Shown here: positions 1 to 64,000 of the stretch, piece after piece
How positions within the stretch are numbered: the stretch's first letter is position 1
Layout: every line of letters begins with the position of its first letter
Assembly: GCF_026768455.1 (NCBI RefSeq)
Contig: NZ_JAPPVQ010000015.1
Coordinates: forward strand, 1-64,000
DNA: 64,000 bases
Source: Candidatus Nitrosotenuis cloacae
Lineage (GTDB): Archaea; Thermoproteota; Nitrososphaeria; Nitrososphaerales; Nitrosopumilaceae
Direction of reading: 5' to 3'
The notes under the pieces: generated by a model
The model's database searches: none
What the model saw: the letters and a program-made list of their open reading frames with translations, nothing else
What the model was told of the DNA's origin: nothing
Program-made: the position numbers and the translations under genes

Positions 1-37
1 AAATAAAAAAGACATTCCTAGGCAGTAGCTAGGAATG
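1..37 (-). terminator. Hairpin plus T-tract terminator of the small membrane protein gene
   Basis: Inverted repeat CATTCCTA (13-20) / TAGGAATG (30-37) with a 9-nt loop overlaps the end of the small minus-strand gene. On the minus strand it is followed by a T-rich run (complement of 1-10). This fits a transcription terminator, although archaea can terminate on T-runs alone. Confidence 0.5.
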
Positions 38-152
38 CCCCGATTCCGGCACCCACTCCTATTCCAAGGACGAAAAACAATGCGTCCCAGGCCATGACCT
101 TCTTGAATGGGGCTCGAACTTGGTAGTTCCAGTAACTTTGTTTTGTTTGCAT
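18..152 (-). CDS. Small single-span membrane protein (44 aa), function unknown
   Basis: An ATG (150-152) opens a 44-codon frame ending in TAG (18-20). The first 20 residues are polar and basic (MQTKQSYWNYQVRAPFKKVM). The rest is one hydrophobic helix rich in Gly and Ala (FFVLGIGVGAGIGAFLATA), so a single transmembrane segment with the N-terminus probably inside is likely. A hairpin with a T-run lies at the stop codon. The clean codon use and the terminator argue that it is a real gene. I do not recognise the family; small helices like this are often subunits of membrane complexes, but nothing here shows that. Confidence 0.6.
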   Translation of the reverse strand: MQTKQSYWNYQVRAPFKKVMAWDALFFVLGIGVGAGIGAFLATA

Positions 153-247
153 ATCTTACATGTATTGTGACAAATTCATAGAGTATCGTCAGCTGACATT
201 ATGATAACTAAGCTTGGTTGTTGATTGATAAAATTGGGTGTGGAAGG

Positions 248-1375
248 CTAGTCGTCTTCGTGCCTTTCCTTCTTCTTGTCCTTGTCTTCCTTCTTGTCCT
301 TGTCTTCCTTCTTTAGCTCTTTCTGGTCTTTCTTGAACTCCTTGATGTCTTCCTTCATCTGTTTTTCCGCCTTTTTGATCTCTTTTTCTACCGTCTTCAT
401 TGTGCGCTTGACATCCTTGACGTCGTATTTTTCGATGATCTTTGCCTTTTGTGCGTCCCTTACCGCAGTCTTTGTGGCCTCTCTAAAGTCCTTGAATTGT
501 TGCTGGAACTGCTTTCGTGCTTCCTTGTACTTTTCTTTTATCTCGTTTAGCAATTCCCTGCAGTCGTCGCGAATCTGCTTTCGTTGGGTGTAGTTTGCAT
601 TCTGAGCCTTGTCGTTGCATTCCCTGATCACCTTGACGGTCTCATCACGCTGCTGCTTGAAAAGCTCGTTTCGCTTGTGCACAAAGTCAGATACTGCATG
701 TCCAAAGTTATCCCTGTCAAACGGGCTGCCTGCAGTAGAGTTTGTCTTGGCTGTCACGTTTGCCGAAAACGCGCCCAGTCCGATGCTGTTCCATGCGGCA
801 ATGCGATATGTCTGCTGTGTCATCGGCTTGAGGTTGCTGTCGGTGTATGTCGTCTTGTTGTTTGCCGTATTCTGTACCAGGGTGGTGCCGTTTCTTTGTA
901 TTTGGTATCCTGTAATGTCGGATCCACCGTCACTTGGTGCGTTCCATGATATCTTGGCAGTCGTTGTTGTGGTTGTGACCGTCACACCGGTTGGAGCTGA
1001 CGGTATTGACAGCGTGGTGGCTGATGCGACATTTGACGGACTGGATGCACCTGCATCATTTAGGGCCGATACCCTGTATGAATAACAGGCACCGCTTATC
1101 AGACCGGTGTTGGAATACGTCGTTGCGGTGTGATTTGCAACCAGAGTTACAAACATCCCGATGCAGCCTGCATCCCATTCTATCTTGTATCCGCTTACTC
1201 CTGACGCTGTTGCGTTAACAGGAGCAGTCCAGCTCAGGTTGATCTGCGTTGCCGATGTAGCACTTGCCGCAAGATTGGTCGGCGGTAGAGGTGTAGTCGT
1301 TTGTGCAAAGATGTGTTCTAGTGGCGTTGCCAGTGTAGCTACGAGGAGAATCATTACGATTCCCAGTTTGTTCAT
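248..1375 (-). CDS. Secreted fibronectin type III protein with charged coiled-coil tail
   Basis: 375 aa. A signal peptide covers residues 1-25 (hydrophobic core IVMILLVATLATP, likely cut after HIFAQ). Two fibronectin type III domains follow at about 29-120 and 124-213; both show the NLSWTAP/ISWNAPSDGG and tyrosine-corner (YSYRVSALN, YRIAAWNSIG) signatures. From about 240 to the end the chain is a highly charged Lys/Glu/Asp coiled coil that finishes in a low-complexity DKKEDKDKK run. FN3 domains mediate protein or glycan contacts at the cell surface, so an adhesive or S-layer-associated role is inferred. No membrane anchor is visible at the C-terminus. The gene stands alone, with proline dehydrogenase upstream on the same strand. 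Confidence 0.75.
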   Translation of the reverse strand: MNKLGIVMILLVATLATPLEHIFAQTTTPLPPTNLAASATSATQINLSWTAPVNATASGVSGYKIEWDAGCIGMFVTLVANHTATTYSNTGLISGACYSYRVSALNDAGASSPSNVASATTLSIPSAPTGVTVTTTTTTAKISWNAPSDGGSDITGYQIQRNGTTLVQNTANNKTTYTDSNLKPMTQQTYRIAAWNSIGLGAFSANVTAKTNSTAGSPFDRDNFGHAVSDFVHKRNELFKQQRDETVKVIRECNDKAQNANYTQRKQIRDDCRELLNEIKEKYKEARKQFQQQFKDFREATKTAVRDAQKAKIIEKYDVKDVKRTMKTVEKEIKKAEKQMKEDIKEFKKDQKELKKEDKDKKEDKDKKKERHEDD

Positions 1376-1423
1376 TGATCAAAGTCGTGATTTTTTGTAT
1401 TTAACGTTCGGGTAGAATTCCTA

Positions 1424-2296
1424 CTATGCCCTGTGGCGTAAGACAAAGGAGCTTCCCAAAAGGAGTATGTTCCTCTTTCGCTCCTTTAACCTGCGGATGG
1501 AATATGGAAGCCAGTTTGTCCCATATGGGATGTATTCTGCAAGACTGAAGCCGTTTTTCACCAGGCCAGGCTTCATCTCATCGCGAATCCCGCGGAGCAT
1601 CTGGAACTCGAATCGGCGCGTATGTTTTTTTGAGAGCTTAATGGCATCTTCAATCATCCTGGAATCATGTGTGGCGATCCCAAATTCGTTACCTCCCTCA
1701 AAGAGCATTCTCATCATCTTCCGATAGTTACAGTCCACCTTCTCCCTTGACTTGTGCGCGATTCTGGCGTTCTCTCTGTATGCGCCCTTTACCAGGCGCA
1801 CCTTTGCGCCCACTGCCAGCAGATCTGCAAGGTCTTTTTCTGTGCGAAGCAGGTTGGCCTGCAAGGCGATCCCCAGCCTCTCATATCGCGCGAACAGCTT
1901 CTGATATATCTCAATAGTGTCGTCCGTGTGATCCGAGGACTCCATATCGATCCAAACAAACGTCTGTGAGGCGGACGCTGCCCTGATTAGCAACTCGAAA
2001 TTACGTACGCACTCTTTGGTGCTTCGGGACATGCCTATTTGCGTGGGCTTGATGGAAATTCCACCGAGAACCTTCCATTTTCTAAAAGAGGACATAATTG
2101 CCCCATACTCATCTACAGTCTTGCATATGATCTGTTTTGATGTGTGGTATTCGCCAAGTCTGTTTATTATCACGCTCATCCCGTTCTTGTACGAGTCCTT
2201 TGCAGCAGACAAAGCATCTTCCATCGTATCTCCAGCAATCCACTGCTTTGCAACCCCAAAGAGGATCTTCTCCATTACCTGAGTGCCAGATACCAA
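1424..2296 (-). CDS. putA: Proline dehydrogenase
   Basis: 290 aa, the length of a monofunctional proline dehydrogenase (FAD-dependent oxidation of proline to pyrroline-5-carboxylate). Diagnostic segments of the PRODH TIM barrel are present: RLVKGAYRE in the middle, FEFQMLRGIRDEM, and the C-terminal substrate-binding helix EYIPYGTNWLPYSIRRLKER with its Tyr and paired Arg. The start may be the ATG eight codons in (2275, MEKILFG), because the first seven residues look unlike the family. No pyrroline-5-carboxylate dehydrogenase lies nearby. The downstream gene encodes the FN3 surface protein and appears unrelated. Confidence 0.85.
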   Translation of the reverse strand: MVSGTQVMEKILFGVAKQWIAGDTMEDALSAAKDSYKNGMSVIINRLGEYHTSKQIICKTVDEYGAIMSSFRKWKVLGGISIKPTQIGMSRSTKECVRNFELLIRAASASQTFVWIDMESSDHTDDTIEIYQKLFARYERLGIALQANLLRTEKDLADLLAVGAKVRLVKGAYRENARIAHKSREKVDCNYRKMMRMLFEGGNEFGIATHDSRMIEDAIKLSKKHTRRFEFQMLRGIRDEMKPGLVKNGFSLAEYIPYGTNWLPYSIRRLKERKRNILLLGSSFVLRHRA

Positions 2297-2336
2297 TCAC
2301 ATTGCATGTGTTTTTCCTGCGTAAAAATTTTGGCGC

Positions 2337-2939
2337 TCAGAAGTGGTCTGTCAATACGACATCCCTTAGTGGTAGCTGTCCGCCGCGTGGTGCTGCCTCC
2401 TTTACTGCCTTTCCTATGGCCACCATCATGCAGATCATGTGGTCCTCGGGCAGATTGATCACCTCTGCCACCCGTGCCGGGTCAAAGCCGATCATCGGGC
2501 ACGAATCATACCCCATCGACTTTGCCGCAAGCATTATCGTCTGGGCAGCCATACCGCATGACCTGAGGCACTCGTCTCGCTGCAGGTCGTTGCGTCCCTC
2601 GTAAAACTTGATGATCGACGGCACGATGTAGTCTCTGACCTCCTTTGGCGCATTTTTCCAGTATCTGGCAGGCTCTTTTTTCCATGCCATCAGATCCCCG
2701 CACAATATCACCAGCATTGATGCGTCTTTTACTTGAGGCTGGCTCCAGGACGCTGCATGAATCTTTGAGCGCAATTCGCGGTCCTTTACCACAACAAATC
2801 GCCAGTTCTGGATGTTGTACGAGGTGGGGGAAAGCACCGCCAATGACAAAATCTTGTTTGCCTCCTCGTCGGTAAACCTGTACTGAGAATCAAAATGTTT
2901 TACTGCGCGGCGTCTCTCTATTGCCGTAAACGTATCCAC
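2337..2939 (-). CDS. Nitroreductase-family FMN-dependent oxidoreductase
   Basis: 200 aa. The N-terminus MDTFTAIERRRAVKHFD carries the RRAV(K/R) FMN-phosphate-binding motif of nitroreductases. It is followed by LSPTSYNIQNWRFVVV (the usual 'apSs.N.QpW.fvvv') and a C-terminal SMGYDSCPMIGFDPARV segment. Family members are homodimeric NAD(P)H:FMN oxidoreductases acting on nitro compounds, quinones or flavins; the physiological substrate cannot be told. It lies divergent from the riboflavin operon with only a short gap, so a link to flavin metabolism is possible but not shown. Confidence 0.85.
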   Translation of the reverse strand: MDTFTAIERRRAVKHFDSQYRFTDEEANKILSLAVLSPTSYNIQNWRFVVVKDRELRSKIHAASWSQPQVKDASMLVILCGDLMAWKKEPARYWKNAPKEVRDYIVPSIIKFYEGRNDLQRDECLRSCGMAAQTIMLAAKSMGYDSCPMIGFDPARVAEVINLPEDHMICMMVAIGKAVKEAAPRGGQLPLRDVVLTDHF

Positions 2940-2988
2940 GAATCAGAACCCTGTGCGCGTCTTTTAAGTATTATTTGCGGCAAATATG

Positions 2989-3000
2989 ATTTTATATCAT
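2989..3000 (+). promoter_or_regulatory. TATA box of the riboflavin synthase gene
   Basis: A TTTATATC core (2991-2998) sits 20 nt before the TTG at 3019. This matches the TATA-to-start spacing of many genes in this window and supports TTG 3019 over the upstream in-frame ATG at 2986, which would overlap the box. Confidence 0.5.
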
Positions 3001-3018
3001 AAAACTGTCAGGACTTTG

Positions 3019-3609
3019 TTGTTCACCGGAATAGTGGAAGGCATGGGGCGCGTGCTAAAGATCCAGAAAAACACCAACCGGAAGAGCGCCATAAAGATGA
3101 CAGTTGATCTTGGCAAGCACGCAAAGGGGCTCAAGATAGGGCAAAGCGTTGCATTAAACGGGGTGTGCCTCACAGTGACAGGAATTGCAAAATCAAAATG
3201 CAATTTTGAGATGATAGACGAGACGATGAAAAAAACGGATCTAGGAAACCTCAGAGAGGGCGGCATAGTAAACATCGAGCGAAGTCTAAAGGTGGGTGAC
3301 AGGATGGAGGGGCACTTTGTTCTTGGCCACGTCGACGGCGTCGGTACAATAAAAAAAATCGAGGCAAAGCCAAAAGAGGTCAAGGTGTGGCTGGAGATAC
3401 CAAAACACCTAAGCCGCTTCGTAGTACAGAAAGGATCAATTGCAGTTGATGGGATAAGCCTCACAGTAGTTGATGTGAAAAAAAATCTTGCATCAGTGTG
3501 TCTAATTCCGCACACGGTTGATGTGACAAACTTTCAGACAAGAAAGGCAGGCGACAAGGTTAATATTGAAACCGACATTCTTGGAAAATATCTTCTAAAA
3601 CAGGAATGA
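3019..3609 (+). CDS. ribE: Riboflavin synthase (two lumazine-binding domains)
   Basis: Catalyses dismutation of two 6,7-dimethyl-8-ribityllumazine molecules to riboflavin. The protein begins MFTGIVEGMGRV when TTG 3019 is used, the canonical N-terminus of the alpha-type synthase. An in-frame ATG at 2986 would add eleven atypical residues. The two lumazine-binding repeats are clear: FTGIVEGMG...SVALNGVCLTV, then MEGHFVLGHVDGVGTI...GSIAVDGISLTVV. About 196 aa, normal for the family. Use of the bacterial/eukaryal alpha-type enzyme rather than the archaeal RibC type is notable. It is the first gene of the riboflavin cluster; ribB follows 72 nt later with its own promoter. Confidence 0.9.
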   Translation: MFTGIVEGMGRVLKIQKNTNRKSAIKMTVDLGKHAKGLKIGQSVALNGVCLTVTGIAKSKCNFEMIDETMKKTDLGNLREGGIVNIERSLKVGDRMEGHFVLGHVDGVGTIKKIEAKPKEVKVWLEIPKHLSRFVVQKGSIAVDGISLTVVDVKKNLASVCLIPHTVDVTNFQTRKAGDKVNIETDILGKYLLKQE

Positions 3610-3637
3610 ATTACTACCAGAATAGTGGTAATTACTA
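3609..3637 (+). promoter_or_regulatory. Direct repeat AATTACTA upstream of ribB, candidate operator
   Basis: The octamer AATTACTA occurs at 3609-3616 and 3630-3637, 21 bp apart (two helical turns). The span also contains an imperfect inverted repeat (ACC at 3616-3618 against GGTAATT at 3627-3633). It lies just upstream of the ribB TATA box. A regulator bound on one DNA face is a reasonable inference. Confidence 0.35.
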
Positions 3638-3649
3638 ATTTTCTAGTAA

Positions 3650-3660
3650 ACCTTATAATG
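3650..3660 (+). promoter_or_regulatory. TATA box of ribB
   Basis: CTTATAAT (3652-3659) preceded by AAC (BRE-like), 22 nt before ATG 3682. This supports a leaderless ribB mRNA and an internal promoter within the riboflavin cluster. Confidence 0.55.
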
Positions 3661-3681
3661 ACGCGGAAGCGAATTTCAATT

Positions 3682-4356
3682 ATGAGCCTTGACGATGCAA
3701 TCACCTCGCTGAAACGCGGCGAGTTTGTCCTCCTTTATGATTCCGGAGGGCGGGAAAACGAGGTGGACATGGTAGTTGCCGCCCAGTTTGTCACACCCGA
3801 ACACATCGCGAGAATGAGGCAGAACGCGGGTGGACTCATATGCCTTGCAATCGACAGCTCCTTTGCAAAATCACTAAATCTGCAGTATATGCACAACATT
3901 CTGTCCAAATCTTCCGACTTTGATGCAGACTCTAGACAGATGATAATGGGAACTGCACCATACGGGGACCACCCGACATTTTCGATCTCAATTAACCACA
4001 AAAAGACCTTTACTGGGATAACAGATCTAGACAGGGCGCTTACCATCAAGGAGATGGCCAACTTATACGGATCAGATGACCAAAAAAAAGAGTTTACGGC
4101 ATCCTTCAAGACGCCGGGCCACGTTCCGTTACTACTTGCATCAAGTGGCCTTTTGGCAAGCAGGCAGGGGCATACTGAAATGTCCGTGTACATGGCAGAG
4201 CTGGCCAAGCTTGTACCGGTAACGGCAATCTGCGAGATGATGGACTCGCAGACATATTCCGCACTTACTGTGGAAAAGGCCCAAAAATTTGCAAAAGAAA
4301 ACGCCATCCCGTTTGTAGACGGCAAAGAGCTCTTGGAATTCTCAAAGGTGCGCTAG
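3682..4356 (+). CDS. ribB: 3,4-dihydroxy-2-butanone-4-phosphate synthase
   Basis: Converts ribulose 5-phosphate to the four-carbon donor for lumazine synthase. The protein starts MSLDDAITSLKRGEFVLLYD; the frame is open further upstream, but the TATA box at 3650-3660 excludes the earlier ATGs. Family motifs are present: the acidic loop DSGGRENEVDMVVAAQFVT (metal/substrate site), AGGLICLAID, ITDLDRALTI ('aaDRa.Ti') and TPGHVPLLLASSGLL with the RQGHTE catalytic segment. About 224 aa, a single-function enzyme with no fused GTP cyclohydrolase II domain, in keeping with the archaeal route via ArfA found two genes downstream. Confidence 0.92.
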   Translation: MSLDDAITSLKRGEFVLLYDSGGRENEVDMVVAAQFVTPEHIARMRQNAGGLICLAIDSSFAKSLNLQYMHNILSKSSDFDADSRQMIMGTAPYGDHPTFSISINHKKTFTGITDLDRALTIKEMANLYGSDDQKKEFTASFKTPGHVPLLLASSGLLASRQGHTEMSVYMAELAKLVPVTAICEMMDSQTYSALTVEKAQKFAKENAIPFVDGKELLEFSKVR

Positions 4357-4358
4357 AC

Positions 4359-4772
4359 TTGAACATTGCCATAGTCACTGCAGAGTTTAACGAGGAGATA
4401 ACATCGAGGATGCTAGAGATTGCACTGGAAAAGGCAAAATCGCTAAAGATCAACGTCACACACTCCTGCAAGGTGCCCGGCTCGTATGACATGCCGTTAT
4501 TGGTTGACTCGCTGCTCCAAAAAAAGGACGTAGACGCAGTAGTCACGCTTGGCACCATAATAAAGGGCCAGACAAAGCACGACGAGGTGATTGCAAACTC
4601 CACCGCAAAATCGCTTACCGAACTGTCCCTAAAGTACAAAAAACCGGTCTCGCTTGGAATATCCGGACCTGGCATGCAGGAACGCCACGCGTACGCACGA
4701 ATCAGGCCCGTTGCTGAAAGAGCAGTAGAAGCCGTACTCAAACTCTCAGGCGAGCTGGAGAGAATACGATGA
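4359..4772 (+). CDS. ribH: 6,7-dimethyl-8-ribityllumazine synthase
   Basis: 137 aa from a TTG start two nt after the ribB stop. It condenses the ribityl-pyrimidine amine with dihydroxybutanone phosphate. Signature segments: TAEFNEEI (substrate ring pocket), CKVPGSYDMPLLV (the 'vPG..E.P' helix), TLGTIIKGQTKHDEVIA (phosphate and catalytic His region) and SLGISGPGMQERHAYAR near the end. These forms usually assemble as pentamers or icosahedra. It is translationally coupled with ribB upstream and overlaps arfA by 4 nt downstream (ATGA). Confidence 0.9.
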   Translation: MNIAIVTAEFNEEITSRMLEIALEKAKSLKINVTHSCKVPGSYDMPLLVDSLLQKKDVDAVVTLGTIIKGQTKHDEVIANSTAKSLTELSLKYKKPVSLGISGPGMQERHAYARIRPVAERAVEAVLKLSGELERIR

Positions 4773-5524
4773 CTCAGATCACAATAATCAAGATAACCGA
4801 GTACGGGCCGTGGACCTTGACTCTTGGCAGCGACAGGGAGCACGAGCTGCAAATGCTTCAGGCAGGCATGTACAGGGAGGTGCAAAAGCTATTCTCCGAG
4901 AAAAACGCACTCGTATTCTCAAACAGATTTGACGAGTTCTTTGTGGTGTCAAACGGCCTCTCCCTGCAAGACCACATTGAGATTCAAAAAAAACTGGCAA
5001 AGTTTTCCTCACTAAAGCTTGCAATCTCAATAGGATACGCAGATACACCGTTTGAGGCAAACCTCAAGGCATTTGAGGGAAAAAAGACGCCCGTAATACT
5101 TGACAAGGATCTCACCATCTACGGATTCGTAGACGGCAGATCCGATCAACTGGTAACGATAATGCACTTTGACGTTGAAAATCTGACATCTCGCCGCAAG
5201 GTGCACTCGCCATACGAGATAACATCTACCATATTCCGGTTATACTCAAGAATGTCCGACTTTTTCTTGCAAAAAAACTCACTGGCGTTTTTCATGGGAG
5301 GAGACAACTTTATGGTAATATCCGGCGCGGATCACCGAGAGAACGCCAGAGAGTTCCTCGACGTGGCAAAAAATGAGTTTGACATCACGTTAAATTGCGG
5401 CATAGGCACTGGCAGGACCGGCAGGGAGGCAGCCAAGCTTGCTACAAACTCGCTTGACACGATACGCGAAAACCGCAAGTCCGGAAACGAAAGATCGCAA
5501 ATTTACGAGATGTCATGCTCTTAA
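4769..5524 (+). CDS. arfA: GTP cyclohydrolase III (archaeal riboflavin/F420 entry enzyme)
   Basis: 251 aa, the length of the GCH III family typified by MJ0145. These enzymes hydrolyse GTP to the 5-formylamino pyrimidine (FAPy) and are related to nucleotide cyclase/GGDEF palm folds. Two repeat halves are visible. The metal/nucleotide motifs are LVTIMHFDVENLT (about 128-140), FMGGDNFMV (GGDN at 177-180) and the preceding NRFDEFFVVSNG. It starts ATG inside the ribH stop (ATGA overlap) and itself overlaps the next gene by 10 nt, so it belongs to a coupled operon. Confidence 0.9.
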   Translation: MTQITIIKITEYGPWTLTLGSDREHELQMLQAGMYREVQKLFSEKNALVFSNRFDEFFVVSNGLSLQDHIEIQKKLAKFSSLKLAISIGYADTPFEANLKAFEGKKTPVILDKDLTIYGFVDGRSDQLVTIMHFDVENLTSRRKVHSPYEITSTIFRLYSRMSDFFLQKNSLAFFMGGDNFMVISGADHRENAREFLDVAKNEFDITLNCGIGTGRTGREAAKLATNSLDTIRENRKSGNERSQIYEMSCS

Positions 5525-6693
5525 AAAACATCAGCGTCCTTTATGGAAAAAACCTGAAATACATCCAGTCGACAAACCTGCAAATCAAAAACCGCTGCTT
5601 TACTGGAGCCACGGGAAGCCACGCTGGCCAGAAACTAGACTGCGAGGGTCTACTACTCGTTCCAGGATTTGTGAATATGCATACACATGTGGGCGACTCG
5701 ATAGCAAAGGACGCCGCACTGGCAGGCTCTGTGGACAACAAGATACATCCTGTTCTGGGCATAAAGCCACGCGTGCTCAAAAACACGCACCCAGAGCACC
5801 TTGCAACATTCATGGAAAATAGCTGCCGCTCTATGATCCGTAAGGGAATCACGACGTTCGTTGACTTTAGAGAAGGCGGACTGGACGGCATACTGTTGCT
5901 CAAAAAAGCAATAGCGCGCACTCCTATTCGCAGTGTGATCCTTGGCAGGCTGGAACACTATCAGGACAAAAAGCAAATACGAAGCAACACTCCACTCACA
6001 TCCGAGCACAAAAGAGTGCTAGACCGAATTCTCAAATCGTGCGATGGCATCGGCGTTAGCGGGGCAAATGAGAACAGTGACTCGGTACTGAAATACTATT
6101 CCACAACCAATAAACTCAGAGCAATACACAGCTCAGAAACAATCGAGAGCACCAGGCGCTCAAGGCAGATTGCAAAAAAATCAGAAACCTCTCGGGCGCT
6201 GACTTTGAAGCCGCACTTTCTGGTGCACATGACGCACGCAACACAGTCCGATCTCTTGCTTGCGGCAAAAAAGACCCGGGGAATAGTCATATGTCCTAGG
6301 GCAAACGCGGCGCTTGCCGAGGGCATACCTGACTTTGCACGCATGACAAAGGCCGGATGCACCGTTGCCATGGGAACGGACAATGTTATGATAAACTCGC
6401 CTGACATGTTCCGCGAAATGGACTATTTGTGGAAGGTTCACATGGGAACTCACAAAAACAGAATCGACCCAAAGGAGATCCTAAGTATGGCAACCGTAAA
6501 CGGCGGAACGATACTTGGCAAAAAAATCGGCTCAATTCAGGACGGATACCTTGCAGACGGATTCTTCGTAGACAAGCATGCCTTGGATCTGGAGCCGATG
6601 CACAACCCATACGCGGCAATAGTCCAGAGGGCAACCGAATCCGCAATAAGGGCAGTTATGATAGGGGGAGAACTGGTACATGGCAGCATCTAG
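5515..6693 (+). CDS. Amidohydrolase-superfamily protein; candidate deaminase or deformylase of riboflavin synthesis
   Basis: 392 aa, metal-dependent amidohydrolase TIM barrel. Visible ligands: HTH at 56-58 (MHTHVGDS), HSSE at 205-208, His238 or His241 (VHMTH), and Asp289 in GTDNVMINSPDMF. An H-x-x-E motif between the HxH and the last His, with no carboxylated Lys, is the layout of the deaminase branch (cytosine, adenosine, SAH or chlorohydrolase type). The gene sits between arfA and arfC, overlapping both (10 and 14 nt), so a role in the same pathway is strongly implied: either removal of the formyl group (ArfB step) or the pyrimidine deamination whose archaeal enzyme is not established. The family and motifs are seen; the substrate is inference. 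Confidence 0.8.
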   Translation: MLLKNISVLYGKNLKYIQSTNLQIKNRCFTGATGSHAGQKLDCEGLLLVPGFVNMHTHVGDSIAKDAALAGSVDNKIHPVLGIKPRVLKNTHPEHLATFMENSCRSMIRKGITTFVDFREGGLDGILLLKKAIARTPIRSVILGRLEHYQDKKQIRSNTPLTSEHKRVLDRILKSCDGIGVSGANENSDSVLKYYSTTNKLRAIHSSETIESTRRSRQIAKKSETSRALTLKPHFLVHMTHATQSDLLLAAKKTRGIVICPRANAALAEGIPDFARMTKAGCTVAMGTDNVMINSPDMFREMDYLWKVHMGTHKNRIDPKEILSMATVNGGTILGKKIGSIQDGYLADGFFVDKHALDLEPMHNPYAAIVQRATESAIRAVMIGGELVHGSI

Positions 6694-7330
6694 GCCGCGA
6701 GTGATTCTCAGTGCGGCAGTTAGCATTGACGGCAAAATCGCTACAAGGCGTGGCGATTCTGCACTGTCCTCAAAAAAAGACAAGATACGGCTGCACAAGG
6801 TAAGATCCAAAGTAGACGCAATACTTGTCGGAAGAAACACGGTGCGCGTGGATGACCCGTTACTTACGGTAAGATACGCAAGAGGCAAAAACCCGACAAG
6901 AGTCGTTCTTGACTCCAGGGCGCGAATCTCCACAAAATCGCAGATAATCAAGACTGCAAAAAACGTCCCGACGATAATTGCAGTGTCTGCAAAGGCGCCA
7001 AAGAAGAACCTGCAAAGGCTAGAGGAGCATTCGACCAAAATCATAATCGCAGGACGCAGTAACATCGACCTAAAACGGCTGCTCACACTGCTGAAAAAAG
7101 AAAATATCAAGACCGTCCTTGTAGAGGGCGGCGGTACGCTGAACTGGGAGTTTATCCGTCAGGGACTGGTCGATGAGCTGATTGTGACAATTACGCCGCA
7201 CTTGGTAGGTGGAAGGGACGCAGTCACACTAGTGGAAGGTGTAGGATTTGCAAAGATTGCAGATTCGCTGAAACTGAATCTGCGTAAAATAACAAAACAG
7301 GGAGACGAAGTTGTCCTGCACTATATCTGA
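6680..7330 (+). CDS. arfC: 2,5-diamino-6-ribosylamino-pyrimidinone 5'-phosphate reductase
   Basis: 216 aa, equal to the reductase half of bacterial RibD or yeast Rib7; there is no N-terminal deaminase domain. Motifs include LSAAVSIDGKIAT (substrate loop), DAILVGRNTVRVDDPLLTVR, and LVEGGGTLNWEFIRQGLVDEL (the 'eGG..l...l..g.vDE' NADPH motif). It uses NAD(P)H to reduce the ribosyl group to ribityl before deamination, as known for archaea and fungi. Last gene of the riboflavin operon; it ends 10 nt into the convergent TFE gene (7321-7330). Confidence 0.92.
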   Translation: MAASRPRVILSAAVSIDGKIATRRGDSALSSKKDKIRLHKVRSKVDAILVGRNTVRVDDPLLTVRYARGKNPTRVVLDSRARISTKSQIIKTAKNVPTIIAVSAKAPKKNLQRLEEHSTKIIIAGRSNIDLKRLLTLLKKENIKTVLVEGGGTLNWEFIRQGLVDELIVTITPHLVGGRDAVTLVEGVGFAKIADSLKLNLRKITKQGDEVVLHYI

Positions 7331-7839
7331 CGTCTCATGTCGTTTCTGATGTCTGTGATCTTTGATTCGAGAGCTTTTTTCAGCTTGTCGTTCTTCTTTA
7401 GGTTCACGACGCTGCCGCACCTTGGGCACTTGAAGAACTGCTCCAATGCCGTCTCAAACGTGATCCGGGGGCAGTCCTCATTTCCACAATGGTAGAACTG
7501 TGACGAGTTCTCATAGTCCAGTCTTTGCTGGAGTCGTTCTGTGATCTTTTTCTTCTGGTTCTCGATAAAGTTCTCAACCTCGTCCTTTCTTGAACGCCAC
7601 CTGTACACAAACCAACCCTTTCGCTCGTCTTTTACCCTGATTCCTGTGATCAGCGCCTTGCCAAAGAGATCGTAGAGCACCTTTCTTACCATGTTGATTC
7701 TAAGTCCTGTAGAGCTTGCAATCTCCTCATCAGTCGCATCCTCTGCTTTGAGCAGCGCGCGAGCAACCTTGAGGTATTCGTCGCCTCCAATCATTGCCGA
7801 AATTCTTACAAATGGATCTTCGTATGACTCGACCAACAA
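7321..7839 (-). CDS. tfe: Transcription factor E (TFE alpha)
   Basis: 172 aa, archaeal homologue of the TFIIE alpha N-terminal half; it stabilises the open RNA polymerase complex. The extended winged helix occupies about residues 20-100 (DEEIASSTGLRINMVRKVLYDLFGKALI...GWFVYRWR). A zinc ribbon follows with C-x4-C (HCGNEDC) and CPRC. A short basic tail ends the protein. It starts with TTG (ATATTGTTGG) and lies last in the operon PhoU-like/HflX/Trm56/TFE. It converges on arfC with a 10-nt overlap. Confidence 0.9.
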   Translation of the reverse strand: MLVESYEDPFVRISAMIGGDEYLKVARALLKAEDATDEEIASSTGLRINMVRKVLYDLFGKALITGIRVKDERKGWFVYRWRSRKDEVENFIENQKKKITERLQQRLDYENSSQFYHCGNEDCPRITFETALEQFFKCPRCGSVVNLKKNDKLKKALESKITDIRNDMRRQI

Positions 7840-7865
7840 TATCCGGTCGCCTACTGCATATTTAA

Positions 7866-8393
7866 TCAGTCGGTTTTTGTTACTACTTGTTTGCCTTTTT
7901 TTGTGGGCACAATCTCGAGTCGGGCATTGTCATATTTTACGTCAAACTGTCTTCCCTTCTGAATCCGGTCCAATACAATTGCAAGGGCGGAGATCTCAGA
8001 GTGCGGCTGGCTTCCGACTGCCACATTGTAATCTGCAGACTCGTAAACATCCCGCGGCACCTTCTCTGCTCCGACCACAACCAGAATGTCCTTCTCCTTG
8101 CTTAGTTTTTCCGCAACGTCGTTGATGTTCTCGCCGTACATTGTCAAATGAACTATCTTCACAGATTCTTTTTTCTTTGACTTGAGCACCTTGCGCCAGT
8201 CCTCGATGTATTCCACTTCGAAATTGCTACCCCAAGACCTGTTTACCTTGCTTACCGTGTCCTTGATCTCGGGATTTATCTCGTTCATGAATATCTTTGA
8301 TGCGCCAAACGCACGTGACACAAGCGCAACGTGTGTTGTAACGCGGTCGTCCCGCACCACCCTCTGCCCGATTCTCAATACCTCAATCGTCAA
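7866..8393 (-). CDS. trm56: tRNA (cytidine(56)-2'-O)-methyltransferase
   Basis: 175 aa, SPOUT-class enzyme that 2'-O-methylates C56 in the T-loop of archaeal tRNAs. The N-terminus [28 protein letters not shown] is the strongly conserved start of aTrm56 (RD.R..THv...aRAfGA). The knot region includes [26 protein letters not shown] and [14 protein letters not shown]. It overlaps hflX by 11 nt and precedes tfe by 26 nt, so all are probably co-transcribed. Confidence 0.9.
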
Positions 8394-9507
8394 ACTTTTT
8401 CAAATCCGGTCTCTTTGGAATCTCTTTTGTCGGCGGCTTGCGCTCAGAGATCATCCTGTTTACAAGCTCCATGAGCTTTGTGATATTCTCCTTGGTGATT
8501 GCTGAAACCGGCACCCACTTTTTGTTGTCTGCCAGTCCCAAATAGTCCGCCTTTTGGAGTATTTCCTCAGGGCTTATCAAATCCGACTTGTTTAGTGCAT
8601 AAACTACCTTTTCCTGGTCGACATCCAGGTCCGACATGGTTCGCAGGCAGCTGCGGAATTTCTTTTTGAGATTAATCATGGGGTCACTTATGTCGATTAC
8701 CACAATCACTGCGTCCGCAAATCTCAACTCCTCAAGTGTGGACTTGAACGCCTCAATCATGTATGCTGGAAGCTTGCTGATGAATCCTACCGTGTCTGAG
8801 ATGAGGACCGACTCGTCTCCTATTGGCATCTTTCTGGTTGTGGTGGAGAGCGTGGTAAACAAAGTGGGACTCTCCTCCTTGGTCTCGCCTGTGAGCACGT
8901 TGAACAGGGTGGTCTTTCCAGCCGATGTGTACCCTGCAAGGGATATTGTCTTGAATCCGACTCGCCTTCTTGCCTCTCTGTGCAGCGCCCGCTGCCTGCC
9001 CATCTTCTCAAGCTTCATCTTCACGCTTTTCATCCTGTTCTGGATGTCGTTATAGTACGTGTCGACCTCGTACATTCCAATTCCCATAAATCCTGGCTGC
9101 TCTCCCATCTTGGCAAGTCGCACCTTTTCCTTGGCACGTGACATCTCGTACCTAAACTGTGCAAGCTTGATCTGAAGACTGGATTCGTGGCTTGTGGATC
9201 TCCTTCCGAAAATCTCCAAGATGAGCGACTCCCTGTCCACAATGTTCATCTTTAGAGTGGAAGCTAGGTTGTAGTTCTGGCTAGGCCTTAGTACCTCGTC
9301 AAAAATTATCACATCTGGCTTTACCTTTGCGACAATCTCCTTGAGCTCCTCTACCTTTCCCTCCCCTAGGCCATACTTTGCCTTGTCTAGGAACTTTTGT
9401 CTCATGATCTTTTCTATCTTGTATCCGGCTGCGTCACAGAGGCCTATTGCCTCTTTGATCGAGTCCTCATTGTCATAAGTAATTAGTATCGCACTCATCA
9501 TGATCAC
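8383..9507 (-). CDS. hflX: GTPase HflX
   Basis: 374 aa. The N-terminal HflX domain includes [14 protein letters not shown] and [15 protein letters not shown] coiled-coil linker follows, then an Obg-class G domain with G1 GYTSAGKTT (192-200), G3 DTVGF (238-242, preceded by LISD) and G4 NKSD. It binds the large ribosomal subunit and is linked to ribosome splitting and rescue under stress. The real start may be the second or third Met ([11 protein letters not shown], 9498). It ends inside trm56 and lies next to the AbrB-PhoU gene with no gap. Confidence 0.9.
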
Positions 9508-10551
9508 CTACTTTTTTCTGAGCATCTTCTCTATGTTCATGTTTAGTACGATTTCCGCAATATCGCTTGCGTATTCTGCAATTCTGGTGATGTTTTCCGA
9601 CATTCTCCTTATCCTATATGCCTCTTCCTCGTCCTTGATTGACTTGATGGCTTCTAGGATCTTCTTCTCGTACCTTGTGACCTCAGATGCCTTTTTTATC
9701 GCAAGCTCTGCTTGGTTAAAGTCGCCCTTGAACAAAGCAAGGCATGCCTGATCCAGCACCGTAATGGAGAACTCGTTGAGATCGTCGATCTTCTCCATAA
9801 CGTCCTTTCTGACGGATTTTTTGAACTCTAGGAGATCTTTTGCAATCAACGTTGCGTGGTCGCCTGTTCGCTCGATGTTTTTTACAATGAGTCTGTATCC
9901 AAGACATTGCCTTGCGTTCTCAAATCCCATATCCTTTAGCATGTGCTCGTTTTGAATGGCAATCTTGAGCTGCCTGATAATGTAAAACCCGAATCTGTCC
10001 ACCTCGTCGTCACTGTCGATTACCTCTCTTGCCAGGTCGAGATTCTCCTCCCTGACGGCAAGCAGCGCGTCCTTTAGCATTGATTTTGCCAGGTGCAGCA
10101 TTCTCTTGAACGCCCCGTCCACTGATAACTCGAGCAAATTCACAAGAACCTGAACCGTTATGCCTTCTACCGAATCCGATATTATTTCGGCCCCCATCAG
10201 CATCCCCTTTACTGCCGACTTGATCGAGTTCCTCTGTCCTGGCTGCAGCCTGTCCGCCTTTGGCTTTACCTGAATCGTCTTGTATCCAAGAAAGTATAGT
10301 GAGACAAGCTTTCTTACTATGGTTGCATTGTCGTCGTCCCTGTCGATTTCCAGCACCGCCTCTTCCTGCTGGACATACTTTGACTGCTCCTTGGTTGGAA
10401 GTATCTTGAGTGCGGCCTTTCCCTCGCGAGTGATGGTGATCTGGTCTCCCTGTTTTAGCCCAAGATCCAATACCCACTGCTTTGGAAGTGAAACGATGTA
10501 TGACGACTTGCCAGTAAACTGGATTCGCCTAGTCTCCTCGCGCTCCGACAT
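9508..10551 (-). CDS. AbrB/SpoVT-PhoU fusion, putative phosphate-type regulator
   Basis: 347 aa. Residues 5-55 form a swapped-hairpin AbrB DNA-binding domain (RRIQFTGKSSYIVSLPKQWVLDLGLKQGDQITI). Two PhoU-like helical bundles follow (about 110-345; VNLLELSVDGAFKRMLHLAKSM, VDRFGFYIIRQL, MSENITRIAEYASDIAEIVLN). PhoU bundles bind metal clusters and sensor proteins, and the DNA-binding head suggests a direct transcriptional role. A paralogue (37068-38105) lies beside pst. Here the gene heads an operon with hflX, trm56 and tfe. Confidence 0.85.
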   Translation of the reverse strand: MSEREETRRIQFTGKSSYIVSLPKQWVLDLGLKQGDQITITREGKAALKILPTKEQSKYVQQEEAVLEIDRDDDNATIVRKLVSLYFLGYKTIQVKPKADRLQPGQRNSIKSAVKGMLMGAEIISDSVEGITVQVLVNLLELSVDGAFKRMLHLAKSMLKDALLAVREENLDLAREVIDSDDEVDRFGFYIIRQLKIAIQNEHMLKDMGFENARQCLGYRLIVKNIERTGDHATLIAKDLLEFKKSVRKDVMEKIDDLNEFSITVLDQACLALFKGDFNQAELAIKKASEVTRYEKKILEAIKSIKDEEEAYRIRRMSENITRIAEYASDIAEIVLNMNIEKMLRKK

Positions 10552-10607
10552 GATATATGGTGGCGGTTTCTTCTATATAGATTATTGATTTGGCATATAC
10601 CTCTTCA

Positions 10608-10616
10608 CTTTTAATA
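10608..10616 (+). promoter_or_regulatory. TATA box of the PUA/NAC operon
   Basis: CTTTTAATA ends 22 nt before the GTG at 10639, the usual spacing here for a leaderless start. Confidence 0.5.
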
Positions 10617-10638
10617 ACAGATATCTGAAAAGAATTTT

Positions 10639-11103
10639 GTGGATCCAATTACAAAGCTAAAGTGCACAGTTGATGCGCTCTTTGGAAACGGAGTGTCAAA
10701 AAATCTGCCAAAGAATCTCGATATCACATTTTCAAGAAAAAACGGGAGGATACGTGAGGTGTATCACGACGGGCAACTGCTATGCACTCTGCGAATCGAC
10801 GGCGGCCTTGCAATCAGTCCATACTTTGCTCAGATCCTACTGAAAAACAAAAAATTCAAGCAAAACTGCGTCGAGATAGACGACGACTCTAGGCCGTTTG
10901 TGGCAGACGGAAAATCCGTCTTTTGCAAGCACGTGGTGTGGGCGGGGAAAAACATACTGATTGGCGCAGACGTTCCGGTGCTGCACCAGAACAAAGTGAT
11001 TGCAGTCGGCAGGGCCATCGTAAACCCGAAAATGATGATGGAGCTAAAACGCGGAGTCGCAGTAAAAGTCAGGGATAGTTTAAAATCTAGTTTGGAGGAA
11101 TAG
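10639..11103 (+). CDS. PUA-domain RNA-binding protein
   Basis: 154 aa from a GTG start placed by its TATA box. The C-terminal half (about 75-150) is a PUA domain: FVADGKSVFCKHVVWAGKNILIGADVPVLHQNKVIAVGRAIVN, with the glycine-rich turn and 'aVGra' strand. The N-terminal half resembles the pre-PUA region of archaeal PUA proteins. PUA domains bind structured RNA such as tRNA or rRNA; no catalytic domain is attached. The NAC gene follows 6 nt downstream, which suggests co-transcription and a role close to translation. Confidence 0.75.
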   Translation: MDPITKLKCTVDALFGNGVSKNLPKNLDITFSRKNGRIREVYHDGQLLCTLRIDGGLAISPYFAQILLKNKKFKQNCVEIDDDSRPFVADGKSVFCKHVVWAGKNILIGADVPVLHQNKVIAVGRAIVNPKMMMELKRGVAVKVRDSLKSSLEE

Positions 11104-11109
11104 ACTGAC

Positions 11110-11451
11110 ATGATGCGCGGCGGTAATCGCGAAATGCGAAGAATGCTGGACAGGATGGGGCTTGACATGAAGGAGCTTCCGAATGTCCAGGAGGTCATAA
11201 TCAAGACCGACAAAAAAGAGATCATAATATCAAAGCCTGCCGTCACAGAGATGAAGTCCAAGGACAACTCGATCTTTCAGGTAATTGCAAACAGCTATGA
11301 GGAAAAGGAACTGGAAACGCCCGTATTCTCGGAGGAAGACATCCTGCTGGTGTCCCAGCAGGCAAACGTGTCTGCCGAGGTTGCGGCAAACGCCCTAAAG
11401 GAGACAAAGGGCGATCTGGCGCGGGCCATCCTGCTTTTGAGCACCAAATGA
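11110..11451 (+). CDS. nac: Nascent polypeptide-associated complex protein
   Basis: 113 aa, the archaeal homodimeric NAC. The N-terminal half has the NAC barrel (MKELPNVQEVIIKTDKKEIIISKPAV...FQVIA). The C-terminal 45 residues form a UBA three-helix domain (FSEEDILLVSQQANVSAEVAANALKETKGDLARAILLL). It binds nascent chains at the ribosome exit. Preceded by the PUA protein gene on the same transcript. Confidence 0.92.
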   Translation: MMRGGNREMRRMLDRMGLDMKELPNVQEVIIKTDKKEIIISKPAVTEMKSKDNSIFQVIANSYEEKELETPVFSEEDILLVSQQANVSAEVAANALKETKGDLARAILLLSTK

Positions 11452-11487
11452 ATAGTTTATTTAAAGGAATTAGGCGGTTTTAGCTAT

Positions 11488-11841
11488 ATGAAGGAGACCG
11501 CAGTTCAGGCACCGGTTGCAGATTCCAGAGTCAGCAAGATAATCAAGTCATTATCGGAGCTTGAAAACGACATCGACTCGCTAAACTCCAAGGTCGCCGA
11601 CATGAAAAAATCGCTAAACTCCAAGGCCATAAAGGAGATCGACTCCCTAAAGGACCAGGTAACCAAGATGGCAATCAAGGAGGCAGAATCACTGATTGCA
11701 GAAACCAAGGCACGAGCCGAGCAGCAGTCAAAAAAGATTGCCGCAGACGGCCAGGCAAAACTGGAAAAGCTAAGGTCCACAATCGACTCCAAGTTCAATG
11801 AAGCAGTTGACAGCGTTGTGTCAACTATTCTAAAGCCGTAA
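11488..11841 (+). CDS. Coiled-coil protein, possibly peripheral-stalk-like
   Basis: 117 aa, almost wholly alpha-helical heptad sequence with many Lys, Glu and Ala residues (SLSELENDIDSLNSKVADMKKSL; EAESLIAETKARAEQQSKKI). It has its own TATA box (TTTATTTAAAG, about 11455-11465) 22 nt before the ATG. The middle resembles H/G peripheral-stalk subunits of A/V-type ATP synthases, but such helices are easily confused with other coiled coils and no ATP synthase gene is adjacent. No certain function. Confidence 0.6.
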   Translation: MKETAVQAPVADSRVSKIIKSLSELENDIDSLNSKVADMKKSLNSKAIKEIDSLKDQVTKMAIKEAESLIAETKARAEQQSKKIAADGQAKLEKLRSTIDSKFNEAVDSVVSTILKP

Positions 11842-11843
11842 AT

Positions 11844-11852
11844 CCTTAAATT
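11844..11852 (+). promoter_or_regulatory. TATA box of the RNase-H-fold gene
   Basis: CCTTAAATT ends about 22 nt before the in-frame codon ATC at 11874, the spacing seen at many other leaderless genes here. The first in-frame ATG is at 12021, 169 nt away. Confidence 0.45.
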
Positions 11853-11873
11853 CGCAAAACACTACCGAACAGT

Positions 11874-12527
11874 ATCAGCACACTTGCAGATTGCCGTATC
11901 GGAGTTGCCACCACCCACGGAAGGTCATATTTTCAGTTCGTTAAAGCGCTCAAATTCCTGAACCTGCAGTATGACTCTATAATCCCGGAGGAGATCCAGA
12001 CCTATTCCGGTAGCATAATCATGACTACCGAGGCGGAATCGCCCAAGTCGTCGGCGCGTCCAATTCTGTACGAGGAGATCCTAAAGGAAGATCCTACCGT
12101 GATACAGGGCCTCATAATAGAAAAGATTGATTCCGGACTAAACCAGAACGAGCTGGTCATAGGAATTGACCCGGGGCAGCGAATCGGGCTTTCCGTGACG
12201 TATCTTGGCAAGGAGATTGAGCGGGGACTGTACACCTCGCCTGAGGACATAGCAAATCACATTGCAAAGATTCTCGGCGGACTAAGGGCGGAAAGGAAGA
12301 TAATCAAAATAGGAAACGGAAGCATGAAGGTTGCAAAGGAGATAACCGGACTTTTGAATCTAAAGTTCTGCTCGCATTTTGAGCTGGAATTTGTGGACGA
12401 GCACAGAACTACAAGAAAAATTAAAAACTTCAACAAGCGCGGCGAGCGTGACATGCTGTCCGCAAAATTTATAGCTCAAAGAGAGGGCTACCGCCGTTTC
12501 GTCCTGCCGCTCTCAAGAACCGGATAA
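11874..12527 (+). CDS. RuvC/YqgF-like RNase H-fold protein with probable non-ATG start
   Basis: From ATG 12021 the frame gives 168 aa, but it is open and clearly coding from 11850: ADCRIGVATTHGRSYFQF and FLNLQYDSIIPEEIQTY precede that ATG. No ATG, GTG or TTG lies in frame upstream. The codon at the position predicted from the TATA box is ATC (11874), giving 217 aa. The C-terminal 120 residues look like an RNase H fold: LVIGIDPGQRIGLSV (first-strand Asp), KIGNGSMKVAKEI, FELEFVDEHRTT (second acidic strand) and RGERDMLSAKFIA (final Asp). A Holliday-junction or RNA nuclease-like role is inferred; the function is not established. Confidence 0.65.
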   Translation: MSTLADCRIGVATTHGRSYFQFVKALKFLNLQYDSIIPEEIQTYSGSIIMTTEAESPKSSARPILYEEILKEDPTVIQGLIIEKIDSGLNQNELVIGIDPGQRIGLSVTYLGKEIERGLYTSPEDIANHIAKILGGLRAERKIIKIGNGSMKVAKEITGLLNLKFCSHFELEFVDEHRTTRKIKNFNKRGERDMLSAKFIAQREGYRRFVLPLSRTG

Positions 12528-12761
12528 ACCGCTAACTAAAATTACCCTTTTACCTCAAGTTTTGTGCGTAACATTTAGTAATGTTGTGCGTAAAAAAATC
12601 GTTAGATATTTATACAACTTTACGAGTTTTTGTCAAAATGATCGAGCTGATCCGCAAGATCAAGCCAAATTTTCGTAAAATTTTCGTAAAAATTATGTAA
12701 AAAATATGGATCCATCCTTAAATATTTGCGATTCCTATAACATATTACAAAGTGATGAAAT
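12528..12761. other. AT-rich intergenic stretch with promoter of the Cys-rich protein
   Basis: No gene is seen. It contains a repeated TTTTCGTAAAA-type segment (about 12670-12690) and two TATA-like boxes: CCTTAAATA (about 12717-12725) and CCTATAACATA (about 12733-12743). The second lies about 20 nt before ATG 12762. Confidence 0.4.
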
Positions 12762-13004
12762 ATGACGTGTAAGGGAATATGCTCCAGATACAAGGCTCAG
12801 AAGCCAGTAGGAACTGGACGTTACGCTTCAGGTCAAAGACGTTGTCAGATTTGTGAAATCTTCATCAAATGGGAAGGACTTTGGTGCCCATGCTGCGGTT
12901 ACAGATTGAGAACAAAACCACGAAATCTCAAATACAAAGCCAAACTGCGTGCCAGAGTTGAACAAGAAGCCCAAGAAGCTGAAGCAATAGCAATAAAGGC
13001 TTAA
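12762..13004 (+). CDS. Small Cys-rich zinc-finger protein of thaumarchaeal type
   Basis: 80 aa with Cys at 3, 7, 28, 31, 42, 44 and 45 (MTCKGIC; CQIC; CPCC). The tail is very basic (YRLRTKPRNLKYKAKLRARVEQ). This fits one or two zinc knuckles plus a nucleic-acid-binding tail. Proteins of this layout are frequent in Nitrosopumilales genomes. Likely a DNA- or RNA-binding regulator, but no function is established from the sequence. Confidence 0.75.
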   Translation: MTCKGICSRYKAQKPVGTGRYASGQRRCQICEIFIKWEGLWCPCCGYRLRTKPRNLKYKAKLRARVEQEAQEAEAIAIKA

Positions 13005-13021
13005 GTCTCACCTAGCAAGTA

Positions 13022-13357
13022 ATGTCAAGTTCTGACCACAGAGTAATTACTGTGGAAACAGAAAATCGGAAATTCGATGTCGACATTGAAAAGTACGATA
13101 ACGGTTTTTTTATATCAATTTCAGAGGGCGCCAGAAAGCTTGGTGCCATGATAATGTCTATCGGAACTGGTCCGTCGCCAAGCTCATCAACAATAATTCC
13201 TACTAGAAACGACTCTATTTTTCTAAAGTTGATCTCCCAAAAGATCGCATCCGAGTTCAGGGGCGTATGCATAGTGTCACTTTCCACGCAACAAGAGCTC
13301 GGATCAAATGCTGGCAAGGTTCTAATTGAGAAAATAACTGAGGCAGTCAGAGAATGA
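13022..13357 (+). CDS. Proteasome assembly chaperone 3/4-like small protein
   Basis: 111 aa. The order of segments FFISISEGARKLGAMIMSIG, STIIPTRNDSIFLKLISQKIASEFRGVCIVSLS and KVLIEKITEAVRE resembles PAC3/PAC4 (PSMG4)-type chaperones: a first beta hairpin, a conserved Thr/Ser-rich loop, a helix, then a strand and a C-terminal helix. This is pattern recognition only. It overlaps the UbiD-like gene by 4 nt (ATGA), so the two are coupled. Confidence 0.55.
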   Translation: MSSSDHRVITVETENRKFDVDIEKYDNGFFISISEGARKLGAMIMSIGTGPSPSSSTIIPTRNDSIFLKLISQKIASEFRGVCIVSLSTQQELGSNAGKVLIEKITEAVRE

Positions 13358-14685
13358 CGGACATTCGTGCATTCATAAACCAGACAAAAAAGCTCGGACA
13401 GCTCTCGGTAGTAAAAAAGAAGGTTTCAACAAAATACGAGATTGCGGCAGTGACGGCAAAGGCCGATGGCGCAAACGCGGTCCTGTTTGAGAATATCAAG
13501 GAAAGCAAGCTCCGACTGGTCGCAAATCTAGTTGGTACCAGGGCAAGATTTGCATCAGCAGTAGGAGCAAAAGAGTCCACGATCCATCAAAAAGTGATAT
13601 CTGCAATAGAGCACACTAAAAAGCCAAAAATTACGATCAATGCCAAGTTCTTTGAGAACAAGTCAAGGGATCTGTCGGTGTTGCCAATTGTGACTCACTT
13701 TGAAAAAGAGTCAGGCCCGTTCATCACGTCGTCGATTATCTACGCGCAAAACCCTGAGAAAAAGACGCAAAACTCCTCCTTTCACAGAATGATGCCAATA
13801 GACAAGACCCATTTTTCAATCAGGATGGTGGAAGGCAGGCACCTTCACCGCTCATTTATGGACGCAAAACATCATGGCGAGGACCTCAAAGTGGCAATAA
13901 CGGTGGGGGTCCATCCGGCAGTGTCCATTGCAGGAGCATATCAGGCAGAGTGGGGTGAGGACGAGCTAGAGATTGCAAACTCTCTGCTTGGGGGCAAGCT
14001 CATACTGACAAAACTTCCATACTCTGGGAGAGCCGTTCCTTCCGGCACCGAGATTGTCATGGAAGGCCGAATCCTTGCAGACAAAACGCACAAGGAATGG
14101 ATGGTCGAGATGCTGCGCACCTATGACTATGCAAGAGAGCAGCCAGTCTTTGAATTAGAGTCACTCTACTTTAGGAACAACGCGATATTTCACGACATAC
14201 TCTCAGGCTATGGGGAGCATAGGCTGCTCATGGGAATGCCAATTGAGGCAAAGCTGAACCGCGACGTCAAAAAAGAGTTCCCGCAGACAAGGCAGGTCGT
14301 GATGTCAAACGGGGGATGCAACTGGCTTCATGCAGTGGTGCAGATAGCAAAGAAAAAAGACGCCGACGGACAAAAGGCAATCGAAAAAACATTTGCCGCG
14401 CACCGCTCCCTTAAGATGGTCACGGTAGTGGATGAGGACATCGACCCCTCCGATGCGGTGGCAGTAGAGTACGCAATGGCGACAAGATTCCAGGCAGACA
14501 AGAACCTCACCGTTATCGAAAAAGTCCGCGGCTCAAGCTTAGACCCGTCAAGTGATCAAAAAAATCTGCTCACCACAAAACTTGGAATCGATGCGACAAG
14601 GCCGCTCCATAAAAGGCCAGAAGGGTTTGAGATTGCAAAAATCCCCGGACTGGAAAAAACCTCGCTCAAAAACTATCTAAAATAA
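13354..14685 (+). CDS. UbiD-family decarboxylase, possible anhydromevalonate-phosphate decarboxylase
   Basis: 443 aa, full length for UbiD. Family segments include HFEKESGPFITSSIIYAQNPE, HRMMPIDKTHFSIRMVEGRHLHR, VGVHPAVSIAGAYQAEWGEDELEIA, AVPSGTEIVMEGRIL and SNGGCNWLHAVVQIAK. UbiD enzymes use prenylated FMN. In archaea a UbiD homologue acts in the modified mevalonate pathway (trans-anhydromevalonate 5-phosphate decarboxylation); this is the likeliest role, since these archaea make isoprenoid lipids. The partner dehydratase and UbiX are not in the window, so the substrate is inferred. Confidence 0.85.
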   Translation: MTDIRAFINQTKKLGQLSVVKKKVSTKYEIAAVTAKADGANAVLFENIKESKLRLVANLVGTRARFASAVGAKESTIHQKVISAIEHTKKPKITINAKFFENKSRDLSVLPIVTHFEKESGPFITSSIIYAQNPEKKTQNSSFHRMMPIDKTHFSIRMVEGRHLHRSFMDAKHHGEDLKVAITVGVHPAVSIAGAYQAEWGEDELEIANSLLGGKLILTKLPYSGRAVPSGTEIVMEGRILADKTHKEWMVEMLRTYDYAREQPVFELESLYFRNNAIFHDILSGYGEHRLLMGMPIEAKLNRDVKKEFPQTRQVVMSNGGCNWLHAVVQIAKKKDADGQKAIEKTFAAHRSLKMVTVVDEDIDPSDAVAVEYAMATRFQADKNLTVIEKVRGSSLDPSSDQKNLLTTKLGIDATRPLHKRPEGFEIAKIPGLEKTSLKNYLK

Positions 14686-14713
14686 TCAAGCGTTGGCGCG
14701 TGACACGGCCAGC

Positions 14714-15085
14714 TTACAGCTGCATGTTGAGGCTCTGAATCTTTTTGATCACCATGTCGTGGTCTCCCTCTACGTCGATTGAGAATATCAAGAGCCCGTC
14801 GTCTAAGAACAGCGTGACCAGTTTGACAAGCTCTTTTGCAGTTATCATCCAGTTTGTCTTTCCAAGCGGGCCATCGAACATCTCTTCCATACTTGCCTTT
14901 ACTGACGCGTAATAATGGGCCAAGTTGCCAAGCTCCGTGTCCAAAAGCGGCTTTTTGTCTGGATGCCTTGCAAATGCAATTACCTTTTTCTCCTTTATTA
15001 TGCCTACGAATCTCATGGACTCGTCTATTCCCATGATGCGCTTGCACACATCTGACGGACTGTACTGCCTGTTCATTCTCCCCAA
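14714..15085 (-). CDS. Conserved small protein, function unknown (roadblock-like length)
   Basis: About 120 aa; the best start is ATG 15076 (MNRQYSPSDVCKRI), because a TATA-like TTAATAAAT lies 23 nt upstream of it. Features: an N-terminal helix with VCKRIMGIDESMRFVGII, a strand KKVIAFARHPDKKPLLD, a helix region LGNLAHYYASVKASMEEMFDGPLG and two later strands (TLFLDDGLLIFSID). The alpha/beta pattern resembles roadblock/profilin-like folds and proteins common in Thaumarchaeota. No catalytic motif is seen. Confidence 0.7.
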   Translation of the reverse strand: MGRMNRQYSPSDVCKRIMGIDESMRFVGIIKEKKVIAFARHPDKKPLLDTELGNLAHYYASVKASMEEMFDGPLGKTNWMITAKELVKLVTLFLDDGLLIFSIDVEGDHDMVIKKIQSLNMQL

Positions 15086-15187
15086 CGCAGCATTTTTCTG
15101 AATTTATTAAATATCTTTTGCATTGGAATGGATCAGAATCTACAAGCAACAACCTTGTACAAACAACAAGATTTTACAAAATGACGA

Positions 15188-16522
15188 TCACAGCTTTCTC
15201 TGCAGCACTTTGCTGTAGGCAAAATAAAACACCATCCCTGCAGCCACAACGCCTAGCCCCATAGATATCACGTACCAATCAAGATGTGCTATTCCTATGA
15301 TGGGTGTGATTATCCCAAGTGCTGGCAGTATCGGGAATCCCCTCACAGACAAAGGCACCTTGAACGCCCTTTCCGCATCCGGATACTTTAGCCTCATCCA
15401 GATCAGAGTAAAGTTCACCATCACAAACACCATGATTATCGCAAAAACGGAAATGTTTACGATGGTAGCAATGTTTCCAGCAAACGCAAACACCACGGCC
15501 AGAGCCCCGACTGTGATCGTCGCAACCCAAGGAGTCTTTCTTTTCAGGTGAACACGGCCAAATATTGGCGGAAGTGCCTTCTCTGTTGCTATGCCGTACA
15601 TGATCCTCGATCCGGAGATCAGCATGATGAGCACCGTGTTTGTTGTGGCAAACAGGGCTATGAACGAGAGTATCATGTGTGCCTGTGGACCAAGCGCCCT
15701 TTCCGCAACATCTGCAAGCGGGGCAATCGAGGCGTCAAGCTCCTGCCAGCTCAGCACCCTTGTTGCGGAAACTGACACTAACACATAGACTATTGCCGTA
15801 ATGGATATTGCAAGAATTATCGCGCGGGGAAGCACCTTTTTTGGATTGCGTACCTCTTCTGCAATGTTTGCAATATTTTCAAAGCCAATGTACGCAAAAA
15901 ACACGATGGTAAACGCAGAAAACACGCCGGAAAACCCGTGAGGCATCTCAAAATAGTCAACAGTGGCGTCCCCGAACAGGGCAAATCCAATCCAGACTAT
16001 CAGTGCAAGCCCTGCCGCCTCGATCATAGTAAAGATCACATTCATGGAAGAAGACTCCCTTATGCCAAAGAAATTCACAAACGACAAAACCGCAATCAGT
16101 AAAATTGCAGAAAGCAGAATCGGTACTCCGAACATGTCTGAAAAATACCCGCCAAACCCGATTGCGATTGCAGACGCAGATATTATTGCAACAAACAGCG
16201 TCAACCATCCGACTATGAATGCCACAAAGTTGTTCCCAAACGCTCTTTTCACAAAGGAATATTCTGCAGCCGCCTTTGGATAAATTGACGAAAGCTCCGC
16301 ATAGCTCAGCCCCGTAAAGACTGCCGCAACTGCTGCAAGTACAAACGAGATCCACACCGAGCTGCCTGCCTGGCCTGCGGCGTCTCCGATTAGCGCATAG
16401 ATGCCTGCTCCAAGTATCAGTCCTATTCCATACATTGTCGTCTGAAAAAGCCCAAGATGCCTGCGCAGCTCTGCCATGCCACTTTTGTTATTCCATAATC
16501 GCTTTAACCATTTGGCAGCCAA
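15188..16522 (-). CDS. APC-superfamily amino acid permease
   Basis: 444 aa with about twelve hydrophobic helices. The first carries the APC signature TTMYGIGLILGAGIYALIGDAAG (glycine-rich broken TM1). TM6 has VFFAYIGFENIANIAEEVRNPKKVLPRAI, the classic 'F.a..GFe...n.aeE..nP.r..P.ai' motif. It catalyses proton- or sodium-coupled uptake of amino acids or related amines; the substrate cannot be read from the sequence. Single gene, with promoter within the adjacent 190-nt gap. Confidence 0.88.
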   Translation of the reverse strand: MAAKWLKRLWNNKSGMAELRRHLGLFQTTMYGIGLILGAGIYALIGDAAGQAGSSVWISFVLAAVAAVFTGLSYAELSSIYPKAAAEYSFVKRAFGNNFVAFIVGWLTLFVAIISASAIAIGFGGYFSDMFGVPILLSAILLIAVLSFVNFFGIRESSSMNVIFTMIEAAGLALIVWIGFALFGDATVDYFEMPHGFSGVFSAFTIVFFAYIGFENIANIAEEVRNPKKVLPRAIILAISITAIVYVLVSVSATRVLSWQELDASIAPLADVAERALGPQAHMILSFIALFATTNTVLIMLISGSRIMYGIATEKALPPIFGRVHLKRKTPWVATITVGALAVVFAFAGNIATIVNISVFAIIMVFVMVNFTLIWMRLKYPDAERAFKVPLSVRGFPILPALGIITPIIGIAHLDWYVISMGLGVVAAGMVFYFAYSKVLQRKL

Positions 16523-16709
16523 AACCTACCCAAGCTTGAAAATCATCACCTATGTTAAATATGAAAATCACCAAAACAATGCAAAGTAGGAGGGGCGCGG
16601 TAGACGTTTCCCCAATATCTGCCGCACCCTTTCGATTTGGTTTCGAATTGGTGTATCAGAAATGATAATTGTCTTGCACATACTAATAGAATAAACTAGG
16701 ACAATTGCC

Positions 16710-17174
16710 GTGCAAGAGGAAAAAAAATTTGTAGTAATTGCGCTAGTGTGCGGCTTTGCAGCGCTGGGTGGAATCCTCGGTTATGCAAGCATGGGATACG
16801 TGAGAGTGTTTAACATATTTTGGCCAGAAGAGATACGACAGACGCTAGAGTTCCGCAACGTGGACGGTCAGACCGTCGTAGTTGGCACCGTCGGCAACGC
16901 AGGCACAAACCCGGACCTGATAATGAGAACTGGCGACTTTACGTACATCCTGACCGTAAAAAATGCCGACGCGATTCCGCACCTGCTGTATATTGATGGC
17001 ATAGACAGGAGCACCAAGATGCTGCAGCCTGGAGATTCTGACAAAATATCCTTTAAGAGCAACGAGGAGACCGCGTTCAACTATTACGATCTGGCAGACG
17101 GCAAAAGGCTCCTTGGCACCATCCGAGCCACCAACGTAATACCACTTGACGCATTTGAGGGCAAAAAACCCTAA
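16710..17174 (+). CDS. Membrane-anchored cupredoxin-like protein lacking copper ligands
   Basis: 154 aa, GTG start. An N-terminal signal anchor (residues 7-30, VVIALVCGFAALGGILGY) is followed by an extracytoplasmic beta domain. The pattern DFTYILTVKNADAIPHLLYIDGI...MLQPGDSDKISFKSNEETAFNYYD matches a cupredoxin, with the first His region (PHLL). The usual Cys-x-x-His-x-x-Met loop is absent (FNYYDLADG), so no type 1 copper site is expected. An inverted repeat AATTGTC/GACAATT lies in the leader region. Function unknown. Confidence 0.6.
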   Translation: MQEEKKFVVIALVCGFAALGGILGYASMGYVRVFNIFWPEEIRQTLEFRNVDGQTVVVGTVGNAGTNPDLIMRTGDFTYILTVKNADAIPHLLYIDGIDRSTKMLQPGDSDKISFKSNEETAFNYYDLADGKRLLGTIRATNVIPLDAFEGKKP

Positions 17175-17200
17175 ATCCTCAAAGCCGGACTGGTGATAGA

Positions 17201-18097
17201 GTGATCTCGATAATTGGCAGTGGCAGAGTCGGCTCATCCATTGCGTTTCTCTGCGCATCGCTTGCAATAGACGATGTGGTTCTAATCAATCGCACGGAGA
17301 AAAAGGCACTAGGTGAGGCACTGGACATCTCAAACGCCGTTCCTGCAACATCATCAATCTCGGTTTCCGGCACGTCAGACTATTCAAAGATTGCAGGATC
17401 CGACGTAGTGGTGATCACCGCAAGCGTCGGAATGCACCAGCAGCGGAGAAGTGAGATGCTTTCCGAGCAGGTTGCAATGATTAGGCAAATAGCCGCAAGT
17501 ATTACAAAACATGCACCGGATGCCAAGATCCTAATGGTGACAAACCCGGTTGATGTCCTCACGTACGCGATCCAAAAGGAGGGATTTGCACCAAAAAACG
17601 TAATCGGTGTCGCGTCCAGCCTTGACTCAAGCCGCTTTAGATACCTTCTGGCAAGGGATCTTGGGACAAACCAGTCCAGCATATCGGGCGCGCTGGTGAT
17701 GGGAGAGCATGATGACTCGATGGTGCCGATATTCTCCAACGCAAGATGCAACGGAGTGCCAGTGGATGATCTTTTAGGGCCTGAGCAGAAACAAAGGATT
17801 ACTGCGGACATACGCAATTACTGGAAATACCTGCGGGAATACAAGGGGCAATCCGTGTTCGGCATATCAAAAAACACGTTTGATATAGTAAAATGCATGA
17901 TAAAAGACGAGCCACTCGAGGTGCCCGCATCAGTGCTGCTTGACGGGCAGTACGGACTGTATGACGTGTGCATCGGAGTCCCACTCACAATAGACAAGCG
18001 CGGAGTGCAGATACACCAAATCCAGATCACTCCTGAAGAAAAAGAGATGCTCCATAGATCCGCAGCGGCGGTAAAAAGCAACATTGCCAGAATCTAG
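17201..18097 (+). CDS. mdh: Malate/lactate dehydrogenase family protein, probable malate dehydrogenase
   Basis: 298 aa from GTG 17201; a TATA-like CCCTAAATCC ends about 22 nt upstream. Rossmann motif GSGRVG (6-11), VTNPVDVL (113-120), catalytic Asp142/Arg145 (SSLDSSRFR) and His170 in GEHDDSMVP are present. The substrate loop GMHQQRRSEML carries the Arg typical of malate rather than lactate enzymes. The residues after the second strand are Asn30-Arg31 (VLINRTE) rather than Asp or Glu, which may favour NADP(H). It serves the TCA cycle or reductive carbon metabolism. Confidence 0.85.
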   Translation: MISIIGSGRVGSSIAFLCASLAIDDVVLINRTEKKALGEALDISNAVPATSSISVSGTSDYSKIAGSDVVVITASVGMHQQRRSEMLSEQVAMIRQIAASITKHAPDAKILMVTNPVDVLTYAIQKEGFAPKNVIGVASSLDSSRFRYLLARDLGTNQSSISGALVMGEHDDSMVPIFSNARCNGVPVDDLLGPEQKQRITADIRNYWKYLREYKGQSVFGISKNTFDIVKCMIKDEPLEVPASVLLDGQYGLYDVCIGVPLTIDKRGVQIHQIQITPEEKEMLHRSAAAVKSNIARI

Positions 18098-18912
18098 CCA
18101 ATGATCTGATTTACCAGCTTTTGCAAGGAAAGTATCCTTTTTGGCGAGATGCCCGTCTTTCTCACAAAGTCGTTTATGTCAACATCCAGCAGGTCCTTTG
18201 CAATCATGAGCCGCTGCCTTGAAAACATCTCTATCTCCCTTCTACTTAATCCGAGTATGGTCGCAGGATACAGGTTCTTGTCCTCTACCAGTCGTTCAAG
18301 GCCGTTCTGCGGTGGATACCTCCAAGACAGGATCCGTTGCTTTATGCATCCTGCGTAGGTTACCACCTCGTCTGATACCTTTGTGTTGCACGCAAGCATC
18401 TCCCTGTCGACCATGTCCGAGAGATCCAAAAACCGAGCATGCGTGTAAAGCGATTCCTTTAGCCCCGTGTATCGTCCCGGCATGTTGTGGTACTTGCACT
18501 CTACAAGCCACTTCCTGTCATCCTGCGATGACTCTAGGATCAGGTCAACTTCGTGTTGCACGCAATGCCCCTGCATCTTGGCCCCAATTGAGAGCACTCT
18601 GTACCCATAGTGTTCAAGAACCCTGCCGACAAATGTCTCAAATGGAAATCCTGCAGGACCCATGCGCATTATGGATTCTTTTAGTCGGTACCGGTGTTTC
18701 ACCGCCTGATTTACCCCATCGGAAAGAAAGTGAAGCACCAATCTGTAGATCTCCCGGGTGGTGATTCCAGGATACAGCTTGGGGTGAATCCTCTCCAGAA
18801 TTTTTCTTGCCTCCTCCTTGGTTGCGCCCGCCCTGACGCATGTTGATTCGACCTTGTAAGGCTCAAACACTGCCTTCTGGCCGTTTGCTTTTGTTATGAT
18901 TACCTCTTTCAA
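18094..18912 (-). CDS. ATP-cone protein with PD-(D/E)XK nuclease-like domain
   Basis: About 272 aa from TTG 18910-18912 (LKEVIITKANGQKAVFEPYK); the longer frame to 18990 adds an unlikely leader, and a TATA-like box (about 18938-18945) supports the TTG. The N-terminus is an ATP-cone (VIITKANGQKAVFEPYKVESTCVRAGATKEEA split over about 3-90), the regulatory nucleotide-binding module of NrdR and ribonucleotide reductases. The middle has a restriction-endonuclease-like core: GFPFETFVGRVLEHYGY, HEVDLILES and LVECKYHN (Asp, Glu-x-Lys). A helical tail ends it. Nucleotide-responsive nuclease activity is inferred. Confidence 0.7.
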   Translation of the reverse strand: MKEVIITKANGQKAVFEPYKVESTCVRAGATKEEARKILERIHPKLYPGITTREIYRLVLHFLSDGVNQAVKHRYRLKESIMRMGPAGFPFETFVGRVLEHYGYRVLSIGAKMQGHCVQHEVDLILESSQDDRKWLVECKYHNMPGRYTGLKESLYTHARFLDLSDMVDREMLACNTKVSDEVVTYAGCIKQRILSWRYPPQNGLERLVEDKNLYPATILGLSRREIEMFSRQRLMIAKDLLDVDINDFVRKTGISPKRILSLQKLVNQIIG

Positions 18913-19056
18913 CTTCCAACACACTTGAGGACGGCCCAAATTAATGGCATGACCCGATTGGCAAAAAATTGTATTTATGGAATAAGGCAAATACCACCTC
19001 TGAGAATTTGGCGGCCAAACTCAAAGCTGGAAATCTACAGTCATTCTAATATTGTG

Positions 19057-19533
19057 ATGCTTCCAAGACAGTTCATGGCAAAACAATCTATGTGGATTGG
19101 AATTACAATAGGCGTATTCTTTGCAGGCCTTGGAATAGGCTATGCCGCATTTCAGGCAGCCGGTCCAACACCTAACATGCAGATGTGGCAGAATATGATG
19201 CAAGATCCAAATCAGCGACAACAGATGTTGACTCACATGATGTCCGATCCTGCAATAATGCAGCAAATGGATAAAATGATGATGAGCGATCCTGATCACA
19301 TGGTGCAGATGCACCAAATGATGATGAACGATCAAGCACACATGAAGGAGATGCACCAAATGATGGTAGATGATCCAGAACATATGAAGAGGATGGCCGA
19401 GATGATGGGGCCTCACATGCTAGATACTATGATGGGTGATCCCCAAATGCGACAACATGTGATGGACAGGATGCAAAATATGACCGGAGCACACATGCAG
19501 CCTGGCATGAGTCAGGGCATGATGAGTCCATAG
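19057..19533 (+). CDS. Secreted or anchored Met/His-rich protein, putative copper binder
   Basis: 158 aa from ATG 19057 (alternative ATG 19075, MAKQSMWIG). An N-terminal hydrophobic helix (about 12-36) places it at the membrane exterior. The remainder contains five 14-residue repeats of the type MMSDPDHMVQMHQM (residues 47-116) followed by more Met/His-rich sequence. Clusters of Met and His with Asp are typical of extracytoplasmic copper(I) chaperones or buffers, and ammonia oxidisers depend heavily on copper enzymes. The role is inferred from composition alone. The next gene is a VIT1-type metal transporter. Confidence 0.7.
   Translation: MLPRQFMAKQSMWIGITIGVFFAGLGIGYAAFQAAGPTPNMQMWQNMMQDPNQRQQMLTHMMSDPAIMQQMDKMMMSDPDHMVQMHQMMMNDQAHMKEMHQMMVDDPEHMKRMAEMMGPHMLDTMMGDPQMRQHVMDRMQNMTGAHMQPGMSQGMMSP
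19195..19404 (+). repeat. Five tandem 42-nt coding repeats in the Met-rich protein
   Basis: Five in-register units encode M(M/V)xDPxxMxxMxxM. Units 2-4 are most alike. The repeats vary at the DNA level, so the array is old or under coding selection. Confidence 0.7.
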
Positions 19534-19588
19534 CCGGCACCACAATTTTTTCCAATTCTTTTTAATGTGATATTCATATCCATATGTG

Positions 19589-20281
19589 ATGAAGTGGCAC
19601 TTTGAGGATTTCATTTACGGCTCATTTGACGGCTCTGTAACCACTTTTGCGATTGTAGCGGGGGCGGTGGGCGCCTCACTCTCCCCAGCAATCATTCTGG
19701 TGTTGGGATTTGCCAATCTTGGGGCAGATGGATTTGCAATGGCAGTTGGAAACTACCAGGCAACCAAGGCACGAATCGAGTATATACAAAAGGAAAAGAG
19801 ACGCGAGGAATGGGAGATAGAGAACATGGCAGAGACGGAAAGACAGGAGATACGCGATATATACGCAAAGAAGGGATTTACCAGCGATCTCTTGGACGAG
19901 ATAGTCAAGGTGATCACCTCGAGAAAAAAAATCTGGATTGACACAATGATGAAAGAAGAACTGGGGCTGATTGAAGACGGCAGAAGGCCGTTTGATACGG
20001 CGCTGAGCACCATTCTGGGATTTGCCATGATTGGGATGATTCCGTTAATCCCGTTTGTCTTCCTTTACGTGTCAGGACTCTCAGTCTCCGTATCTGCAAG
20101 CTTTGCCTATTCCATAGCGTTCACGCTCGGGGCATTCTTCCTCATAGGTATGATCAAAGGCAGGATGGTCAAAAAGTCGCTATTCCGGTCAGGGTCTGCA
20201 ACATTGCTAGTCGGAGTGTTAGCAGCTGCCGTGGCGTATGTGGTAGGATATGCACTGAGCAGCCTTGTAAATGGGGCCTAG
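19589..20281 (+). CDS. VIT1/CCC1-family iron/manganese transporter
   Basis: 230 aa from ATG 19589, 23 nt after TTTTTAAT; a GTG lies one codon earlier. The N-terminus FEDFIYGSFDGSVTTFAIVAGAVGA is the conserved first helix of VIT family proteins ('i.Gg.DGl.t.faivag..ga'). It is followed by NLGADGFAMAVGNYQATKA, a charged metal-binding helical insert (EWEIENMAETERQEIRDIYAKKG) and three further TM helices. Such proteins export Fe2+ or Mn2+ from the cytosol. It sits next to the Met-rich protein, suggesting a metal-handling pair. Confidence 0.85.
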   Translation: MKWHFEDFIYGSFDGSVTTFAIVAGAVGASLSPAIILVLGFANLGADGFAMAVGNYQATKARIEYIQKEKRREEWEIENMAETERQEIRDIYAKKGFTSDLLDEIVKVITSRKKIWIDTMMKEELGLIEDGRRPFDTALSTILGFAMIGMIPLIPFVFLYVSGLSVSVSASFAYSIAFTLGAFFLIGMIKGRMVKKSLFRSGSATLLVGVLAAAVAYVVGYALSSLVNGA

Positions 20282-20754
20282 AATCTTACCACTTCGTCTT
20301 CTACGTGGTCGTCAAACATGCGAGTCAGGGCGTGATAGTACATCTTGCGTGTGTCCTCACTGTTACAAACTGTGAGCAGCCTTACAAAATCAGTTGCAGT
20401 AACAATGCCGCGCAGCACGTCTTCATCAAGAACCGGTAGCCTGCGAATCTTCCTTGTGTACATCAGGTCCGCTGCAACCCACACACCCTCGCTTGAGTTG
20501 ATGTGGATTAACGGGGACGACATCACCTGCTTTACCTTGGTGTGAATAGGATACGCATGCGCTGCAATCCTTATGGCAAAATCCCTGTCGGTCATTATGC
20601 CTATTGGAATGTCGTTTTCTGTCACTATTACGGATCCAACCTTTGCCTTTTCCATCAGTTTTGCCGCCTCGTTGACGGTAGCAGACGCATCCACCGTGAT
20701 AAGCGATCTTGTCATGATGTCTCTTACTAGTATCTCCTGCGGTGCCTGTGCCAT
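20278..20754 (-). CDS. CBS-domain pair protein
   Basis: 158 aa containing one Bateman module: VRDIMTRSLITVDASATVNEAAKLM...VTENDIPIGIMTDRDF (first CBS) and VKQVMSSPLIHINSSEGVWVAADLM...VLRGIVTATDFVRL (second). CBS pairs bind adenosine nucleotides and signal energy state to partner proteins. No catalytic domain is attached. It is divergent from a UspA gene; the shared 97-bp gap holds three TGAWAATC-type motifs. It resembles the CBS protein at 24858-25292. Confidence 0.88.
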   Translation of the reverse strand: MAQAPQEILVRDIMTRSLITVDASATVNEAAKLMEKAKVGSVIVTENDIPIGIMTDRDFAIRIAAHAYPIHTKVKQVMSSPLIHINSSEGVWVAADLMYTRKIRRLPVLDEDVLRGIVTATDFVRLLTVCNSEDTRKMYYHALTRMFDDHVEDEVVRF

Positions 20755-20793
20755 GTATGACGTAGAGCCGCCTTGATATTTGAGATGGTACGC

Positions 20794-20828
20794 GAATTAT
20801 CAGGGCTGAAAATCAATTCGGATAATCA
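20794..20828. promoter_or_regulatory. Three TGAWAATC-type motifs between divergent CBS and UspA genes
   Basis: Minus-strand TGATAATTC (20794-20802), plus-strand TGAAAATCA (20807-20815) and plus-strand GGATAATCA (20820-20828). The outer copies lie just upstream of TATA-like boxes for each gene (CTCAAATATC complement near 20770-20780; GTTTAATTT about 20837-20845). Confidence 0.5.
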
Positions 20829-20851
20829 AGGCGCACGTTTAATTTCATACT

Positions 20852-21298
20852 ATGGCAACCAAAGTTACCGTGGCAAACTCTAAGATAAGACACATAGTAG
20901 TGGCGCTGGATGACTCCAAGCACTCACAGAAGGCTCTGGATCATGCAATATATCTTGCAAGACAGAGTCAGGCAAAGCTTTCCGGAATTTACGTAATACC
21001 GCTGTTTTCTGTAAATTACACCAAACCTGCGTCAAAGTTTGCAAAATGGTTTGTCGACTCTGGAAGAAAGGTCCTAGCAGACGCAAAAACAAAGTCTGCG
21101 CAGAACGGGATACTGTTTTACGAGAACATTGCAAACGGAAATGAGGGCTTTACTGTCATATCTTTTGCAAAGAAGAAAAAAGCGGACCTGATAGTCATCG
21201 GCTCCAGAGGCAGAAGCAACGTAAAAGAGTTCTTTTTGGGCAGCGTCTCACATTACGTGGCACACAAATCGTCAATACCGGTTTTAATTGTCAAGTAA
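20852..21298 (+). CDS. Universal stress protein (UspA family)
   Basis: 148 aa. UspA fold with first strand HIVVALDDSKHSQKALDHAIYLA, the nucleotide-loop motif LIVIGSRGRSNVKEFFLGSVSHYVAHKSSIPVLIVK (G-x2-G-x9-G-S, ATP-binding type). The TATA-like box (about 20837-20845) is too close to ATG 20852; a GTG at 20870 (MANSKIRHIVV) would restore the usual spacing and gives an N-terminus like the other UspA proteins here. Preceded by TGAWAATC motifs; the phosphoribosyltransferase follows 18 nt or so downstream. Confidence 0.88.
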   Translation: MATKVTVANSKIRHIVVALDDSKHSQKALDHAIYLARQSQAKLSGIYVIPLFSVNYTKPASKFAKWFVDSGRKVLADAKTKSAQNGILFYENIANGNEGFTVISFAKKKKADLIVIGSRGRSNVKEFFLGSVSHYVAHKSSIPVLIVK

Positions 21299-21334
21299 AA
21301 TCGATTCAGCGGCATCTTGGGCAGTACCGGCACA

Positions 21335-21964
21335 ATGATCCACGACCGAGTACACGCAGGCAAGCTTTTGGCAGAAAAATTAGCGCCGCTGATCAAGGGA
21401 AAAGACTGCCTTGTACTTGCAATCCCTAGAGGCGGCGTGATCGTAGGAGACGAGATAGCGCGAAGGCTGGGGCTGTCGCTTGACGTAATAATCTCAAAGA
21501 AAATCACTCCACCTGACTATCCCGAATACGCGGTGGGGGCCATCACGTATGACGGCGTGATGTATTTTGGTCACGAGTGGGAAAAATACTCCCACGACTT
21601 GAAATTTGAGGAGGAGATAAGCAGAAAAAAATCTGAGGTGGCAAGGCAGATCGAATCTTACCGGGGCAACACCAATTATGATTTTGGCAGCAAGGTGGTC
21701 GTTTTAGTGGATGACGGAATAGCAACCGGCTCAACAGTGTGCGCGATTTTAAAATGGCTCTCGCAAAAAAAGGTCACAGAGATAATCTTGGCAACACCCA
21801 TCATTCCGTTTGTGACGTGCGAGGTGCTCAAGCGATTTGGAATACATATTGTTGCACTTGAAATTCCAATCGACTTTTCCTCAGTGGGGCAGTTTTACAG
21901 AAAGTTTGATCAGGTGCCTGATCAGATAGTGACAGGCATTATCTCAAAATACCGAACTACCTGA
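21335..21964 (+). CDS. Phosphoribosyltransferase-family protein
   Basis: About 209 aa from ATG 21335 (MIHDRVHAGKLLAEKL); a TTG at 21317 would add six residues. The PRPP loop is VVVLVDDGIATGSTVCAIL, the diagnostic 'vvlvDDgiaTGaT' signature. An N-terminal PRGGVIVGDEIARRLGLSLDVIISKKI segment matches the stand-alone PRTases often found in stress clusters. The acceptor base is unknown. It follows a UspA gene and shares a 3' overlap of 8 nt with the convergent UspA gene. Confidence 0.85.
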   Translation: MIHDRVHAGKLLAEKLAPLIKGKDCLVLAIPRGGVIVGDEIARRLGLSLDVIISKKITPPDYPEYAVGAITYDGVMYFGHEWEKYSHDLKFEEEISRKKSEVARQIESYRGNTNYDFGSKVVVLVDDGIATGSTVCAILKWLSQKKVTEIILATPIIPFVTCEVLKRFGIHIVALEIPIDFSSVGQFYRKFDQVPDQIVTGIISKYRTT

Positions 21965-22418
21965 CTATGAGCACCGGGCAGCTTGCAGCCTCTGATACCC
22001 TTCTACTGACGCTTCCCAGCGTCTTTACCTTGCCTATGCCATGCAGTCCCTGACTGCCAATTACTATTAGGTTGATGGAACTTTTTTTTGCCACCTTTAG
22101 TATCTCCTCGGCTGTGTTTCCGTCAATTATTATCTTGTAGTATGAGCGCACGTTGTTTGCCTTGCAGTATTTCATCTGGGCGGCAAGCATACTCTCTGCC
22201 TCGGCTTTTGCGGACTTGAGCAACCTTCTGTGGAGATCCCCGGCACTTGCGCTTTTCACAAAGCCAAGAAGTGAGCCTGGAGGCACGACGCTTCCGACAT
22301 TTACTACCATACACAAATAGACACTACTGCCGGCAGCCTTTGCTATCTTGACTGCCTCGCTTAATGCCTTTTTTGAAAATCGGGAGCCATCATATGGCAC
22401 TAGGATTTTTTGGTACAT
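21957..22418 (-). CDS. Universal stress protein (UspA family)
   Basis: 153 aa. It starts MYQKILVPYDGSRFSKKALSEAVKIA and ends LIVIGSQGLHGIGKVKTLGSVSRRVSEAASCPVLIVR, with the G-x2-G-x(8-9)-GS ATP-binding loop. The middle contains a longer, hydrophobic segment (LCMVVNVGSVVPPGSLLGF) than in its neighbours. It is the second gene of a two-UspA operon (5-nt gap after 22424-22852). Confidence 0.88.
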   Translation of the reverse strand: MYQKILVPYDGSRFSKKALSEAVKIAKAAGSSVYLCMVVNVGSVVPPGSLLGFVKSASAGDLHRRLLKSAKAEAESMLAAQMKYCKANNVRSYYKIIIDGNTAEEILKVAKKSSINLIVIGSQGLHGIGKVKTLGSVSRRVSEAASCPVLIVR

Positions 22419-22423
22419 CTATC

Positions 22424-22852
22424 TCACTTTACTATCAGCACTGGAACTGACGACTTGTGAAGTATTGCGTTTGAAACACTACCAAGGAAGATCTCACTCA
22501 CTCTGCCTTTTCCACGTGCACCAATAACTATGAGATCAAACTTTTTAGATTTTGCAATGCTGATCACCTGGTCTACTGGGTTTCCATACACTATTGCATA
22601 TTTGAACAGAATTCCACTCCTTGCGGCTCTAACCTTTGCCTTTTCTAGGAACTTGCCGGCCTCTTTTTTCTGGTATATCTTGTATGGGACCACTGACGGC
22701 ATGAACTCGGCTGGAAGAAATGATATCACATGTACGCCGAGTACAGTTGCCTGGCATGCGCGCGCTACGGTTATTGCCTCGTCTAGAGCATCAAAAGAGG
22801 TCTTGGATCCGTCCATTGGAACTAGGATTTTTTTAATTTGAGTTTGTATCAC
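22424..22852 (-). CDS. Universal stress protein (UspA family)
   Basis: 142 aa. Strand 1 is KKILVPMDGSKTSFDALDEAI; the ATP loop is LIVIGARGKGRVSEIFLGSVSNAILHKSSVPVLIVK. It heads a UspA operon. Its promoter has a TATA-like GTTTAAATT (complement of 22874-22882) ending 21 nt before ATG, with TGATAATCG 9 nt further upstream. Confidence 0.88.
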   Translation of the reverse strand: MIQTQIKKILVPMDGSKTSFDALDEAITVARACQATVLGVHVISFLPAEFMPSVVPYKIYQKKEAGKFLEKAKVRAARSGILFKYAIVYGNPVDQVISIAKSKKFDLIVIGARGKGRVSEIFLGSVSNAILHKSSVPVLIVK

Positions 22853-22873
22853 AGAATTGGTCTTTAGTTTTTT

Positions 22874-22900
22874 AATTTAAACATTTTACCTCGATTATCA
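22874..22900 (-). promoter_or_regulatory. TGATAATC motif plus TATA box of the UspA operon
   Basis: On the minus strand TGATAATCG (22892-22900) is followed 9 nt later by GTTTAAATT (22874-22882). Confidence 0.5.
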
Positions 22901-22925
22901 TGGGTAATAATCGAATCCAGGCTTG

Positions 22926-23002
22926 CGATTTTCAACTATGATAATCCTCGTACTGCTTAACTATCACGCACACGTAATGGCATCGTACAGTGATCCTGTA
23001 CA
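22926..23002 (+). promoter_or_regulatory. Orphan TGATAATC-TATA element followed by a small hairpin
   Basis: Plus-strand TGATAATCC (22939-22947) lies 8 nt before CTTAACTA (about 22956-22963), the same layout as the stress-gene promoters. A complementary-strand copy sits at 22926-22934. No good gene starts at the predicted start site. A perfect hairpin GTACAG/CTGTAC lies just downstream (about 22986-23002). It could drive a small RNA or be a leftover. Confidence 0.3.
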
Positions 23003-23119
23003 TATGGACGGGAATGCTTGGTGATAACCAGAAAAGTTCACTCAGGTGCAACGTTTTTGCATTCTCGTCTTTTCATTATTCTGCAAAACTGTTAAATGCA
23101 TTTGCGAAATATTTTGTGT

Positions 23120-23545
23120 ATGGATTACAGCTTTTCGAGTATTCTTGTCTGCTATGATGGCTCCAAATATTCCGACAAGGCACTGCGACAGGCATGCGAT
23201 CTTGCAAAAAGGTATGGTGCATCATTGACGGTGATCCACATTATAGAAAAGACGAAAAAGTCCGACGTACTGGCCGGAAGCGAATACACCAAAATTCTGC
23301 GCAGGTACGCAAAATCGTCTATGGAAAAGGCACAAAAAATAGCAAAAGACAATGACGTTGAGCCAACGATGGTGACAAAGGAGGGAAACGTTGCAAAAGA
23401 AATAGTGCAGTTTGCAAAATCAAGCAAGACGGATCTGGTGGTGGTCGGCAGCAAGGGGCTTGGGGCTGTACTGCAATTCCTGCTAGGCTCTGTATCATCA
23501 AACATTGCGAATCATTCAATGTGCTCCGTCCTGATAGTAAAGTGA
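23120..23545 (+). CDS. Universal stress protein (UspA family)
   Basis: 141 aa from ATG 23120 (MDYSFSSILVCYDGSKYS), 21 nt after a GTTAAATGC TATA-like box; the frame runs eight codons further upstream but those residues are atypical. ATP loop LVVVGSKGLGAVLQFLLGSVSSNIANHSMCSVLIVK. No TGAWAATC motif lies directly before its TATA box, unlike its neighbours. Confidence 0.87.
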   Translation: MDYSFSSILVCYDGSKYSDKALRQACDLAKRYGASLTVIHIIEKTKKSDVLAGSEYTKILRRYAKSSMEKAQKIAKDNDVEPTMVTKEGNVAKEIVQFAKSSKTDLVVVGSKGLGAVLQFLLGSVSSNIANHSMCSVLIVK

Positions 23546-23556
23546 GGTTTCAAACC

Positions 23557-23581
23557 TGATAATCATGCCTTGTTTTTATTA
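23557..23581 (+). promoter_or_regulatory. TGATAATCA motif plus TATA box of the FMN-binding protein gene
   Basis: TGATAATCA (23557-23565), then a TATA-like TTTTTATTA (about 23573-23581) 7 nt later and the GTG start at 23605. Confidence 0.5.
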
Positions 23582-23604
23582 AAAATACGACAGTACCGAC
23601 TGTT

Positions 23605-24081
23605 GTGGTGCTCATACCAGACAAGATAATACATCTAATCAGAAAGGAAAACGTGCTGATCGTAGGTTCTTCTGATGTAAAGGGAATCTGCAACGTCTCA
23701 CCAAGAACCACATTCCTTTTGGATTCCGACGGATCGATCTACTGGCTTGAGCTCTTTAAACACAAAACGTATCGCAACATTCAGAAAAATCCGTGGTGTA
23801 GCATCGCAGTATTTGATAAAAAAAAGATTGTGGGATACCAGATAAAGGGAAAAGTGACGTTGGTCAAAGACCGCAAATTACGATCCGAGATCACCGTTAA
23901 AATCATCGACCGACTCACACGGCAGCACCGACAACGCATACTTGGAGAAAATAAAAGACTCGGCTTGGCCAAGTTTACTCCAAAGATAGTATACTCGTTG
24001 AACCCAAACGAGCTTGCCGACTCGCCACTTGGCATTGAGGCGACAAACGAGTCATTAAATGCCGCAGACATGAAATGGTAA
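23605..24081 (+). CDS. Pyridoxamine-5'-phosphate-oxidase-like FMN-binding protein
   Basis: 158 aa, GTG start. The split-barrel flavin domain shows IIHLIRKENVLIVGSSDVKGICNVSPRTTFLLDSDGSIYWLEL, then HKTYRNIQKNPWCSIAVFD and GYQIKGKVTLVKD. The protein at 53327-53746 has the same opening and segment order, so the two are paralogues. Members bind FMN or F420 and act as small oxidoreductases or sensors. It is followed 3 nt later by a C2H2 zinc-finger gene, as in the second locus. Confidence 0.82.
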   Translation: MVLIPDKIIHLIRKENVLIVGSSDVKGICNVSPRTTFLLDSDGSIYWLELFKHKTYRNIQKNPWCSIAVFDKKKIVGYQIKGKVTLVKDRKLRSEITVKIIDRLTRQHRQRILGENKRLGLAKFTPKIVYSLNPNELADSPLGIEATNESLNAADMKW

Positions 24082-24084
24082 ACA

Positions 24085-24363
24085 ATGAGCATGCATAATC
24101 GCGCAGTATGCATATTCTGCGACCGCCAGAGGTCTCTTTATGCCGACAAGCCACAGTGGCTGAGACACCTTTACACGCACCGGGAAGCCATGATTGCATA
24201 CGTTGTCGACCATTATGAAAAATGCCCGCTTGGCGCATACCCAAAACAAATCCGTGACAAGGTAGAGTATGCTGGCCACCTTCGATGGGGGCATACAAAA
24301 AGAGAACTAACAGAGTGGGTATACCACAATCTCATTGAAAACCAGGTTGTCACGTACCCTTAA
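24085..24363 (+). CDS. Small C2H2 zinc-finger protein
   Basis: 92 aa. VCIFCDRQRSLYADKPQWLRHLYTH gives C9-x2-C12-x15-H28-x3-H32, a C2H2 finger with a slightly long loop. The rest (EKCPLGAYPKQIRDKVEYAGHLRWGHTKRELTEWVYHNLI) looks like a small winged-helix-type region. Likely nucleic-acid binding. It lies just downstream of the FMN-binding gene and its last 4 nt overlap the convergent gene. Confidence 0.7.
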   Translation: MSMHNRAVCIFCDRQRSLYADKPQWLRHLYTHREAMIAYVVDHYEKCPLGAYPKQIRDKVEYAGHLRWGHTKRELTEWVYHNLIENQVVTYP

Positions 24364-24731
24364 CGCAGTCTCTTGTATATTGTCTTAAATTCCTCTGCGA
24401 TGGAATACGCAAGGTTTTGCAGGTGGGTGAACTCTATCATATTTGATCTTCCGTGAGCGATCTGTCTTAGCAGCGTCATGCACCTGTGTATCTTGTTGTG
24501 ACTGTCGTCCGTTGCGTCATTTGGCCCCTCAACTGATGTCATTGCATGGAAGCAGTCGGTGAATTCTAGGCAGAACTGCAGTATGATGTGCTCCCAGTTT
24601 GCCGCAGTTGTGGGAATCCCCATACCTGTAGCAAGTTCCTTGAACTCATTTCCTCTTGTCTCTAGCAACAAGTCGAGTGTCTCCTTTACCTTTCTTGGCT
24701 CATAATCGCCGAGATTTTCCAGAATGCCCAT
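24360..24731 (-). CDS. Conserved helical protein, function unknown
   Basis: 123 aa, largely helical. Segments VKETLDLLLETRGNEFKELATGMGIP, ILQFCLEFTDCFHAMTSVEG and HRCMTLLRQIAHGRSNMIEFTHLQNLAYSIAEEFKTIYKRL. No motif or membrane segment is recognised. It has its own upstream AT-rich TATA-like region (TATTTAATA near 24757). Convergent with the C2H2 gene. Confidence 0.6.
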   Translation of the reverse strand: MGILENLGDYEPRKVKETLDLLLETRGNEFKELATGMGIPTTAANWEHIILQFCLEFTDCFHAMTSVEGPNDATDDSHNKIHRCMTLLRQIAHGRSNMIEFTHLQNLAYSIAEEFKTIYKRLR

Positions 24732-24808
24732 ACAAAACCCGTATTAAATTCCTGTATTTAATAGATAATGCAAAAACCAAATCTGAACTGGTATTGCAGT
24801 CCTATCTC

Positions 24809-24836
24809 TGATAATCATATTCTGATCTTTTAAATA
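24809..24836 (+). promoter_or_regulatory. TGATAATCA motif plus TATA box of the CBS gene
   Basis: TGATAATCA (24809-24817), 10 nt, then TTTTAAATA (24828-24836), then 21 nt to ATG 24858. Confidence 0.55.
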
Positions 24837-24857
24837 ACATTGCCTGACTGTTCTCAT

Positions 24858-25292
24858 ATGGCGCCTCCATTAGTCCATGAAATCATGAAAAAAAACGTAA
24901 TTGCAATCGATGCATCTATGACCGCACTTGATGCAGCAAAAATGATGGATGATGCGTCGATTGGTGCAATCGTGGTCATAGATGGAGGGATCGCAGTCGG
25001 AATAATTACCGAACGTGATCTGGTGCGCCGTATAGTGGCAAAAGGAAAACCACTTTCGACAAACGTCAAAGAAGTGATGTCGTCCCCGCTTGTTGTCATA
25101 AACCCGGACGACTCTGTGTGGGAGCTTGCCCAACTTATGAAACAGCGCAAGATTCACCGAGTTCCTGCAGTCAAGGAGGGTCGCCTAGTTGGAATGGTTA
25201 CCACTTCCGACGTTGTAAGACTGTGCAGCATTGGATCTGATTCTGAGTTGACTAGGATCACAGAACAGATACTTCTTAGAATGAAGCCGTAG
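24858..25292 (+). CDS. CBS-domain pair protein
   Basis: 144 aa from ATG 24858 (MAPPLVHEIMKKNVIAID), placed by its TATA box; the frame is open to a TTG at 24840. Single Bateman module: IMKKNVIAIDASMTALDAAKMM...GIAVGIITERDLVRRI and VKEVMSSPLVVINPDDSVWELAQLM...GRLVGMVTTSDVVRLC. Close in layout to the CBS protein at 20278-20754. A nucleotide-sensing regulatory subunit is expected. Its 3' end overlaps the convergent phosphoribosyltransferase gene by 17 nt. Confidence 0.88.
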   Translation: MAPPLVHEIMKKNVIAIDASMTALDAAKMMDDASIGAIVVIDGGIAVGIITERDLVRRIVAKGKPLSTNVKEVMSSPLVVINPDDSVWELAQLMKQRKIHRVPAVKEGRLVGMVTTSDVVRLCSIGSDSELTRITEQILLRMKP

Positions 25293-25722
25293 TCTTGTGT
25301 GCGTTCGGCATGCCGTGCTCGAATCTATCCCACGGATAAACGACGTATTCGTCACCATCTGTCAGCTGACCGTAAATTAGCTGTTTTGGATAGTTCCGTT
25401 TCTTTCTTGCAATCAATGTGGCGTAGACTATGTCATCGGAGTCGTCTGCACGCTGCATCATTTTTCTAAAGGTTTCACCTGTATCGTAAATGTCGTCTAC
25501 AAAAAGTGAGTCGCCAGGTATCGTGTCTGGGTCCACCAAAATCTGCTTTATGTTAAGCCTGTCTGCAACAAGCCTGGCTGGAACCAGTCCTCCTCTGCTT
25601 ACCGTGGAAATACTCTGGAATTTGAAGTTCTTGTCTGCAATTTTTCTTGCAAGGGCAGTGACGCATGACTCTATATCGTCCCATGTCGTGTAGCGGTACG
25701 TTCCACTGCTCATCATTACCAT
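25276..25722 (-). CDS. Phosphoribosyltransferase (Gpt/xanthine-type family)
   Basis: 148 aa. Begins YRYTTWDDIESCVTALARKI, then STVSRGGLVPARLVADRL (the base-site 'vaI.RGGl.pa..la..L') and the PRPP loop DSLFVDDIYDTGETFRKMM. The later WDRFEHGMPNAH tail resembles hypoxanthine/xanthine PRTases of archaea. Start at ATG 25713 or 25722. A role in purine salvage is likely, but the base specificity cannot be read. It overlaps the CBS gene at its 3' end. Confidence 0.85.
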   Translation of the reverse strand: MVMMSSGTYRYTTWDDIESCVTALARKIADKNFKFQSISTVSRGGLVPARLVADRLNIKQILVDPDTIPGDSLFVDDIYDTGETFRKMMQRADDSDDIVYATLIARKKRNYPKQLIYGQLTDGDEYVVYPWDRFEHGMPNAHKTTASF

Positions 25723-25778
25723 GCAAAAATTATTCGATATGACTTTAGCGGTTGTTTATTAAGACTGGAATTCAGGCG

Positions 25779-25803
25779 TGATAATTTACTACCTGTTTAT
25801 GTA
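25779..25803 (+). promoter_or_regulatory. TGATAATT motif plus TATA box of a UspA gene
   Basis: TGATAATTT (25779-25787) followed after about 6 nt by TGTTTATGTA (about 25794-25803), then 21 nt to GTG 25825. Confidence 0.45.
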
Positions 25804-25824
25804 GAGTTTCCAAGCAAAATAGAC

Positions 25825-26256
25825 GTGCTTACCATCAAAAAAATCCTGGTTCCTCTTGACGGCTCCGACAACTCGCTTAGGGCACTTGATGCGGCAATCT
25901 CGCTGGCAAAACAAGCGGACTCGAAGATAGTGGGTTTTTACGCAATAAACATACTACCTATGGTGGAGGCCCAGATGTTTGCGCCCACATTCCAAATGGA
26001 TGAAAAAAAATATGCCATTCGGGTGCTGGAACGGGCAAGATCTGCGTGCGAGCGCCAGAAGGTCGAGTTTTCAAAGGTGATCGAGATTGGCTCCCCTGGA
26101 TACGTCATTGAGAAATTCATAAAAAACAAGAAAAACAAAATCGATCTGGTCGTGATGGGATCCCGTGGAATGGGGGCCGTAAAGGAGATCTTTCTGGGCA
26201 GCGTCTCAAATTACGTCCTACACAAGTCGCCTGTGCCGGTACTGATAGTAAAGTAG
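25825..26256 (+). CDS. Universal stress protein (UspA family)
   Basis: 143 aa from GTG 25825. Strand 1 KKILVPLDGSDNSLRALDAAI; ATP loop LVVMGSRGMGAVKEIFLGSVSNYVLHKSPVPVLIVK. Very similar in both ends to the product of 22424-22852, so these are probably recent paralogues. Single gene with its own TGAWAATC-type promoter. Confidence 0.88.
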   Translation: MLTIKKILVPLDGSDNSLRALDAAISLAKQADSKIVGFYAINILPMVEAQMFAPTFQMDEKKYAIRVLERARSACERQKVEFSKVIEIGSPGYVIEKFIKNKKNKIDLVVMGSRGMGAVKEIFLGSVSNYVLHKSPVPVLIVK

Positions 26257-26320
26257 ATACGAAAATCAGACTTGGAAATAAAAGCATAATTGATTTAAGA
26301 CATTCTGTGGTAGACTCTTC

Positions 26321-27082
26321 ATGCGATTAAAGGGCAAGATTGCGGTAATTACAGGCGCGTCAAGTGACATCGGTGCTGATATATCAAAGCGATTTGTCGA
26401 TGAGGGAGCTACTGTGATAATGCTGGGCCGAAACCTCGGCTCACTCGAAAAGGCCCGCACGGCAATAAAAAACAAGGATTCTGCAGTCTCTATGGCATGC
26501 GACATCACCGACGAGTCCCAGGTGGTCAGCACAGTGGAGCAAATATCTGACAAGTACGGTAAAATCGATATTCTGGTAAACAACGCGGCAAAGATAAACG
26601 ACGCAATCCATTTTCACGAAATGAAGGATTCTGACATTATGGACCTAATTAACACAAACATTGCCGGAACTTTTCGAATCACAAAATCGGTGATCGCAAA
26701 GATGCTGGACGTAAAATCCGGCTGCATTATAAATGTCGGATCCATATCGAGCGAGCGTGCCATACCGCGTGTCCATCTTGCAGTATACTCTGCAACCAAA
26801 GCGGCACTCTCGATGTTCACAAAATCGATTGCCGTAGAGTACGCAAGAAAGAACATCCGCTGCAACTGCCTAAACCTTGGCATAATCAATGCGGGCATGA
26901 TAAAGCCGTATCTTGAGGATCCGCAGGCACGCAAGGTGCTTGAACAGCGCCAGCCGCTGAACAGAATCGGTGATCCGGAGGACGTGTCCAGTGCCGCAGT
27001 GTTTCTTGCATCCGATGAGGCAAAATGGATCACCGGCACCATACTGAACATAGATGGCGGCAAGTCTGCCTCCGAAGGATAG
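26321..27082 (+). CDS. Short-chain dehydrogenase/reductase
   Basis: 253 aa, classical SDR. NAD(P) motif TGASSDIGADIS (the usual TGxxxGxG is altered to TGASSDIG), NNAAKIND for the NNAG motif, catalytic Ser in NVGSISSE and YSATKAAL (Tyr-x3-Lys), C-terminal WITGTILNIDGGKSA. The residue pattern after strand 2 (MLGRNLGSLEKA) with Arg suggests NADP preference. The substrate is unknown. TATA-like GATTTAAGA ends 20 nt before ATG. Confidence 0.88.
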   Translation: MRLKGKIAVITGASSDIGADISKRFVDEGATVIMLGRNLGSLEKARTAIKNKDSAVSMACDITDESQVVSTVEQISDKYGKIDILVNNAAKINDAIHFHEMKDSDIMDLINTNIAGTFRITKSVIAKMLDVKSGCIINVGSISSERAIPRVHLAVYSATKAALSMFTKSIAVEYARKNIRCNCLNLGIINAGMIKPYLEDPQARKVLEQRQPLNRIGDPEDVSSAAVFLASDEAKWITGTILNIDGGKSASEG

Positions 27083-27102
27083 CCGCTAATTTTCAACTTG
27101 TC

Positions 27103-27128
27103 TGATTATCAGATCTGAATTTTTACTA
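27103..27128 (+). promoter_or_regulatory. TGATTATCA motif plus TATA box of the cupredoxin gene
   Basis: Palindromic CTGATTATCAG core (motif 27103-27111), 7-8 nt, then AATTTTTACTA (about 27118-27128), then GTG 27143. Confidence 0.5.
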
Positions 27129-27142
27129 TTCTGATATAACAG

Positions 27143-27673
27143 GTGAACACCCTGATGTTCTTGTTGAACATTTCGTACGTATTTCCTCTGCTGTTGTTGG
27201 CCGCATCTGGCGTCTATGTCGTGGATTCTTACGCGGCAGGCAACCTGGTACCTGAATGGGTCAAGAACACCGCACAGTGGTACGGCGAAGGAAAGATATC
27301 TGAAACTGAGTTCCTCAACGCCATAAAGTATCTGATCGACAACAACATCATACTGCTAGAGAGGATACCTGAAAGCAAAGCAACCGTTGCAAACATCGTC
27401 ATTCCGAACGGCAACTCACAGGTGGGCAATATGGGATTTTACATTCCACTGAGCCTTGAGGTAAGCAGGAAGACTACCGTGGTGTGGATAAATGACGACA
27501 ACATTGAGCACACCGTGGTAAGCCAAGACGCCGAGGGCAACGTCATTCCGTTGTTTAACAGCAAGGGGCTGAAAACAGGAGAGCGCTTTATACACAAATT
27601 TGACGAGCCGGGAGTCTATCACTACTTTTGCTCAATTCATCCTTGGCGTGTGGGCGTAGTTACAGTAAGCTGA
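27143..27673 (+). CDS. Secreted cupredoxin with N-terminal WVKN-type domain
   Basis: 176 aa, GTG start. A signal peptide covers residues 1-32 (FPLLLLAASGVYVVDSYA). A short domain VPEWVKNTAQWYGEGKISETEFLNAIKYLIDNNII follows in two adjoining parts (about 36-70); the same unit occurs twice in the 49715-51325 protein. The C-terminal cupredoxin (about 80-176) has ligands His (NIEHTVV), Cys and His (YFCSIHPW), but the axial Met position reads Arg-Val (HPWRVG). A type 1 copper site without the usual axial Met is implied. Likely an extracytoplasmic electron carrier; small blue copper proteins replace cytochrome c in these archaea. Confidence 0.82.
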   Translation: MNTLMFLLNISYVFPLLLLAASGVYVVDSYAAGNLVPEWVKNTAQWYGEGKISETEFLNAIKYLIDNNIILLERIPESKATVANIVIPNGNSQVGNMGFYIPLSLEVSRKTTVVWINDDNIEHTVVSQDAEGNVIPLFNSKGLKTGERFIHKFDEPGVYHYFCSIHPWRVGVVTVS

Positions 27674-28531
27674 CTAATCGGCTAGCGCCCTTACGATATC
27701 TGATTTTGTCACGATTCCAACAAGCAGAGACTTTCTTACGACCGGCAGGCCGCTGATCCCGTTTCGCATCATCAAAAGCGCTGCCGTGGAAACCGCTTCG
27801 TTTGCACCCACCGTAATTGGATCTGCCGTCATGATGTCTTCTGCCCTAAATGACAGAATGTATGACAACTGATTCATCCTAAACTCGTCCGGCTTTGGGT
27901 TAAGCCTGAAATCCTCGACCTCTTTTGGACTTGCAAACTCCCTTATCCAGCGCGGCATCTTTGCTGGCAGAAAGTCGCGGTTTGTAATCATTCCAACCGG
28001 CCTTCTGTTTCGCTCCACGACCACCCTTGAGATCCTATACTTCACAAGCAGACTCTCCACTAGCAACAACGAGTCCGCAGGCATCACCGTGACCACCTTG
28101 GACGTCATTATGTCTGATACCGTAATGGGATCTGTCACCTGTGTCAAAAATACTGATGCAAGGTCCGTCTTTGTCACGATTCCTGCAAGCGTGCCGTTAT
28201 TTTCTAGAATTATGATTGAGCTTATCTTGTTCTGATGCATTTTTTTGGCGCAGTCGCGTATGGTGTCGGTCCTCTTTAGGGTGATCAATTTTTTTGACAT
28301 AAAATCCCTGACCAAAATCCTCTCAATCGATCTCCCACCGTGTGCGTAAATTGCCCTGACCAAGTCCTTTTCAGTCACGATACCGACCGGCTTTTTGTTA
28401 GATTCCACTACGGGTAATCTCCCTACCTTGTGTCTGAGCAGGACATCCCGTGCCTCAAGAAGAGTCGTACTGGGAGAAACTGTGATGGAATTTCTTATTA
28501 CCTGCTGAATTTCGGAATTTCGAAGTCTCAT
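27674..28531 (-). CDS. Tetra-CBS-domain protein
   Basis: 285 aa with four CBS motifs in two Bateman modules: VSPSTTLLEARDVLL...GIVTEKDLVRAI, ITLKRTDTIRDCAKKM...GIVTKTDLASVF, TVMPADSLLLVESLL...GMITNRDFLP and ITVGANEAVSTAALLM...GIVTKSDIVRAL. No effector domain. Such proteins bind AMP/ATP-type nucleotides; tetra-CBS proteins have recently been described as archaeal ribosome hibernation factors (recalled, not checked), so a stress role on translation is one option. Divergent from the CBS-HPF-like gene. Confidence 0.87.
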   Translation of the reverse strand: MRLRNSEIQQVIRNSITVSPSTTLLEARDVLLRHKVGRLPVVESNKKPVGIVTEKDLVRAIYAHGGRSIERILVRDFMSKKLITLKRTDTIRDCAKKMHQNKISSIIILENNGTLAGIVTKTDLASVFLTQVTDPITVSDIMTSKVVTVMPADSLLLVESLLVKYRISRVVVERNRRPVGMITNRDFLPAKMPRWIREFASPKEVEDFRLNPKPDEFRMNQLSYILSFRAEDIMTADPITVGANEAVSTAALLMMRNGISGLPVVRKSLLVGIVTKSDIVRALAD

Positions 28532-28630
28532 ATCTCAACTCACTAAGTACAAGCTGAATAACATCGCGCTCGAATATCAATCTTGAAAATTATATAAATC
28601 GTTTAATTCAACAGAAATCGGTCAGATAGC

Positions 28631-29776
28631 ATGAGCACAGATGTAATTCACGAACATATGCAACAGGTAATGAAGACGAAAATCGGCACGATTGTAAGCA
28701 GGCCAGTACTGATCGACCCATCGATGAGCGCAGCTCAGGTGATAAGCAAGCTCTCCAAGGCGGATGTCTTTGACGCCTTCTGCAGGGTCAAAAACAGCAC
28801 AATGAACGTAAACATACGAGATCTACTTCAAAGCAGGAACATACTCCATGCAACACTCGAATCGCTATTGCACCAGGTTCCAAGCCTGTCTGAGAACGAT
28901 ACCGTTGGCAAGGCAGTGGACATTATCACTAATAACAGAACGAGGGCTGCACCGGTGGTAAAAAATGGAGAAATCGTCGGAGTGGTACAGGCAAAAGACA
29001 TACTCAAACTCATCTCGGAACTTGACAACCGATGGATTAAGGTAAATCAGATATTCACAGCAAACCCTCTTGTGGCAGACAGGCAAACGCCGCTCAGTAC
29101 TGCAAGAAAGATAATGGTAAACAACAAAATTGATCATCTCCCAATCACAAACAAGAACGCGATATCAAACGTTCTGACATCATATCATCTTCTCCAAAGC
29201 ATCCTGCCGCAGGAGCGAGTCGGCAGAAAGGACTACGGTTCCAAGGTGACGCACAGTCTGGAATCGCCAATCGGAAACATGGGCACCAGCCGCATACCTG
29301 TGTGCGAACCGCTTGACAATCTCAACGAGGTGATAAGCTCGATGCTTCATGCAAACACCACATTCTGTCTTGTTTCACTGCGTACCGGATTGCAGGGTAT
29401 AGTGACATACAGGGATATTCTTGGCTTACTTGCGTCACGGGTGAAAAGCACGGTGCCTTTGTTTGTAATAGGTTTGACAAATGAGGACAACGCCGCCATA
29501 ATCACAGACAAATTCAGAAAAACCCTTGACAAGCTGTCCAGAGTGTACTCTGACATCCAAGAAGCAAGAGTGTCAGTTAAGAAAATCCATGGAAATGAGA
29601 GCCGGTACAACTATGAGGTGTCAGCAGTGGTGCTCACCCCGACCAAAAGACACATCTTCGCAAGAAGCGGATATGATCTAAGCAAGGTATTTGACGAAAT
29701 ATCTGGACGCATGATGAGGGGTCTCGCAAAGCGTGCAAAAAGACGCAACAAAGTCAGCATAAGAAAGATGGCATGA
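28631..29776 (+). CDS. CBS-domain protein with C-terminal HPF-like domain
   Basis: 381 aa. N-terminal CBS region about 15-270 with four degenerate units, for example VGKAVDIITNNRTRAAPVVKNGEIVGVVQAKDILKL and TARKIMVNNKIDHLPI in separate units. The last 100 residues (about 280-381: DKFRKTLDKLSRVYSDIQEARVSVKKI...YEVSAVVLTPTKRHIFARSGYDLSKVFDEISGRMM shown here in part) resemble the ribosome-hibernation HPF/YfiA fold: helix, strands, helix and a basic end KRAKRRNKVSIRKMA. A nucleotide-gated ribosome-binding protein is inferred. The PAC2 gene follows. Confidence 0.75.
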   Translation: MSTDVIHEHMQQVMKTKIGTIVSRPVLIDPSMSAAQVISKLSKADVFDAFCRVKNSTMNVNIRDLLQSRNILHATLESLLHQVPSLSENDTVGKAVDIITNNRTRAAPVVKNGEIVGVVQAKDILKLISELDNRWIKVNQIFTANPLVADRQTPLSTARKIMVNNKIDHLPITNKNAISNVLTSYHLLQSILPQERVGRKDYGSKVTHSLESPIGNMGTSRIPVCEPLDNLNEVISSMLHANTTFCLVSLRTGLQGIVTYRDILGLLASRVKSTVPLFVIGLTNEDNAAIITDKFRKTLDKLSRVYSDIQEARVSVKKIHGNESRYNYEVSAVVLTPTKRHIFARSGYDLSKVFDEISGRMMRGLAKRAKRRNKVSIRKMA

Positions 29777-29799
29777 CTGCAAAAAAATGGTTATCCTAG

Positions 29800-30528
29800 T
29801 TGGCACGCCGGAAATCAAGCAAAAAAACACAGAACAAAAACACCCTACTCTTGGGATATCCTGGAAACGGTCTGATTGGGACGTTCACCGTGTCGTATCT
29901 TATATCGCACCTTCAGATGAAACTCGTAGGCGAGATAAGCCATACCGAGATGCCGCCCACCGTATTTGTGCAGGACGGAGAGATCATCGGACCAATTCGA
30001 ATTTACAAAAAAGACGATCTATATGCGATAATGTCTGACATTCCGATCTACCCTGAAATAGCATCAGAGTTTGTGTCCTCGATTGCAGAATACTGCAAAC
30101 AGCAGAAAATCGACAAAGTCATCGTGGCAAGCGGCGTGGACACAGAAAGCGTGGATCGAAAGGACGTCAAGACATACGGGCTTGCTACGGACGAGTCGCT
30201 AGAAAAGATCATGTATGAAAACGACATACCCAAGTTCCTAGCAGGCTCAATAATCGGCACGGATGCCACCGTCATCACAGTGCTGCGCAGCAATAACGTG
30301 CCGCTTTTGATGTTGTATACGTCATGCCATCCGTATTTTCCGGACCCGGACGCGTCAATACACGCAATTACCTCGCTTGCAAAGGTGCTAAAAATCAAAA
30401 TCGATACGACGGACATACAAAAAAGGGTTGACTATCTGAGAATACAGCACCGCAATCTTATGCAAGAAACACTTGGCGCACTGCAGGAGAAGGCAGCCCC
30501 CACAAAGGCTCCGCCTATCTACCGGTGA
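29800..30528 (+). CDS. PAC2-family protein (proteasome-assembly-chaperone-like)
   Basis: 242 aa from TTG 29800. Family signature LLLGYPGNGLIGTFTVSYLISHL, then VGEISHTEMPPTVFVQDGEI, DLYAIMSDIPIYPEIASEF and VIVASGVDTESV. Archaeal PAC2 proteins (PbaA/PbaB-type) are linked to proteasome biology. An ATG at 29787 opens a different frame and is not the start. The Hsp20 gene follows almost at once, which suggests a protein-quality-control operon. Confidence 0.85.
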   Translation: MARRKSSKKTQNKNTLLLGYPGNGLIGTFTVSYLISHLQMKLVGEISHTEMPPTVFVQDGEIIGPIRIYKKDDLYAIMSDIPIYPEIASEFVSSIAEYCKQQKIDKVIVASGVDTESVDRKDVKTYGLATDESLEKIMYENDIPKFLAGSIIGTDATVITVLRSNNVPLLMLYTSCHPYFPDPDASIHAITSLAKVLKIKIDTTDIQKRVDYLRIQHRNLMQETLGALQEKAAPTKAPPIYR

Positions 30529-30533
30529 TCACA

Positions 30534-30914
30534 ATGGACTGGCTTGACATTGAATTTTCACGCATGCCGCTTTTCCAGTTTGGTGACGACTTGGAGCAAA
30601 AGATACTCAGCCCGCTGTCTTGCATCCGAGAACACGAGTCAAAGTGGATCTTGGAGTTCGACCTTCCACTGGTAGACAAAAAAGACATTGCGGTGTACCT
30701 TGACTCCGATGGGATGCTGGTTGTTGAGGCAAAGCTGAAGGAAACATACTATGACTCCAAGGCAGGCGTAAGACACCAGTTCGAGTACTTCAAAAAGGCT
30801 GTGAGGCTGCCAAAAAATGTGGATGCCGACAAGATCACGGTGAAATTCACAAACGGCAGGCTCTTGATCACGCTCCCAAAGATGTTCCGGGGAACCGCAA
30901 TCAAGGTGGACTAG
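30534..30914 (+). CDS. Hsp20/alpha-crystallin-like small heat-shock protein
   Basis: 126 aa from ATG 30534 (MDWLDIEFSRMPLF); a GTG at 30525 is less likely. The crystallin domain covers about 35-126: HESKWILEFDLPLVDKKDIAVYLDSDGMLVVEAKL and FKKAVRLPKNVDADKITVKFTNGRLLITLPK in consecutive strands. The short N-terminus and the lack of an I-x-I tail suggest small oligomers. Starts 5 nt after the PAC2 stop. Confidence 0.87.
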   Translation: MDWLDIEFSRMPLFQFGDDLEQKILSPLSCIREHESKWILEFDLPLVDKKDIAVYLDSDGMLVVEAKLKETYYDSKAGVRHQFEYFKKAVRLPKNVDADKITVKFTNGRLLITLPKMFRGTAIKVD

Positions 30915-31181
30915 CTATTCTGAGAACATCTCGTTTATCTTTTGCCTGTACTGGCTGACAAGACTGCCAAAGTCGGCAAAATCCTGCTCGGTTGGAGACC
31001 TTACTCTCATGGCATACTGTCCCAAAAAGACAGAGAAGGCGTTGCCTGCCACCAGGTTAAAGCACGCGTCTGCAAGATTCACATTTGGGAAGGCGGTCCT
31101 GACAAACGGCTGATATGTCTTCGCCTGCTGGACGAGCAAGTCCAAATGATTTTTCATGAAATCGTGAATCTCTTTTTGCAT
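30915..31181 (-). CDS. Small helical protein, function unknown
   Basis: 88 aa, all-helical pattern with no motif known to me (KNHLDLLVQQAKTYQPFVRT; ACFNLVAGNAFSVFLGQY). A minus-strand TGAAAATCA (31233-31241) lies 50 nt upstream, next to a TTAAG TATA-like box. It abuts the Hsp20 gene end to end. It could be a stress protein by context only. Confidence 0.55.
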   Translation of the reverse strand: MQKEIHDFMKNHLDLLVQQAKTYQPFVRTAFPNVNLADACFNLVAGNAFSVFLGQYAMRVRSPTEQDFADFGSLVSQYRQKINEMFSE

Positions 31182-31232
31182 CCCTTCCCTATGACTGAAA
31201 ATGATAAAACCTCACAAGTAAATTCTTAAGGC

Positions 31233-31281
31233 TGATTTTCAGCTCGGATCCAACCCTGATAATCTGCTCACATGGTTAAAT
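31233..31281. promoter_or_regulatory. Two TGAWAATC motifs and TATA box between the 88-aa gene and Hsp20
   Basis: Minus-strand TGAAAATCA (31233-31241) and plus-strand TGATAATCT (31257-31265). The plus copy is 9 nt before GGTTAAATG (about 31274-31282), itself 23 nt before ATG 31305. Confidence 0.5.
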
Positions 31282-31304
31282 GACTTTGAGACTAATCCGG
31301 ACTA

Positions 31305-31778
31305 ATGACTGGCATAAAACCAAAGCAAAAATCAACTGAACTTGCGTCTTGGCCATTTCAATGGTCAAACTTGGACAACGTATTTGACAACTTTAAGCGG
31401 GAATTTGAAAAATCGTTTGCCTCATTTCCTGTAACGATGCCAAAAATGTCCTCCATTACATGCGATGTGGCTGATCAGGGAGACCGCTACGAAATCAAGG
31501 TAGATTTGCCGGGAGTGAAAAAAGACGAGATAAAGCTTAACGTCTCTGACAACTCTCTGGAGATATCTGCCCAGCACAAAGAGGAAGAAGAGGAGAAGAA
31601 AAAGAACTACATACGAAGGGAACGAAGTCAGACGTCTTATTACAGGACCATCCCGCTGCCTGAAAAAGTGCTTTCAGACAAAACCCAGGCAAAGCTGACC
31701 GACGGAATACTGAGCGTGATAATTCCAAAATCTGTTCCGGTACAAAAGTCCAAAAACGCTACAATCAAAGTTCAGTAA
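31305..31778 (+). CDS. Hsp20/alpha-crystallin small heat-shock protein
   Basis: 157 aa. N-terminal hydrophobic arm WPFQWSNLDNVFDNFKREFEK, crystallin domain about 50-145 (DRYEIKVDLPGVKKDEIKL; NYIRRERSQTSYYRTIPLPEKV; AKLTDGILSVIIPKS). The C-terminal VPVQKSKNATIKVQ holds an I-x-V anchoring motif. Classical ATP-independent chaperone. Single gene with a TGAWAATC promoter. Confidence 0.9.
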   Translation: MTGIKPKQKSTELASWPFQWSNLDNVFDNFKREFEKSFASFPVTMPKMSSITCDVADQGDRYEIKVDLPGVKKDEIKLNVSDNSLEISAQHKEEEEEKKKNYIRRERSQTSYYRTIPLPEKVLSDKTQAKLTDGILSVIIPKSVPVQKSKNATIKVQ

Positions 31779-31795
31779 CTTTATTTTTTTCTTGA

Positions 31796-32683
31796 TTACC
31801 GGAATGTTTTGTATTTTTCCAAGAGCTTGGCATGAGGTACAACATTGCCGTATGCCCTAACAACGTCAAACTTGGACACGACTCCCATTATCTTAACATC
31901 CTGCACATTAGTTACGGGAATGCCGCTGATCTTGTTTTCTATCATTATGCGAGCAGCAGTAGCCAAGTCGTCGTCTGGTTCCACGGTCAGTATCTCCTTT
32001 CCTATCAGGTCACTTACAACATGGTTGTTTTGCTGCTCTGCAAGAAGGTATGCCCTTGTCTTACCTGACTTTTTGAAGTAATCACTGTGGGTAAGAAACG
32101 TGTTTGTCGTGACCACTCCCTTTATCCTGCCCATGTTGTCAGTTACAATCAACCTTGAGACCTCATTCTTGTTGATTAGCTCAAGCGCAAAGTACAGTGA
32201 ATCAGAATCCCTGCAGGTGATCGCCTTTACTGTCATGTAGTCCTTGACCTTGTATTTTCCTGGGTACTGGTCGTAAAAGGCACGTGTTATGTCTGTCTGA
32301 GTAGTGATTCCTGCCAGATTGCCGTCGTCGTCGACTACAACTATTGAGCCTATCTTGAATGTGATCATGCGGGTGGCGCATTGTTCCAGATGGTCTGTCT
32401 GGCCTTTGGTTATTGTGATCAGATTGCGTTTCATTATCTCTCTCAGTGGGATCTCATTTAACGCCCGCCTTGTCTTGTCGTTTTCCAAAAACTTGTTGAT
32501 GTCACGCTCCGTTACGATTCCTATTGGCTTTTTTTCGTTAACTATGATTATTCTCTTGATAAAGTTGGTCTGCATCATCACTAGGGCGTCCTTGATGGTC
32601 TGCTGTGCCTGCAGTGTGAAGACCGGGCTTGAAAACATCTTGTCACTCAAGGGCATTGTCCCTCCCGGTGATTTAATATACAA
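31796..32683 (-). CDS. Tetra-CBS-domain protein
   Basis: About 280-295 aa. Four CBS units: VFTLQAQQTIKDALVMM...GIVTERDINKFL, LITITKGQTDHLEQCATRM...GITTQTDITRAF, ITCRDSDSLYFALELI...GVVTTNTFLT and LTVEPDDDLATAARIM...GVVSKFDVVRAY. The ATG at 32683 overlaps the TATA-like box (complement of 32671-32680), so ATG 32656 (MPLSDKM) or 32638 (MFSSPVF) is the better start. No catalytic domain. Same class as 27674-28531 and 54550-55398. Confidence 0.87.
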   Translation of the reverse strand: MYIKSPGGTMPLSDKMFSSPVFTLQAQQTIKDALVMMQTNFIKRIIIVNEKKPIGIVTERDINKFLENDKTRRALNEIPLREIMKRNLITITKGQTDHLEQCATRMITFKIGSIVVVDDDGNLAGITTQTDITRAFYDQYPGKYKVKDYMTVKAITCRDSDSLYFALELINKNEVSRLIVTDNMGRIKGVVTTNTFLTHSDYFKKSGKTRAYLLAEQQNNHVVSDLIGKEILTVEPDDDLATAARIMIENKISGIPVTNVQDVKIMGVVSKFDVVRAYGNVVPHAKLLEKYKTFR

Positions 32684-32695
32684 TTCTGATTTTCA
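32671..32695 (-). promoter_or_regulatory. TGAAAATCA motif plus TATA box of the tetra-CBS gene
   Basis: On the minus strand TGAAAATCA (32687-32695), 6 nt, then TATATTAAAT (32671-32680). Confidence 0.45.
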
Positions 32696-32722
32696 ACTCT
32701 GGGTTTTAAAAAACGGGAGTGC

Positions 32723-33055
32723 CTAGCAGGGATCATTTGGCACTATCTCTATGTCGACGTCGCCACCGTTGAACCTTGAGACCATCGATCTGATCTTGCT
32801 TTTGTACAGGAAGTGCTTCTTCCCCTCAGTTGTGATTGCGCCTGAAATCGCAAGCAGTCTGTTGTCGTACAGGTTCTGCAGCCTGCGATAAACGGTGCTT
32901 ATTGGGATCTTGGACTCGGCGCTGATCTCTATTGCCGACTTGGGTGCGTTCATGGTGGACTCGATTATTGCCCGACAGTACTTGTCAGACATTATCTCCA
33001 ATATCGCGTCTCTCTTCTCGCCATCGATTTTTCTTCCCACATATTCTACTTGCAT
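32723..33055 (-). CDS. Winged-helix transcriptional regulator (ArsR-like)
   Basis: 110 aa. The HTH lies at about 35-85: KSAIEISAESKIPISTVYRRLQNLYDNRLLAISGAI, with the recognition helix ISTVYRRLQNL. The C-terminus ends EIVPNDPC after a short beta region. A stand-alone DNA-binding protein without a clear ligand domain. It lies between the stress and phosphate regions, so it might control either; nothing in the sequence decides. Confidence 0.8.
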   Translation of the reverse strand: MQVEYVGRKIDGEKRDAILEIMSDKYCRAIIESTMNAPKSAIEISAESKIPISTVYRRLQNLYDNRLLAISGAITTEGKKHFLYKSKIRSMVSRFNGGDVDIEIVPNDPC

Positions 33056-33150
33056 AGTAAAGTGACGTGATTATTTGATATATTGAGTAGGTCTGCTTTG
33101 CATTGCAGTGCAATCATACTGCTTATCTTGATTTTTGCCCATTTTTGGGC

Positions 33151-33288
33151 ATGGTTCAAACCCAACATCCAAAATTCAACTGGGGCACGGTATCTGAGCA
33201 AAACATGGGACACACGCAGGACGAGTGGGGCCCCTCAAAGCCAAAAAAGCAGTCGATTGTGGCGTATACCGTACTCTGGGACAAGTAG
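33151..33288 (+). CDS. Small acidic-polar protein (45 aa), function unknown
   Basis: ATG 33151 gives MVQTQHPKFNWGTVSEQNMG and ends VAYTVLWDK. A TATA-like GCTTATCTT (33121-33129) ends 21 nt before the ATG, matching the leaderless spacing elsewhere. The upstream in-frame ATG at 33103 lies before the box. There are two Trp-containing ends and no Cys. I do not recognise it. Confidence 0.5.
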   Translation: MVQTQHPKFNWGTVSEQNMGHTQDEWGPSKPKKQSIVAYTVLWDK

Positions 33289-33294
33289 TGTCAC

Positions 33295-33468
33295 TCATCC
33301 CGTGGGAATACCAGTCGTTTCAAAAAATCTAAAGCATTCGACATGGCTGCTGTATGGGACTAATCCGCAGCACTTTTTGCACATCTTTAAGAGAATCTTT
33401 CTGCACTCGGTGCATCTTGCATAATCAATCAGGCTTCCACCGCATCTTCTACAGCTTTCGTCCGGCAT
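33295..33468 (-). CDS. Small zinc-ribbon protein (57 aa)
   Basis: ATG at 33466-33468, TGA at 33295-33297. Protein MPDESCRRCGGSLIDYARCT continues ECRKILLKMCKKCCGLVPYS and ends ETTGIPTG. It has paired Cys at 6/9, 19/22, 30/33/34 and a further Cys near 45, that is two or three zinc-ribbon half-sites. A TATA-like element (complement of about 33487-33495) precedes it. It is likely a zinc-binding regulator or adaptor; the function is unknown. Confidence 0.65.
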   Translation of the reverse strand: MPDESCRRCGGSLIDYARCTECRKILLKMCKKCCGLVPYSSHVECFRFFETTGIPTG

Positions 33469-33509
33469 GCCTGATTTGGGGCAAGCAAGATAATGAGCCT
33501 GCTCCTAAT

Positions 33510-33533
33510 AGATCACTTGCTCATACGTGATCT
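33510..33533 (-). terminator. Hairpin downstream of the pst-phoU operon
   Basis: AGATCAC (33510-33516) / GTGATCT (33527-33533), loop 10 nt. On the minus strand a TTTTTT run (complement of about 33540-33546) lies between the phoU stop and the hairpin. A plausible termination region. Confidence 0.35.
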
Positions 33534-33550
33534 ACAGAGTAAAAAATTAC

Positions 33551-34216
33551 CTACTGATCAGCGTTTTCTGTTCCGTCCGCAATAGCCTGCTTTGTGAGCT
33601 TGTGCTTGCCTGTCACGATGTAGTTTATCGCATCGCTCATGAACATGGCGTGGTCGCCGATTCGTTCCATGTAGCGCAGTACCAGCGCTTCCGCAAGTGC
33701 GCATTTTGTATTCTTTGAATTTATCAACATGGGAAGCCTTTCCTTGTATATCTTGTCTACAAAGTTCTCGTTTTGCTGCATGGTGACTGATTTTCTTATG
33801 TCCATGTCTGCAAAATACATGACTGCATCCTTGATCATCACCTTTACTTTTTCAGATACCTCGATTAGCCAGCTCTTGTCGCACTCGGAGATATCGCCAA
33901 ACATGTCACGTACAAGAGTGATGTCGTATGCATACCTGCCAAACCTTGAGAATCCGTAGGAGATCTCAATTGAGGAGCGTATGAGCCTGAAATCGTCTGC
34001 AACGGGCTGGTATTTGAGAAGCATTTCAAACGTCAGATCTGCAACCTGAAAGTATGTCTTTGAGATCTTGCTTGATAGCTCGTGTACTTGGTCCGTGGTG
34101 TTCTTTCCATACAGGTACGATTCTATTGCCAGCGTAACGCACTGAATAGAGTGTTCCCCCATCTCCGACATTAGAGAAGAGAGTTTTTTCAGTGAGGGGT
34201 CTATGAGTCGTGTCAT
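33551..34216 (-). CDS. phoU: Phosphate transport regulator PhoU
   Basis: 221 aa, two three-helix PhoU bundles: LMSEMGEHSIQCVTLAIESYLYG with the E-x3-H pattern, YQPVADDFRLIRSSIEISYGFSRFGRYAYDI, and MERIGDHAMFMSDAINYIVTG (metal-site 'RigDha...'). It modulates PstB and phosphate signalling. Last gene of the pstC-pstA-pstB-phoU operon, directly abutting pstB. Confidence 0.9.
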   Translation of the reverse strand: MTRLIDPSLKKLSSLMSEMGEHSIQCVTLAIESYLYGKNTTDQVHELSSKISKTYFQVADLTFEMLLKYQPVADDFRLIRSSIEISYGFSRFGRYAYDITLVRDMFGDISECDKSWLIEVSEKVKVMIKDAVMYFADMDIRKSVTMQQNENFVDKIYKERLPMLINSKNTKCALAEALVLRYMERIGDHAMFMSDAINYIVTGKHKLTKQAIADGTENADQ

Positions 34217-35056
34217 CTAACCAAAGTGCCCCTGCACGTATTTTGCGGTAAGCTCGTTCTGCGGCTGCGTAAATATCTTGCGCGTCTCGTTAAACTCGAC
34301 AAGAGATCCTAGGTACATGAATGCGGTATAGTCGGAAACACGAACTGCCTGCTGCATGTTGTGTGTCACTATTATCACCGTGAACTCTTTTGCCAGCTCC
34401 CTGATGGTCTCTTCGATCTTCTGAGTGGCGATGGGATCCAGCGCAGATGCTGGCTCATCCATCAACAACACCTCCGGCTGTATTGCCAGAGCACGCGCGA
34501 TGCACAGTCTCTGCTGCTGTCCTCCGGACAGCTCCATTGCGGGTTTTCTGAGGTTGTCTTTTACCTCATCCCAAACGTACGCCATCTTCAGAGAGTCCTC
34601 TACAATCTCATCCAAAATCTTCCTGTCCTTCACTCCATTGAGTCGCAAGCCCGCTGCCACATTGTCATATATTGACATCGTGGGAAACGGATTTGGCTTT
34701 TGGAACACCATTCCTACCTTACGCCTGTGGTATATTGGATCCTTGTCTTTTGCGTAAAGGTCCTCGCCGTCAAGCAGAATCCTGCCCACAACTCTGGCAT
34801 TTTTTGTCATATCGTGCATCCTGTTTAGGCACCTGAGAAAGGTTGTCTTGCCGCATCCGGACGGACCGATCAGTGCAGTCACGGATCTTTCCTTGAACTT
34901 CATTGTCACGTTCTTCACTGCCTGGATGCCGTCGTAGTAAACCGAGACGTCCTCTGCTATCATCTTGTATTTTCTGTCGTCTTTTTGCGTCTCTTTTGCG
35001 GAATCTGCATTGTTTTGTTTTGTATTATCTGATTTCATGTCTATCAGCGCAGTCAT
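34217..35056 (-). CDS. pstB: Phosphate ABC transporter ATP-binding protein PstB
   Basis: 279 aa. Walker [11 protein letters not shown]-loop [17 protein letters not shown] (the PstB hallmark), signature LSGGQQQR, Walker [15 protein letters not shown], switch THNMQQA. An N-terminal polar extension of about 30 residues ([16 protein letters not shown]) precedes the domain. It overlaps pstA by 4 nt. Confidence 0.95.
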
Positions 35057-35973
35057 TTCCTGATGCCTGCCCTCATCATGCTAAACATACTCCCTTTCTT
35101 GTTCTTTCGTGCAAAGTAATAGCGAACTCCTATGTTGATTGCCATGATGATTATTATCAGAACCACGGCCGCACCCCATCCCTGTTCCCTTGCACTGTCA
35201 TACGGCAACAATGAGAGTCTCCATATCCTGAGCGGCAATGCATCCATCGGAGAATCTACTCCTGAAAAGAACTGGCTGCTCCCAAGCACCGTCATGATTA
35301 GCGGCGCAGTCTCACCGCTGATTCTTGCAACCGCAATTAGTATTCCCGTCAGCATTCCGCTTTTTGCCGCAGAAAGGACGATTCTGAACGTAATGACCCA
35401 CTGTTTCAGCCCCAGTGCAAGTCCTGCCTCTCTGTATGTGAGCGGTACCATCTTGAGCGACTCTTCGGTAGTTCTTGCAACAATTGGCAACATTATGAGG
35501 GAGAGAGCAAAGGCTCCTGCCCACAATGAAAAGTGACCCAACAACAGCACGATCAGCAGGAACGCAAAGATGCCAATCACAATTGACGGAAATTCCATGA
35601 ACACGTCGTTGAAGAATCTTACCATCCTTCCAAATCTGTTATTGCCAAACTCTGAGAGGAATATCCCGGACATTATGCCGATTGGTACTCCGATCAGACT
35701 CGACATGCCGATTATGATCAGCGTTCCTTGTATGGCAGGACCTATTCCGCCTTCGCCTGAGCCTACTGCGCCCGGCGGCTGCGTGAGAAACTCTGCGGTC
35801 AGCGCCGGAAGGCCGTTCCTGAACACTTCAATTAATATGCTGAACAGCGGAACTAGGGCCGCTATCACGCATGCAAGAACCACACCGAGGACGATCTTGT
35901 CTACCAACAGCCTTCCTGATACGTTCTGCTTGAACAGCATCCTGTACTCTGCCCGCTTTTGACTGGTAGTCAT
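35053..35973 (-). CDS. pstA: Phosphate ABC transporter permease PstA
   Basis: 306 aa, six TM helices. The N-terminal cytoplasmic stretch leads to [22 protein letters not shown]. An extracellular loop [19 protein letters not shown], the EAA-type coupling region [27 protein letters not shown] and the final helix [19 protein letters not shown] follow. Forms the channel with PstC. Overlaps both neighbours by 1-4 nt. Confidence 0.93.
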
Positions 35974-36941
35974 TACGCGTTGATCACCCCTTCCTTTACC
36001 TTCATCATCCTTGATACCAGCACGTGTGCCACCACATTGATGCCGATTGCTACCAAAAGTAGTATTATTCCAATTCCTATCAGGGCGGGAAGGTGCAGCG
36101 ATGCTGGTGATGCCTCGATGAACTCGTTTGCGATTATGCTTGACATTGTCTGACCTGGCTGGAACAGCGTCTGCGGAAACGCACTAGGACCTGTCGCATT
36201 ACCAATAAGCATCGTTACTGCCATGGTTTCTCCAACCGCTCTTCCCAATCCAAGGATGGCTGCTCCTATCAGGCCGGTTTTTGCATACGGGAAAATTGAA
36301 AGCTTGAACATTTCCCACTTGGTGGCGCCTAGCATGTATGCCGCTTCTTTTTGCATCTGGGGCACTGCTATCATTATCTCCCTTGAGACTGCGGAGATTG
36401 TCGGAATTATCATGATGGCAAGTATCACGCTTGCGCTAAAGATGTCAAGCCCAAATGGTGCCGATGAAAAAAGCCATACGCTGTCGCCAAACGCCTCATG
36501 CAGTGGGTACTCGATCCAGTTCAGAAAAATATCCCTGAACACGAACAGTCCCCATAACCCGTAAATCACACTAGGTATGGCAGCAAGCAGATCCACCACC
36601 ATAGAAAGAGGTCCGCTCAGATACTTTGGGGCTTGGGAGATAAACATGGCAATGCCGATACTGAGGGGCACTCCTATTGCCATGGCAAGTCCCGCAGTCA
36701 CAAGCGTTCCAAGGATGTATGGTGCTGCTCCGAAGACCTCCCTGCCCTCGACTGCATTCCATTCTGAGCCGGTGACGAACGAGAGTCCCTCTTCCTCCCA
36801 AATTGGATATGACTCTGAAAACAGATGAAACACCATCAACCCTATGATTAGCAAAATGTAGACGCCTGCGGCGGTAGCCGCAATCTTGAATATCTTGTCG
36901 GCAGGAAATCTTCTACTCTTTGCCTGAAGCAGGCTGGCCAT
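35973..36941 (-). CDS. pstC: Phosphate ABC transporter permease PstC
   Basis: 322 aa, six TM helices; first helix AATAAGVYILLIIGLMVFHL, coupling loop KEAAYMLGATKWEMFKLSI. First gene of the pst operon. TATA-like box (complement of about 36963-36972) sits 22 nt before ATG, and the perfect 22-bp palindrome at 37003-37024 lies about 30 nt further upstream. Confidence 0.93.
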   Translation of the reverse strand: MASLLQAKSRRFPADKIFKIAATAAGVYILLIIGLMVFHLFSESYPIWEEEGLSFVTGSEWNAVEGREVFGAAPYILGTLVTAGLAMAIGVPLSIGIAMFISQAPKYLSGPLSMVVDLLAAIPSVIYGLWGLFVFRDIFLNWIEYPLHEAFGDSVWLFSSAPFGLDIFSASVILAIMIIPTISAVSREIMIAVPQMQKEAAYMLGATKWEMFKLSIFPYAKTGLIGAAILGLGRAVGETMAVTMLIGNATGPSAFPQTLFQPGQTMSSIIANEFIEASPASLHLPALIGIGIILLLVAIGINVVAHVLVSRMMKVKEGVINA

Positions 36942-37002
36942 AATTTTGTGCCCAAGTTTTGCCTTATCTAAGATCTGTACATGTTATACCGAGGCAACAT
37001 AG

Positions 37003-37024
37003 TTCTATATTGATCAATATAGAA
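37003..37024. promoter_or_regulatory. Perfect 22-bp palindrome between pstC and the AbrB-PhoU gene
   Basis: Each half is TTCTATATTGA and its complement, with no mismatch. It sits midway between two TATA-like boxes (minus about 36963-36972; plus about 37039-37047) and so could regulate both transcripts as one operator, probably for a phosphate-responsive regulator. Confidence 0.65.
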
Positions 37025-37067
37025 TAGTGTCCAAACCAGTATTTAGCTAGGAAATGATGATCACTCA

Positions 37068-38105
37068 TTGCAGTCGATCGAGGACACGAAACAGACTAGG
37101 CGCATACAGATAAGCGGCGGCTCCACCTACACCATCTCACTGCCAAAAAAGTGGATTGATGATCTTGGAATCAAGAACGGCGACAACATGACAATAGTAA
37201 AGAACACCAACCGATCACTGATGCTTTTTCCAGGACTGGACACGGAAAAGCCGGCAAAAAAGGCAGTCATAACAATAAGTCAGAAAGACCCTGACGAGTC
37301 GATTAGAAGGAAGATAATCGCAATGTACCTAAATGGATACAAGGTTTTACAAATCACATCCAAGGGAGTGAAACTGCTCCCGGAGCATTCTAGACTGATC
37401 AAGGATCTAGTACGCAAATCCATGATCGGAACGGAGATTGTGGAATCTGACTCTGAGTCAATTACTATACAGATCCTGACTAGGTTGCCCGAGCTTACCT
37501 TTGCTGTGGCGCTTAAGCGAATGCACCTGATGACATCAAACATGCACAAAGAGGCAATAGACGCATTGAGCAAAAACGACAGCCAGTACGGAGAAGAGGT
37601 GGTAGGAATGGATGACGAAGTCGACAGGTTCAGTCTGTACATGATGAGGACACTCATAATGGCAATACAGAATGCAAGTATGCTGTATGATGTGGGCCTG
37701 GAGCAGCCGTCCGACTGCCTCAACTATAGGACTGTTATATCCAGGATTGAAAGAATCGCCGATCACGCAGCGCTGATTGCAAAACGAATCAAGTTCCTAA
37801 AGGAGCCACTTGACTCCAAAACGCTACGGGAAATCCAGACACTCAGTGGAGATGCATTAGCGTGCTTTGACAACGCAATCCTTGCCCTGGCAAAAAAAGA
37901 CCACGTTTTAGCCGAAAAAACAGCCTCGAAAATAGTGGATATAGTAGAAAAGGAAAAGGAGATGATGTATGGCATGAAGGAGTCAAAAAACTCCACCATT
38001 GTCAAGTTTGTCCTAGAGGATATTAGGCGTACTGCGGAGTATTCCAGCGACATAGTGGAAGTTGTAATCAATGAGACTATACGAAATATTGTCTCTGAAA
38101 AATAA
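37068..38105 (+). CDS. AbrB/SpoVT-PhoU fusion regulator, pst-linked
   Basis: 345 aa, TTG start placed by a TATA-like AGTATTTAG 21 nt upstream. AbrB head TRRIQISGGSTYTISLPKKWIDDLGIKNGDNMTIV (in two halves, about 9-43), then PhoU bundles (LKRMHLMTSNMHKEAIDALS; VDRFSLYMMRTLIMAIQNAS; ISRIERIADHAALIAKRI). Same architecture as 9508-10551. Divergent to the pst operon across the 22-bp palindrome, so it is the prime candidate for its regulator. Confidence 0.87.
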   Translation: MQSIEDTKQTRRIQISGGSTYTISLPKKWIDDLGIKNGDNMTIVKNTNRSLMLFPGLDTEKPAKKAVITISQKDPDESIRRKIIAMYLNGYKVLQITSKGVKLLPEHSRLIKDLVRKSMIGTEIVESDSESITIQILTRLPELTFAVALKRMHLMTSNMHKEAIDALSKNDSQYGEEVVGMDDEVDRFSLYMMRTLIMAIQNASMLYDVGLEQPSDCLNYRTVISRIERIADHAALIAKRIKFLKEPLDSKTLREIQTLSGDALACFDNAILALAKKDHVLAEKTASKIVDIVEKEKEMMYGMKESKNSTIVKFVLEDIRRTAEYSSDIVEVVINETIRNIVSEK

Positions 38106-38124
38106 AATAAAATAAAAAAATTTC

Positions 38125-38760
38125 TTATTGCTGGTTGTATGGTTTGTACTTGTCGCCGTTCCCACTCATCACATCATAGCTTGATGCGACTGGCTGGTAA
38201 CCGGTGCACTGGAAAGTGTATGTCTCAAGTTCTGCAAAGCCTGTCTTGCCTGCCGTTGTGTACCCCTCCTCTTTATCAAATTCCGCGCTGATCTTGTAGT
38301 TTGATATGGAGCAGTCCTTGTAGTTAAACGCCCTTATTGGCTGTCCTGCTTGTATCATGTCTACTGTGACATCGAACTGCTTGTATGGAAAGTCCAACGC
38401 TGAGTTCTTTCCATTGTTTTCGTATGTCTGATCTACTGCTTTGTGTAGATATGGAGTCTCGCCAACAATTCGCTGCAGTGTAAATTCCGGCGCTACCTGT
38501 TTTGTGCTAAAACCGCTAGCGCTTGTACTGAACAAGTTGTTGACTTGGGTAAATCCCTGAAATTCGTACGTCACTGGCCCTTCTCTGAACTTGAACGTAG
38601 CTTGTGGATATACTCCCTCTGCAAACACATACACGTTGTTGCCTTGCGGCGCATTTGCCGCATGTGAACTTTGTGTGTGTGACAAACCCACCACTAGAGC
38701 AATCGATACTATTGCAATGACTGCAACAACCGACATGTTTCTTAGTTTTTGTGTGTTCAT
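38125..38760 (-). CDS. Secreted protein in the phosphate locus, function unknown
   Basis: About 211 aa from ATG 38760 (MNTQKLRNMSVVAVIAIVSI); the frame to 38781 adds seven residues but crosses the expected start. A signal peptide runs to about residue 35 (SSHAANA). The mature part is beta-rich (VYVFAEGVYPQATFKF; GPVTYEFQGFTQV; YTFQCTGYQPVASSYD) and includes two Cys that could pair. A TATA box 22 nt upstream is flanked by a GGAATCA palindrome. It lies between the AbrB-PhoU gene and pstS, so phosphate-responsive expression is possible. Confidence 0.7.
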   Translation of the reverse strand: MNTQKLRNMSVVAVIAIVSIALVVGLSHTQSSHAANAPQGNNVYVFAEGVYPQATFKFREGPVTYEFQGFTQVNNLFSTSASGFSTKQVAPEFTLQRIVGETPYLHKAVDQTYENNGKNSALDFPYKQFDVTVDMIQAGQPIRAFNYKDCSISNYKISAEFDKEEGYTTAGKTGFAELETYTFQCTGYQPVASSYDVMSGNGDKYKPYNQQ

Positions 38761-38765
38761 TGATT

Positions 38766-39001
38766 TGCATGGAGAATGCAATTACTAAAAAGGAATCATT
38801 ATTGATTCCATAACGTACATTGATGCCTATAATCTATATAGAGGAATCACGTGCTTGGGCACCATCAGTTACCTCAGAAAGGCTCTTTTCCAATGCGTGT
38901 AATTTGTTATTGAATCGTAACTATATAGTAAACAGTGACTTACGGAAAAAACGTAATCTATGCCGACTATTTGTAAATAACAAACAAAACATCGAATCTC
39001 A
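38766..39001. promoter_or_regulatory. Divergent promoter region with GGAATCA palindrome
   Basis: Inverted repeat GGAATCA (38792-38798) / TGATTCC (38803-38809), 4-nt spacer, directly upstream of the minus-strand TATA-like box (about 38783-38790). For pstS a TATA-like TTTGTAAATA (about 38971-38980) lies 22 nt before ATG 39002. TCTATATAGA near 38833 is a further palindromic element. No gene is seen in the 220 nt. Confidence 0.45.
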
Positions 39002-40354
39002 ATGAGAAAAACACTGTCTATAGCACTAAGCGTGATTCTTATCGCAGGAGCATTTGCGCCTCTATCGGTTGCTGCAGCGCCTCCAGAAGCACCGAAATCT
39101 GGCAAGGACTTTACAATTACGGGAGCTGGGGCAACATTCCCATTCCCGCTTATTGACACTTGGAGAGTCGAATACAAAAAGATCTATCCGAATGTAAACC
39201 TCAACTACCAGTCAATCGGCAGCGGTGGTGGCGTAAAGCAACACACAGAAAAAACTGTTAACTTTGGAGCATCTGACGCACCACTTACGCAAAAGGAAAT
39301 GGGTCTCGCTCCCGGAACAATGCACATTCCTGAGGCAATCGGCTCAGTTGTATTGGCATACTATCTACCAGAAGTCCCACACAGCGGGCTTAAACTTACC
39401 GGAGAAAACGTAGCAGACATTTACCTTGGAAAGATCAAAAAATGGAACGACGCCAAGATCCAGGAGAACAATCCTGATCTGAAACTTCCTGACAGATCAA
39501 TTCTAGTGACAAGACGTTCCGACGGCTCTGGAACAACATACGTCTTTACCGACTATCTGTCCAAAGTAAGTCCGGAGTGGGAACAAAAGGTAGGCAAGGG
39601 AAAGAGTGTCCCGTGGCCCATCGGAGTGGGTGCTGCAGGAAACGAAGGAGTTGCATGGGCTACGAGAAATACAAAATATGCAATAGGCTACGTAGAGCTT
39701 GCATACGCATTCCAGAACGGGATGACATATGCATATCTGCAAAATGCCGACAAGACAAAGTTCATCGAGCCAAACCTTGAATCCGTGTTTGCAGCCGTAA
39801 GCTCATACTCTACTGACCAGCTACCAAAGCCGGAGGGCGACTGGAGCGCGGTAAGCATTACCAATGCGCCAGGCGAGGAATCATACCCTATTGCGAGTTT
39901 TACCTATCTGCTCGTATACGAGGACATCGGCCAAGTTGTAAAGGACAAGGACCAGGCAAAGGCACTCGTACACCTGATCTATTGGATGATAACTGATGGA
40001 CAAAAGTTCTCAAAGCCGCTGCTGTATGATCCGCTGCCACCGGCAGTTCAGGAGCTAGGAAAGAACGGACTGGCAAGGATAACGTTCAACGGCGAGAAGC
40101 TTTGGGATTATCAGGCAAAATCCACTGCAAAAAGTGCCACCGAATCCAAAGTTACTGTAAAGTCGGATGCGGAGAAAAAAACCAAGGAAACAAAAAAGAC
40201 AACTGACAAAAAGGACATCAAAAAGACAACCAAGACAACTGACAAAAAGGAAGTCAAAAAGACAACCAAGACAACTGACAAAAAGGACATCAAAAAGACA
40301 ACAATCAAGCCGACAACGGTAAAGACTGCAACAAAAACAACAAGTAGCAAGTAA
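39002..40354 (+). CDS. pstS: Phosphate-binding protein PstS with Lys/Thr-rich tail
   Basis: 450 aa. Signal peptide (1-24, LSIALSVILIAGAFAPLSVA), then the PstS fold: FTITGAGATFPFPLIDTWRVEY, NYQSIGSGGGVKQH, VNFGASDAPLT, VTRRSDGSGTTYVFTDYLS (phosphate-loop region) and KYAIGYVELAYA. Residues about 375-450 are low-complexity TTDKKDIKKTTK repeats, perhaps a wall spacer or an interaction tail in the cell envelope. No lipobox Cys is seen. Separate from the pst operon by the regulator and a secreted protein. Confidence 0.92.
   Translation: MRKTLSIALSVILIAGAFAPLSVAAAPPEAPKSGKDFTITGAGATFPFPLIDTWRVEYKKIYPNVNLNYQSIGSGGGVKQHTEKTVNFGASDAPLTQKEMGLAPGTMHIPEAIGSVVLAYYLPEVPHSGLKLTGENVADIYLGKIKKWNDAKIQENNPDLKLPDRSILVTRRSDGSGTTYVFTDYLSKVSPEWEQKVGKGKSVPWPIGVGAAGNEGVAWATRNTKYAIGYVELAYAFQNGMTYAYLQNADKTKFIEPNLESVFAAVSSYSTDQLPKPEGDWSAVSITNAPGEESYPIASFTYLLVYEDIGQVVKDKDQAKALVHLIYWMITDGQKFSKPLLYDPLPPAVQELGKNGLARITFNGEKLWDYQAKSTAKSATESKVTVKSDAEKKTKETKKTTDKKDIKKTTKTTDKKEVKKTTKTTDKKDIKKTTIKPTTVKTATKTTSSK
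40199..40306 (+). repeat. Three tandem 36-nt coding repeats in the pstS tail
   Basis: Three nearly identical units encode TTDKK(D/E)(I/V)KKTTK. High DNA identity suggests recent slippage. Confidence 0.75.
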
Positions 40355-40363
40355 CGCTACTCA

Positions 40364-40924
40364 CTAAATTTTTCTAATTAACGTAAACCTGGATCTTTTC
40401 GGATCTATCTCCTCGTGCATGTCCACGTTGCTGATTATCTTCACCGCAAAGTCTGACCAGTGTTTTCTCATGTTTCTGCCTGTGGTTGGAATATGGCCTT
40501 CAAGCTGGCCGTCGTCCTCGGCAAACATCTCGATGTTCAGTATGTATTTTCTTGAAACTCTGAACATCTCACCTGTCGCATCCCTTACATCGGAGTCGTT
40601 TACGTAGTTTAGGACGTTTCTTGTGAATACGAAATCAAATGACGAGTCCTTGTGAGGAATTGAAACAGCAGAGCCTGCCTCGAACCTGAACTGCGGAAGC
40701 GTTTCTTGCGCCTTTGATACTGCATTCTTGCTTGTGTCTATTCCGCTTACCGTCATGTGATCTGGGAATAGCCTGAGGTCATTGCCTGCACTGCATCCTA
40801 CCTCAAGCACGCTCTGGACTCTGAGCGAGACTGCCAAGTCCCGCATGAACTTTGCAAGCTCCTCGTTGTAGTGTGTTTTGTACTCTTGGGCGTATTTGTC
40901 CCAGTAATCACCTAGTGGGAGCAT
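40364..40924 (-). CDS. SAM-dependent class I methyltransferase
   Basis: 186 aa. Motif I VLEVGCSAGNDLRLF, motif II DTSKNAVSKA, motif IV DFVFTRNVLNYVND. This is the Methyltransf_11/25 layout for small molecules or lipids. The substrate is unknown. Its ATG (40922-40924) lies within the 3' end of the small Cys-rich gene (13-nt overlap), so the two are co-translated. Confidence 0.85.
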   Translation of the reverse strand: MLPLGDYWDKYAQEYKTHYNEELAKFMRDLAVSLRVQSVLEVGCSAGNDLRLFPDHMTVSGIDTSKNAVSKAQETLPQFRFEAGSAVSIPHKDSSFDFVFTRNVLNYVNDSDVRDATGEMFRVSRKYILNIEMFAEDDGQLEGHIPTTGRNMRKHWSDFAVKIISNVDMHEEIDPKRSRFTLIRKI

Positions 40925-41076
40925 TTGCAGGGAACCATCTTGGTATCAAAGGTGCAGTCGTGGGGGCCCTCTGACATGGAATCAGTCGGAATCTCCTTCA
41001 TGCATTCAGTGTGCCTACCCTTTTTGCAAAACCAGCAGATCTGGTCGCTTGTACCGCCGACCGAGCACGATTCCAT
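40912..41076 (-). CDS. Small Cys/His-rich protein (54 aa)
   Basis: ATG at 41074-41076, TAG at 40912-40914. MESCSVGGTSDQICWFCKKG continues RHTEC and ends PCKCSH. Cys at 4, 14, 17, 25, 41, 50 and 52, plus His at 22, 39 and 54, fit two zinc sites. A TATA-like TTTTTTAGA lies 21 nt upstream. It overlaps the methyltransferase start by 13 nt. Function unknown. Confidence 0.65.
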   Translation of the reverse strand: MESCSVGGTSDQICWFCKKGRHTECMKEIPTDSMSEGPHDCTFDTKMVPCKCSH

Positions 41077-41106
41077 GGTATGGTGTTGTGAAACTAGTCT
41101 AAAAAA

Positions 41107-42021
41107 CTAAACGTAGAGCAGCCACTCCGAAAATCGCTCATCTCTTCCCATGGCTATGTCCATAAACGATTTTTGCAGCCTCTTTGTGGTCTGGCCCATC
41201 TTGCCGTCGTCTATTGCGACATTGTCCACCTGCGCCACCGACTTTACCTCGGCTGCGGTTCCTGTCATGAATATCTCGTCTGCAGAATACAGGTCGTCGC
41301 GTTCCATCTCTTTTTCTATTACCTCCATGCCGTCTGATCTGATCAGCTGAATGACGCTGTCGCGCGTGATCCCGGCAAGGCATCCTGAACTTAGTGGCGG
41401 CGTAAATATCTCGCCATTTTTTACTACAAAAATGTTTTCCGCGCTACCCTCAGCTATCTTGCCATGGTGGTTTAGCATTATTGCCTCGTCATATCCATCG
41501 TTTAGGGCCTCCACTCTTGCCAGTGCTGCATTTGCATAGTTTGATGCTGCTTTTGCCTGCATGGGCTGTGACCTAGAGTCTATTCTTATCCAGCTTGATA
41601 TCTTGCATCTTGCACCCGTCTCCTTGCCTGCCTTTGATTCTCCCATCTTCCATTCCCAGCATGCAATAGCGACATCTACCTTGTTTGGGGTGGGTGTGAG
41701 TCCCATGGTTCCATATCCATAGTATGCAAGAGGCCTGATGTAGCATTCCTTAAGGGTGCTTGCCTTCACCGTCTTTACTATTGCGTCAGTTATCTGCTCC
41801 TTTGTGAACTCCATTTTCATCGAGTACAACTTGGCAGACCTGAAGAACCTGTCAACGTGTTCTGGCAGCCTGAATATGGCGGAGCCCTTTGGGGTGTCAT
41901 AGCATCTGATTCCCTCAAACACTGCCGTGGAATAATGTAATGCATGGGTCAGCACATGGACCTTTGCGTCCTTGAACGGGACCATCCTACCGTTCATCCA
42001 TATCTTGCCGACTTCTTTCAT
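41107..42021 (-). CDS. ilvE: Branched-chain amino acid aminotransferase
   Basis: 304 aa, fold type IV PLP enzyme. HALHYSTAVFEGIRCYDTPKG and FRLPEHVDRFFRSAKLYSM at the N-terminus, YIRPLAYYGYGTMGL, SSWIRIDSRSQPMQAKAASNYANAALARVEA with the PLP Lys, and EGSAENIFVV...SGCLAGITRDSVIQL. Makes Val, Leu and Ile from their keto acids. Single gene. Confidence 0.93.
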   Translation of the reverse strand: MKEVGKIWMNGRMVPFKDAKVHVLTHALHYSTAVFEGIRCYDTPKGSAIFRLPEHVDRFFRSAKLYSMKMEFTKEQITDAIVKTVKASTLKECYIRPLAYYGYGTMGLTPTPNKVDVAIACWEWKMGESKAGKETGARCKISSWIRIDSRSQPMQAKAASNYANAALARVEALNDGYDEAIMLNHHGKIAEGSAENIFVVKNGEIFTPPLSSGCLAGITRDSVIQLIRSDGMEVIEKEMERDDLYSADEIFMTGTAAEVKSVAQVDNVAIDDGKMGQTTKRLQKSFMDIAMGRDERFSEWLLYV

Positions 42022-42101
42022 AGAAGGTTGGATGGAATCTAGTAATTTATAGAATTTGCCCCCAACACAGCAACTATATCCTTCGGCGTATCATTTAGGT
42101 C

Positions 42102-42302
42102 GTGGAACCAATACCTGTCTTTGCGGCAGCAGTCCTAGTCATTGTGGGGCTGGTGGGACAGGGCTTTGAGATGCGAAGAATCAGAAAATCAATGCCTCAA
42201 GAGACCCCCGACCCAAAAAACGTCTTTACCGACAGGCGCAACTTCAAGTGGTATGGGATAATCGCCGCAGGGCTCATCCTATACTATGTCGCAGAATTGT
42301 GA
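42102..42302 (+). CDS. Small two-helix membrane protein (66 aa)
   Basis: GTG start, 22 nt after ACTATATCC. TM1 PVFAAAVLVIVGLVGQGF, a charged loop (RRIRKSMPQETPDPKNVF) and TM2 WYGIIAAGLILYYVAEL. Both ends are probably outside. Function unknown. Confidence 0.65.
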   Translation: MEPIPVFAAAVLVIVGLVGQGFEMRRIRKSMPQETPDPKNVFTDRRNFKWYGIIAAGLILYYVAEL

Positions 42303-42315
42303 GCCTGCTAGGCAC

Positions 42316-42478
42316 GGCGATCTAGAGACTATATAGATCAGGTCTAAATATTGCGATCGCCTAGACAATACAGCGCGTGTTTTGGGTAACGCCGGACTGA
42401 TTCTAGATAATGAGTCCAAGAACAAACCCAGCTTTGGCTCTAATGGGAGTTTCCCGGCGGAGCCATTTGCGATTTATT
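42316..42478 (+). ncRNA. Candidate structured RNA between convergent genes
   Basis: No gene. A TATA-like ACTATATAGATC (about 42328-42339) is flanked by GGCGATC/GATCGCC (42316-42322/42355-42361). Downstream a folded element is predicted: CGCCGG (42390-42395) pairs with CCGGCG (42454-42459), enclosing hairpins GGACT/AGTCC (42394-42398/42413-42417) and CCCAGC...GCT..TGGG (42427-42447). It resembles no RNA family I know. It could also be a bidirectional terminator. Confidence 0.35.
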
Positions 42479-43891
42479 CTAACTGAATGTGATTTTTGAC
42501 CGTTCCGAGTGAACTGCGCGGATTGCCTTTTCTATGTTGTCGTTTGAGTCGTCTGTAACTATTATCACGCGTGACGTCTCCTCCTGTGCATCCATGTTCA
42601 GTATGTTGAGCCCCGCGCTGCCGATTCTGGAGCTTGCCTTTGAGACTATCTGGTGGACCCGCCACATCTCGTCGCCAATAAGTGTCACAACGCCCCGGTT
42701 GTACGTGATGTTGGCAAGCGAGTCGAATCCAAGTATGTACCGTTCGTTTCTTTTCACATAGTCTGCATCCAAAAACAGTATCCTAGTAAACTCGATGTCG
42801 TCCTTTGTGTAAGGAGACAGTATGACAAATTCGGAGTATCTCTTGTCCTTTTCAAGCGATTCCAGAAGGCGTTGCGCCGAGTCGCTCTCTATCTTCAGTA
42901 TGGCGCAGTTTCTCTTTCCCGTGACTATCTTGAGCGGGTGGCCGTTCTGCCCATCCAGCCTGCGCTTGATGGTCGTGGTCTTTTGGGAGTTCTTCATGTT
43001 TGTGATTATTATCGGCATGTCTACTCCGTTTTCGAGTATTTCCTTGATCGCAATCGGATCTAGCACCTTCATTCCAAACATGCCTGCAAGCCTTGCCTCG
43101 TTGTAGGAAAGCTGCGAAATGTCGTCAAGCTCCTCTGTGACGACCCTTGGGTCTGCAGATACAACGGCGCTGTCCTTCTCAAAGTCTATTCTGGTGTCGT
43201 ATTTTTTGTGAAACAGTATGCCAAGATCGGCTGCGGTCCTGTCGGAGCCGCCTCTTTCGTACGTGGTCTCAAGCCCCTCGGCAGTCTTTCCAATAAAGCC
43301 GCCAATTGAGACTACCTCGTTTTTTCTCACCAACTCCTCCACTGGCTCCATCCTCTTGAGAGACTCTGAGGCGACAAAGTTGGTCGACTCTATGTTGTTG
43401 TCCGTGATTATGGGCCATATGTCGTAGCTTACCACATCCGAGATGATCCCGCTGCTCTTGATGATATAGTTCATTACATATGACATTAGGATCTCGCCTG
43501 AAAACGCAAGTGCCCTTGAGCGTATCTCATTTGCAAATCCTGCTTCCCGCGCATCCTCAAACGCAGACTGGGATCTTAGCAAAAACGAGTCTATTATCTT
43601 GCCACATTCCTGCCTGTATTCATCTGAGACGTGGGACAGCATCTTCTCGTAGGACCTTTTGAATCCGGACATATCTGGCGCCTTTCCCTCCTCTGCCATT
43701 CTTCCTACGTGTAATGCCAGGTCAGTCAGCGATTTTCTCTTTCCGTCATGGATGGTAAGCGGTGCAGAAAATACCGCGACAACTTTGGAGTCTTTTTTCA
43801 GCTCTTTTATCCTGTTTATAATATCTGAAACAAACTCTCCGTCAATTCCGCTTGCACTTCCGCCGAATTTTGCAACAACTAGTTTTTCCAA
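42479..43891 (-). CDS. lysC: Aspartate kinase
   Basis: 470 aa, monofunctional. KLVVAKFGGSASG (the KFGG catalytic start), SIGGFIGKTAEGLETTYERGGSDRTAADLG (the conserved GRGGSD-type aspartate site), then SADPRVV. The C-terminal 150 residues are two ACT domains (CAILKIESDSAQRLLESL; VVTLIGDEMWRVHQIVSKAS), usual sites of Lys or Thr feedback. It feeds Lys, Thr and Met synthesis. Confidence 0.93.
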   Translation of the reverse strand: MEKLVVAKFGGSASGIDGEFVSDIINRIKELKKDSKVVAVFSAPLTIHDGKRKSLTDLALHVGRMAEEGKAPDMSGFKRSYEKMLSHVSDEYRQECGKIIDSFLLRSQSAFEDAREAGFANEIRSRALAFSGEILMSYVMNYIIKSSGIISDVVSYDIWPIITDNNIESTNFVASESLKRMEPVEELVRKNEVVSIGGFIGKTAEGLETTYERGGSDRTAADLGILFHKKYDTRIDFEKDSAVVSADPRVVTEELDDISQLSYNEARLAGMFGMKVLDPIAIKEILENGVDMPIIITNMKNSQKTTTIKRRLDGQNGHPLKIVTGKRNCAILKIESDSAQRLLESLEKDKRYSEFVILSPYTKDDIEFTRILFLDADYVKRNERYILGFDSLANITYNRGVVTLIGDEMWRVHQIVSKASSRIGSAGLNILNMDAQEETSRVIIVTDDSNDNIEKAIRAVHSERSKITFS

Positions 43892-43920
43892 GAACAGATT
43901 CTGGAAACGTAAATCCTCTT

Positions 43921-44946
43921 TTAAGGATTCGCGCTCATGTACTGCTTGATTATCTCAAACGCTTTGCGTGCACCGTTTGACGCAAGGGGGTTTCTTTTTT
44001 CCTGCAGCTTTTCAGAGACTAACTGCTCCAGCCTGGATATGTCGTCGTATGTGTAACCCTCGCTTTTCGCATTGTCCTCCTGCTCAAAGTGGTTTTTTAT
44101 TGGGATGAATATTCCTGGTGTGCCGTACGCCTTTGACTCGTCAATTGTGGACTTGCCTGCAAGCGACAGTACGACATCGGATGCGTAAATCACCTCGTGA
44201 AGGTTGCTGACATAGCCCATGTTCCGAACATTCCGGCCTTCTATTTTCAGGGACGGACCTGACACTAGTACAAATTCAACGTCTCTCATCTTCTCTGATA
44301 CTTCTAGCGCCTTTTCTATTAGGAATCTTCCAGCATCGGTTCCACCCACGGTTACCGTAACTGTCTTTTTTGCAAACGCAAATCTTTCTCTCAGCTCGTC
44401 CCTTGTGAGATTCGTGGTGCGAACTATGGGGCCGACCCGCCTGATGTTCCCTACGTCCTCACCCGTTTCCGGCACTATCACCGCGTCGCATTTTTGTATC
44501 ATGTTTCTCATGGATTGATTCATCTTTTTCTCGATGATGGAGCTGACGCCTTTTGTGAACCTTGTTTCCAGTATGTCGGTAATGAGTATTGTTGAGATCT
44601 TTTTTCCCTGCGCTACTCCAAGTGAGGCAAAGTCTTCGTCGCTTACCACCAGTCTTGGGTCCTCTTTTTTGATGAATTTTTCCGATTCCTTTTTACATTC
44701 TTTGTAGTACTGGTAGTACTGCCAGAGCCATCTTGCCGACTTTTTCAGCTCCCCATTCTGTACGTCGAATCTTGGCGGATTGTATAGATTCTCGACAGAA
44801 AAGCCGCATTCTGATATCATCCTGGCCGCGCCTGCACCGCTCACAAACCTTGTTGGAAGGTCAAAGAGATGTGCCACTGCAACATCGCGCGTGGCGTGTC
44901 CCAATCCAATTGGGCTGCAAAAAAATGCGATTTCCGTTCTGTTCAA
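43921..44946 (-). CDS. GT-B glycosyltransferase (MurG/MGT-like)
   Basis: 341 aa. N-terminal glycine motif FCSPIGLGHATRDVAVAHL, middle VTVTVGGTDAGRFLIEKAL (family 28 donor domain 'vs.Gg....'), and C-terminal VVLSLAGKSTIDESKAYGTPGIFIPI (donor-binding GkSTi.E...yG.P.i.iP). Uses a nucleotide sugar; the acceptor is unknown, perhaps a lipid or surface glycan. Divergent from tRNA-Val. Confidence 0.82.
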   Translation of the reverse strand: MNRTEIAFFCSPIGLGHATRDVAVAHLFDLPTRFVSGAGAARMISECGFSVENLYNPPRFDVQNGELKKSARWLWQYYQYYKECKKESEKFIKKEDPRLVVSDEDFASLGVAQGKKISTILITDILETRFTKGVSSIIEKKMNQSMRNMIQKCDAVIVPETGEDVGNIRRVGPIVRTTNLTRDELRERFAFAKKTVTVTVGGTDAGRFLIEKALEVSEKMRDVEFVLVSGPSLKIEGRNVRNMGYVSNLHEVIYASDVVLSLAGKSTIDESKAYGTPGIFIPIKNHFEQEDNAKSEGYTYDDISRLEQLVSEKLQEKRNPLASNGARKAFEIIKQYMSANP

Positions 44947-44969
44947 CGATTTTTGTCATTCACTGCTCA

Positions 44970-44980
44970 AAGTTTAAATG
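44970..44980 (+). promoter_or_regulatory. TATA box of tRNA-Val
   Basis: AGTTTAAATGG about 22-25 nt upstream of the mature 5' end at 45002. Confidence 0.5.
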
Positions 44981-45001
44981 GTTTTTGCAGAGAGTTTCGC
45001 T

Positions 45002-45076
45002 GGGCCCATGGTCCAGTTCGGTTATGACGTCGCCCTTACACGGCGAAAATCCAGGGTTCAAATCCCTGTGGGCCCA
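45002..45076 (+). tRNA. tRNA-Val (anticodon UAC)
   Basis: 75 nt. Acceptor GGGCCCA (45002-45008) pairs with TGGGCCC (45069-45075), discriminator A. Anticodon stem TCGCC/GGCGA with loop CTTACAC gives anticodon TAC (45037-45039). T-arm CAGGG-TTCAAAT-CCCTG. No intron and no encoded CCA. Its 3' end abuts an AT-rich accessory segment, a typical integration site. Confidence 0.95.
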
Positions 45077-45080
45077 TACA

Positions 45081-45182
45081 TTACATGATTACGGGGCCCT
45101 GTTTTGGCACGACCTTGCCGTTAGGCAAAGTCCAGACGTATTGCCAGCCTTCTGCGATTAGTTGCTCAGACTCGTCTGCCAC
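45081..45182 (-). CDS. Possible 33-aa ORF abutting tRNA-Val, perhaps a gene remnant
   Basis: GTG 45180-45182 to TAA 45081-45083, encoding MADESEQLIAEGWQYVWTLP and a NGKVVPKQG-type end. The 'LI.eGw.Yv..l.nGk' pattern resembles C-terminal tails of some archaeal recombinases and other proteins. It may be a leftover of an integrase or an intact small gene. The pattern match is weak. Confidence 0.3.
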   Translation of the reverse strand: MADESEQLIAEGWQYVWTLPNGKVVPKQGPVIM

Positions 45183-45192
45183 ATACCATGCC

Positions 45193-45801
45193 TTAAATAA
45201 CTTCAGATGTATATTGCCTAGCCTTGGCCAAGTAATCTTCTATATCATTTTCCTTGGCTAGTCTATCCAGATAGGAATTATCAATCGAATCGGCAAATAT
45301 TCCTAGCAATGCAACGCTTTCTTCCATGTCTCTTTGAGTATTACTCTTCCAAAACTTTGCCGAATATAGTCTATTTTGTATTAAATCCTCTGGTGCAGCC
45401 ACTTTTATTTCGTAATCTCTAACTTTGAATTTCCTAATCTTATTAGAATCCCCACTATAAGATTGCGATATGATTTGTATAACGATGACTAGATCCTTGT
45501 TGAGCCAAAGCCCGTTTGCTTCTTTTCCAAATCCAAATCTATTGAGTAGTTTCTCAGCCATTATTTTGTTATCAACTACCAAATCGATGTCTGTAGTAGC
45601 AAACGTGCCTGCGGTATAGAGGTCTATTGCCTGTCCTCCTACAAGTACAGCTTCAACGCCATTTTGTTTTAGGATCTTCGTAAGAAACCCCAGAAACAGA
45701 GTTCTTCGTTTGAATGCATTTGTCTCTTTTATCAATTCTTTGTATTCTGGCGATGTTTTGAATTGACTACGTGCTTTCTTTATAGATCTGCCTTCTATCA
45801 T
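45193..45801 (-). CDS. Nucleotidyltransferase-fold protein, possible toxin of an AbiE-like pair
   Basis: 202 aa, AT-rich codons. EAVLVGGQAIDLYTAGTFATTDIDLVV is the GG...A....G.R.T.DiD motif of minimal nucleotidyltransferases (Asp-x-Asp metal site). APEDLIQNRLYSAKFW and a helical C-terminal part resemble AbiEii and related proteins. Its start overlaps the HTH gene stop by 4 nt. AbiE systems pair a winged-helix antitoxin with an NTase; the domain content agrees, but neutralising activity is inferred. Confidence 0.75.
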   Translation of the reverse strand: MIEGRSIKKARSQFKTSPEYKELIKETNAFKRRTLFLGFLTKILKQNGVEAVLVGGQAIDLYTAGTFATTDIDLVVDNKIMAEKLLNRFGFGKEANGLWLNKDLVIVIQIISQSYSGDSNKIRKFKVRDYEIKVAAPEDLIQNRLYSAKFWKSNTQRDMEESVALLGIFADSIDNSYLDRLAKENDIEDYLAKARQYTSEVI

Positions 45802-46304
45802 ATTTTTAGAATAAACATACCATCTTTTTGTTCAAATAACTCATTGAAGGTTATCTTTGCTGATGTGATAAGTGAAGATAGTTCTCCTGCTATCCTTCTG
45901 GCCATGATCTCATCAACATCCTGTTTTTCATCTGAATTTCTGAAAACTGACTTGTCTAATCTATCAAGCTTAACGATTTGTTTCATCCGTGCAGCTTGCA
46001 TTTGAGGTGATACCCATTCTTCTAGATCCACTGATTGTGGTGTTTTTCGTTTTAACGATCGTAGAAATTCAGCTGCAGCTTGTCCCGGCCCCTCTGAAAG
46101 TTTATAGAATGTTTGATTACGTTCCCCGGTTTTGGATTCAACAATTTTAAAATCTGAGAACTCTGTTAGACAGCGATATGTCGCAGCTGGGTCTAATCCC
46201 TTAGTCATAGCAATTTGATAAGCTGTAATTGGTTGCCTTGCCTCTACTAGTGCTTCTATTGTAGCAAATCGAGTCGTTCCACCAAACAGCATTTCTACTT
46301 TCAT
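45798..46304 (-). CDS. Winged-helix protein, possible antitoxin/regulator
   Basis: 168 aa. Residues about 10-70 form a winged HTH (TRFATIEALVEARQPITAYQIAMTKGLDPAATYRCLTEFSD). Then a basic linker and helices (MQAARMKQIVKLDRLDKSVF; MARRIAGELSSLITSAKITF) that may bind the partner. Promoter TATA-like CTTTATATAG (complement of about 46327-46336) ends 22 nt before ATG. First gene of the pair with the nucleotidyltransferase. Confidence 0.72.
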   Translation of the reverse strand: MKVEMLFGGTTRFATIEALVEARQPITAYQIAMTKGLDPAATYRCLTEFSDFKIVESKTGERNQTFYKLSEGPGQAAAEFLRSLKRKTPQSVDLEEWVSPQMQAARMKQIVKLDRLDKSVFRNSDEKQDVDEIMARRIAGELSSLITSAKITFNELFEQKDGMFILKI

Positions 46305-46405
46305 TTATGCTCCATTAGGCGTTCATCTATATAAAGACTTAGATTTTAAATCCAAGTATATCTTTGTATTGACGATAACACGCCAGAAATCGATACTACG
46401 TGTAA

Positions 46406-46627
46406 TCCAAGTGGGCAAAAAACGGGGAGTGCCAATGCCATGCAAGCACGCATGATCCTGTCACTGGAAGGGCAATAGTCGGACCTGCGGCACTATAGGC
46501 GCCCCCATCAAACGTTCTTCCAAGACTGGATCTTGAGGCTGATGCAGATGGGTACCCGTACATCGTTCCGCCAAAATTTGACACATCCGCAAACGGGGTA
46601 GTGGGATATGGGCGCTTTTTGAGTTGA
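46406..46627 (+). pseudogene. 3' fragment of a Rieske iron-sulfur protein gene
   Basis: One frame encodes SKWAKNGECQCHASTHDPVT, GRAIVGPAAL, an in-frame TAG (46496-46498), then APPSNVLPRLDLEADADGYP and YIVPPKFDTSANGVVGYGR, ending TGA 46627. CQCHASTHDPVTG..IVGPA..APPSNVLP is the second cluster motif (C-x2-CH type, here C-x-CH-x-S) and following segment of Rieske proteins. The first cluster motif (C-x-H-x-x-C) and the N-terminal anchor are absent, and a stop precedes the fragment (TAA 46403). The stop at 46496 fits a CAG-to-TAG change. It is not functional. Confidence 0.75.
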
Positions 46628-46715
46628 CTGGCCTGGCAAAAACAGGTTCGGATCTTCGAGCAACTTCGATGTGGCGAAGTTAGGATGTTATTAACCTAGA
46701 TTGCAAAGTCATGGT

Positions 46716-47096
46716 ATGATCAGTGCAATAGTAATAGACGATGACCGTGACACCGTGAGCATCTTTGTAGACTATCTTGAGATGCTCAACGTGGACGTCT
46801 GGGCGGTTGGGTATGACGGAAAACAGGCAGTGGATCTGTATCGCACACACGGACCGGATATGATGTTTCTGGACATGATGATGCCAGAGTATGACGGCCT
46901 TTATGCCCTGAAGGAAATCAGGAGAATCAATCCAGACGCCAAGGTAATAGTGGTCACAGCAGACATGAGAAAGGACACCGAGGATCGGCTGAGCCTGCTG
47001 AATCCGACCGAGGTAATCTACAAGCCGTTTGATCCCGTTGTACTAAAAGCACTAATCGAAAAGCATGGAACAAGCAAAACCTCGATAACATCCTGA
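46716..47096 (+). CDS. Stand-alone response-regulator receiver protein
   Basis: 126 aa from ATG 46716, 20 nt after TTATTAAC. IVIDDDRDTVSIF (acidic pair), phospho-Asp in MMFLDMMMPEYDG, Thr in IVVTADM and Lys in VIYKPFDPVVL are all present. No output domain. It acts as a phosphorelay messenger or a histidine-kinase partner; no kinase is in the window. Confidence 0.88.
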   Translation: MISAIVIDDDRDTVSIFVDYLEMLNVDVWAVGYDGKQAVDLYRTHGPDMMFLDMMMPEYDGLYALKEIRRINPDAKVIVVTADMRKDTEDRLSLLNPTEVIYKPFDPVVLKALIEKHGTSKTSITS

Positions 47097-47466
47097 ATTC
47101 GCACCTGCTGCGATCCAAATGTGGCGTTCAATCAACGTGTGTTCTGTTGTGACAAAAACGAAATACTCTATAGCTTGTTGCAACCAAGAAGAGCGCTGAA
47201 TATACTGAAAAAACCTGATACTGTGAAAAAATTCTGCACGAAGTTTGAAACCATCTTTTCCTTTTTACAATATGGTGACTCCAGTCGTGGGACAAACCGG
47301 ACTCTGCAGAATAACAATTTACCAGACCCTTTATTCACCTGCTGTTGATCCGTCTCAGTAAACTAGTCCTCTGGCATTCCAAATTTTACATTTTTGCGCG
47401 TGAAAAGTTCAAAAAATCTCTTATTTTCACATGTACAATGGATCTGTTTAATAGCACGATCTGGGA
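47097..47466. other. Intergenic stretch without a convincing gene
   Basis: 370 nt. A 75-codon plus-strand frame (47121-47348) has no domain and atypical composition. The 3' part carries a TATA-like TTTAATA (47447-47453) for the collagen-like gene. T-rich runs near 47255-47270 could end the response-regulator transcript. Confidence 0.4.
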
Positions 47467-47478
47467 TTGTCTGGCGTA

Positions 47479-49032
47479 TTGACTAGAACAATATTCTTGT
47501 CATTTCTTCTGTTTACTATAATGTCTGGTACGATGCCATACGGCGCATTTGCAGATTCTGACGATGACCAACACGAAGGTAAGGTCAACAAAAAGAATCG
47601 TGTCTGGACAGGTGATGGCCCGCCGCTTGCAAAGCTTGGCAAGACGGGCGATCTATATGTCGACAATGCAAGTGTCGACCTCACACTGTACGAAAAAACA
47701 GCAAAAAGCACGTGGACTAGCACCGGCACGCTTCAGGGCCCTCCGGGCCCTCAAGGCCCGCCAGGAGAAACGGGTCAGCAAGGTCCGGCAGGACACAATG
47801 GAACCGCCGGCCCACAGGGACCTCCGGGCCCGCCAGGGCAGGACGGATCTCCAGGCCAGCCCGGACTGGATGGAGAAAGCTGCATCATTGACGCAACAGA
47901 TCTGGTATGCCCTGATGGGTCCACATTTGATCTGCTGTCGCTGACAGGCCCTCAAGGCCAGCCAGGCCCTCCCGGTACGATCCCTGCGCAGCTTTGTCCT
48001 CCAGGGCAGTTTGTAATTGGAATAAGTGTGGACGGAACGCTTGTCTGTGCACCAGTATCTGCCGGCCCGCCTGCATCAATCACACTAAACCCAGTGTCCG
48101 GCCATCCTGGAACGCCAGTACAGATCACAACAACAAACCTTCCACTAACAATCACAACCATCTTCTTTGATAGCAACGGTAACTCTATGCCTGATCCTGG
48201 GGAGCCGGTTGCCACAAGTACGGGGATGGGAACTTGGTCCGTTACTGTTCCACAAGTACCGACAGGCCAATACAACGTAATAGCGCATGATCCATTGATG
48301 CCATCAGGTGTAGCAGCATCCGCGCCGTTTACGGTAACTGCGCTAGCTCTGCCGTCCCTTGCAATTAATGATGCCTCAGTAAACGAGGGAAACTCTGGAA
48401 CGGCAAACGTGAATCTGACAGTCACATTGAGCGCTGCCAATACCGGCACCGTCACAGTGTTGGTGACACCAGTGGACGTATCTGCAACAACCGGGTCCGA
48501 CTATACTGCAAGCTCTGTCACACTGACATTTGCTCCTGGAGAGACGGCAAAGACCGTGTCTGCCTCAATCATCGGCGATACCGCGTTTGAGTCAAGCGAG
48601 ACCTTTAACTTTGTACTCTCAAGCCCTACCAACGCCACAATATCTGATGGCACAGGAACTGTTACCATAACAAACGATGACGCAGCTCCGCCTACATCAA
48701 TCTCAGTCAACGACGTAACGCTGTCTGAGGGCAACTCTGGACAGACAAGCTTTGTCTTTACGGTGTCACTCTCCTCGCCTAGTCCGGCCCAAGTATCGTT
48801 CAACTATAAGACGGAGCCGATCAGCGCATCGCAAACCAGCGATTACACCCACGAAGAAAATAATGGAATAATAATCGGCGTTGGACAGACAACAAGAACC
48901 GTTACCGTACTTGTAAACGGAGACACGCAACAGGAGTCCAATGAAACATTTCGCCTAGTGATATCCGGAGTTACAGGCGGCATAATCGTTTCAGATAGCG
49001 TGGGGATTGGAACAATAGTCAACGACGACTAA
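47479..49032 (+). CDS. Secreted collagen-like and Calx-beta surface protein
   Basis: 517 aa if TTG 47479 is used (TATA spacing 25); TTG 47467 adds four residues. Signal peptide [24 protein letters not shown] split. After a linker with [19 protein letters not shown] come 16 unbroken Gly-X-Y triplets (47737-47880) and a further block of about four ([12 protein letters not shown]). Then an Ig/IPT-like domain ([20 protein letters not shown]) and two Calx-beta domains ([18 protein letters not shown]...; [18 protein letters not shown]...) that bind calcium. No anchor is seen. An extracellular filament or adhesin is inferred. Confidence 0.85.
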
Positions 49033-49075
49033 AATGACAATGTATAAGCCAATTCTGATGCCTTATTTTGTCCCG

Positions 49076-49125
49076 TGATATCAGTTGAGCAAGTACGAAA
49101 ACGTTGTATATGATAACATATCATA
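49076..49125 (+). promoter_or_regulatory. Palindromic operator elements before dps
   Basis: TATGATA (49109-49115) - ACA - TATCATA (49119-49125) overlaps the TATA-like region 7-23 nt before ATG 49132. A second palindrome, TGATATCA, lies at 49076-49083. A repressor blocking the promoter is plausible. Confidence 0.5.
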
Positions 49126-49131
49126 CATTGC

Positions 49132-49608
49132 ATGGACAAAGTAAACATCGGCATAACTGAAAAGAATCGTCAGGGAGTAGTTGACGTTCTAAGCAAGATA
49201 CTTGCGGACCAATACATACTGTACACAAAGACCAGAAACTACCACTGGAACGTAACTGGCGAGGATTTTAGCGAATATCACAAGTTATTCGAAGAGCAAT
49301 ATGATGCAATTGATGAGGATATAGATGCCGTAGCCGAAAGAATACGCGCCCTTGGGGGGAAGACTCCTGCAACGCTTGCGGAATTTAGCAAAACGGCAAG
49401 ACTCCGAGAACATCCGGGAACGTATCCAAAAGCGCGCGTCATGGTGGCAAACCTGCTAGCAGATCACGAGTCCACAATACAGAACCTCAGAAAGGCAGCC
49501 GACATATGCGACGACAAGTACGGAGACTCTGGAACAGAGGACTTTCTAACACAGCTCATGGAAAAACATGAGAAAACTGCCTGGATGCTAAGGGCAATGC
49601 TGGGCTAG
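49132..49608 (+). CDS. dps: Dps-family ferritin-like protein
   Basis: 158 aa four-helix ferritin fold. NYHWNVTGEDFSEYHKLFEEQYDAIDEDIDAVAERIRALGG in consecutive pieces gives the His-x-x-x-Asn and E/D ferroxidase residues typical of Dps (HWN, FxxxH, ExxxxxxD). It oxidises Fe2+ with H2O2, stores iron and protects DNA. The polar N-terminus is short. Single gene under a palindromic operator. Confidence 0.92.
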   Translation: MDKVNIGITEKNRQGVVDVLSKILADQYILYTKTRNYHWNVTGEDFSEYHKLFEEQYDAIDEDIDAVAERIRALGGKTPATLAEFSKTARLREHPGTYPKARVMVANLLADHESTIQNLRKAADICDDKYGDSGTEDFLTQLMEKHEKTAWMLRAMLG

Positions 49609-49714
49609 TCCTGCCACCCATCTTTTTGTTCAAGATATAACGATCGTCCAATTGATGGGCAATGGCTATAAGATGCAAAGCAATTTTTTATAACGGACTT
49701 GAATGTGACTAGAC

Positions 49715-51325
49715 ATGCATTCTAAATTCTGGCTGTTTTCAATACTTATACTTGCGATATTCTCATTCAACCTGTCATTTGCGCAGCACCACGGCGGAAC
49801 GCAGGCCCCACCGGTCAGCTTTGGCGACAAAAAGGTGGCGCTAAACGTGGAACTAAACCCGCCTGACTTTGTCCCTGGTGCGGGTAGCATGGCAAACGTC
49901 AAGGTGCGATTCTTTGACAGCACGACCGACACAAACATAGAACAAGTCACATACCGCGTGCAGATTTATTCTGGAGACAATCTCTTGGCAAACCAGATAT
50001 TCTTTGACAAGGATGGTGAGCTGAACTTTAAGGTAAAGCCAATGTCTGGCTGCCAAGAAAAGGATCTCTGGCGCTGCACTACGTACGAGGGAGAAAAGGA
50101 TCTCATAGTCCCAAACGCTCTCACATCGTCCGGAAACGATCCTCCGATAATCAAGGGCCCGGTGTTTGACAAGAGCGGGACATACACGCTCAAAATCTCA
50201 ATACTTGGGGCAACAAATCCGAAAACCCAGACCGTCCAGGACATCGACTTTGAGGCTAGCATAAGCATTGCACAGGAGCAAAGACTCTCGCTGTCGACAC
50301 CACAAGGCAAGATTCCAGTTACGGTAAAGGCATTTCAGGATGATCTGACAAACCTGGAGTTCAACGAAGCAACAAAATCCCTCTCGTTTTCAATGCCATT
50401 CCACTGGGAGCACGCAGAGCATACTCCTCTTGTAAGAAACGACATCGAGTTCCCAAAGACATTTGCCCCATATCAGAATGTCAATAGTTTCAAGGGAACG
50501 GTAAACGGAATTCCGGTATTCCCAAGTAGCTTGCATTATGATCCTCACTCCAGTAGCGACACGAACATACTGCACTTTCTGGTATCTGGCGAGGAGCTAA
50601 AGATGTTGGCAAAAAAGATCGGCCCAGCACATTCGATGGACGTGGTGATAACGCCTGATTCCAACAGCGCGATAAAATCAACTGACATCAAGTTCTCAAA
50701 CGGCTACAAGGCTACCGTCTCGTATGATACAAGGTATGGTGCAAGCAGGGACGTGGCGTTTACATTGGTGTTTTTTGATTCTTCAGGCGCACTTGCAAAG
50801 GACATTCGATACGCATACAGCGTAAAGGACGCATCTGGAAACGAGTTTACGGTTAATACCGGCCGTAATCCGGACCTGATAGGAATTCCAGTTCCAAGCG
50901 GTGTGGATTCTAGGCTGATTACAATTCCATCAAAAGGAAGCTACGTGCTCCAGGTGGTACTTACTGGAAGGGGGTTGATTGATTTTGACTCGTTTGTTCT
51001 TGGAACTATGAAGTTTGACGTAGGTGATACAAAGCAGACAGCAGAACCTATGCCAGAGTCACAAATTCCAAGCTGGGTTAGAAACAACGCCAAATGGTGG
51101 GCCGACGGCACAATTGGCGACAAGGACTTTGTATCTGGTATCCAATTCCTCATAAAGCAGGGAATACTAAAGATCCCGCCTACCGCACCTGAAGGACCTG
51201 CATCTGAAGACATTCCTGCATGGGTGAAAAACAACGCCAAATGGTGGGCTGACGGTACCATTACCGACGACGACTTTATCAAGGGAATCCAGTTCCTGGT
51301 AAGCCGCGGAATAATCCGGGTGTAG
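49715..51325 (+). CDS. Large secreted protein with two C-terminal WVKN-type domains
   Basis: 536 aa. Signal peptide (1-23, FSILILAIFSFNLSFAQ). The N-terminal His-rich HHGG is followed by a beta-sandwich domain (about 35-190) and a second large beta region with possible metal sites (FHWEHAEHTP, SLHYDPHSSSD). Two copies of a 35-residue unit end the protein: IPSWVRNNAKWWADGTIGD and IPAWVKNNAKWWADGTITD, each followed by DF..GIQFL. The same unit opens the cupredoxin at 27143. An envelope or copper-related role is inferred. TATA-like box 21 nt before ATG. Confidence 0.78.
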   Translation: MHSKFWLFSILILAIFSFNLSFAQHHGGTQAPPVSFGDKKVALNVELNPPDFVPGAGSMANVKVRFFDSTTDTNIEQVTYRVQIYSGDNLLANQIFFDKDGELNFKVKPMSGCQEKDLWRCTTYEGEKDLIVPNALTSSGNDPPIIKGPVFDKSGTYTLKISILGATNPKTQTVQDIDFEASISIAQEQRLSLSTPQGKIPVTVKAFQDDLTNLEFNEATKSLSFSMPFHWEHAEHTPLVRNDIEFPKTFAPYQNVNSFKGTVNGIPVFPSSLHYDPHSSSDTNILHFLVSGEELKMLAKKIGPAHSMDVVITPDSNSAIKSTDIKFSNGYKATVSYDTRYGASRDVAFTLVFFDSSGALAKDIRYAYSVKDASGNEFTVNTGRNPDLIGIPVPSGVDSRLITIPSKGSYVLQVVLTGRGLIDFDSFVLGTMKFDVGDTKQTAEPMPESQIPSWVRNNAKWWADGTIGDKDFVSGIQFLIKQGILKIPPTAPEGPASEDIPAWVKNNAKWWADGTITDDDFIKGIQFLVSRGIIRV

Positions 51326-51380
51326 TGTTTTCAGAAACTCCAAACAACCTGTTTTAAATCACACATTTATGAAAAAATTC

Positions 51381-51524
51381 ATGATAACCCAAGGGGAAAA
51401 ACAGACGTGGGTCACGTGTAAAAAATGCAACGAAAAAAGCTCACTTTCATCATCCGATGTGACGCTGTATAGGGAGAACTGGTATCACCTTTCATGCTGG
51501 AAGGCACTTGTCGGCAAATTCTGA
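51381..51524 (+). CDS. Small zinc-binding protein (47 aa)
   Basis: ATG 51381 lies 21 nt after TTTTAAAT (51352-51359); an in-frame ATG at 51369 is too near the box. MITQGEKQTWVTCKKCNEKS continues to NWYHLSCWKALVGKF. C-x-x-C (13/16) and H-x-x-C (about 36/39) make a treble-clef or half-LIM type site. Function unknown. Confidence 0.6.
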   Translation: MITQGEKQTWVTCKKCNEKSSLSSSDVTLYRENWYHLSCWKALVGKF

Positions 51525-51558
51525 CCTGCCGCAAGACTGAATTTTTTATTCTAGAACA

Positions 51559-51888
51559 CTAGATTGCGTCCTTGTCTTCGGCGCCAGTCTTTATGTCGAC
51601 TGCGCGCAAAACCGGATGCACAAATATCTTGCCGATCGTCGCGTTTTCTCGGATTATCTTTATTGCCTCATCAACGTTGCCGTCCTGAACTATTATCTCC
51701 ACGACATACTTGTCGGAAAACTGCGGCACAAAGACTTCCATGCCCTTTGAGGCGTGAATCTCAGGAGGTGGGTTCTTACCTCGGCCGCGTTTCTTTGAGA
51801 CCGTCAGGCCACCTACGTTGATCTTCTTGAGTCCTTCGCTTACTGCCATTACCTCGTTTTTCGGTAGAATTATCTCGATTCGTATCAA
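51559..51888 (-). CDS. glnK: P-II nitrogen regulatory protein (GlnK-type)
   Basis: 109 aa. MIRIEIILPKNEVMAVSEGLKKINVGGLTVSKKRGRGKNPPPEIH continues into a T-loop and FVPQFSDKYVVEIIVQDG, then ENATIGKIFVHPVLRAVDIKTGA, the P-II C-signature region. The T-loop lacks the bacterial Tyr uridylylation site, as usual in archaea. It controls Amt by binding ATP/ADP and 2-oxoglutarate. Divergent from amt across tandem palindromes. Confidence 0.9.
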   Translation of the reverse strand: MIRIEIILPKNEVMAVSEGLKKINVGGLTVSKKRGRGKNPPPEIHASKGMEVFVPQFSDKYVVEIIVQDGNVDEAIKIIRENATIGKIFVHPVLRAVDIKTGAEDKDAI

Positions 51889-51941
51889 GCAGATCTACTA
51901 CTTTGGCACATGGTAAAAAATTTTTTTACGAACACTAGATC

Positions 51942-51970
51942 TGATAACATTGATTATCATTTGATAATCA
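51942..51970. promoter_or_regulatory. Tandem TGATWATCA palindromes between glnK and amt
   Basis: TGATTATCA (51951-51959) and TGATAATCA (51962-51970) flanked by TGATAACAT (51942-51950). Together they form GATTATCA-TT-TGATAATC. The block is about 21 nt from each gene's TATA-like box, farther than the motif lies at stress genes. Confidence 0.6.
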
Positions 51971-52022
51971 GTTCTGGTAATTTCCAGTCACGATTATATA
52001 GTAAAAAATTTTCGAAACGATT

Positions 52023-53306
52023 GTGCCAATAGATACTGGTGATACAGCCTGGATTCTGGTTGCTGGAAGTCTCGTACTATTGATGATTCCTGCGCTGGGG
52101 CTCTTTGAGGCAGGTCTGCTTCGAAGGAAAAACACGGTTTCTATTTTCATGCAGATATTTTTCGGACTTGCGCTTCTCAGCGTCATGTGGTTCGTATTTG
52201 GATTCAGTCTCGTGTTTGGACCTGACACCGGCGGAATAGCTGGCAACCTTGACTATGTGTTTTTGAAGAATGTTCCATGGGATGACTCGCTTTCGTTTGC
52301 ACCAACCATACCTGGGGTGCTGTTTGCAAAGTTCCAGCTTATGTTTGCCGCAATTACGCCCCTGTTGCTGACAGGTGTAATTGCAGAGAGGATGAAGTTT
52401 TCAGCTTTCATACTGTTTATCGCAGCCTGGTCCGTTCTGATATACTACCCGCTGACCCACTGGGTGTGGGGTGGCGGATGGCTAGGAGACATGGGTGTAT
52501 TTGACTTCGCAGGGGGAATAGTAATCCACACCAGCGTCGGAATGGGCGCACTTGCAGCCGCGCTGGTACTTGGCAGGAGAAGAAACTACGGTCCTGCCAT
52601 AATGGTGCCTCACAGCATACCTATTGCGGTATTGGGTTCGTCACTACTCTGGCTTGGCTGGTTTGGATTTAACGCAGGAAGCGCACTGTCGTCAGGTGGA
52701 GTTGCGGGAAACACCGTCATTGTAACTCACATGGCCTCGTCGGTTTCCGCCCTGATCTGGGTCGGACTTTCGTGGATGAGAACAGGAAAACCGAGCGTGG
52801 TTGCGGCAATTAACGGCGCAATTGCGGGGCTGGCAGGAATCACGCCGGCTTCCGGATACGTAAGTGTGGAACATTCGTTCATTATAGGAATTGCAATAGG
52901 TCTTGCCTCTTACTGCGGCGTCCTGCTGATAAAGGATAGGCTGAAAATAGACGACGCCCTTGACGTAAGTTCTGTTCACGGGATAGCTGGAATCATCGGC
53001 TCTCTGGCAATCGGAATATTTGCATCGGCTGCAATAAATCCTTCTGGACCAAACGGGCTGCTCTTTACAGGTGATCCCACACAGCTTTTGATTCAGGCAA
53101 TGGGCGTGGGTGTTGCAGCCATACTAGGGTTCGGAGGAACATATGCCATACTTAAAGTGCTAAACTTTATCATCGGAATACGCGTGTCAAAGGAGGTCGA
53201 GGACATCGGCCTTGACATTGGAGAGCACGCAGAGCAGGCATATGCAGACGAAGAAGAATTCAAGCTGGACGAAGAAATACACAAACCGCACAAACAGTCT
53301 AATTAA
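52023..53306 (+). CDS. amt: Ammonium transporter
   Basis: 427 aa from GTG 52023 (TATA GATTATATAG 21 nt upstream). Eleven TM helices. Signature DFAGGIVIHTSVGMGALAAAL with the first pore His, and DVSSVHGIAGIIGSLAIG with the second. AIMVPHSIPIAVLGSSLLWLGWFGFNAGSAL is the TM6 family core (in two parts). The C-terminal cytoplasmic tail is acidic with His. It imports ammonium, the energy substrate and nitrogen source; regulated by the adjacent GlnK. Confidence 0.95.
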   Translation: MPIDTGDTAWILVAGSLVLLMIPALGLFEAGLLRRKNTVSIFMQIFFGLALLSVMWFVFGFSLVFGPDTGGIAGNLDYVFLKNVPWDDSLSFAPTIPGVLFAKFQLMFAAITPLLLTGVIAERMKFSAFILFIAAWSVLIYYPLTHWVWGGGWLGDMGVFDFAGGIVIHTSVGMGALAAALVLGRRRNYGPAIMVPHSIPIAVLGSSLLWLGWFGFNAGSALSSGGVAGNTVIVTHMASSVSALIWVGLSWMRTGKPSVVAAINGAIAGLAGITPASGYVSVEHSFIIGIAIGLASYCGVLLIKDRLKIDDALDVSSVHGIAGIIGSLAIGIFASAAINPSGPNGLLFTGDPTQLLIQAMGVGVAAILGFGGTYAILKVLNFIIGIRVSKEVEDIGLDIGEHAEQAYADEEEFKLDEEIHKPHKQSN

Positions 53307-53326
53307 ACTCTAAGGCTAACCTGTGT

Positions 53327-53746
53327 ATGGTAAAGATCTCCGATGAGATACTGCAGCTAATAATTAGGGAGCAGGAGGTGGTGTTTGTTGGAACCGTTGA
53401 CAGGTTAGGCATCCCAAACATCTCGCCGCGTAACGTGATTGCAATACTGGATGACGAAAAGATAGTCTTTGCTGACGCGTTTATGAACAAGACATATTCC
53501 AACATGAAATCGTGGTCACATGTAACTGTAGCAATAGTGGACAAGGCAAACAGGGGTGGATTTCAGCTAAAAGGCACCGCCGAGGAGATAACTGACCCTC
53601 AGCTGGTATTGCAGGCTACAAAGAAGCTAAGGGACTTGGGATTCACTACTGGGCCGACAATGGTGTGGGCCTTGAACGTGCAGGAGATCTACTCTATAAA
53701 GCCAAGCGAGTCATCAAAGAACCCACTGATTCCCGCATATGGTTGA
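53327..53746 (+). CDS. Pyridoxamine-5'-phosphate-oxidase-like FMN-binding protein
   Basis: 139 aa. Split-barrel: ILQLIIREQEVVFVGTVDRLGIPNISPRNVIAILDD, NKTYSNMKSWSHVTVAIVDKANRGGFQLKGTAEEI in consecutive parts. Paralogue of 23605-24081. TATA-like TAATTAAACT about 19 nt upstream. Followed by a C2H2 gene with a TGAAAATC promoter, as at the first locus. Confidence 0.82.
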   Translation: MVKISDEILQLIIREQEVVFVGTVDRLGIPNISPRNVIAILDDEKIVFADAFMNKTYSNMKSWSHVTVAIVDKANRGGFQLKGTAEEITDPQLVLQATKKLRDLGFTTGPTMVWALNVQEIYSIKPSESSKNPLIPAYG

Positions 53747-53777
53747 CCGCTCCGTTTTACAGCACAGTTATCGGATC

Positions 53778-53803
53778 TGAAAATCGGCAATCGATTCAAA
53801 TAA
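53778..53803 (+). promoter_or_regulatory. TGAAAATC motif plus TATA box of the C2H2 gene
   Basis: TGAAAATCG (53778-53786), about 8 nt, then TTCAAATAA (53795-53803), then ATG 53818. Confidence 0.4.
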
Positions 53804-53817
53804 AAAAATCACCCACT

Positions 53818-53949
53818 ATGTGCGTGGAAAAGATAATCTGCCCATACTGCGAGTCGGAATTTCAAAGCAAGGACGATCTTTCAAAGCACATAGACCGAAT
53901 TCATGGTGATTCTGGACTCCTAGAAGGGGATACCAGAAAGTATCGGTGA
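53818..53949 (+). CDS. Small C2H2 zinc-finger protein (43 aa)
   Basis: ATG 53818 to TGA 53947-53949. MCVEKIICPYCESEFQSKDD then LSKHIDRIHG gives C8-x2-C11-x12-H24-x4-H29, a classical C2H2 finger. A longer frame upstream (from 53665) overlaps the FMN-binding gene and is not needed. Nucleic-acid binding is expected. Confidence 0.7.
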   Translation: MCVEKIICPYCESEFQSKDDLSKHIDRIHGDSGLLEGDTRKYR

Positions 53950-54509
53950 TGCGTGTGATCTTATTCCTTGTTGCCTTGTTGCTGTCTACGCCGTTGGCTG
54001 TCGTGTACGCAGAATCGATTCAGCCAGTACAGCACTCAGATATTGCGGAGCTGATGATGAAAAAACACTCCTTGGCAGTAGATGGGCGCGATTTTATCAT
54101 ATTTTACAAGTTAAGCACGATTGGAGGTGTTGGGGAGAGTACATCGGAGGATCATACCGCAAGGATCGTGTCCATGGAAATAGACAAAGAAGACACATCG
54201 CTTGTAGTGGATATCGAGAACGTCATGCAGGATGATATAATGTCAATAAAGTTCCCAAAGGAGATGCTTTCAGCAGAAGGAAACAAGTTTGTAGTCCTAA
54301 CTGATGGAAAGGAGAAAAAATACGAATACTATACCCAGGAGAACTCAACGGGAATAGTATTCGTGCTGCCAAGTGGCACCTCACGAGTGGAAATAATTGG
54401 GACACACGTCATACCGGAATTCCAGTACGTCCTGCTGATTCTAGCTGCAATCACATCTGTCATACTGGTTGGAAGCAGAATGAAACGGGCAAGTTATCAA
54501 ACGTGGTAA
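53949..54509 (+). CDS. Secreted protein with PEF-type C-terminal anchor
   Basis: 186 aa from ATG 53949, which overlaps the C2H2 stop. Signal peptide VILFLVALLLSTPLAVVYA. A beta-rich mature domain follows. The C-terminus HVIPEFQYVLLILAAITSVI then VGSRMKR has Pro-Glu-Phe, a hydrophobic helix and a basic end, the layout of PEFG-CTERM sorting signals known in Nitrosopumilus (here PEFQ). It is probably processed and attached at the cell surface. Confidence 0.72.
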   Translation: MRVILFLVALLLSTPLAVVYAESIQPVQHSDIAELMMKKHSLAVDGRDFIIFYKLSTIGGVGESTSEDHTARIVSMEIDKEDTSLVVDIENVMQDDIMSIKFPKEMLSAEGNKFVVLTDGKEKKYEYYTQENSTGIVFVLPSGTSRVEIIGTHVIPEFQYVLLILAAITSVILVGSRMKRASYQTW

Positions 54510-54549
54510 TTGAGCTGCCGTTTTTATTAAAAACTGGATACGTGTCTAC

Positions 54550-55398
54550 ATGTCAATAAAAGAGATAATGAAAAAGCCAATCACAATAGGTAATGATTCC
54601 ACCATGCATGATGCGCTGAGAAAAATCCTTCAGCATAACATAAGTCGGGTGCTTGTCACAGATGACACCGGAGCTCCAACATGGATTGTAACAGAAAAGG
54701 ATCTCGGATTCTTTTTGCTTGCAGATAAAAGCGAGAAAAGCCTAGATCAGATCCCGCTTTCGACAATTAAAAAACCGATAATCTCTGTTGGCCATGTTGC
54801 CAGCATCAAAGACTCGGCGTCCGTACTTTTGAGCAAAAACATAGGCTCGCTTGGGATAAGCAACAGTGAGGGGGTTATCTCTGGAATTATCACAAAGACG
54901 GATCTGACTAGGTACTACATTGATCACTTTGTGGGCAAAAAAAGGGTAGGCGACGTCATGACCGTGTCGTACGTGTCGATGCATTCGGAAGACTCACTGG
55001 ACAAGGTCATATCTGAAATGCTAAAGCAAAAGGTGTCACGAATTATCCTAAAGGACGCCTCGGATATTCCGGAGGGAATAATGACGTTCCGTGATATCTT
55101 TAGGATTTCGTTAACTCTGGGAGGGGAGGAAAAGATAGTGGACAATGTGGATCCTACCATATCTGTTGTATTTCCAAGAAAGGGGTTTGTTTCTGATTCC
55201 GGATTTGGCGGCACAATTTTGGCAAAAGAATTGATGCAAAAAAACATAGTTTCAGTAGACTATGACGACGATCTTGTTACAGGTTGTGCCGAGATTATTG
55301 AGAGTAATGTCCATGGAGTTGGCGTTCTGATCAACGACAAGCTGTCGGGAATACTAAGCAAAACCGATGTGATGAAGGCAATAACCCAGATTGGCTGA
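54550..55398 (+). CDS. Tetra-CBS-domain protein
   Basis: 282 aa. Four CBS units: ITIGNDSTMHDALRKIL...WIVTEKDLGFFL, ISVGHVASIKDSASVLL...GIITKTDLTRYY, SMHSEDSLDKVISEML...GIMTFRDIF, and VSVDYDDDLVTGCAEII...GILSKTDVMKAI. A TTTTTATTAAAA TATA-like region lies before the ATG, without a TGAWAATC motif. Nucleotide sensor; the partner is unknown. Confidence 0.87.
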   Translation: MSIKEIMKKPITIGNDSTMHDALRKILQHNISRVLVTDDTGAPTWIVTEKDLGFFLLADKSEKSLDQIPLSTIKKPIISVGHVASIKDSASVLLSKNIGSLGISNSEGVISGIITKTDLTRYYIDHFVGKKRVGDVMTVSYVSMHSEDSLDKVISEMLKQKVSRIILKDASDIPEGIMTFRDIFRISLTLGGEEKIVDNVDPTISVVFPRKGFVSDSGFGGTILAKELMQKNIVSVDYDDDLVTGCAEIIESNVHGVGVLINDKLSGILSKTDVMKAITQIG

Positions 55399-55455
55399 TC
55401 GCAATTTACGTGTGACAAGAAGCAACTATCAGTTACACGATTTCACAAAATGATT

Positions 55456-56268
55456 TTATGGATACTCTTCCATCTTGTCTGAAAGTAAGGCAAGGCATAT
55501 GTCCCACGGACTGATTGCGTGACCTTTGAACACCACGTACGGGTGCATCATACCAAACATTATGCTTGAAAGTTCGTTTACCATTAGGTCCTTTGATATG
55601 ACCTTTGCATATTCCAGACCAAAGTTGGTTATGGGCAAATTCAAAAAGTCCGCAGTATGTTTCAGATATTCAAAATCGGTTACGATTTTTTCTATGATTA
55701 TTCTGTCACTTATGAACTGGTTGGTATTCTCAAGTAGAATTTTGCGAGTTTGATGCTTTAGCATCATGTTTATTATGTCGCCTACAGTTGCGTCCATCTT
55801 AAATGTGAGAGTTTTTTTCTCTGGAATCTCCGAGATCTTCATGTCCGTCATGGATATCTTGCCTACCTCCAACAGCTTGCGGGCAGAAATTACGGAATAT
55901 CCACCCAACGCATTTGGAATTATTGAAAATGCACGGCCCGTCCTCTTCCAATCCTCTATTATTTCTCTGATCTTCGTGGTGCCGGACACCTTTGTCACCT
56001 CTCTTGACATTATACCATCAATGGTGCTCTCAAACATGCTCTTTGACGGATTTGATAGCACCTTTTCAATAATCTCGCGTCCTCCGACTATTCCGATGGG
56101 CTCGTTGTTGTCGCCTGTCACTACTAGCGAATCTGTCATCGATTCTAGGTATGGAACAAGTAGACCGACAGCCTCATCCACCTTGGCATGTCGTTGTATG
56201 CTCACGCATGGGGCAGTTGTCATAGATACAGGTAAAAGGGAGCGTAGCGTGCACTCAGAGATCTTCAT
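55456..56268 (-). CDS. CBS-domain protein (degenerate tetra-CBS)
   Basis: 270 aa. Units such as CVSIQRHAKVDEAVGLLVPYLESMTDSLVVTGD and GIVGGREIIEKVL, then TKVSGTTKIREIIEDWKRTG, LTFKMDATVGDIINMMLKHQTRKILLE and a C-terminal half with FLNLPITNFGLEYAKVISKDLMVNEL. The CBS motifs are weaker than in neighbours. Promoter with TGATAATCA 8 nt before the TATA-like box. Confidence 0.78.
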   Translation of the reverse strand: MKISECTLRSLLPVSMTTAPCVSIQRHAKVDEAVGLLVPYLESMTDSLVVTGDNNEPIGIVGGREIIEKVLSNPSKSMFESTIDGIMSREVTKVSGTTKIREIIEDWKRTGRAFSIIPNALGGYSVISARKLLEVGKISMTDMKISEIPEKKTLTFKMDATVGDIINMMLKHQTRKILLENTNQFISDRIIIEKIVTDFEYLKHTADFLNLPITNFGLEYAKVISKDLMVNELSSIMFGMMHPYVVFKGHAISPWDICLALLSDKMEEYP

Positions 56269-56288
56269 GGTTACCTCTGCTCAAAATT

Positions 56289-56315
56289 GAGTTTTAACTG
56301 ATAGTCTGATTATCA
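56289..56315 (-). promoter_or_regulatory. TGATAATCA motif plus TATA box of the CBS gene
   Basis: On the minus strand TGATAATCA (56307-56315), 8 nt, then GTTAAAACTC (56289-56298), then ATG at 56268. Confidence 0.5.
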
Positions 56316-56504
56316 ACCATGGGAACACGTAGAATTTGTGAGCATTCCTTTAATCGTTGGAATGCGTACTCGTGATAGTGTGTGGGACGATCTTTTGTCG
56401 GGCTGGTACCTGACATCATGTGAACCCGCTCACAAAGTTTTAACTCGATAGAATATGGTGGTAAAAGCTCAGTCAATCTTATAGATTTGGTATGGTAAAT
56501 CTGT

Positions 56505-56621
56505 GCGTAAGATGATTCTTACACGCGTGGGTCACTGGCATGCATAAAGTATTGGTTAGCAAACATTGGTCTACCAGCCTGTTGCTATTGGCATTTTCAA
56601 GAACGTGCCAGTGACTTTTTT
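56505..56621 (+). ncRNA. Candidate structured RNA with promoter and T-run end
   Basis: CTTATAGAT (about 56479-56487) is a TATA-like box. Downstream are a hairpin GTAAGA/TCTTAC (about 56509-56524) and a larger element closed by GTCACTGGCA (56531-56540) and TGCCAGTGAC (56606-56615), perfectly complementary. The 65-nt interior holds further pairs (AGCAA/TTGCT; TGG/CCA). It is followed by TTTTTT (56616-56621). No sensible ORF. It lies at the edge of the AT-rich island. RNA family unknown. Confidence 0.45.
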
Positions 56622-56705
56622 CAACACCTTCAGGTTGAATGTGAAATCCTCTCAATTAAGGCCAATTAATGAATTAGAGCATTTCATATTTGATCTAATG
56701 TTCGC

Positions 56706-57485
56706 TCAGAGAATTTTCTTGTGTTTGTAAAGTGCGTATATGACAATCCAATATCCTGCATACCATAACAAATTGACTGGATGATCTAAGGTGTATCCGT
56801 ATTCTGTTTCAATATAGTAATAAATTAAATCTGCCGCAGAGAATGGAATTATTCCAAAAAGTAACAAAAGCCATGCTTTACCCAAAACTCCCTGACGAAA
56901 GACGCTTGCCCCATAGATTGTCATTGTAAGTGCAATTGATGATACAGCAATATAGTAAATTGATAGAAAGAATTGCGCATCTCGCTCTGTTCCCCACGCT
57001 AGATTTAGATAAAGTATCATTATTGCAATTGGCAAAGTACTCATCCATATGATTGTCTTTGGGTTAAACTTCGTTCTAAAAAATGAAATATTCAAAACTA
57101 AATGAACTAAAACAAGAGGGTAAAATGGAATGAAAAATAAATCTGCAACAGATGGAAATGCCGGTTCTCCGAGTACGTAGTCGTATAGAATAAAGAGTAT
57201 TTCTCCTATTCCTGCACAAACATATGCAATTGCCAAACACAAATACGCTCTAAAGAAAATCTTTGAAAAAATATATCTGGTCGCTATTGTTGCTGCAGCT
57301 ATTCCTGTTATTAGCGGACTTGCAATTGAAAAAATAGATGTAGCTAATTCAAAATCTTCTGAACCAAGAAAAAAATAACCACCAAAATGAAATGAAATTG
57401 CGCTTGCTATTATTAATGTAATAATTTTGAGACTGATTGGACTATCAATCTTGTCTGGAACCACTTCCGGAGTGTTTTTTGACAT
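56706..57485 (-). CDS. Multi-pass membrane protein, sensor-domain-like
   Basis: 259 aa with about eight TM helices. GEPAFPSVADLFFIPFYPLVLVHLV matches a Pro-Ser-x-Ala-Asp loop seen in membrane sensor domains of some signalling proteins, here without any kinase or cyclase. AT-rich codons. TATA-like GCTTAAAAG (complement about 57508-57516) is 21 nt before ATG. Function unknown. First gene of the island. Confidence 0.65.
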   Translation of the reverse strand: MSKNTPEVVPDKIDSPISLKIITLIIASAISFHFGGYFFLGSEDFELATSIFSIASPLITGIAAATIATRYIFSKIFFRAYLCLAIAYVCAGIGEILFILYDYVLGEPAFPSVADLFFIPFYPLVLVHLVLNISFFRTKFNPKTIIWMSTLPIAIMILYLNLAWGTERDAQFFLSIYYIAVSSIALTMTIYGASVFRQGVLGKAWLLLLFGIIPFSAADLIYYYIETEYGYTLDHPVNLLWYAGYWIVIYALYKHKKIL

Positions 57486-57549
57486 AAAGAAACTGCGTTA
57501 ATGTATCTTTTAAGCAATTTTTTTATTGTGTAATTAGACATCTTTGCTA

Positions 57550-58095
57550 TTGTCTATTTCATCTAGTGTTAAAATCTCAAGAACACAAGAAAAAGGAAAA
57601 GGTCTTTTTGCAAAAACACCTATAAGAAAAAACCAACAAATTCTAAAGATTAGCCGAAATCTTTCACTCCGTCCGCACATAGAATCATCATTAAACTCAA
57701 TTCAAATTGATGATGATACATACATTGATGTTGACAAGCAAGACACTTGGCAGTATATCAATCACAGTTGTTCTCCAAACTCTATGCTTGATCTGGATAG
57801 TCTCTCATTCGTAGCTATAAGCAATATCTCTGTAGGTGAGGAAATTACATTTCATTACTGTACTACAGAATTCGACTTGGCCGCAAAAAATGAAGATTTT
57901 CTATGTAAGTGTAATTCCACAAATTGCCTTAAAAGAATTAAAGGATTTAATCATCTCACAAAAAGCCAAAAACAATCTCTGATTCAAATCTTGATTCCGT
58001 ACACTCTGAGAAAGCTAAAACTGGGTTCTAATAAAATTGAAATTCTTCCTGGTAAGCCAAAATATGATGTGCGTATCTCAAAAAACAATGTATGA
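57550..58095 (+). CDS. SET-domain protein methyltransferase
   Basis: About 181 aa; start TTG 57550 or 57544. SET motifs: GKGLFAKTPI (start of the fold), NHSCSPN (73-79, SAM-binding pseudoknot) and EEITFHYCT (catalytic Tyr region), then a post-SET-like CKCNSTNC (121-128) zinc motif. A Lys methyltransferase is expected; archaeal SET proteins may modify chromatin or other proteins. A second SET gene follows 12 nt downstream. Confidence 0.82.
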   Translation: MSISSSVKISRTQEKGKGLFAKTPIRKNQQILKISRNLSLRPHIESSLNSIQIDDDTYIDVDKQDTWQYINHSCSPNSMLDLDSLSFVAISNISVGEEITFHYCTTEFDLAAKNEDFLCKCNSTNCLKRIKGFNHLTKSQKQSLIQILIPYTLRKLKLGSNKIEILPGKPKYDVRISKNNV

Positions 58096-58107
58096 GTGAA
58101 TTGAATA

Positions 58108-58539
58108 TTGCTTAGCAATAAAATAGAGAAACGCGAGTCTGTAATAAGCGGAATTGGTCTTTTTGCAAAAGAGGACATAACTAAAGGAGAACTTGTGTGG
58201 TGGCCAACATCGGATACTATTGATAAAATTCATGTTGATAGATTAAACGAACTGTCAGAAGAAAAGAGAAAACACTGGATCAAAAATGCGTATCAAATGG
58301 GTGTCTATCTTTACTTAGATACAGATGATGCTACATACATGAATCATAGTTGTGATCCAAATGTGATAAATAGTGATGATGAATCATTATTAATTGCAAG
58401 ACGGGATATCGTTAAAGACGAAGAGATAACGTGGAACTATTTACCATACATGAATCAATATCTTGTTTTTCAGTGTTCATGCAGTAGCAAAAATTGTATC
58501 GGCGTGGTAAAAAAAGGCACAATGACAAAAATGATCTGA
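58108..58539 (+). CDS. SET-domain protein methyltransferase
   Basis: 143 aa from TTG 58108. ISGIGLFAKEDITKGELVWW, NHSCDPN (79-85), DEEITWNYLPY and a post-SET CSCSSKNC (123-130). The core SET-I insert is short, the minimal SET layout. It is only about 30 percent like its neighbour by eye, so this is not a fresh duplication. AT-rich codons. Confidence 0.82.
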   Translation: MLSNKIEKRESVISGIGLFAKEDITKGELVWWPTSDTIDKIHVDRLNELSEEKRKHWIKNAYQMGVYLYLDTDDATYMNHSCDPNVINSDDESLLIARRDIVKDEEITWNYLPYMNQYLVFQCSCSSKNCIGVVKKGTMTKMI

Positions 58540-58596
58540 CAAACATTACAATAACCTGATAAATAATTTCTCTGTCTATATTCTAATTCTACTATC

Positions 58597-60546
58597 TTAT
58601 GATTTTACAATAAACGTGAATACTTTATCTGCCTTTTCTCCTAATTTCATCTTTATCTCATCTATTTTTTCAGATTTTGACCATACATGACATTCTGCAA
58701 ATCCTAGATTTTTCCATTTTGTCATGTTGAATTTTACTTGCTCTGGGTGACTGTACAAATGTCTTCTAGATTCAATCTCAATTGATATTGGTAATCCTCT
58801 CTGATAATCATATGCAATCATGTCGCAAACAGGTTTACCTTTTTTGCGTATTTGAGTTGCCACACTTATGAAAAATCCTTTTGCTAAATAGTACTCTAGC
58901 GCCTTCTTAGATACCTCATCGACATCTTCAGCACTTCCAATACTATGAAAATTGGTAGGAAAATACATGTCTCTGGCCTTTTCTGAAATTGTATATTCGT
59001 GCACCAATTGATCTGCTATTTTTGTAGTTTTGACAATTCTAATCATGTCTTTTTCTTTTAGCGTTTGTATTACATTTCGTGTTTTATCCCTGTCACTACT
59101 ATCTATTACGTCAACAATCTGTTTCAAATTACCACTATTATTTCGTAAAAATACAATTATTTTCCATTCATCTTCGGTTCTATGCTCTGCTTTAAGCATC
59201 TTAATCCATTCTGTTTTTTTATCTTCTTCAACATTCAATACGGATCGAATTGCTCCAGAATTTTTGTAATGTTTTTTCATTTTTTGAATAAACTCTTCGG
59301 TTTCTATCTCATTAAGTATTAATGGTGGTGGAGTTAGCGCTCTAAACTGAACAGGCAATCCATACTGCTGTCCTGATGCTGGCCTAGTTCTGGCAGTAAA
59401 TACAAAATCTGCTTGTGTTGTGATTTGATCTGTTAATTCTTTTGCAAAATGTGGGTCAATTGCTTTAGCAATTCTAATTGCATCTATTCCAGAAACTCTA
59501 CCGTAAATCTGACTTGCCGTATTTCCAATCACTGTTTCTAAAAGACTTGTATCTATTTGTGAAAGATTTTGATGGGATAGAATTAGACCGAGATTATATG
59601 TGCGCGCTTGTGATAAAATGGCTGTAATTATGGACGAATCTTTGATTCTTTGGAATTCATCCAGAGCTAAAACAACTAGAGAACGCTTGTTCTGCTCAGT
59701 TCTACTCGCTCTACTCTGAATTGTAAACCAGATCTTGAGAACAATTGCCATTATTGCTAAACCATGTGCATACTTCGGAGTTTCGGTGTCTGAAATTCGA
59801 AAAATTGTTATGTTTCCAGGAACAAGCATTTTTTCAAAATTGATTGTGGTATGCCTTACTGCAAATTTCTTCTTCAGATATTCATCGGTTGCAAACATTT
59901 CGACTCTATTTAATATTGGCACCCATGATTCTTTTGATAACGTGGAAATTGCATTTAGTGATTGTCTCATTTCTGGACCGGTGACATTTTTGTATGCTGT
60001 AAAAATCCGTTCGAGCTCAGATCGTCCGTCTCTTTGTAATCGTATTATTATCTCGTAGAGATCAATAATTGTGGGATTATCAGTATTTGAATAAAGATAA
60101 AATAGTAAAAGCCGCATTATGCGCTCAATCTGAATGAAAGTCTGTTGTTGTGTGTAGAATTCACGAATCATTTCTATTATGTGTCCTACCATTCTACTTA
60201 CTAGTAATTCTCTGTCTAATTTGGAATGTTTTGGTAGCTCTAAAAGATTAAAACCAAATTCCATGTGATTGATATCGAGATAAGCTACATTATCTCTCTC
60301 AAATGACGTTGGTTCACATTGTCGTACGAATAATTTTGCATCCTCGTCTTTGATATCTATGTAAATGGTCGAATTTGGAATAACACCAGTACGATTTGCA
60401 CATTCTAGATGTTTATACAAATTTCTAATCAATGTGGATTTACCGCTTCCTGAAGCAGCTAATATGTAAAGATGCCTGGAAATGTCTTCTGGTGCTATAC
60501 CTAATGCGTTCTCTTGTAATGCGTTCACAAGATAGCCAAATTTCAA
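58597..60546 (-). CDS. HerA/VirB4-like P-loop ATPase with C-terminal HTH and nuclease-like domain
   Basis: 649 aa. Walker A GSGKST (33-38), Walker B VVLALDEF (291-298, Asp296-Glu297) and sensor LILSHQNLSQID mark a HerA/FtsK-class DNA motor. Residues about 455-525 look like a winged helix (EWKIIVFLRNNSGNLKQIVDVI). The end (about 545-649) has Asp575 (VCDMIAYD) and Glu590/Glu592 (ISIEIESRR), a PD-(D/E)xK-like arrangement. Motors of this kind serve conjugation, DNA packaging or defence. The partner gene overlaps its start by 4 nt. Confidence 0.82.
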   Translation of the reverse strand: MKFGYLVNALQENALGIAPEDISRHLYILAASGSGKSTLIRNLYKHLECANRTGVIPNSTIYIDIKDEDAKLFVRQCEPTSFERDNVAYLDINHMEFGFNLLELPKHSKLDRELLVSRMVGHIIEMIREFYTQQQTFIQIERIMRLLLFYLYSNTDNPTIIDLYEIIIRLQRDGRSELERIFTAYKNVTGPEMRQSLNAISTLSKESWVPILNRVEMFATDEYLKKKFAVRHTTINFEKMLVPGNITIFRISDTETPKYAHGLAIMAIVLKIWFTIQSRASRTEQNKRSLVVLALDEFQRIKDSSIITAILSQARTYNLGLILSHQNLSQIDTSLLETVIGNTASQIYGRVSGIDAIRIAKAIDPHFAKELTDQITTQADFVFTARTRPASGQQYGLPVQFRALTPPPLILNEIETEEFIQKMKKHYKNSGAIRSVLNVEEDKKTEWIKMLKAEHRTEDEWKIIVFLRNNSGNLKQIVDVIDSSDRDKTRNVIQTLKEKDMIRIVKTTKIADQLVHEYTISEKARDMYFPTNFHSIGSAEDVDEVSKKALEYYLAKGFFISVATQIRKKGKPVCDMIAYDYQRGLPISIEIESRRHLYSHPEQVKFNMTKWKNLGFAECHVWSKSEKIDEIKMKLGEKADKVFTFIVKS

Positions 60547-61721
60547 ATTAATGTTCCTAATGGAAACACCATCTTGTCATGGTTCACTCCTCGTATCTTC
60601 TGACGTCTGTATGATATTGGAAGAGTCGAATCCGTTGGAAGTGATACAAAAACAAAAAACTCTTCTGGGGTAAGGCAGAGAAACGGAACAAAGTCCCGTC
60701 CTTTTCCCCATCTCATATCTGACCACATGTTGGAATTATTCTGTAATACCTCCATGGCATGTTTGCTACTGATGTTGTTATTTTCAATCCATCTATATCC
60801 TCTATCCTGATCCACATTATATCTAAAACATCCTAATGCATCCCCCACAAATTCTATGGAACTAAATACTGCAGATATGTTTTGTATGGCAGATTCTACC
60901 TCATTTGGGATACCGATAGCTATCCCTCTAATTGCTAATGTGATTGGAGTTGAATTCGATTTTTGATGATATGAATATTCGATTTTTTTACCTGTTTGAT
61001 ATGTGGAAGAAGAAAGTTCATTTATTTTTGTGACTGTTCTGGATGAAAGTTTAGGAATAAAGTTGCGTTCGAATCCATGTGGAATTTGTTTTATTTTTCG
61101 TTGCTCTGCTGTTCTTAGATATTGACTTAGCTTTGACGCGGCGTTTTTAGCAATTTTATTCCATTCTATGGATCTAGTAAAAACAAACTGAAGTACGATG
61201 CTACAATTCTTAGATGCGCTCATCGTGCGAATAATTTTATTCATTATTGATTCCTGTCCTCTCTCAAACGTAGTAAAATTAAGCTGATTTACGAGCTCAA
61301 AATCAAAAAAATATAACTTATAATTTGAGATGGAATCTGATGGTGTCAATATGGGGATAATTTTTTTATCAGTGTCCACATATTCAATACCTAACGATCC
61401 AGCATATCCATCAATATCACTAATTGTAGATCGAATTCCTAAGCGTACCTGTCCAATTTTATCCTCTTTGTATATCTCAAAGGATCTTTCAATGTTTGTT
61501 ACTATGTGATTCAGTGAAATGGGATTATCAATCAAATGTGGAAAAATTTCATATGCACGTATGTCACGCTCTGCTGGCTCGTTAAGATAATTTGCATACA
61601 TTCCTCCACCAAAATATTCGCAGTTCGGATTTCCGTCTTTTTGAAATTTTTTTCTAAATGTAAATCTGGCTGTTCTATGGAATAGTTTGTTTACCCTTTC
61701 CTTACGCTGGAACCAAACCAC
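60543..61721 (-). CDS. Partner protein of the HerA-like ATPase, function unknown
   Basis: 392 aa, GTG start. Alpha/beta with FTRSIEWNKIAKNAASKLSQYL and FVPFLCLTPEEFFVFVSLPTDS near the C-terminus. There is no Walker motif. It resembles in position and size the N-terminal region of VirB4/TraC-type ATPases, with the motor in the next frame, so the two may be a split transfer ATPase. Translational coupling (ATGA overlap) supports a complex. Confidence 0.6.
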   Translation of the reverse strand: MVWFQRKERVNKLFHRTARFTFRKKFQKDGNPNCEYFGGGMYANYLNEPAERDIRAYEIFPHLIDNPISLNHIVTNIERSFEIYKEDKIGQVRLGIRSTISDIDGYAGSLGIEYVDTDKKIIPILTPSDSISNYKLYFFDFELVNQLNFTTFERGQESIMNKIIRTMSASKNCSIVLQFVFTRSIEWNKIAKNAASKLSQYLRTAEQRKIKQIPHGFERNFIPKLSSRTVTKINELSSSTYQTGKKIEYSYHQKSNSTPITLAIRGIAIGIPNEVESAIQNISAVFSSIEFVGDALGCFRYNVDQDRGYRWIENNNISSKHAMEVLQNNSNMWSDMRWGKGRDFVPFLCLTPEEFFVFVSLPTDSTLPISYRRQKIRGVNHDKMVFPLGTLI

Positions 61722-61771
61722 GTCAATAAAAGGTCGTTTTATTTTTTAAAGTTTACAATTTGTTTTACTAT

Positions 61772-62719
61772 TTATTTATCTGATACTTTATTTCTAAGAA
61801 AAATTATGCCTCCAATAACCAATATGACGGATATGATATTCTCAAATGAAATTGTCTCTAATAGCATTATATTTGCAAATATGATCCCAAAAATCGCAGT
61901 AGATGAAAAAATTATGATTGTTCTTACTGCGCCGATTAGCTTTAGTGCATATATATAACAAAAAGCGGAAATTCCAATTCCAAAAATTCCCACAAACAAT
62001 GTGCTAGGTAATTGTGACAAATCGAATGTAATTGGTATGTCGAAAATTACTATGAATGAAACACCTACTATACCTCCAACCCCTGATGTAATTTGCATGA
62101 TCCTACTTAATGTGACAAATTCAGCTACGTATCTGTAGAGGCATGTGACCAATCCAAGTAATAGACCTGCAATCAAAACATATGAGTCACCTAATACGTT
62201 TGCTGTGAATATGTTTTCATTTCCAACATGATCTTGGAATAGCATATCTTTGGTGAATGGGATTATTGTTGAACCTACTACGATCATGATTATTGGAAGA
62301 ATCTCATGTCGTTGTATTCGCTCCATGAGAAAAATGAACGCAATCAATATTCCAAAAACTATTTCACTATTAAGTAAAATTGTAGCATTCACTGCAGTTG
62401 TTTCTCGTAATCCATACAAAAAGAAAATTGTACTCAATACCTCGATAAATCCAATGATAACTAACAGTAATACCGTCTTGCGTTTTAGATTTTTTATTGC
62501 ATTGTCTTTTCTTGTGAATGGTGTAAACAATAGGCAGTTTATGATGTAGATTATTGATACCAACATCATGGGCTCTGTTATGTCAGTTCCATACTCTTGA
62601 TCCAACAGAGGTTTTGGAACAACGTTGACTGTGGCTTCAAGTGACGCTGCAAGAAGGCCGTATGTAACCCCTAATGTGAGATTTTTTCTATTTACAAAAA
62701 GCTTAGTTAGATCGTTCAC
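61772..62719 (-). CDS. EamA/DMT-superfamily transporter
   Basis: 315 aa, GTG start, ten TM helices in two EamA repeats: TYGLLAASLEATVNVVPKPLL...ETTAVNATILLNSEIVFGILIAFIFLMERI and GLLLGLVTCLYRYVAEF...GAVRTIIIFSSTAIFGIIFANIMLLETI. Exports metabolites or amino acids; the substrate is unknown. AT-rich, last gene of the island. Confidence 0.85.
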   Translation of the reverse strand: MNDLTKLFVNRKNLTLGVTYGLLAASLEATVNVVPKPLLDQEYGTDITEPMMLVSIIYIINCLLFTPFTRKDNAIKNLKRKTVLLLVIIGFIEVLSTIFFLYGLRETTAVNATILLNSEIVFGILIAFIFLMERIQRHEILPIIMIVVGSTIIPFTKDMLFQDHVGNENIFTANVLGDSYVLIAGLLLGLVTCLYRYVAEFVTLSRIMQITSGVGGIVGVSFIVIFDIPITFDLSQLPSTLFVGIFGIGISAFCYIYALKLIGAVRTIIIFSSTAIFGIIFANIMLLETISFENIISVILVIGGIIFLRNKVSDK

Positions 62720-62829
62720 CCCCGCCTCTAATCATTTTCATGTTTGGAAGTGAGGATCAGTCTATTAACTATGATCCGAATATGTGATTTAATTTATGCA
62801 AAAGCTTTGCAGTGCCTTATGTGTACTTG

Positions 62830-63477
62830 CTACCGTGGGGTTCTGTCTTGATCATCGTCGGATTTTACGCTTGGCTTCGCACCAAACACATCTGTGTATT
62901 CCGCATCTGATGCCTTCTCAAAACCCTCCTTTGGCTGATCTATCTGCGGCTCTGAATCGTCGCCAAATTTAGGTGGCTGCTTCTTTTTGCCAGCATACTG
63001 CTTTACCACCATTATGCCTATGATGACTGCAATTATGATGTAGTTGATTGGAGGTGCAAGAATCCTTGTTACATATCCCACCTGGGGAATCACGTATGCC
63101 ACTTTTCCGATATATTCCTCATCTGTTATGGGATAATCTGTTCCTGGAATTGACAGCGGATTTGCATCACCCTTGGTCCTGATGGTTTTTGGGTCCTCTG
63201 CCATGACTGCTGCTACACGGTGCACTATTACCCTGTCATGGCCATTTGGGCGATTAAACACGATGATATCTCCAATCTGTATCTCCTCAAAAGGAACCTT
63301 CCCATCCACTACCAAGACATCGTATACCTGCAAAACCGGAATCATGCTGCCGCTTGATACCACATAGAACGGGTTCTGCGTGCCAAATACTATCTGGAGT
63401 CCGATCCAGATTGCGGCAACACCGACTGCAACAATGATAATGTCTTTAATGATGCTCTTTGTCGTACTAGATTTCAT
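62830..63477 (-). CDS. sipS: Signal peptidase I (archaeal type)
   Basis: 215 aa from ATG 63475-63477 (MKSSTTKSIIKDIIIV); a longer frame would overlap the upstream gene. TM1 about 10-28, catalytic Ser in YVVSSGSMIPVL and His in RVIVHRVAAV (archaeal Ser-His-Asp layout in place of the bacterial Lys), KGDANPLSIPGTDYPI, second TM near residue 160 and a charged cytoplasmic tail. Removes signal peptides from secreted proteins. Confidence 0.88.
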   Translation of the reverse strand: MKSSTTKSIIKDIIIVAVGVAAIWIGLQIVFGTQNPFYVVSSGSMIPVLQVYDVLVVDGKVPFEEIQIGDIIVFNRPNGHDRVIVHRVAAVMAEDPKTIRTKGDANPLSIPGTDYPITDEEYIGKVAYVIPQVGYVTRILAPPINYIIIAVIIGIMVVKQYAGKKKQPPKFGDDSEPQIDQPKEGFEKASDAEYTDVFGAKPSVKSDDDQDRTPR

Positions 63478-63478
63478 G

Positions 63479-63991
63479 TTATATCTTGGTTCCACAACTC
63501 TCGCAAAACTTTGAGCCCTGTTTGTTCTCAAAGCCGCAAGATACACATTTTGCCTGTGAAGCCTGGCCTGACTGTGGGCCATCTCCTAGTAATACTATCT
63601 CGCCGATTTTTTTGATGTTGTTCCAAGGTATGGTCACATCCCGACCGTCGTTTCCTGCTACAATCAGTACCACCTGATGCGATGTGTCAACGCCTACCTG
63701 TTTTGCGATGCCAACTCGTTTTGCATTTGTGTCGTATACTATCATGCCAACAATGGAGTTGACGGAACCTGACTGGGAAGCTGGAGCAGGTGTAGAAACC
63801 GGTGCAACTGTCTGGGCAAAATCCTGCGGGGCGGGATCGACTGATGCTACCTGCTCAAAGGTAGTCGGCTTTGCAAGTCCGACGTCTGCCTGCTGGTCCT
63901 GCTTTTGAAACTCTCGGTATTCCGCGATGGTAGATCCACACGTGGTGCACATGTATTGCCCCCTTTCCAAAAGAATCAAATTCTGTGCCAC
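63479..63991 (-). CDS. Zinc-ribbon and PRC-barrel protein (5' end uncertain)
   Basis: At least 170 aa; GTG at 63991 preceded by GAGGAG, but the frame stays open to the window edge, so the start may lie outside. An N-terminal CTTC half-ribbon, a Pro/Ala/Gln-rich linker, a PRC-barrel (IVGMIVYDTNAKRVGIAKQV...VTIPWNNIKKIGEIVLL, about 80-137) and a C-terminal zinc ribbon CVSCGFENKQGSKFCESCG. PRC-barrels occur in RNA-processing and cell-division proteins. Two nt upstream of signal peptidase. Confidence 0.75.
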   Translation of the reverse strand: MAQNLILLERGQYMCTTCGSTIAEYREFQKQDQQADVGLAKPTTFEQVASVDPAPQDFAQTVAPVSTPAPASQSGSVNSIVGMIVYDTNAKRVGIAKQVGVDTSHQVVLIVAGNDGRDVTIPWNNIKKIGEIVLLGDGPQSGQASQAKCVSCGFENKQGSKFCESCGTKI

Positions 63992-64000
63992 CTCCTCGTT

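Follow-up and report, generated by a model that had tools for sequence, protein, structure and literature searches.

A predicted amidohydrolase-type pyrimidine deaminase in the riboflavin operon of Candidatus Nitrosotenuis cloacae

An amidohydrolase gene (AH) within the riboflavin operon of Candidatus Nitrosotenuis cloacae very probably encodes the pyrimidine deaminase of the archaeal riboflavin pathway, acting on the product of the reductase ArfC. The gene lies in a 64,000-nt stretch of genomic DNA, referred to here as the window, and deamination was the first hypothesis of a preliminary description of that DNA. The hypothesis gains strong support from operon conservation, the phylogenetic profile, the lack of any deaminase of the RibD type, the clustering of AH with F420 genes where RibH is missing, active-site residues, and the fold, and from these a metal dependence, a substrate, and a reaction can be proposed. 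AH would act on 2,5-diamino-6-ribitylamino-4(3H)-pyrimidinone 5'-phosphate, the compound made by ArfC, which carries an isocytosine ring; hydrolysis at the 2-amino group would give the uracil derivative and ammonia. A phosphatase would act next to yield 5-amino-6-ribitylaminouracil, which would then be passed either to RibH for riboflavin or to CofG/CofH for F420. Between ArfC and 5-amino-6-ribitylaminouracil, only deamination and dephosphorylation are left; placing deamination after ArfC follows published work on the archaeal pathway and would hold if that order applies here.

Operon organization and conserved neighborhood

The operon is a co-directional block, ribE-ribB-ribH-arfA-AH-arfC, at positions 2986-7330 of the window on the + strand. 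It begins with a bacterial-type riboflavin synthase gene, ribE (2986-3609; TIGR00187, 210 bits, over the cut-off), followed by ribB (3625-4356; TIGR00506, over the cut-off) and ribH, encoding 6,7-dimethyl-8-ribityllumazine synthase (4359-4772; TIGR00114, over the cut-off). The arfA gene for GTP cyclohydrolase III (4769-5524; PF05165, 161 bits) precedes AH, an ATG-initiated open reading frame of 392 amino acids at 5515-6693, and arfC (6680-7330) closes the block. ArfC is an archaeal pyrimidine nucleotide reductase that lacks a deaminase domain: it exceeds the TIGR01508 cut-off with 211 bits and matches the RibD profile TIGR00326 at positions 136-342 only. AH had been described as locked between its two neighbors, and the coordinates agree, with a 10-nt overlap at the end of arfA (5524) and a 14-nt overlap at the start of arfC (6680). 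Proline dehydrogenase and nitroreductase genes (1424-2296 and 2337-2939) lie on the strand opposite to the adjoining rib operon. In other Thermoproteota (L048, L054, L157), a RibH-like gene is found between ribB and ribH instead of the bacterial-type ribE.

Gene order across the group, proposed earlier as a check, is strongly conserved. In a collection scan whose patterns were built from rib-associated sequences and are therefore biased to close relatives, all 76 archaeal loci place AH together with a rib gene, and 69 have both arfA and arfC flanking it, which rules out chance placement; most loci without both flanks are explained by contig ends or an insert. The association extends to distant Thermoproteota families, where AH follows a ribB-(riboflavin-synthase-like)-ribH-arfA order (L044, L046, L048, L157), lies next to arfC (L045, L047, L051), or is found near ribH/ribB (L054, L154, L141). 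Loci of family f13, such as L049 and L053, contain AH with no rib neighbor.

Family, active site, and fold

AH matches the amidohydrolase superfamily model PF01979 over its full length (134 bits against a gathering score of 25) and, also over its full length, exceeds the curated cut-off of the NCBIfam equivalog NF005552/PRK07213, "chlorohydrolase" (322.8 against 294 bits). Family profile searches of AH returned no creatininase (PF02633) match and no cytidine-deaminase-type domain. In an alignment of 24 sequences, H56, H58, the H205-S-S-E208 segment, H238, and D289 are invariant, in agreement with the catalytic residues first proposed; H241, included in that proposal, varies. The HxH, HxxE, His, and Asp elements line up with those of TM0936 (1p1m), an S-adenosylhomocysteine (SAH)/MTA deaminase with which AH shares its metal and Glu motif positions. 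This agrees with the suggested assignment to the mononuclear deaminase branch, and AH most likely belongs, as a metal-dependent deaminase, to the COG0402-like branch of amidohydrolases represented by NF005552/PRK07213.

The AlphaFold model of AH is confident (pLDDT 94.2, pTM 0.93), and its Foldseek neighbors are adenosine/SAH deaminases, atrazine chlorohydrolases, the isocytosine deaminase Vcz (7ww2, TMq 0.85), and guanine deaminases; sequence-profile neighbors form the same set. Atrazine chlorohydrolases rank high among these neighbors, and several amidohydrolases with this fold have activities other than deamination, which counts against a deaminase assignment. Vcz and the guanine deaminases share the fold and branch of AH and act on a 2-amino-4-oxo-pyrimidine ring. 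Since the ArfC product has an isocytosine ring, these enzymes show that the fold is capable of such chemistry. These enzymes are nevertheless only ~19% identical to AH or less, and their substrates are free bases rather than the proposed ribityl phosphate.

Five residues, D61, K84, E120, N290, and R372, set the rib-type AH subfamily apart from nine sampled SAH-deaminase-like paralogues, all of which lack them. D61, E120, and N290 are invariant in the alignment across all rib-type members and their bacterial and plasmid homologues, K84 is replaced by Arg in bacterial homologues, and R372 is retained except in L143 and in sequences whose aligned part stops early. One might speculate that K84 and R372 bind the substrate phosphate. 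In the tree, the nine paralogues occupy one side of a branch with 100/100 support and rib-type proteins make up the remainder, with bacterial (100/100) and haloarchaeal-plasmid sequences nested among Nitrososphaeria/Bathyarchaeia-type sequences. The actinobacterial homologues (L092:8001-9266 and L117:7866-9116), which keep the signature residues apart from the K84-to-Arg change, lie near nitrilase-type genes, and the former also near a dihydropyrimidinase gene; they probably function in pyrimidine breakdown. Because these nested homologues sit in a dihydropyrimidinase cluster, a substrate shift has probably occurred within the AH clade, a further point against the assignment. Haloarchaeal homologues on pNRC200 and other plasmids (L137:4875-5894, L136:5983-6999) carry all signature residues and have no rib neighbors.

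Phylogenetic profile and the F420 link

The profile covers 250 genomes, all Thermoproteota, with presence sets defined by E-value, a grey zone adjusted by hand, and a hand-chosen AH threshold for diverged lineages. AH and RibH occur together in 98 genomes, AH only in 3, RibH only in 5, and neither in 144, placing RibH in 98 of the 101 AH genomes. As the genomes are not independent, the associated Fisher p value (5e-59) is descriptive, as are those within the 116 ArfC genomes (97/3/2/14 in the same order, p=2e-13) and by genus within that set (38/2/1/8, p=9e-7). Sixteen ArfC genomes lack AH, and 14 of these also lack RibH; the other two (G070, G134) contain weak, diverged AH matches, the G070 copy keeping D61, K84, E120, and N290 and not R372. 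Two observations count against a deaminase role: three genomes with RibH lack AH (G060, G154, G172), all of them also lacking ArfC, and one genome of 93% completeness (G096) encodes AH and ArfC with neither RibH nor CofH. Separately, in RibH-less archaea, arfC lies beside a TrpD-like phosphoribosyltransferase gene (L150:4062-6843, L156:4581-6662), together with an ArfB-type gene in L150.

Two further genomes (G018, G102) encode AH and ArfC without RibH, and in both the genes run consecutively as AH-arfC-cofG-cofH, the last two being CofG- and CofH-type radical-SAM genes. A Hecatellales locus (L058) has AH-arfC followed by an open reading frame whose start, the part read, is CofG-like. 5-Amino-6-ribitylaminouracil is the common precursor of FO and riboflavin (PMC8498797, PMC3403918), and this arrangement in RibH-less genomes therefore places AH before the two routes diverge. 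AH combines co-occurrence with ArfC and RibH with a place ahead of the riboflavin/F420 branch, as expected of an archaeal ribityl-diaminopyrimidine deaminase. Directly 5' of the four-gene cluster in G018 is a dCTP-deaminase/dUTPase-like gene (PF22769; L172:3162-3725).

Search for another deaminase

A RibD-type deaminase encoded elsewhere in the genome was considered and set aside, as none was found. In this genome and 29 further ones with ArfC, the RibD profile TIGR00326 picks up the reductase half only; matches to the deaminase half across these 30 genomes are few, weak (19-31 bits) and dCMP-deaminase-like, and the sole PF00383 (CDA-family) protein of this genome also looks like a dCMP deaminase. 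Its other amidohydrolases are adenine deaminase-like and dihydropyrimidinase/dihydroorotase-type. In ArfC genomes without AH, no alternative deaminase is evident adjoining arfC. The control genomes of M. jannaschii and S. acidocaldarius have ArfC and NF005552 matches and no PF00383 match. NF005552 is matched by H. volcanii as well as by M. jannaschii; only two, unspecified, of the 14 control genomes exceed its cut-off. A literature search of partial coverage returned no experimentally demonstrated archaeal deaminase for this step, in keeping with the earlier remark that the enzyme following ArfC is not established.

Alternative roles for AH

The second hypothesis of the preliminary description was that AH removes formate from the ArfA product as an alternative ArfB. 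AH does overlap arfA, the window operon has no arfB, and some superfamily members cleave amide C-N bonds. Of the open reading frames listed for positions 1-14000, none was noted as creatininase-like, in line with the statement that ArfB is not visible here. In the genome as a whole, a search for an ArfB homologue identified one creatininase-family (PF02633) protein (G000:C15:101934-102572). Its position beyond the window makes the apparent absence a window-edge effect. This protein matches an ArfB-type gene sharing the AH operon in L057, L059, and L056 (a fragment at a contig end in L056), and another locus (L041) has the order AH-arfC-arfB; the genomic protein and its operon counterparts are, judged from sequence, putative ArfB proteins. 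With a separate ArfB-type gene in this genome and beside AH in other archaea, AH need not be a deformylase, and that candidate function was rejected on the coexistence of the two genes. It would also leave the deaminase gap unfilled and sits poorly with an active site of the HxxE deaminase kind, making it highly unlikely. A 280-residue protein that reads as formyltetrahydrofolate deformylase-like (L004:2178-3020) overlaps the start of the creatininase-family ArfB candidate gene.

Two other readings keep AH as a deaminase. It could deaminate the ArfB product ahead of ArfC, in the bacterial order, with the reductase then taking the deaminated compound; the ring is the same and the arfA-AH-arfC gene order is compatible with either sequence of steps, but archaeal work puts reduction ahead of deamination (PMC3403918; Graupner 2002, as cited in PMC8305020), and we regard this order as improbable. 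Alternatively, AH could stand outside the pathway as a salvage or repair deaminase (guanine, adenosine, or SAH type) that shares its regulation with the flavin genes, a possibility raised by its closest solved structures, which are adenosine, guanine, and isocytosine deaminases. Such a role is exceedingly unlikely, because AH goes with ArfC and RibH throughout the phylum and with CofG/CofH where RibH is missing, and because its subfamily has specific invariant residues that the nine SAH-deaminase-like paralogues lack.

Relation to earlier predictions and implications

PMC8305020 gives candidates for two of the three gaps in the archaeal riboflavin pathway; its Table 6 includes HVO_2483, which shares 34% identity with MJ0699 and is credited there to a prediction for this pathway by Rodionova 2017. 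MJ0699/HVO_2483 and AH have the pathway in common and the M. jannaschii and H. volcanii genomes match NF005552; the 2017 prediction, as cited there, likely concerns the AH family and step. The analysis here adds strong new support to the proposed function. The evident role of NF005552/PRK07213 is riboflavin/F420 synthesis, and its public name, "chlorohydrolase", implies a dechlorination that nothing here supports and may mislead.

The RibD/Rib2 deaminase of the cytidine-deaminase superfamily, proposed to perform the equivalent step, has a fold unrelated to that of AH. We lean towards the view that the D61/K84/E120/N290/R372 subfamily is the general archaeal deaminase for riboflavin and F420, an independent invention in place of the bacterial/eukaryotic cytidine-deaminase-type enzyme, which bacteria subsequently took up to degrade pyrimidines. 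No proven gene was found for the archaeal riboflavin/F420 deaminase step, for which AH provides a single testable candidate, and genomes such as G018 and G102, in which AH and ArfC are kept for F420 without RibH, offer natural test cases. If the assignment is true, one step in making a vitamin would have been solved twice, by unrelated protein folds.
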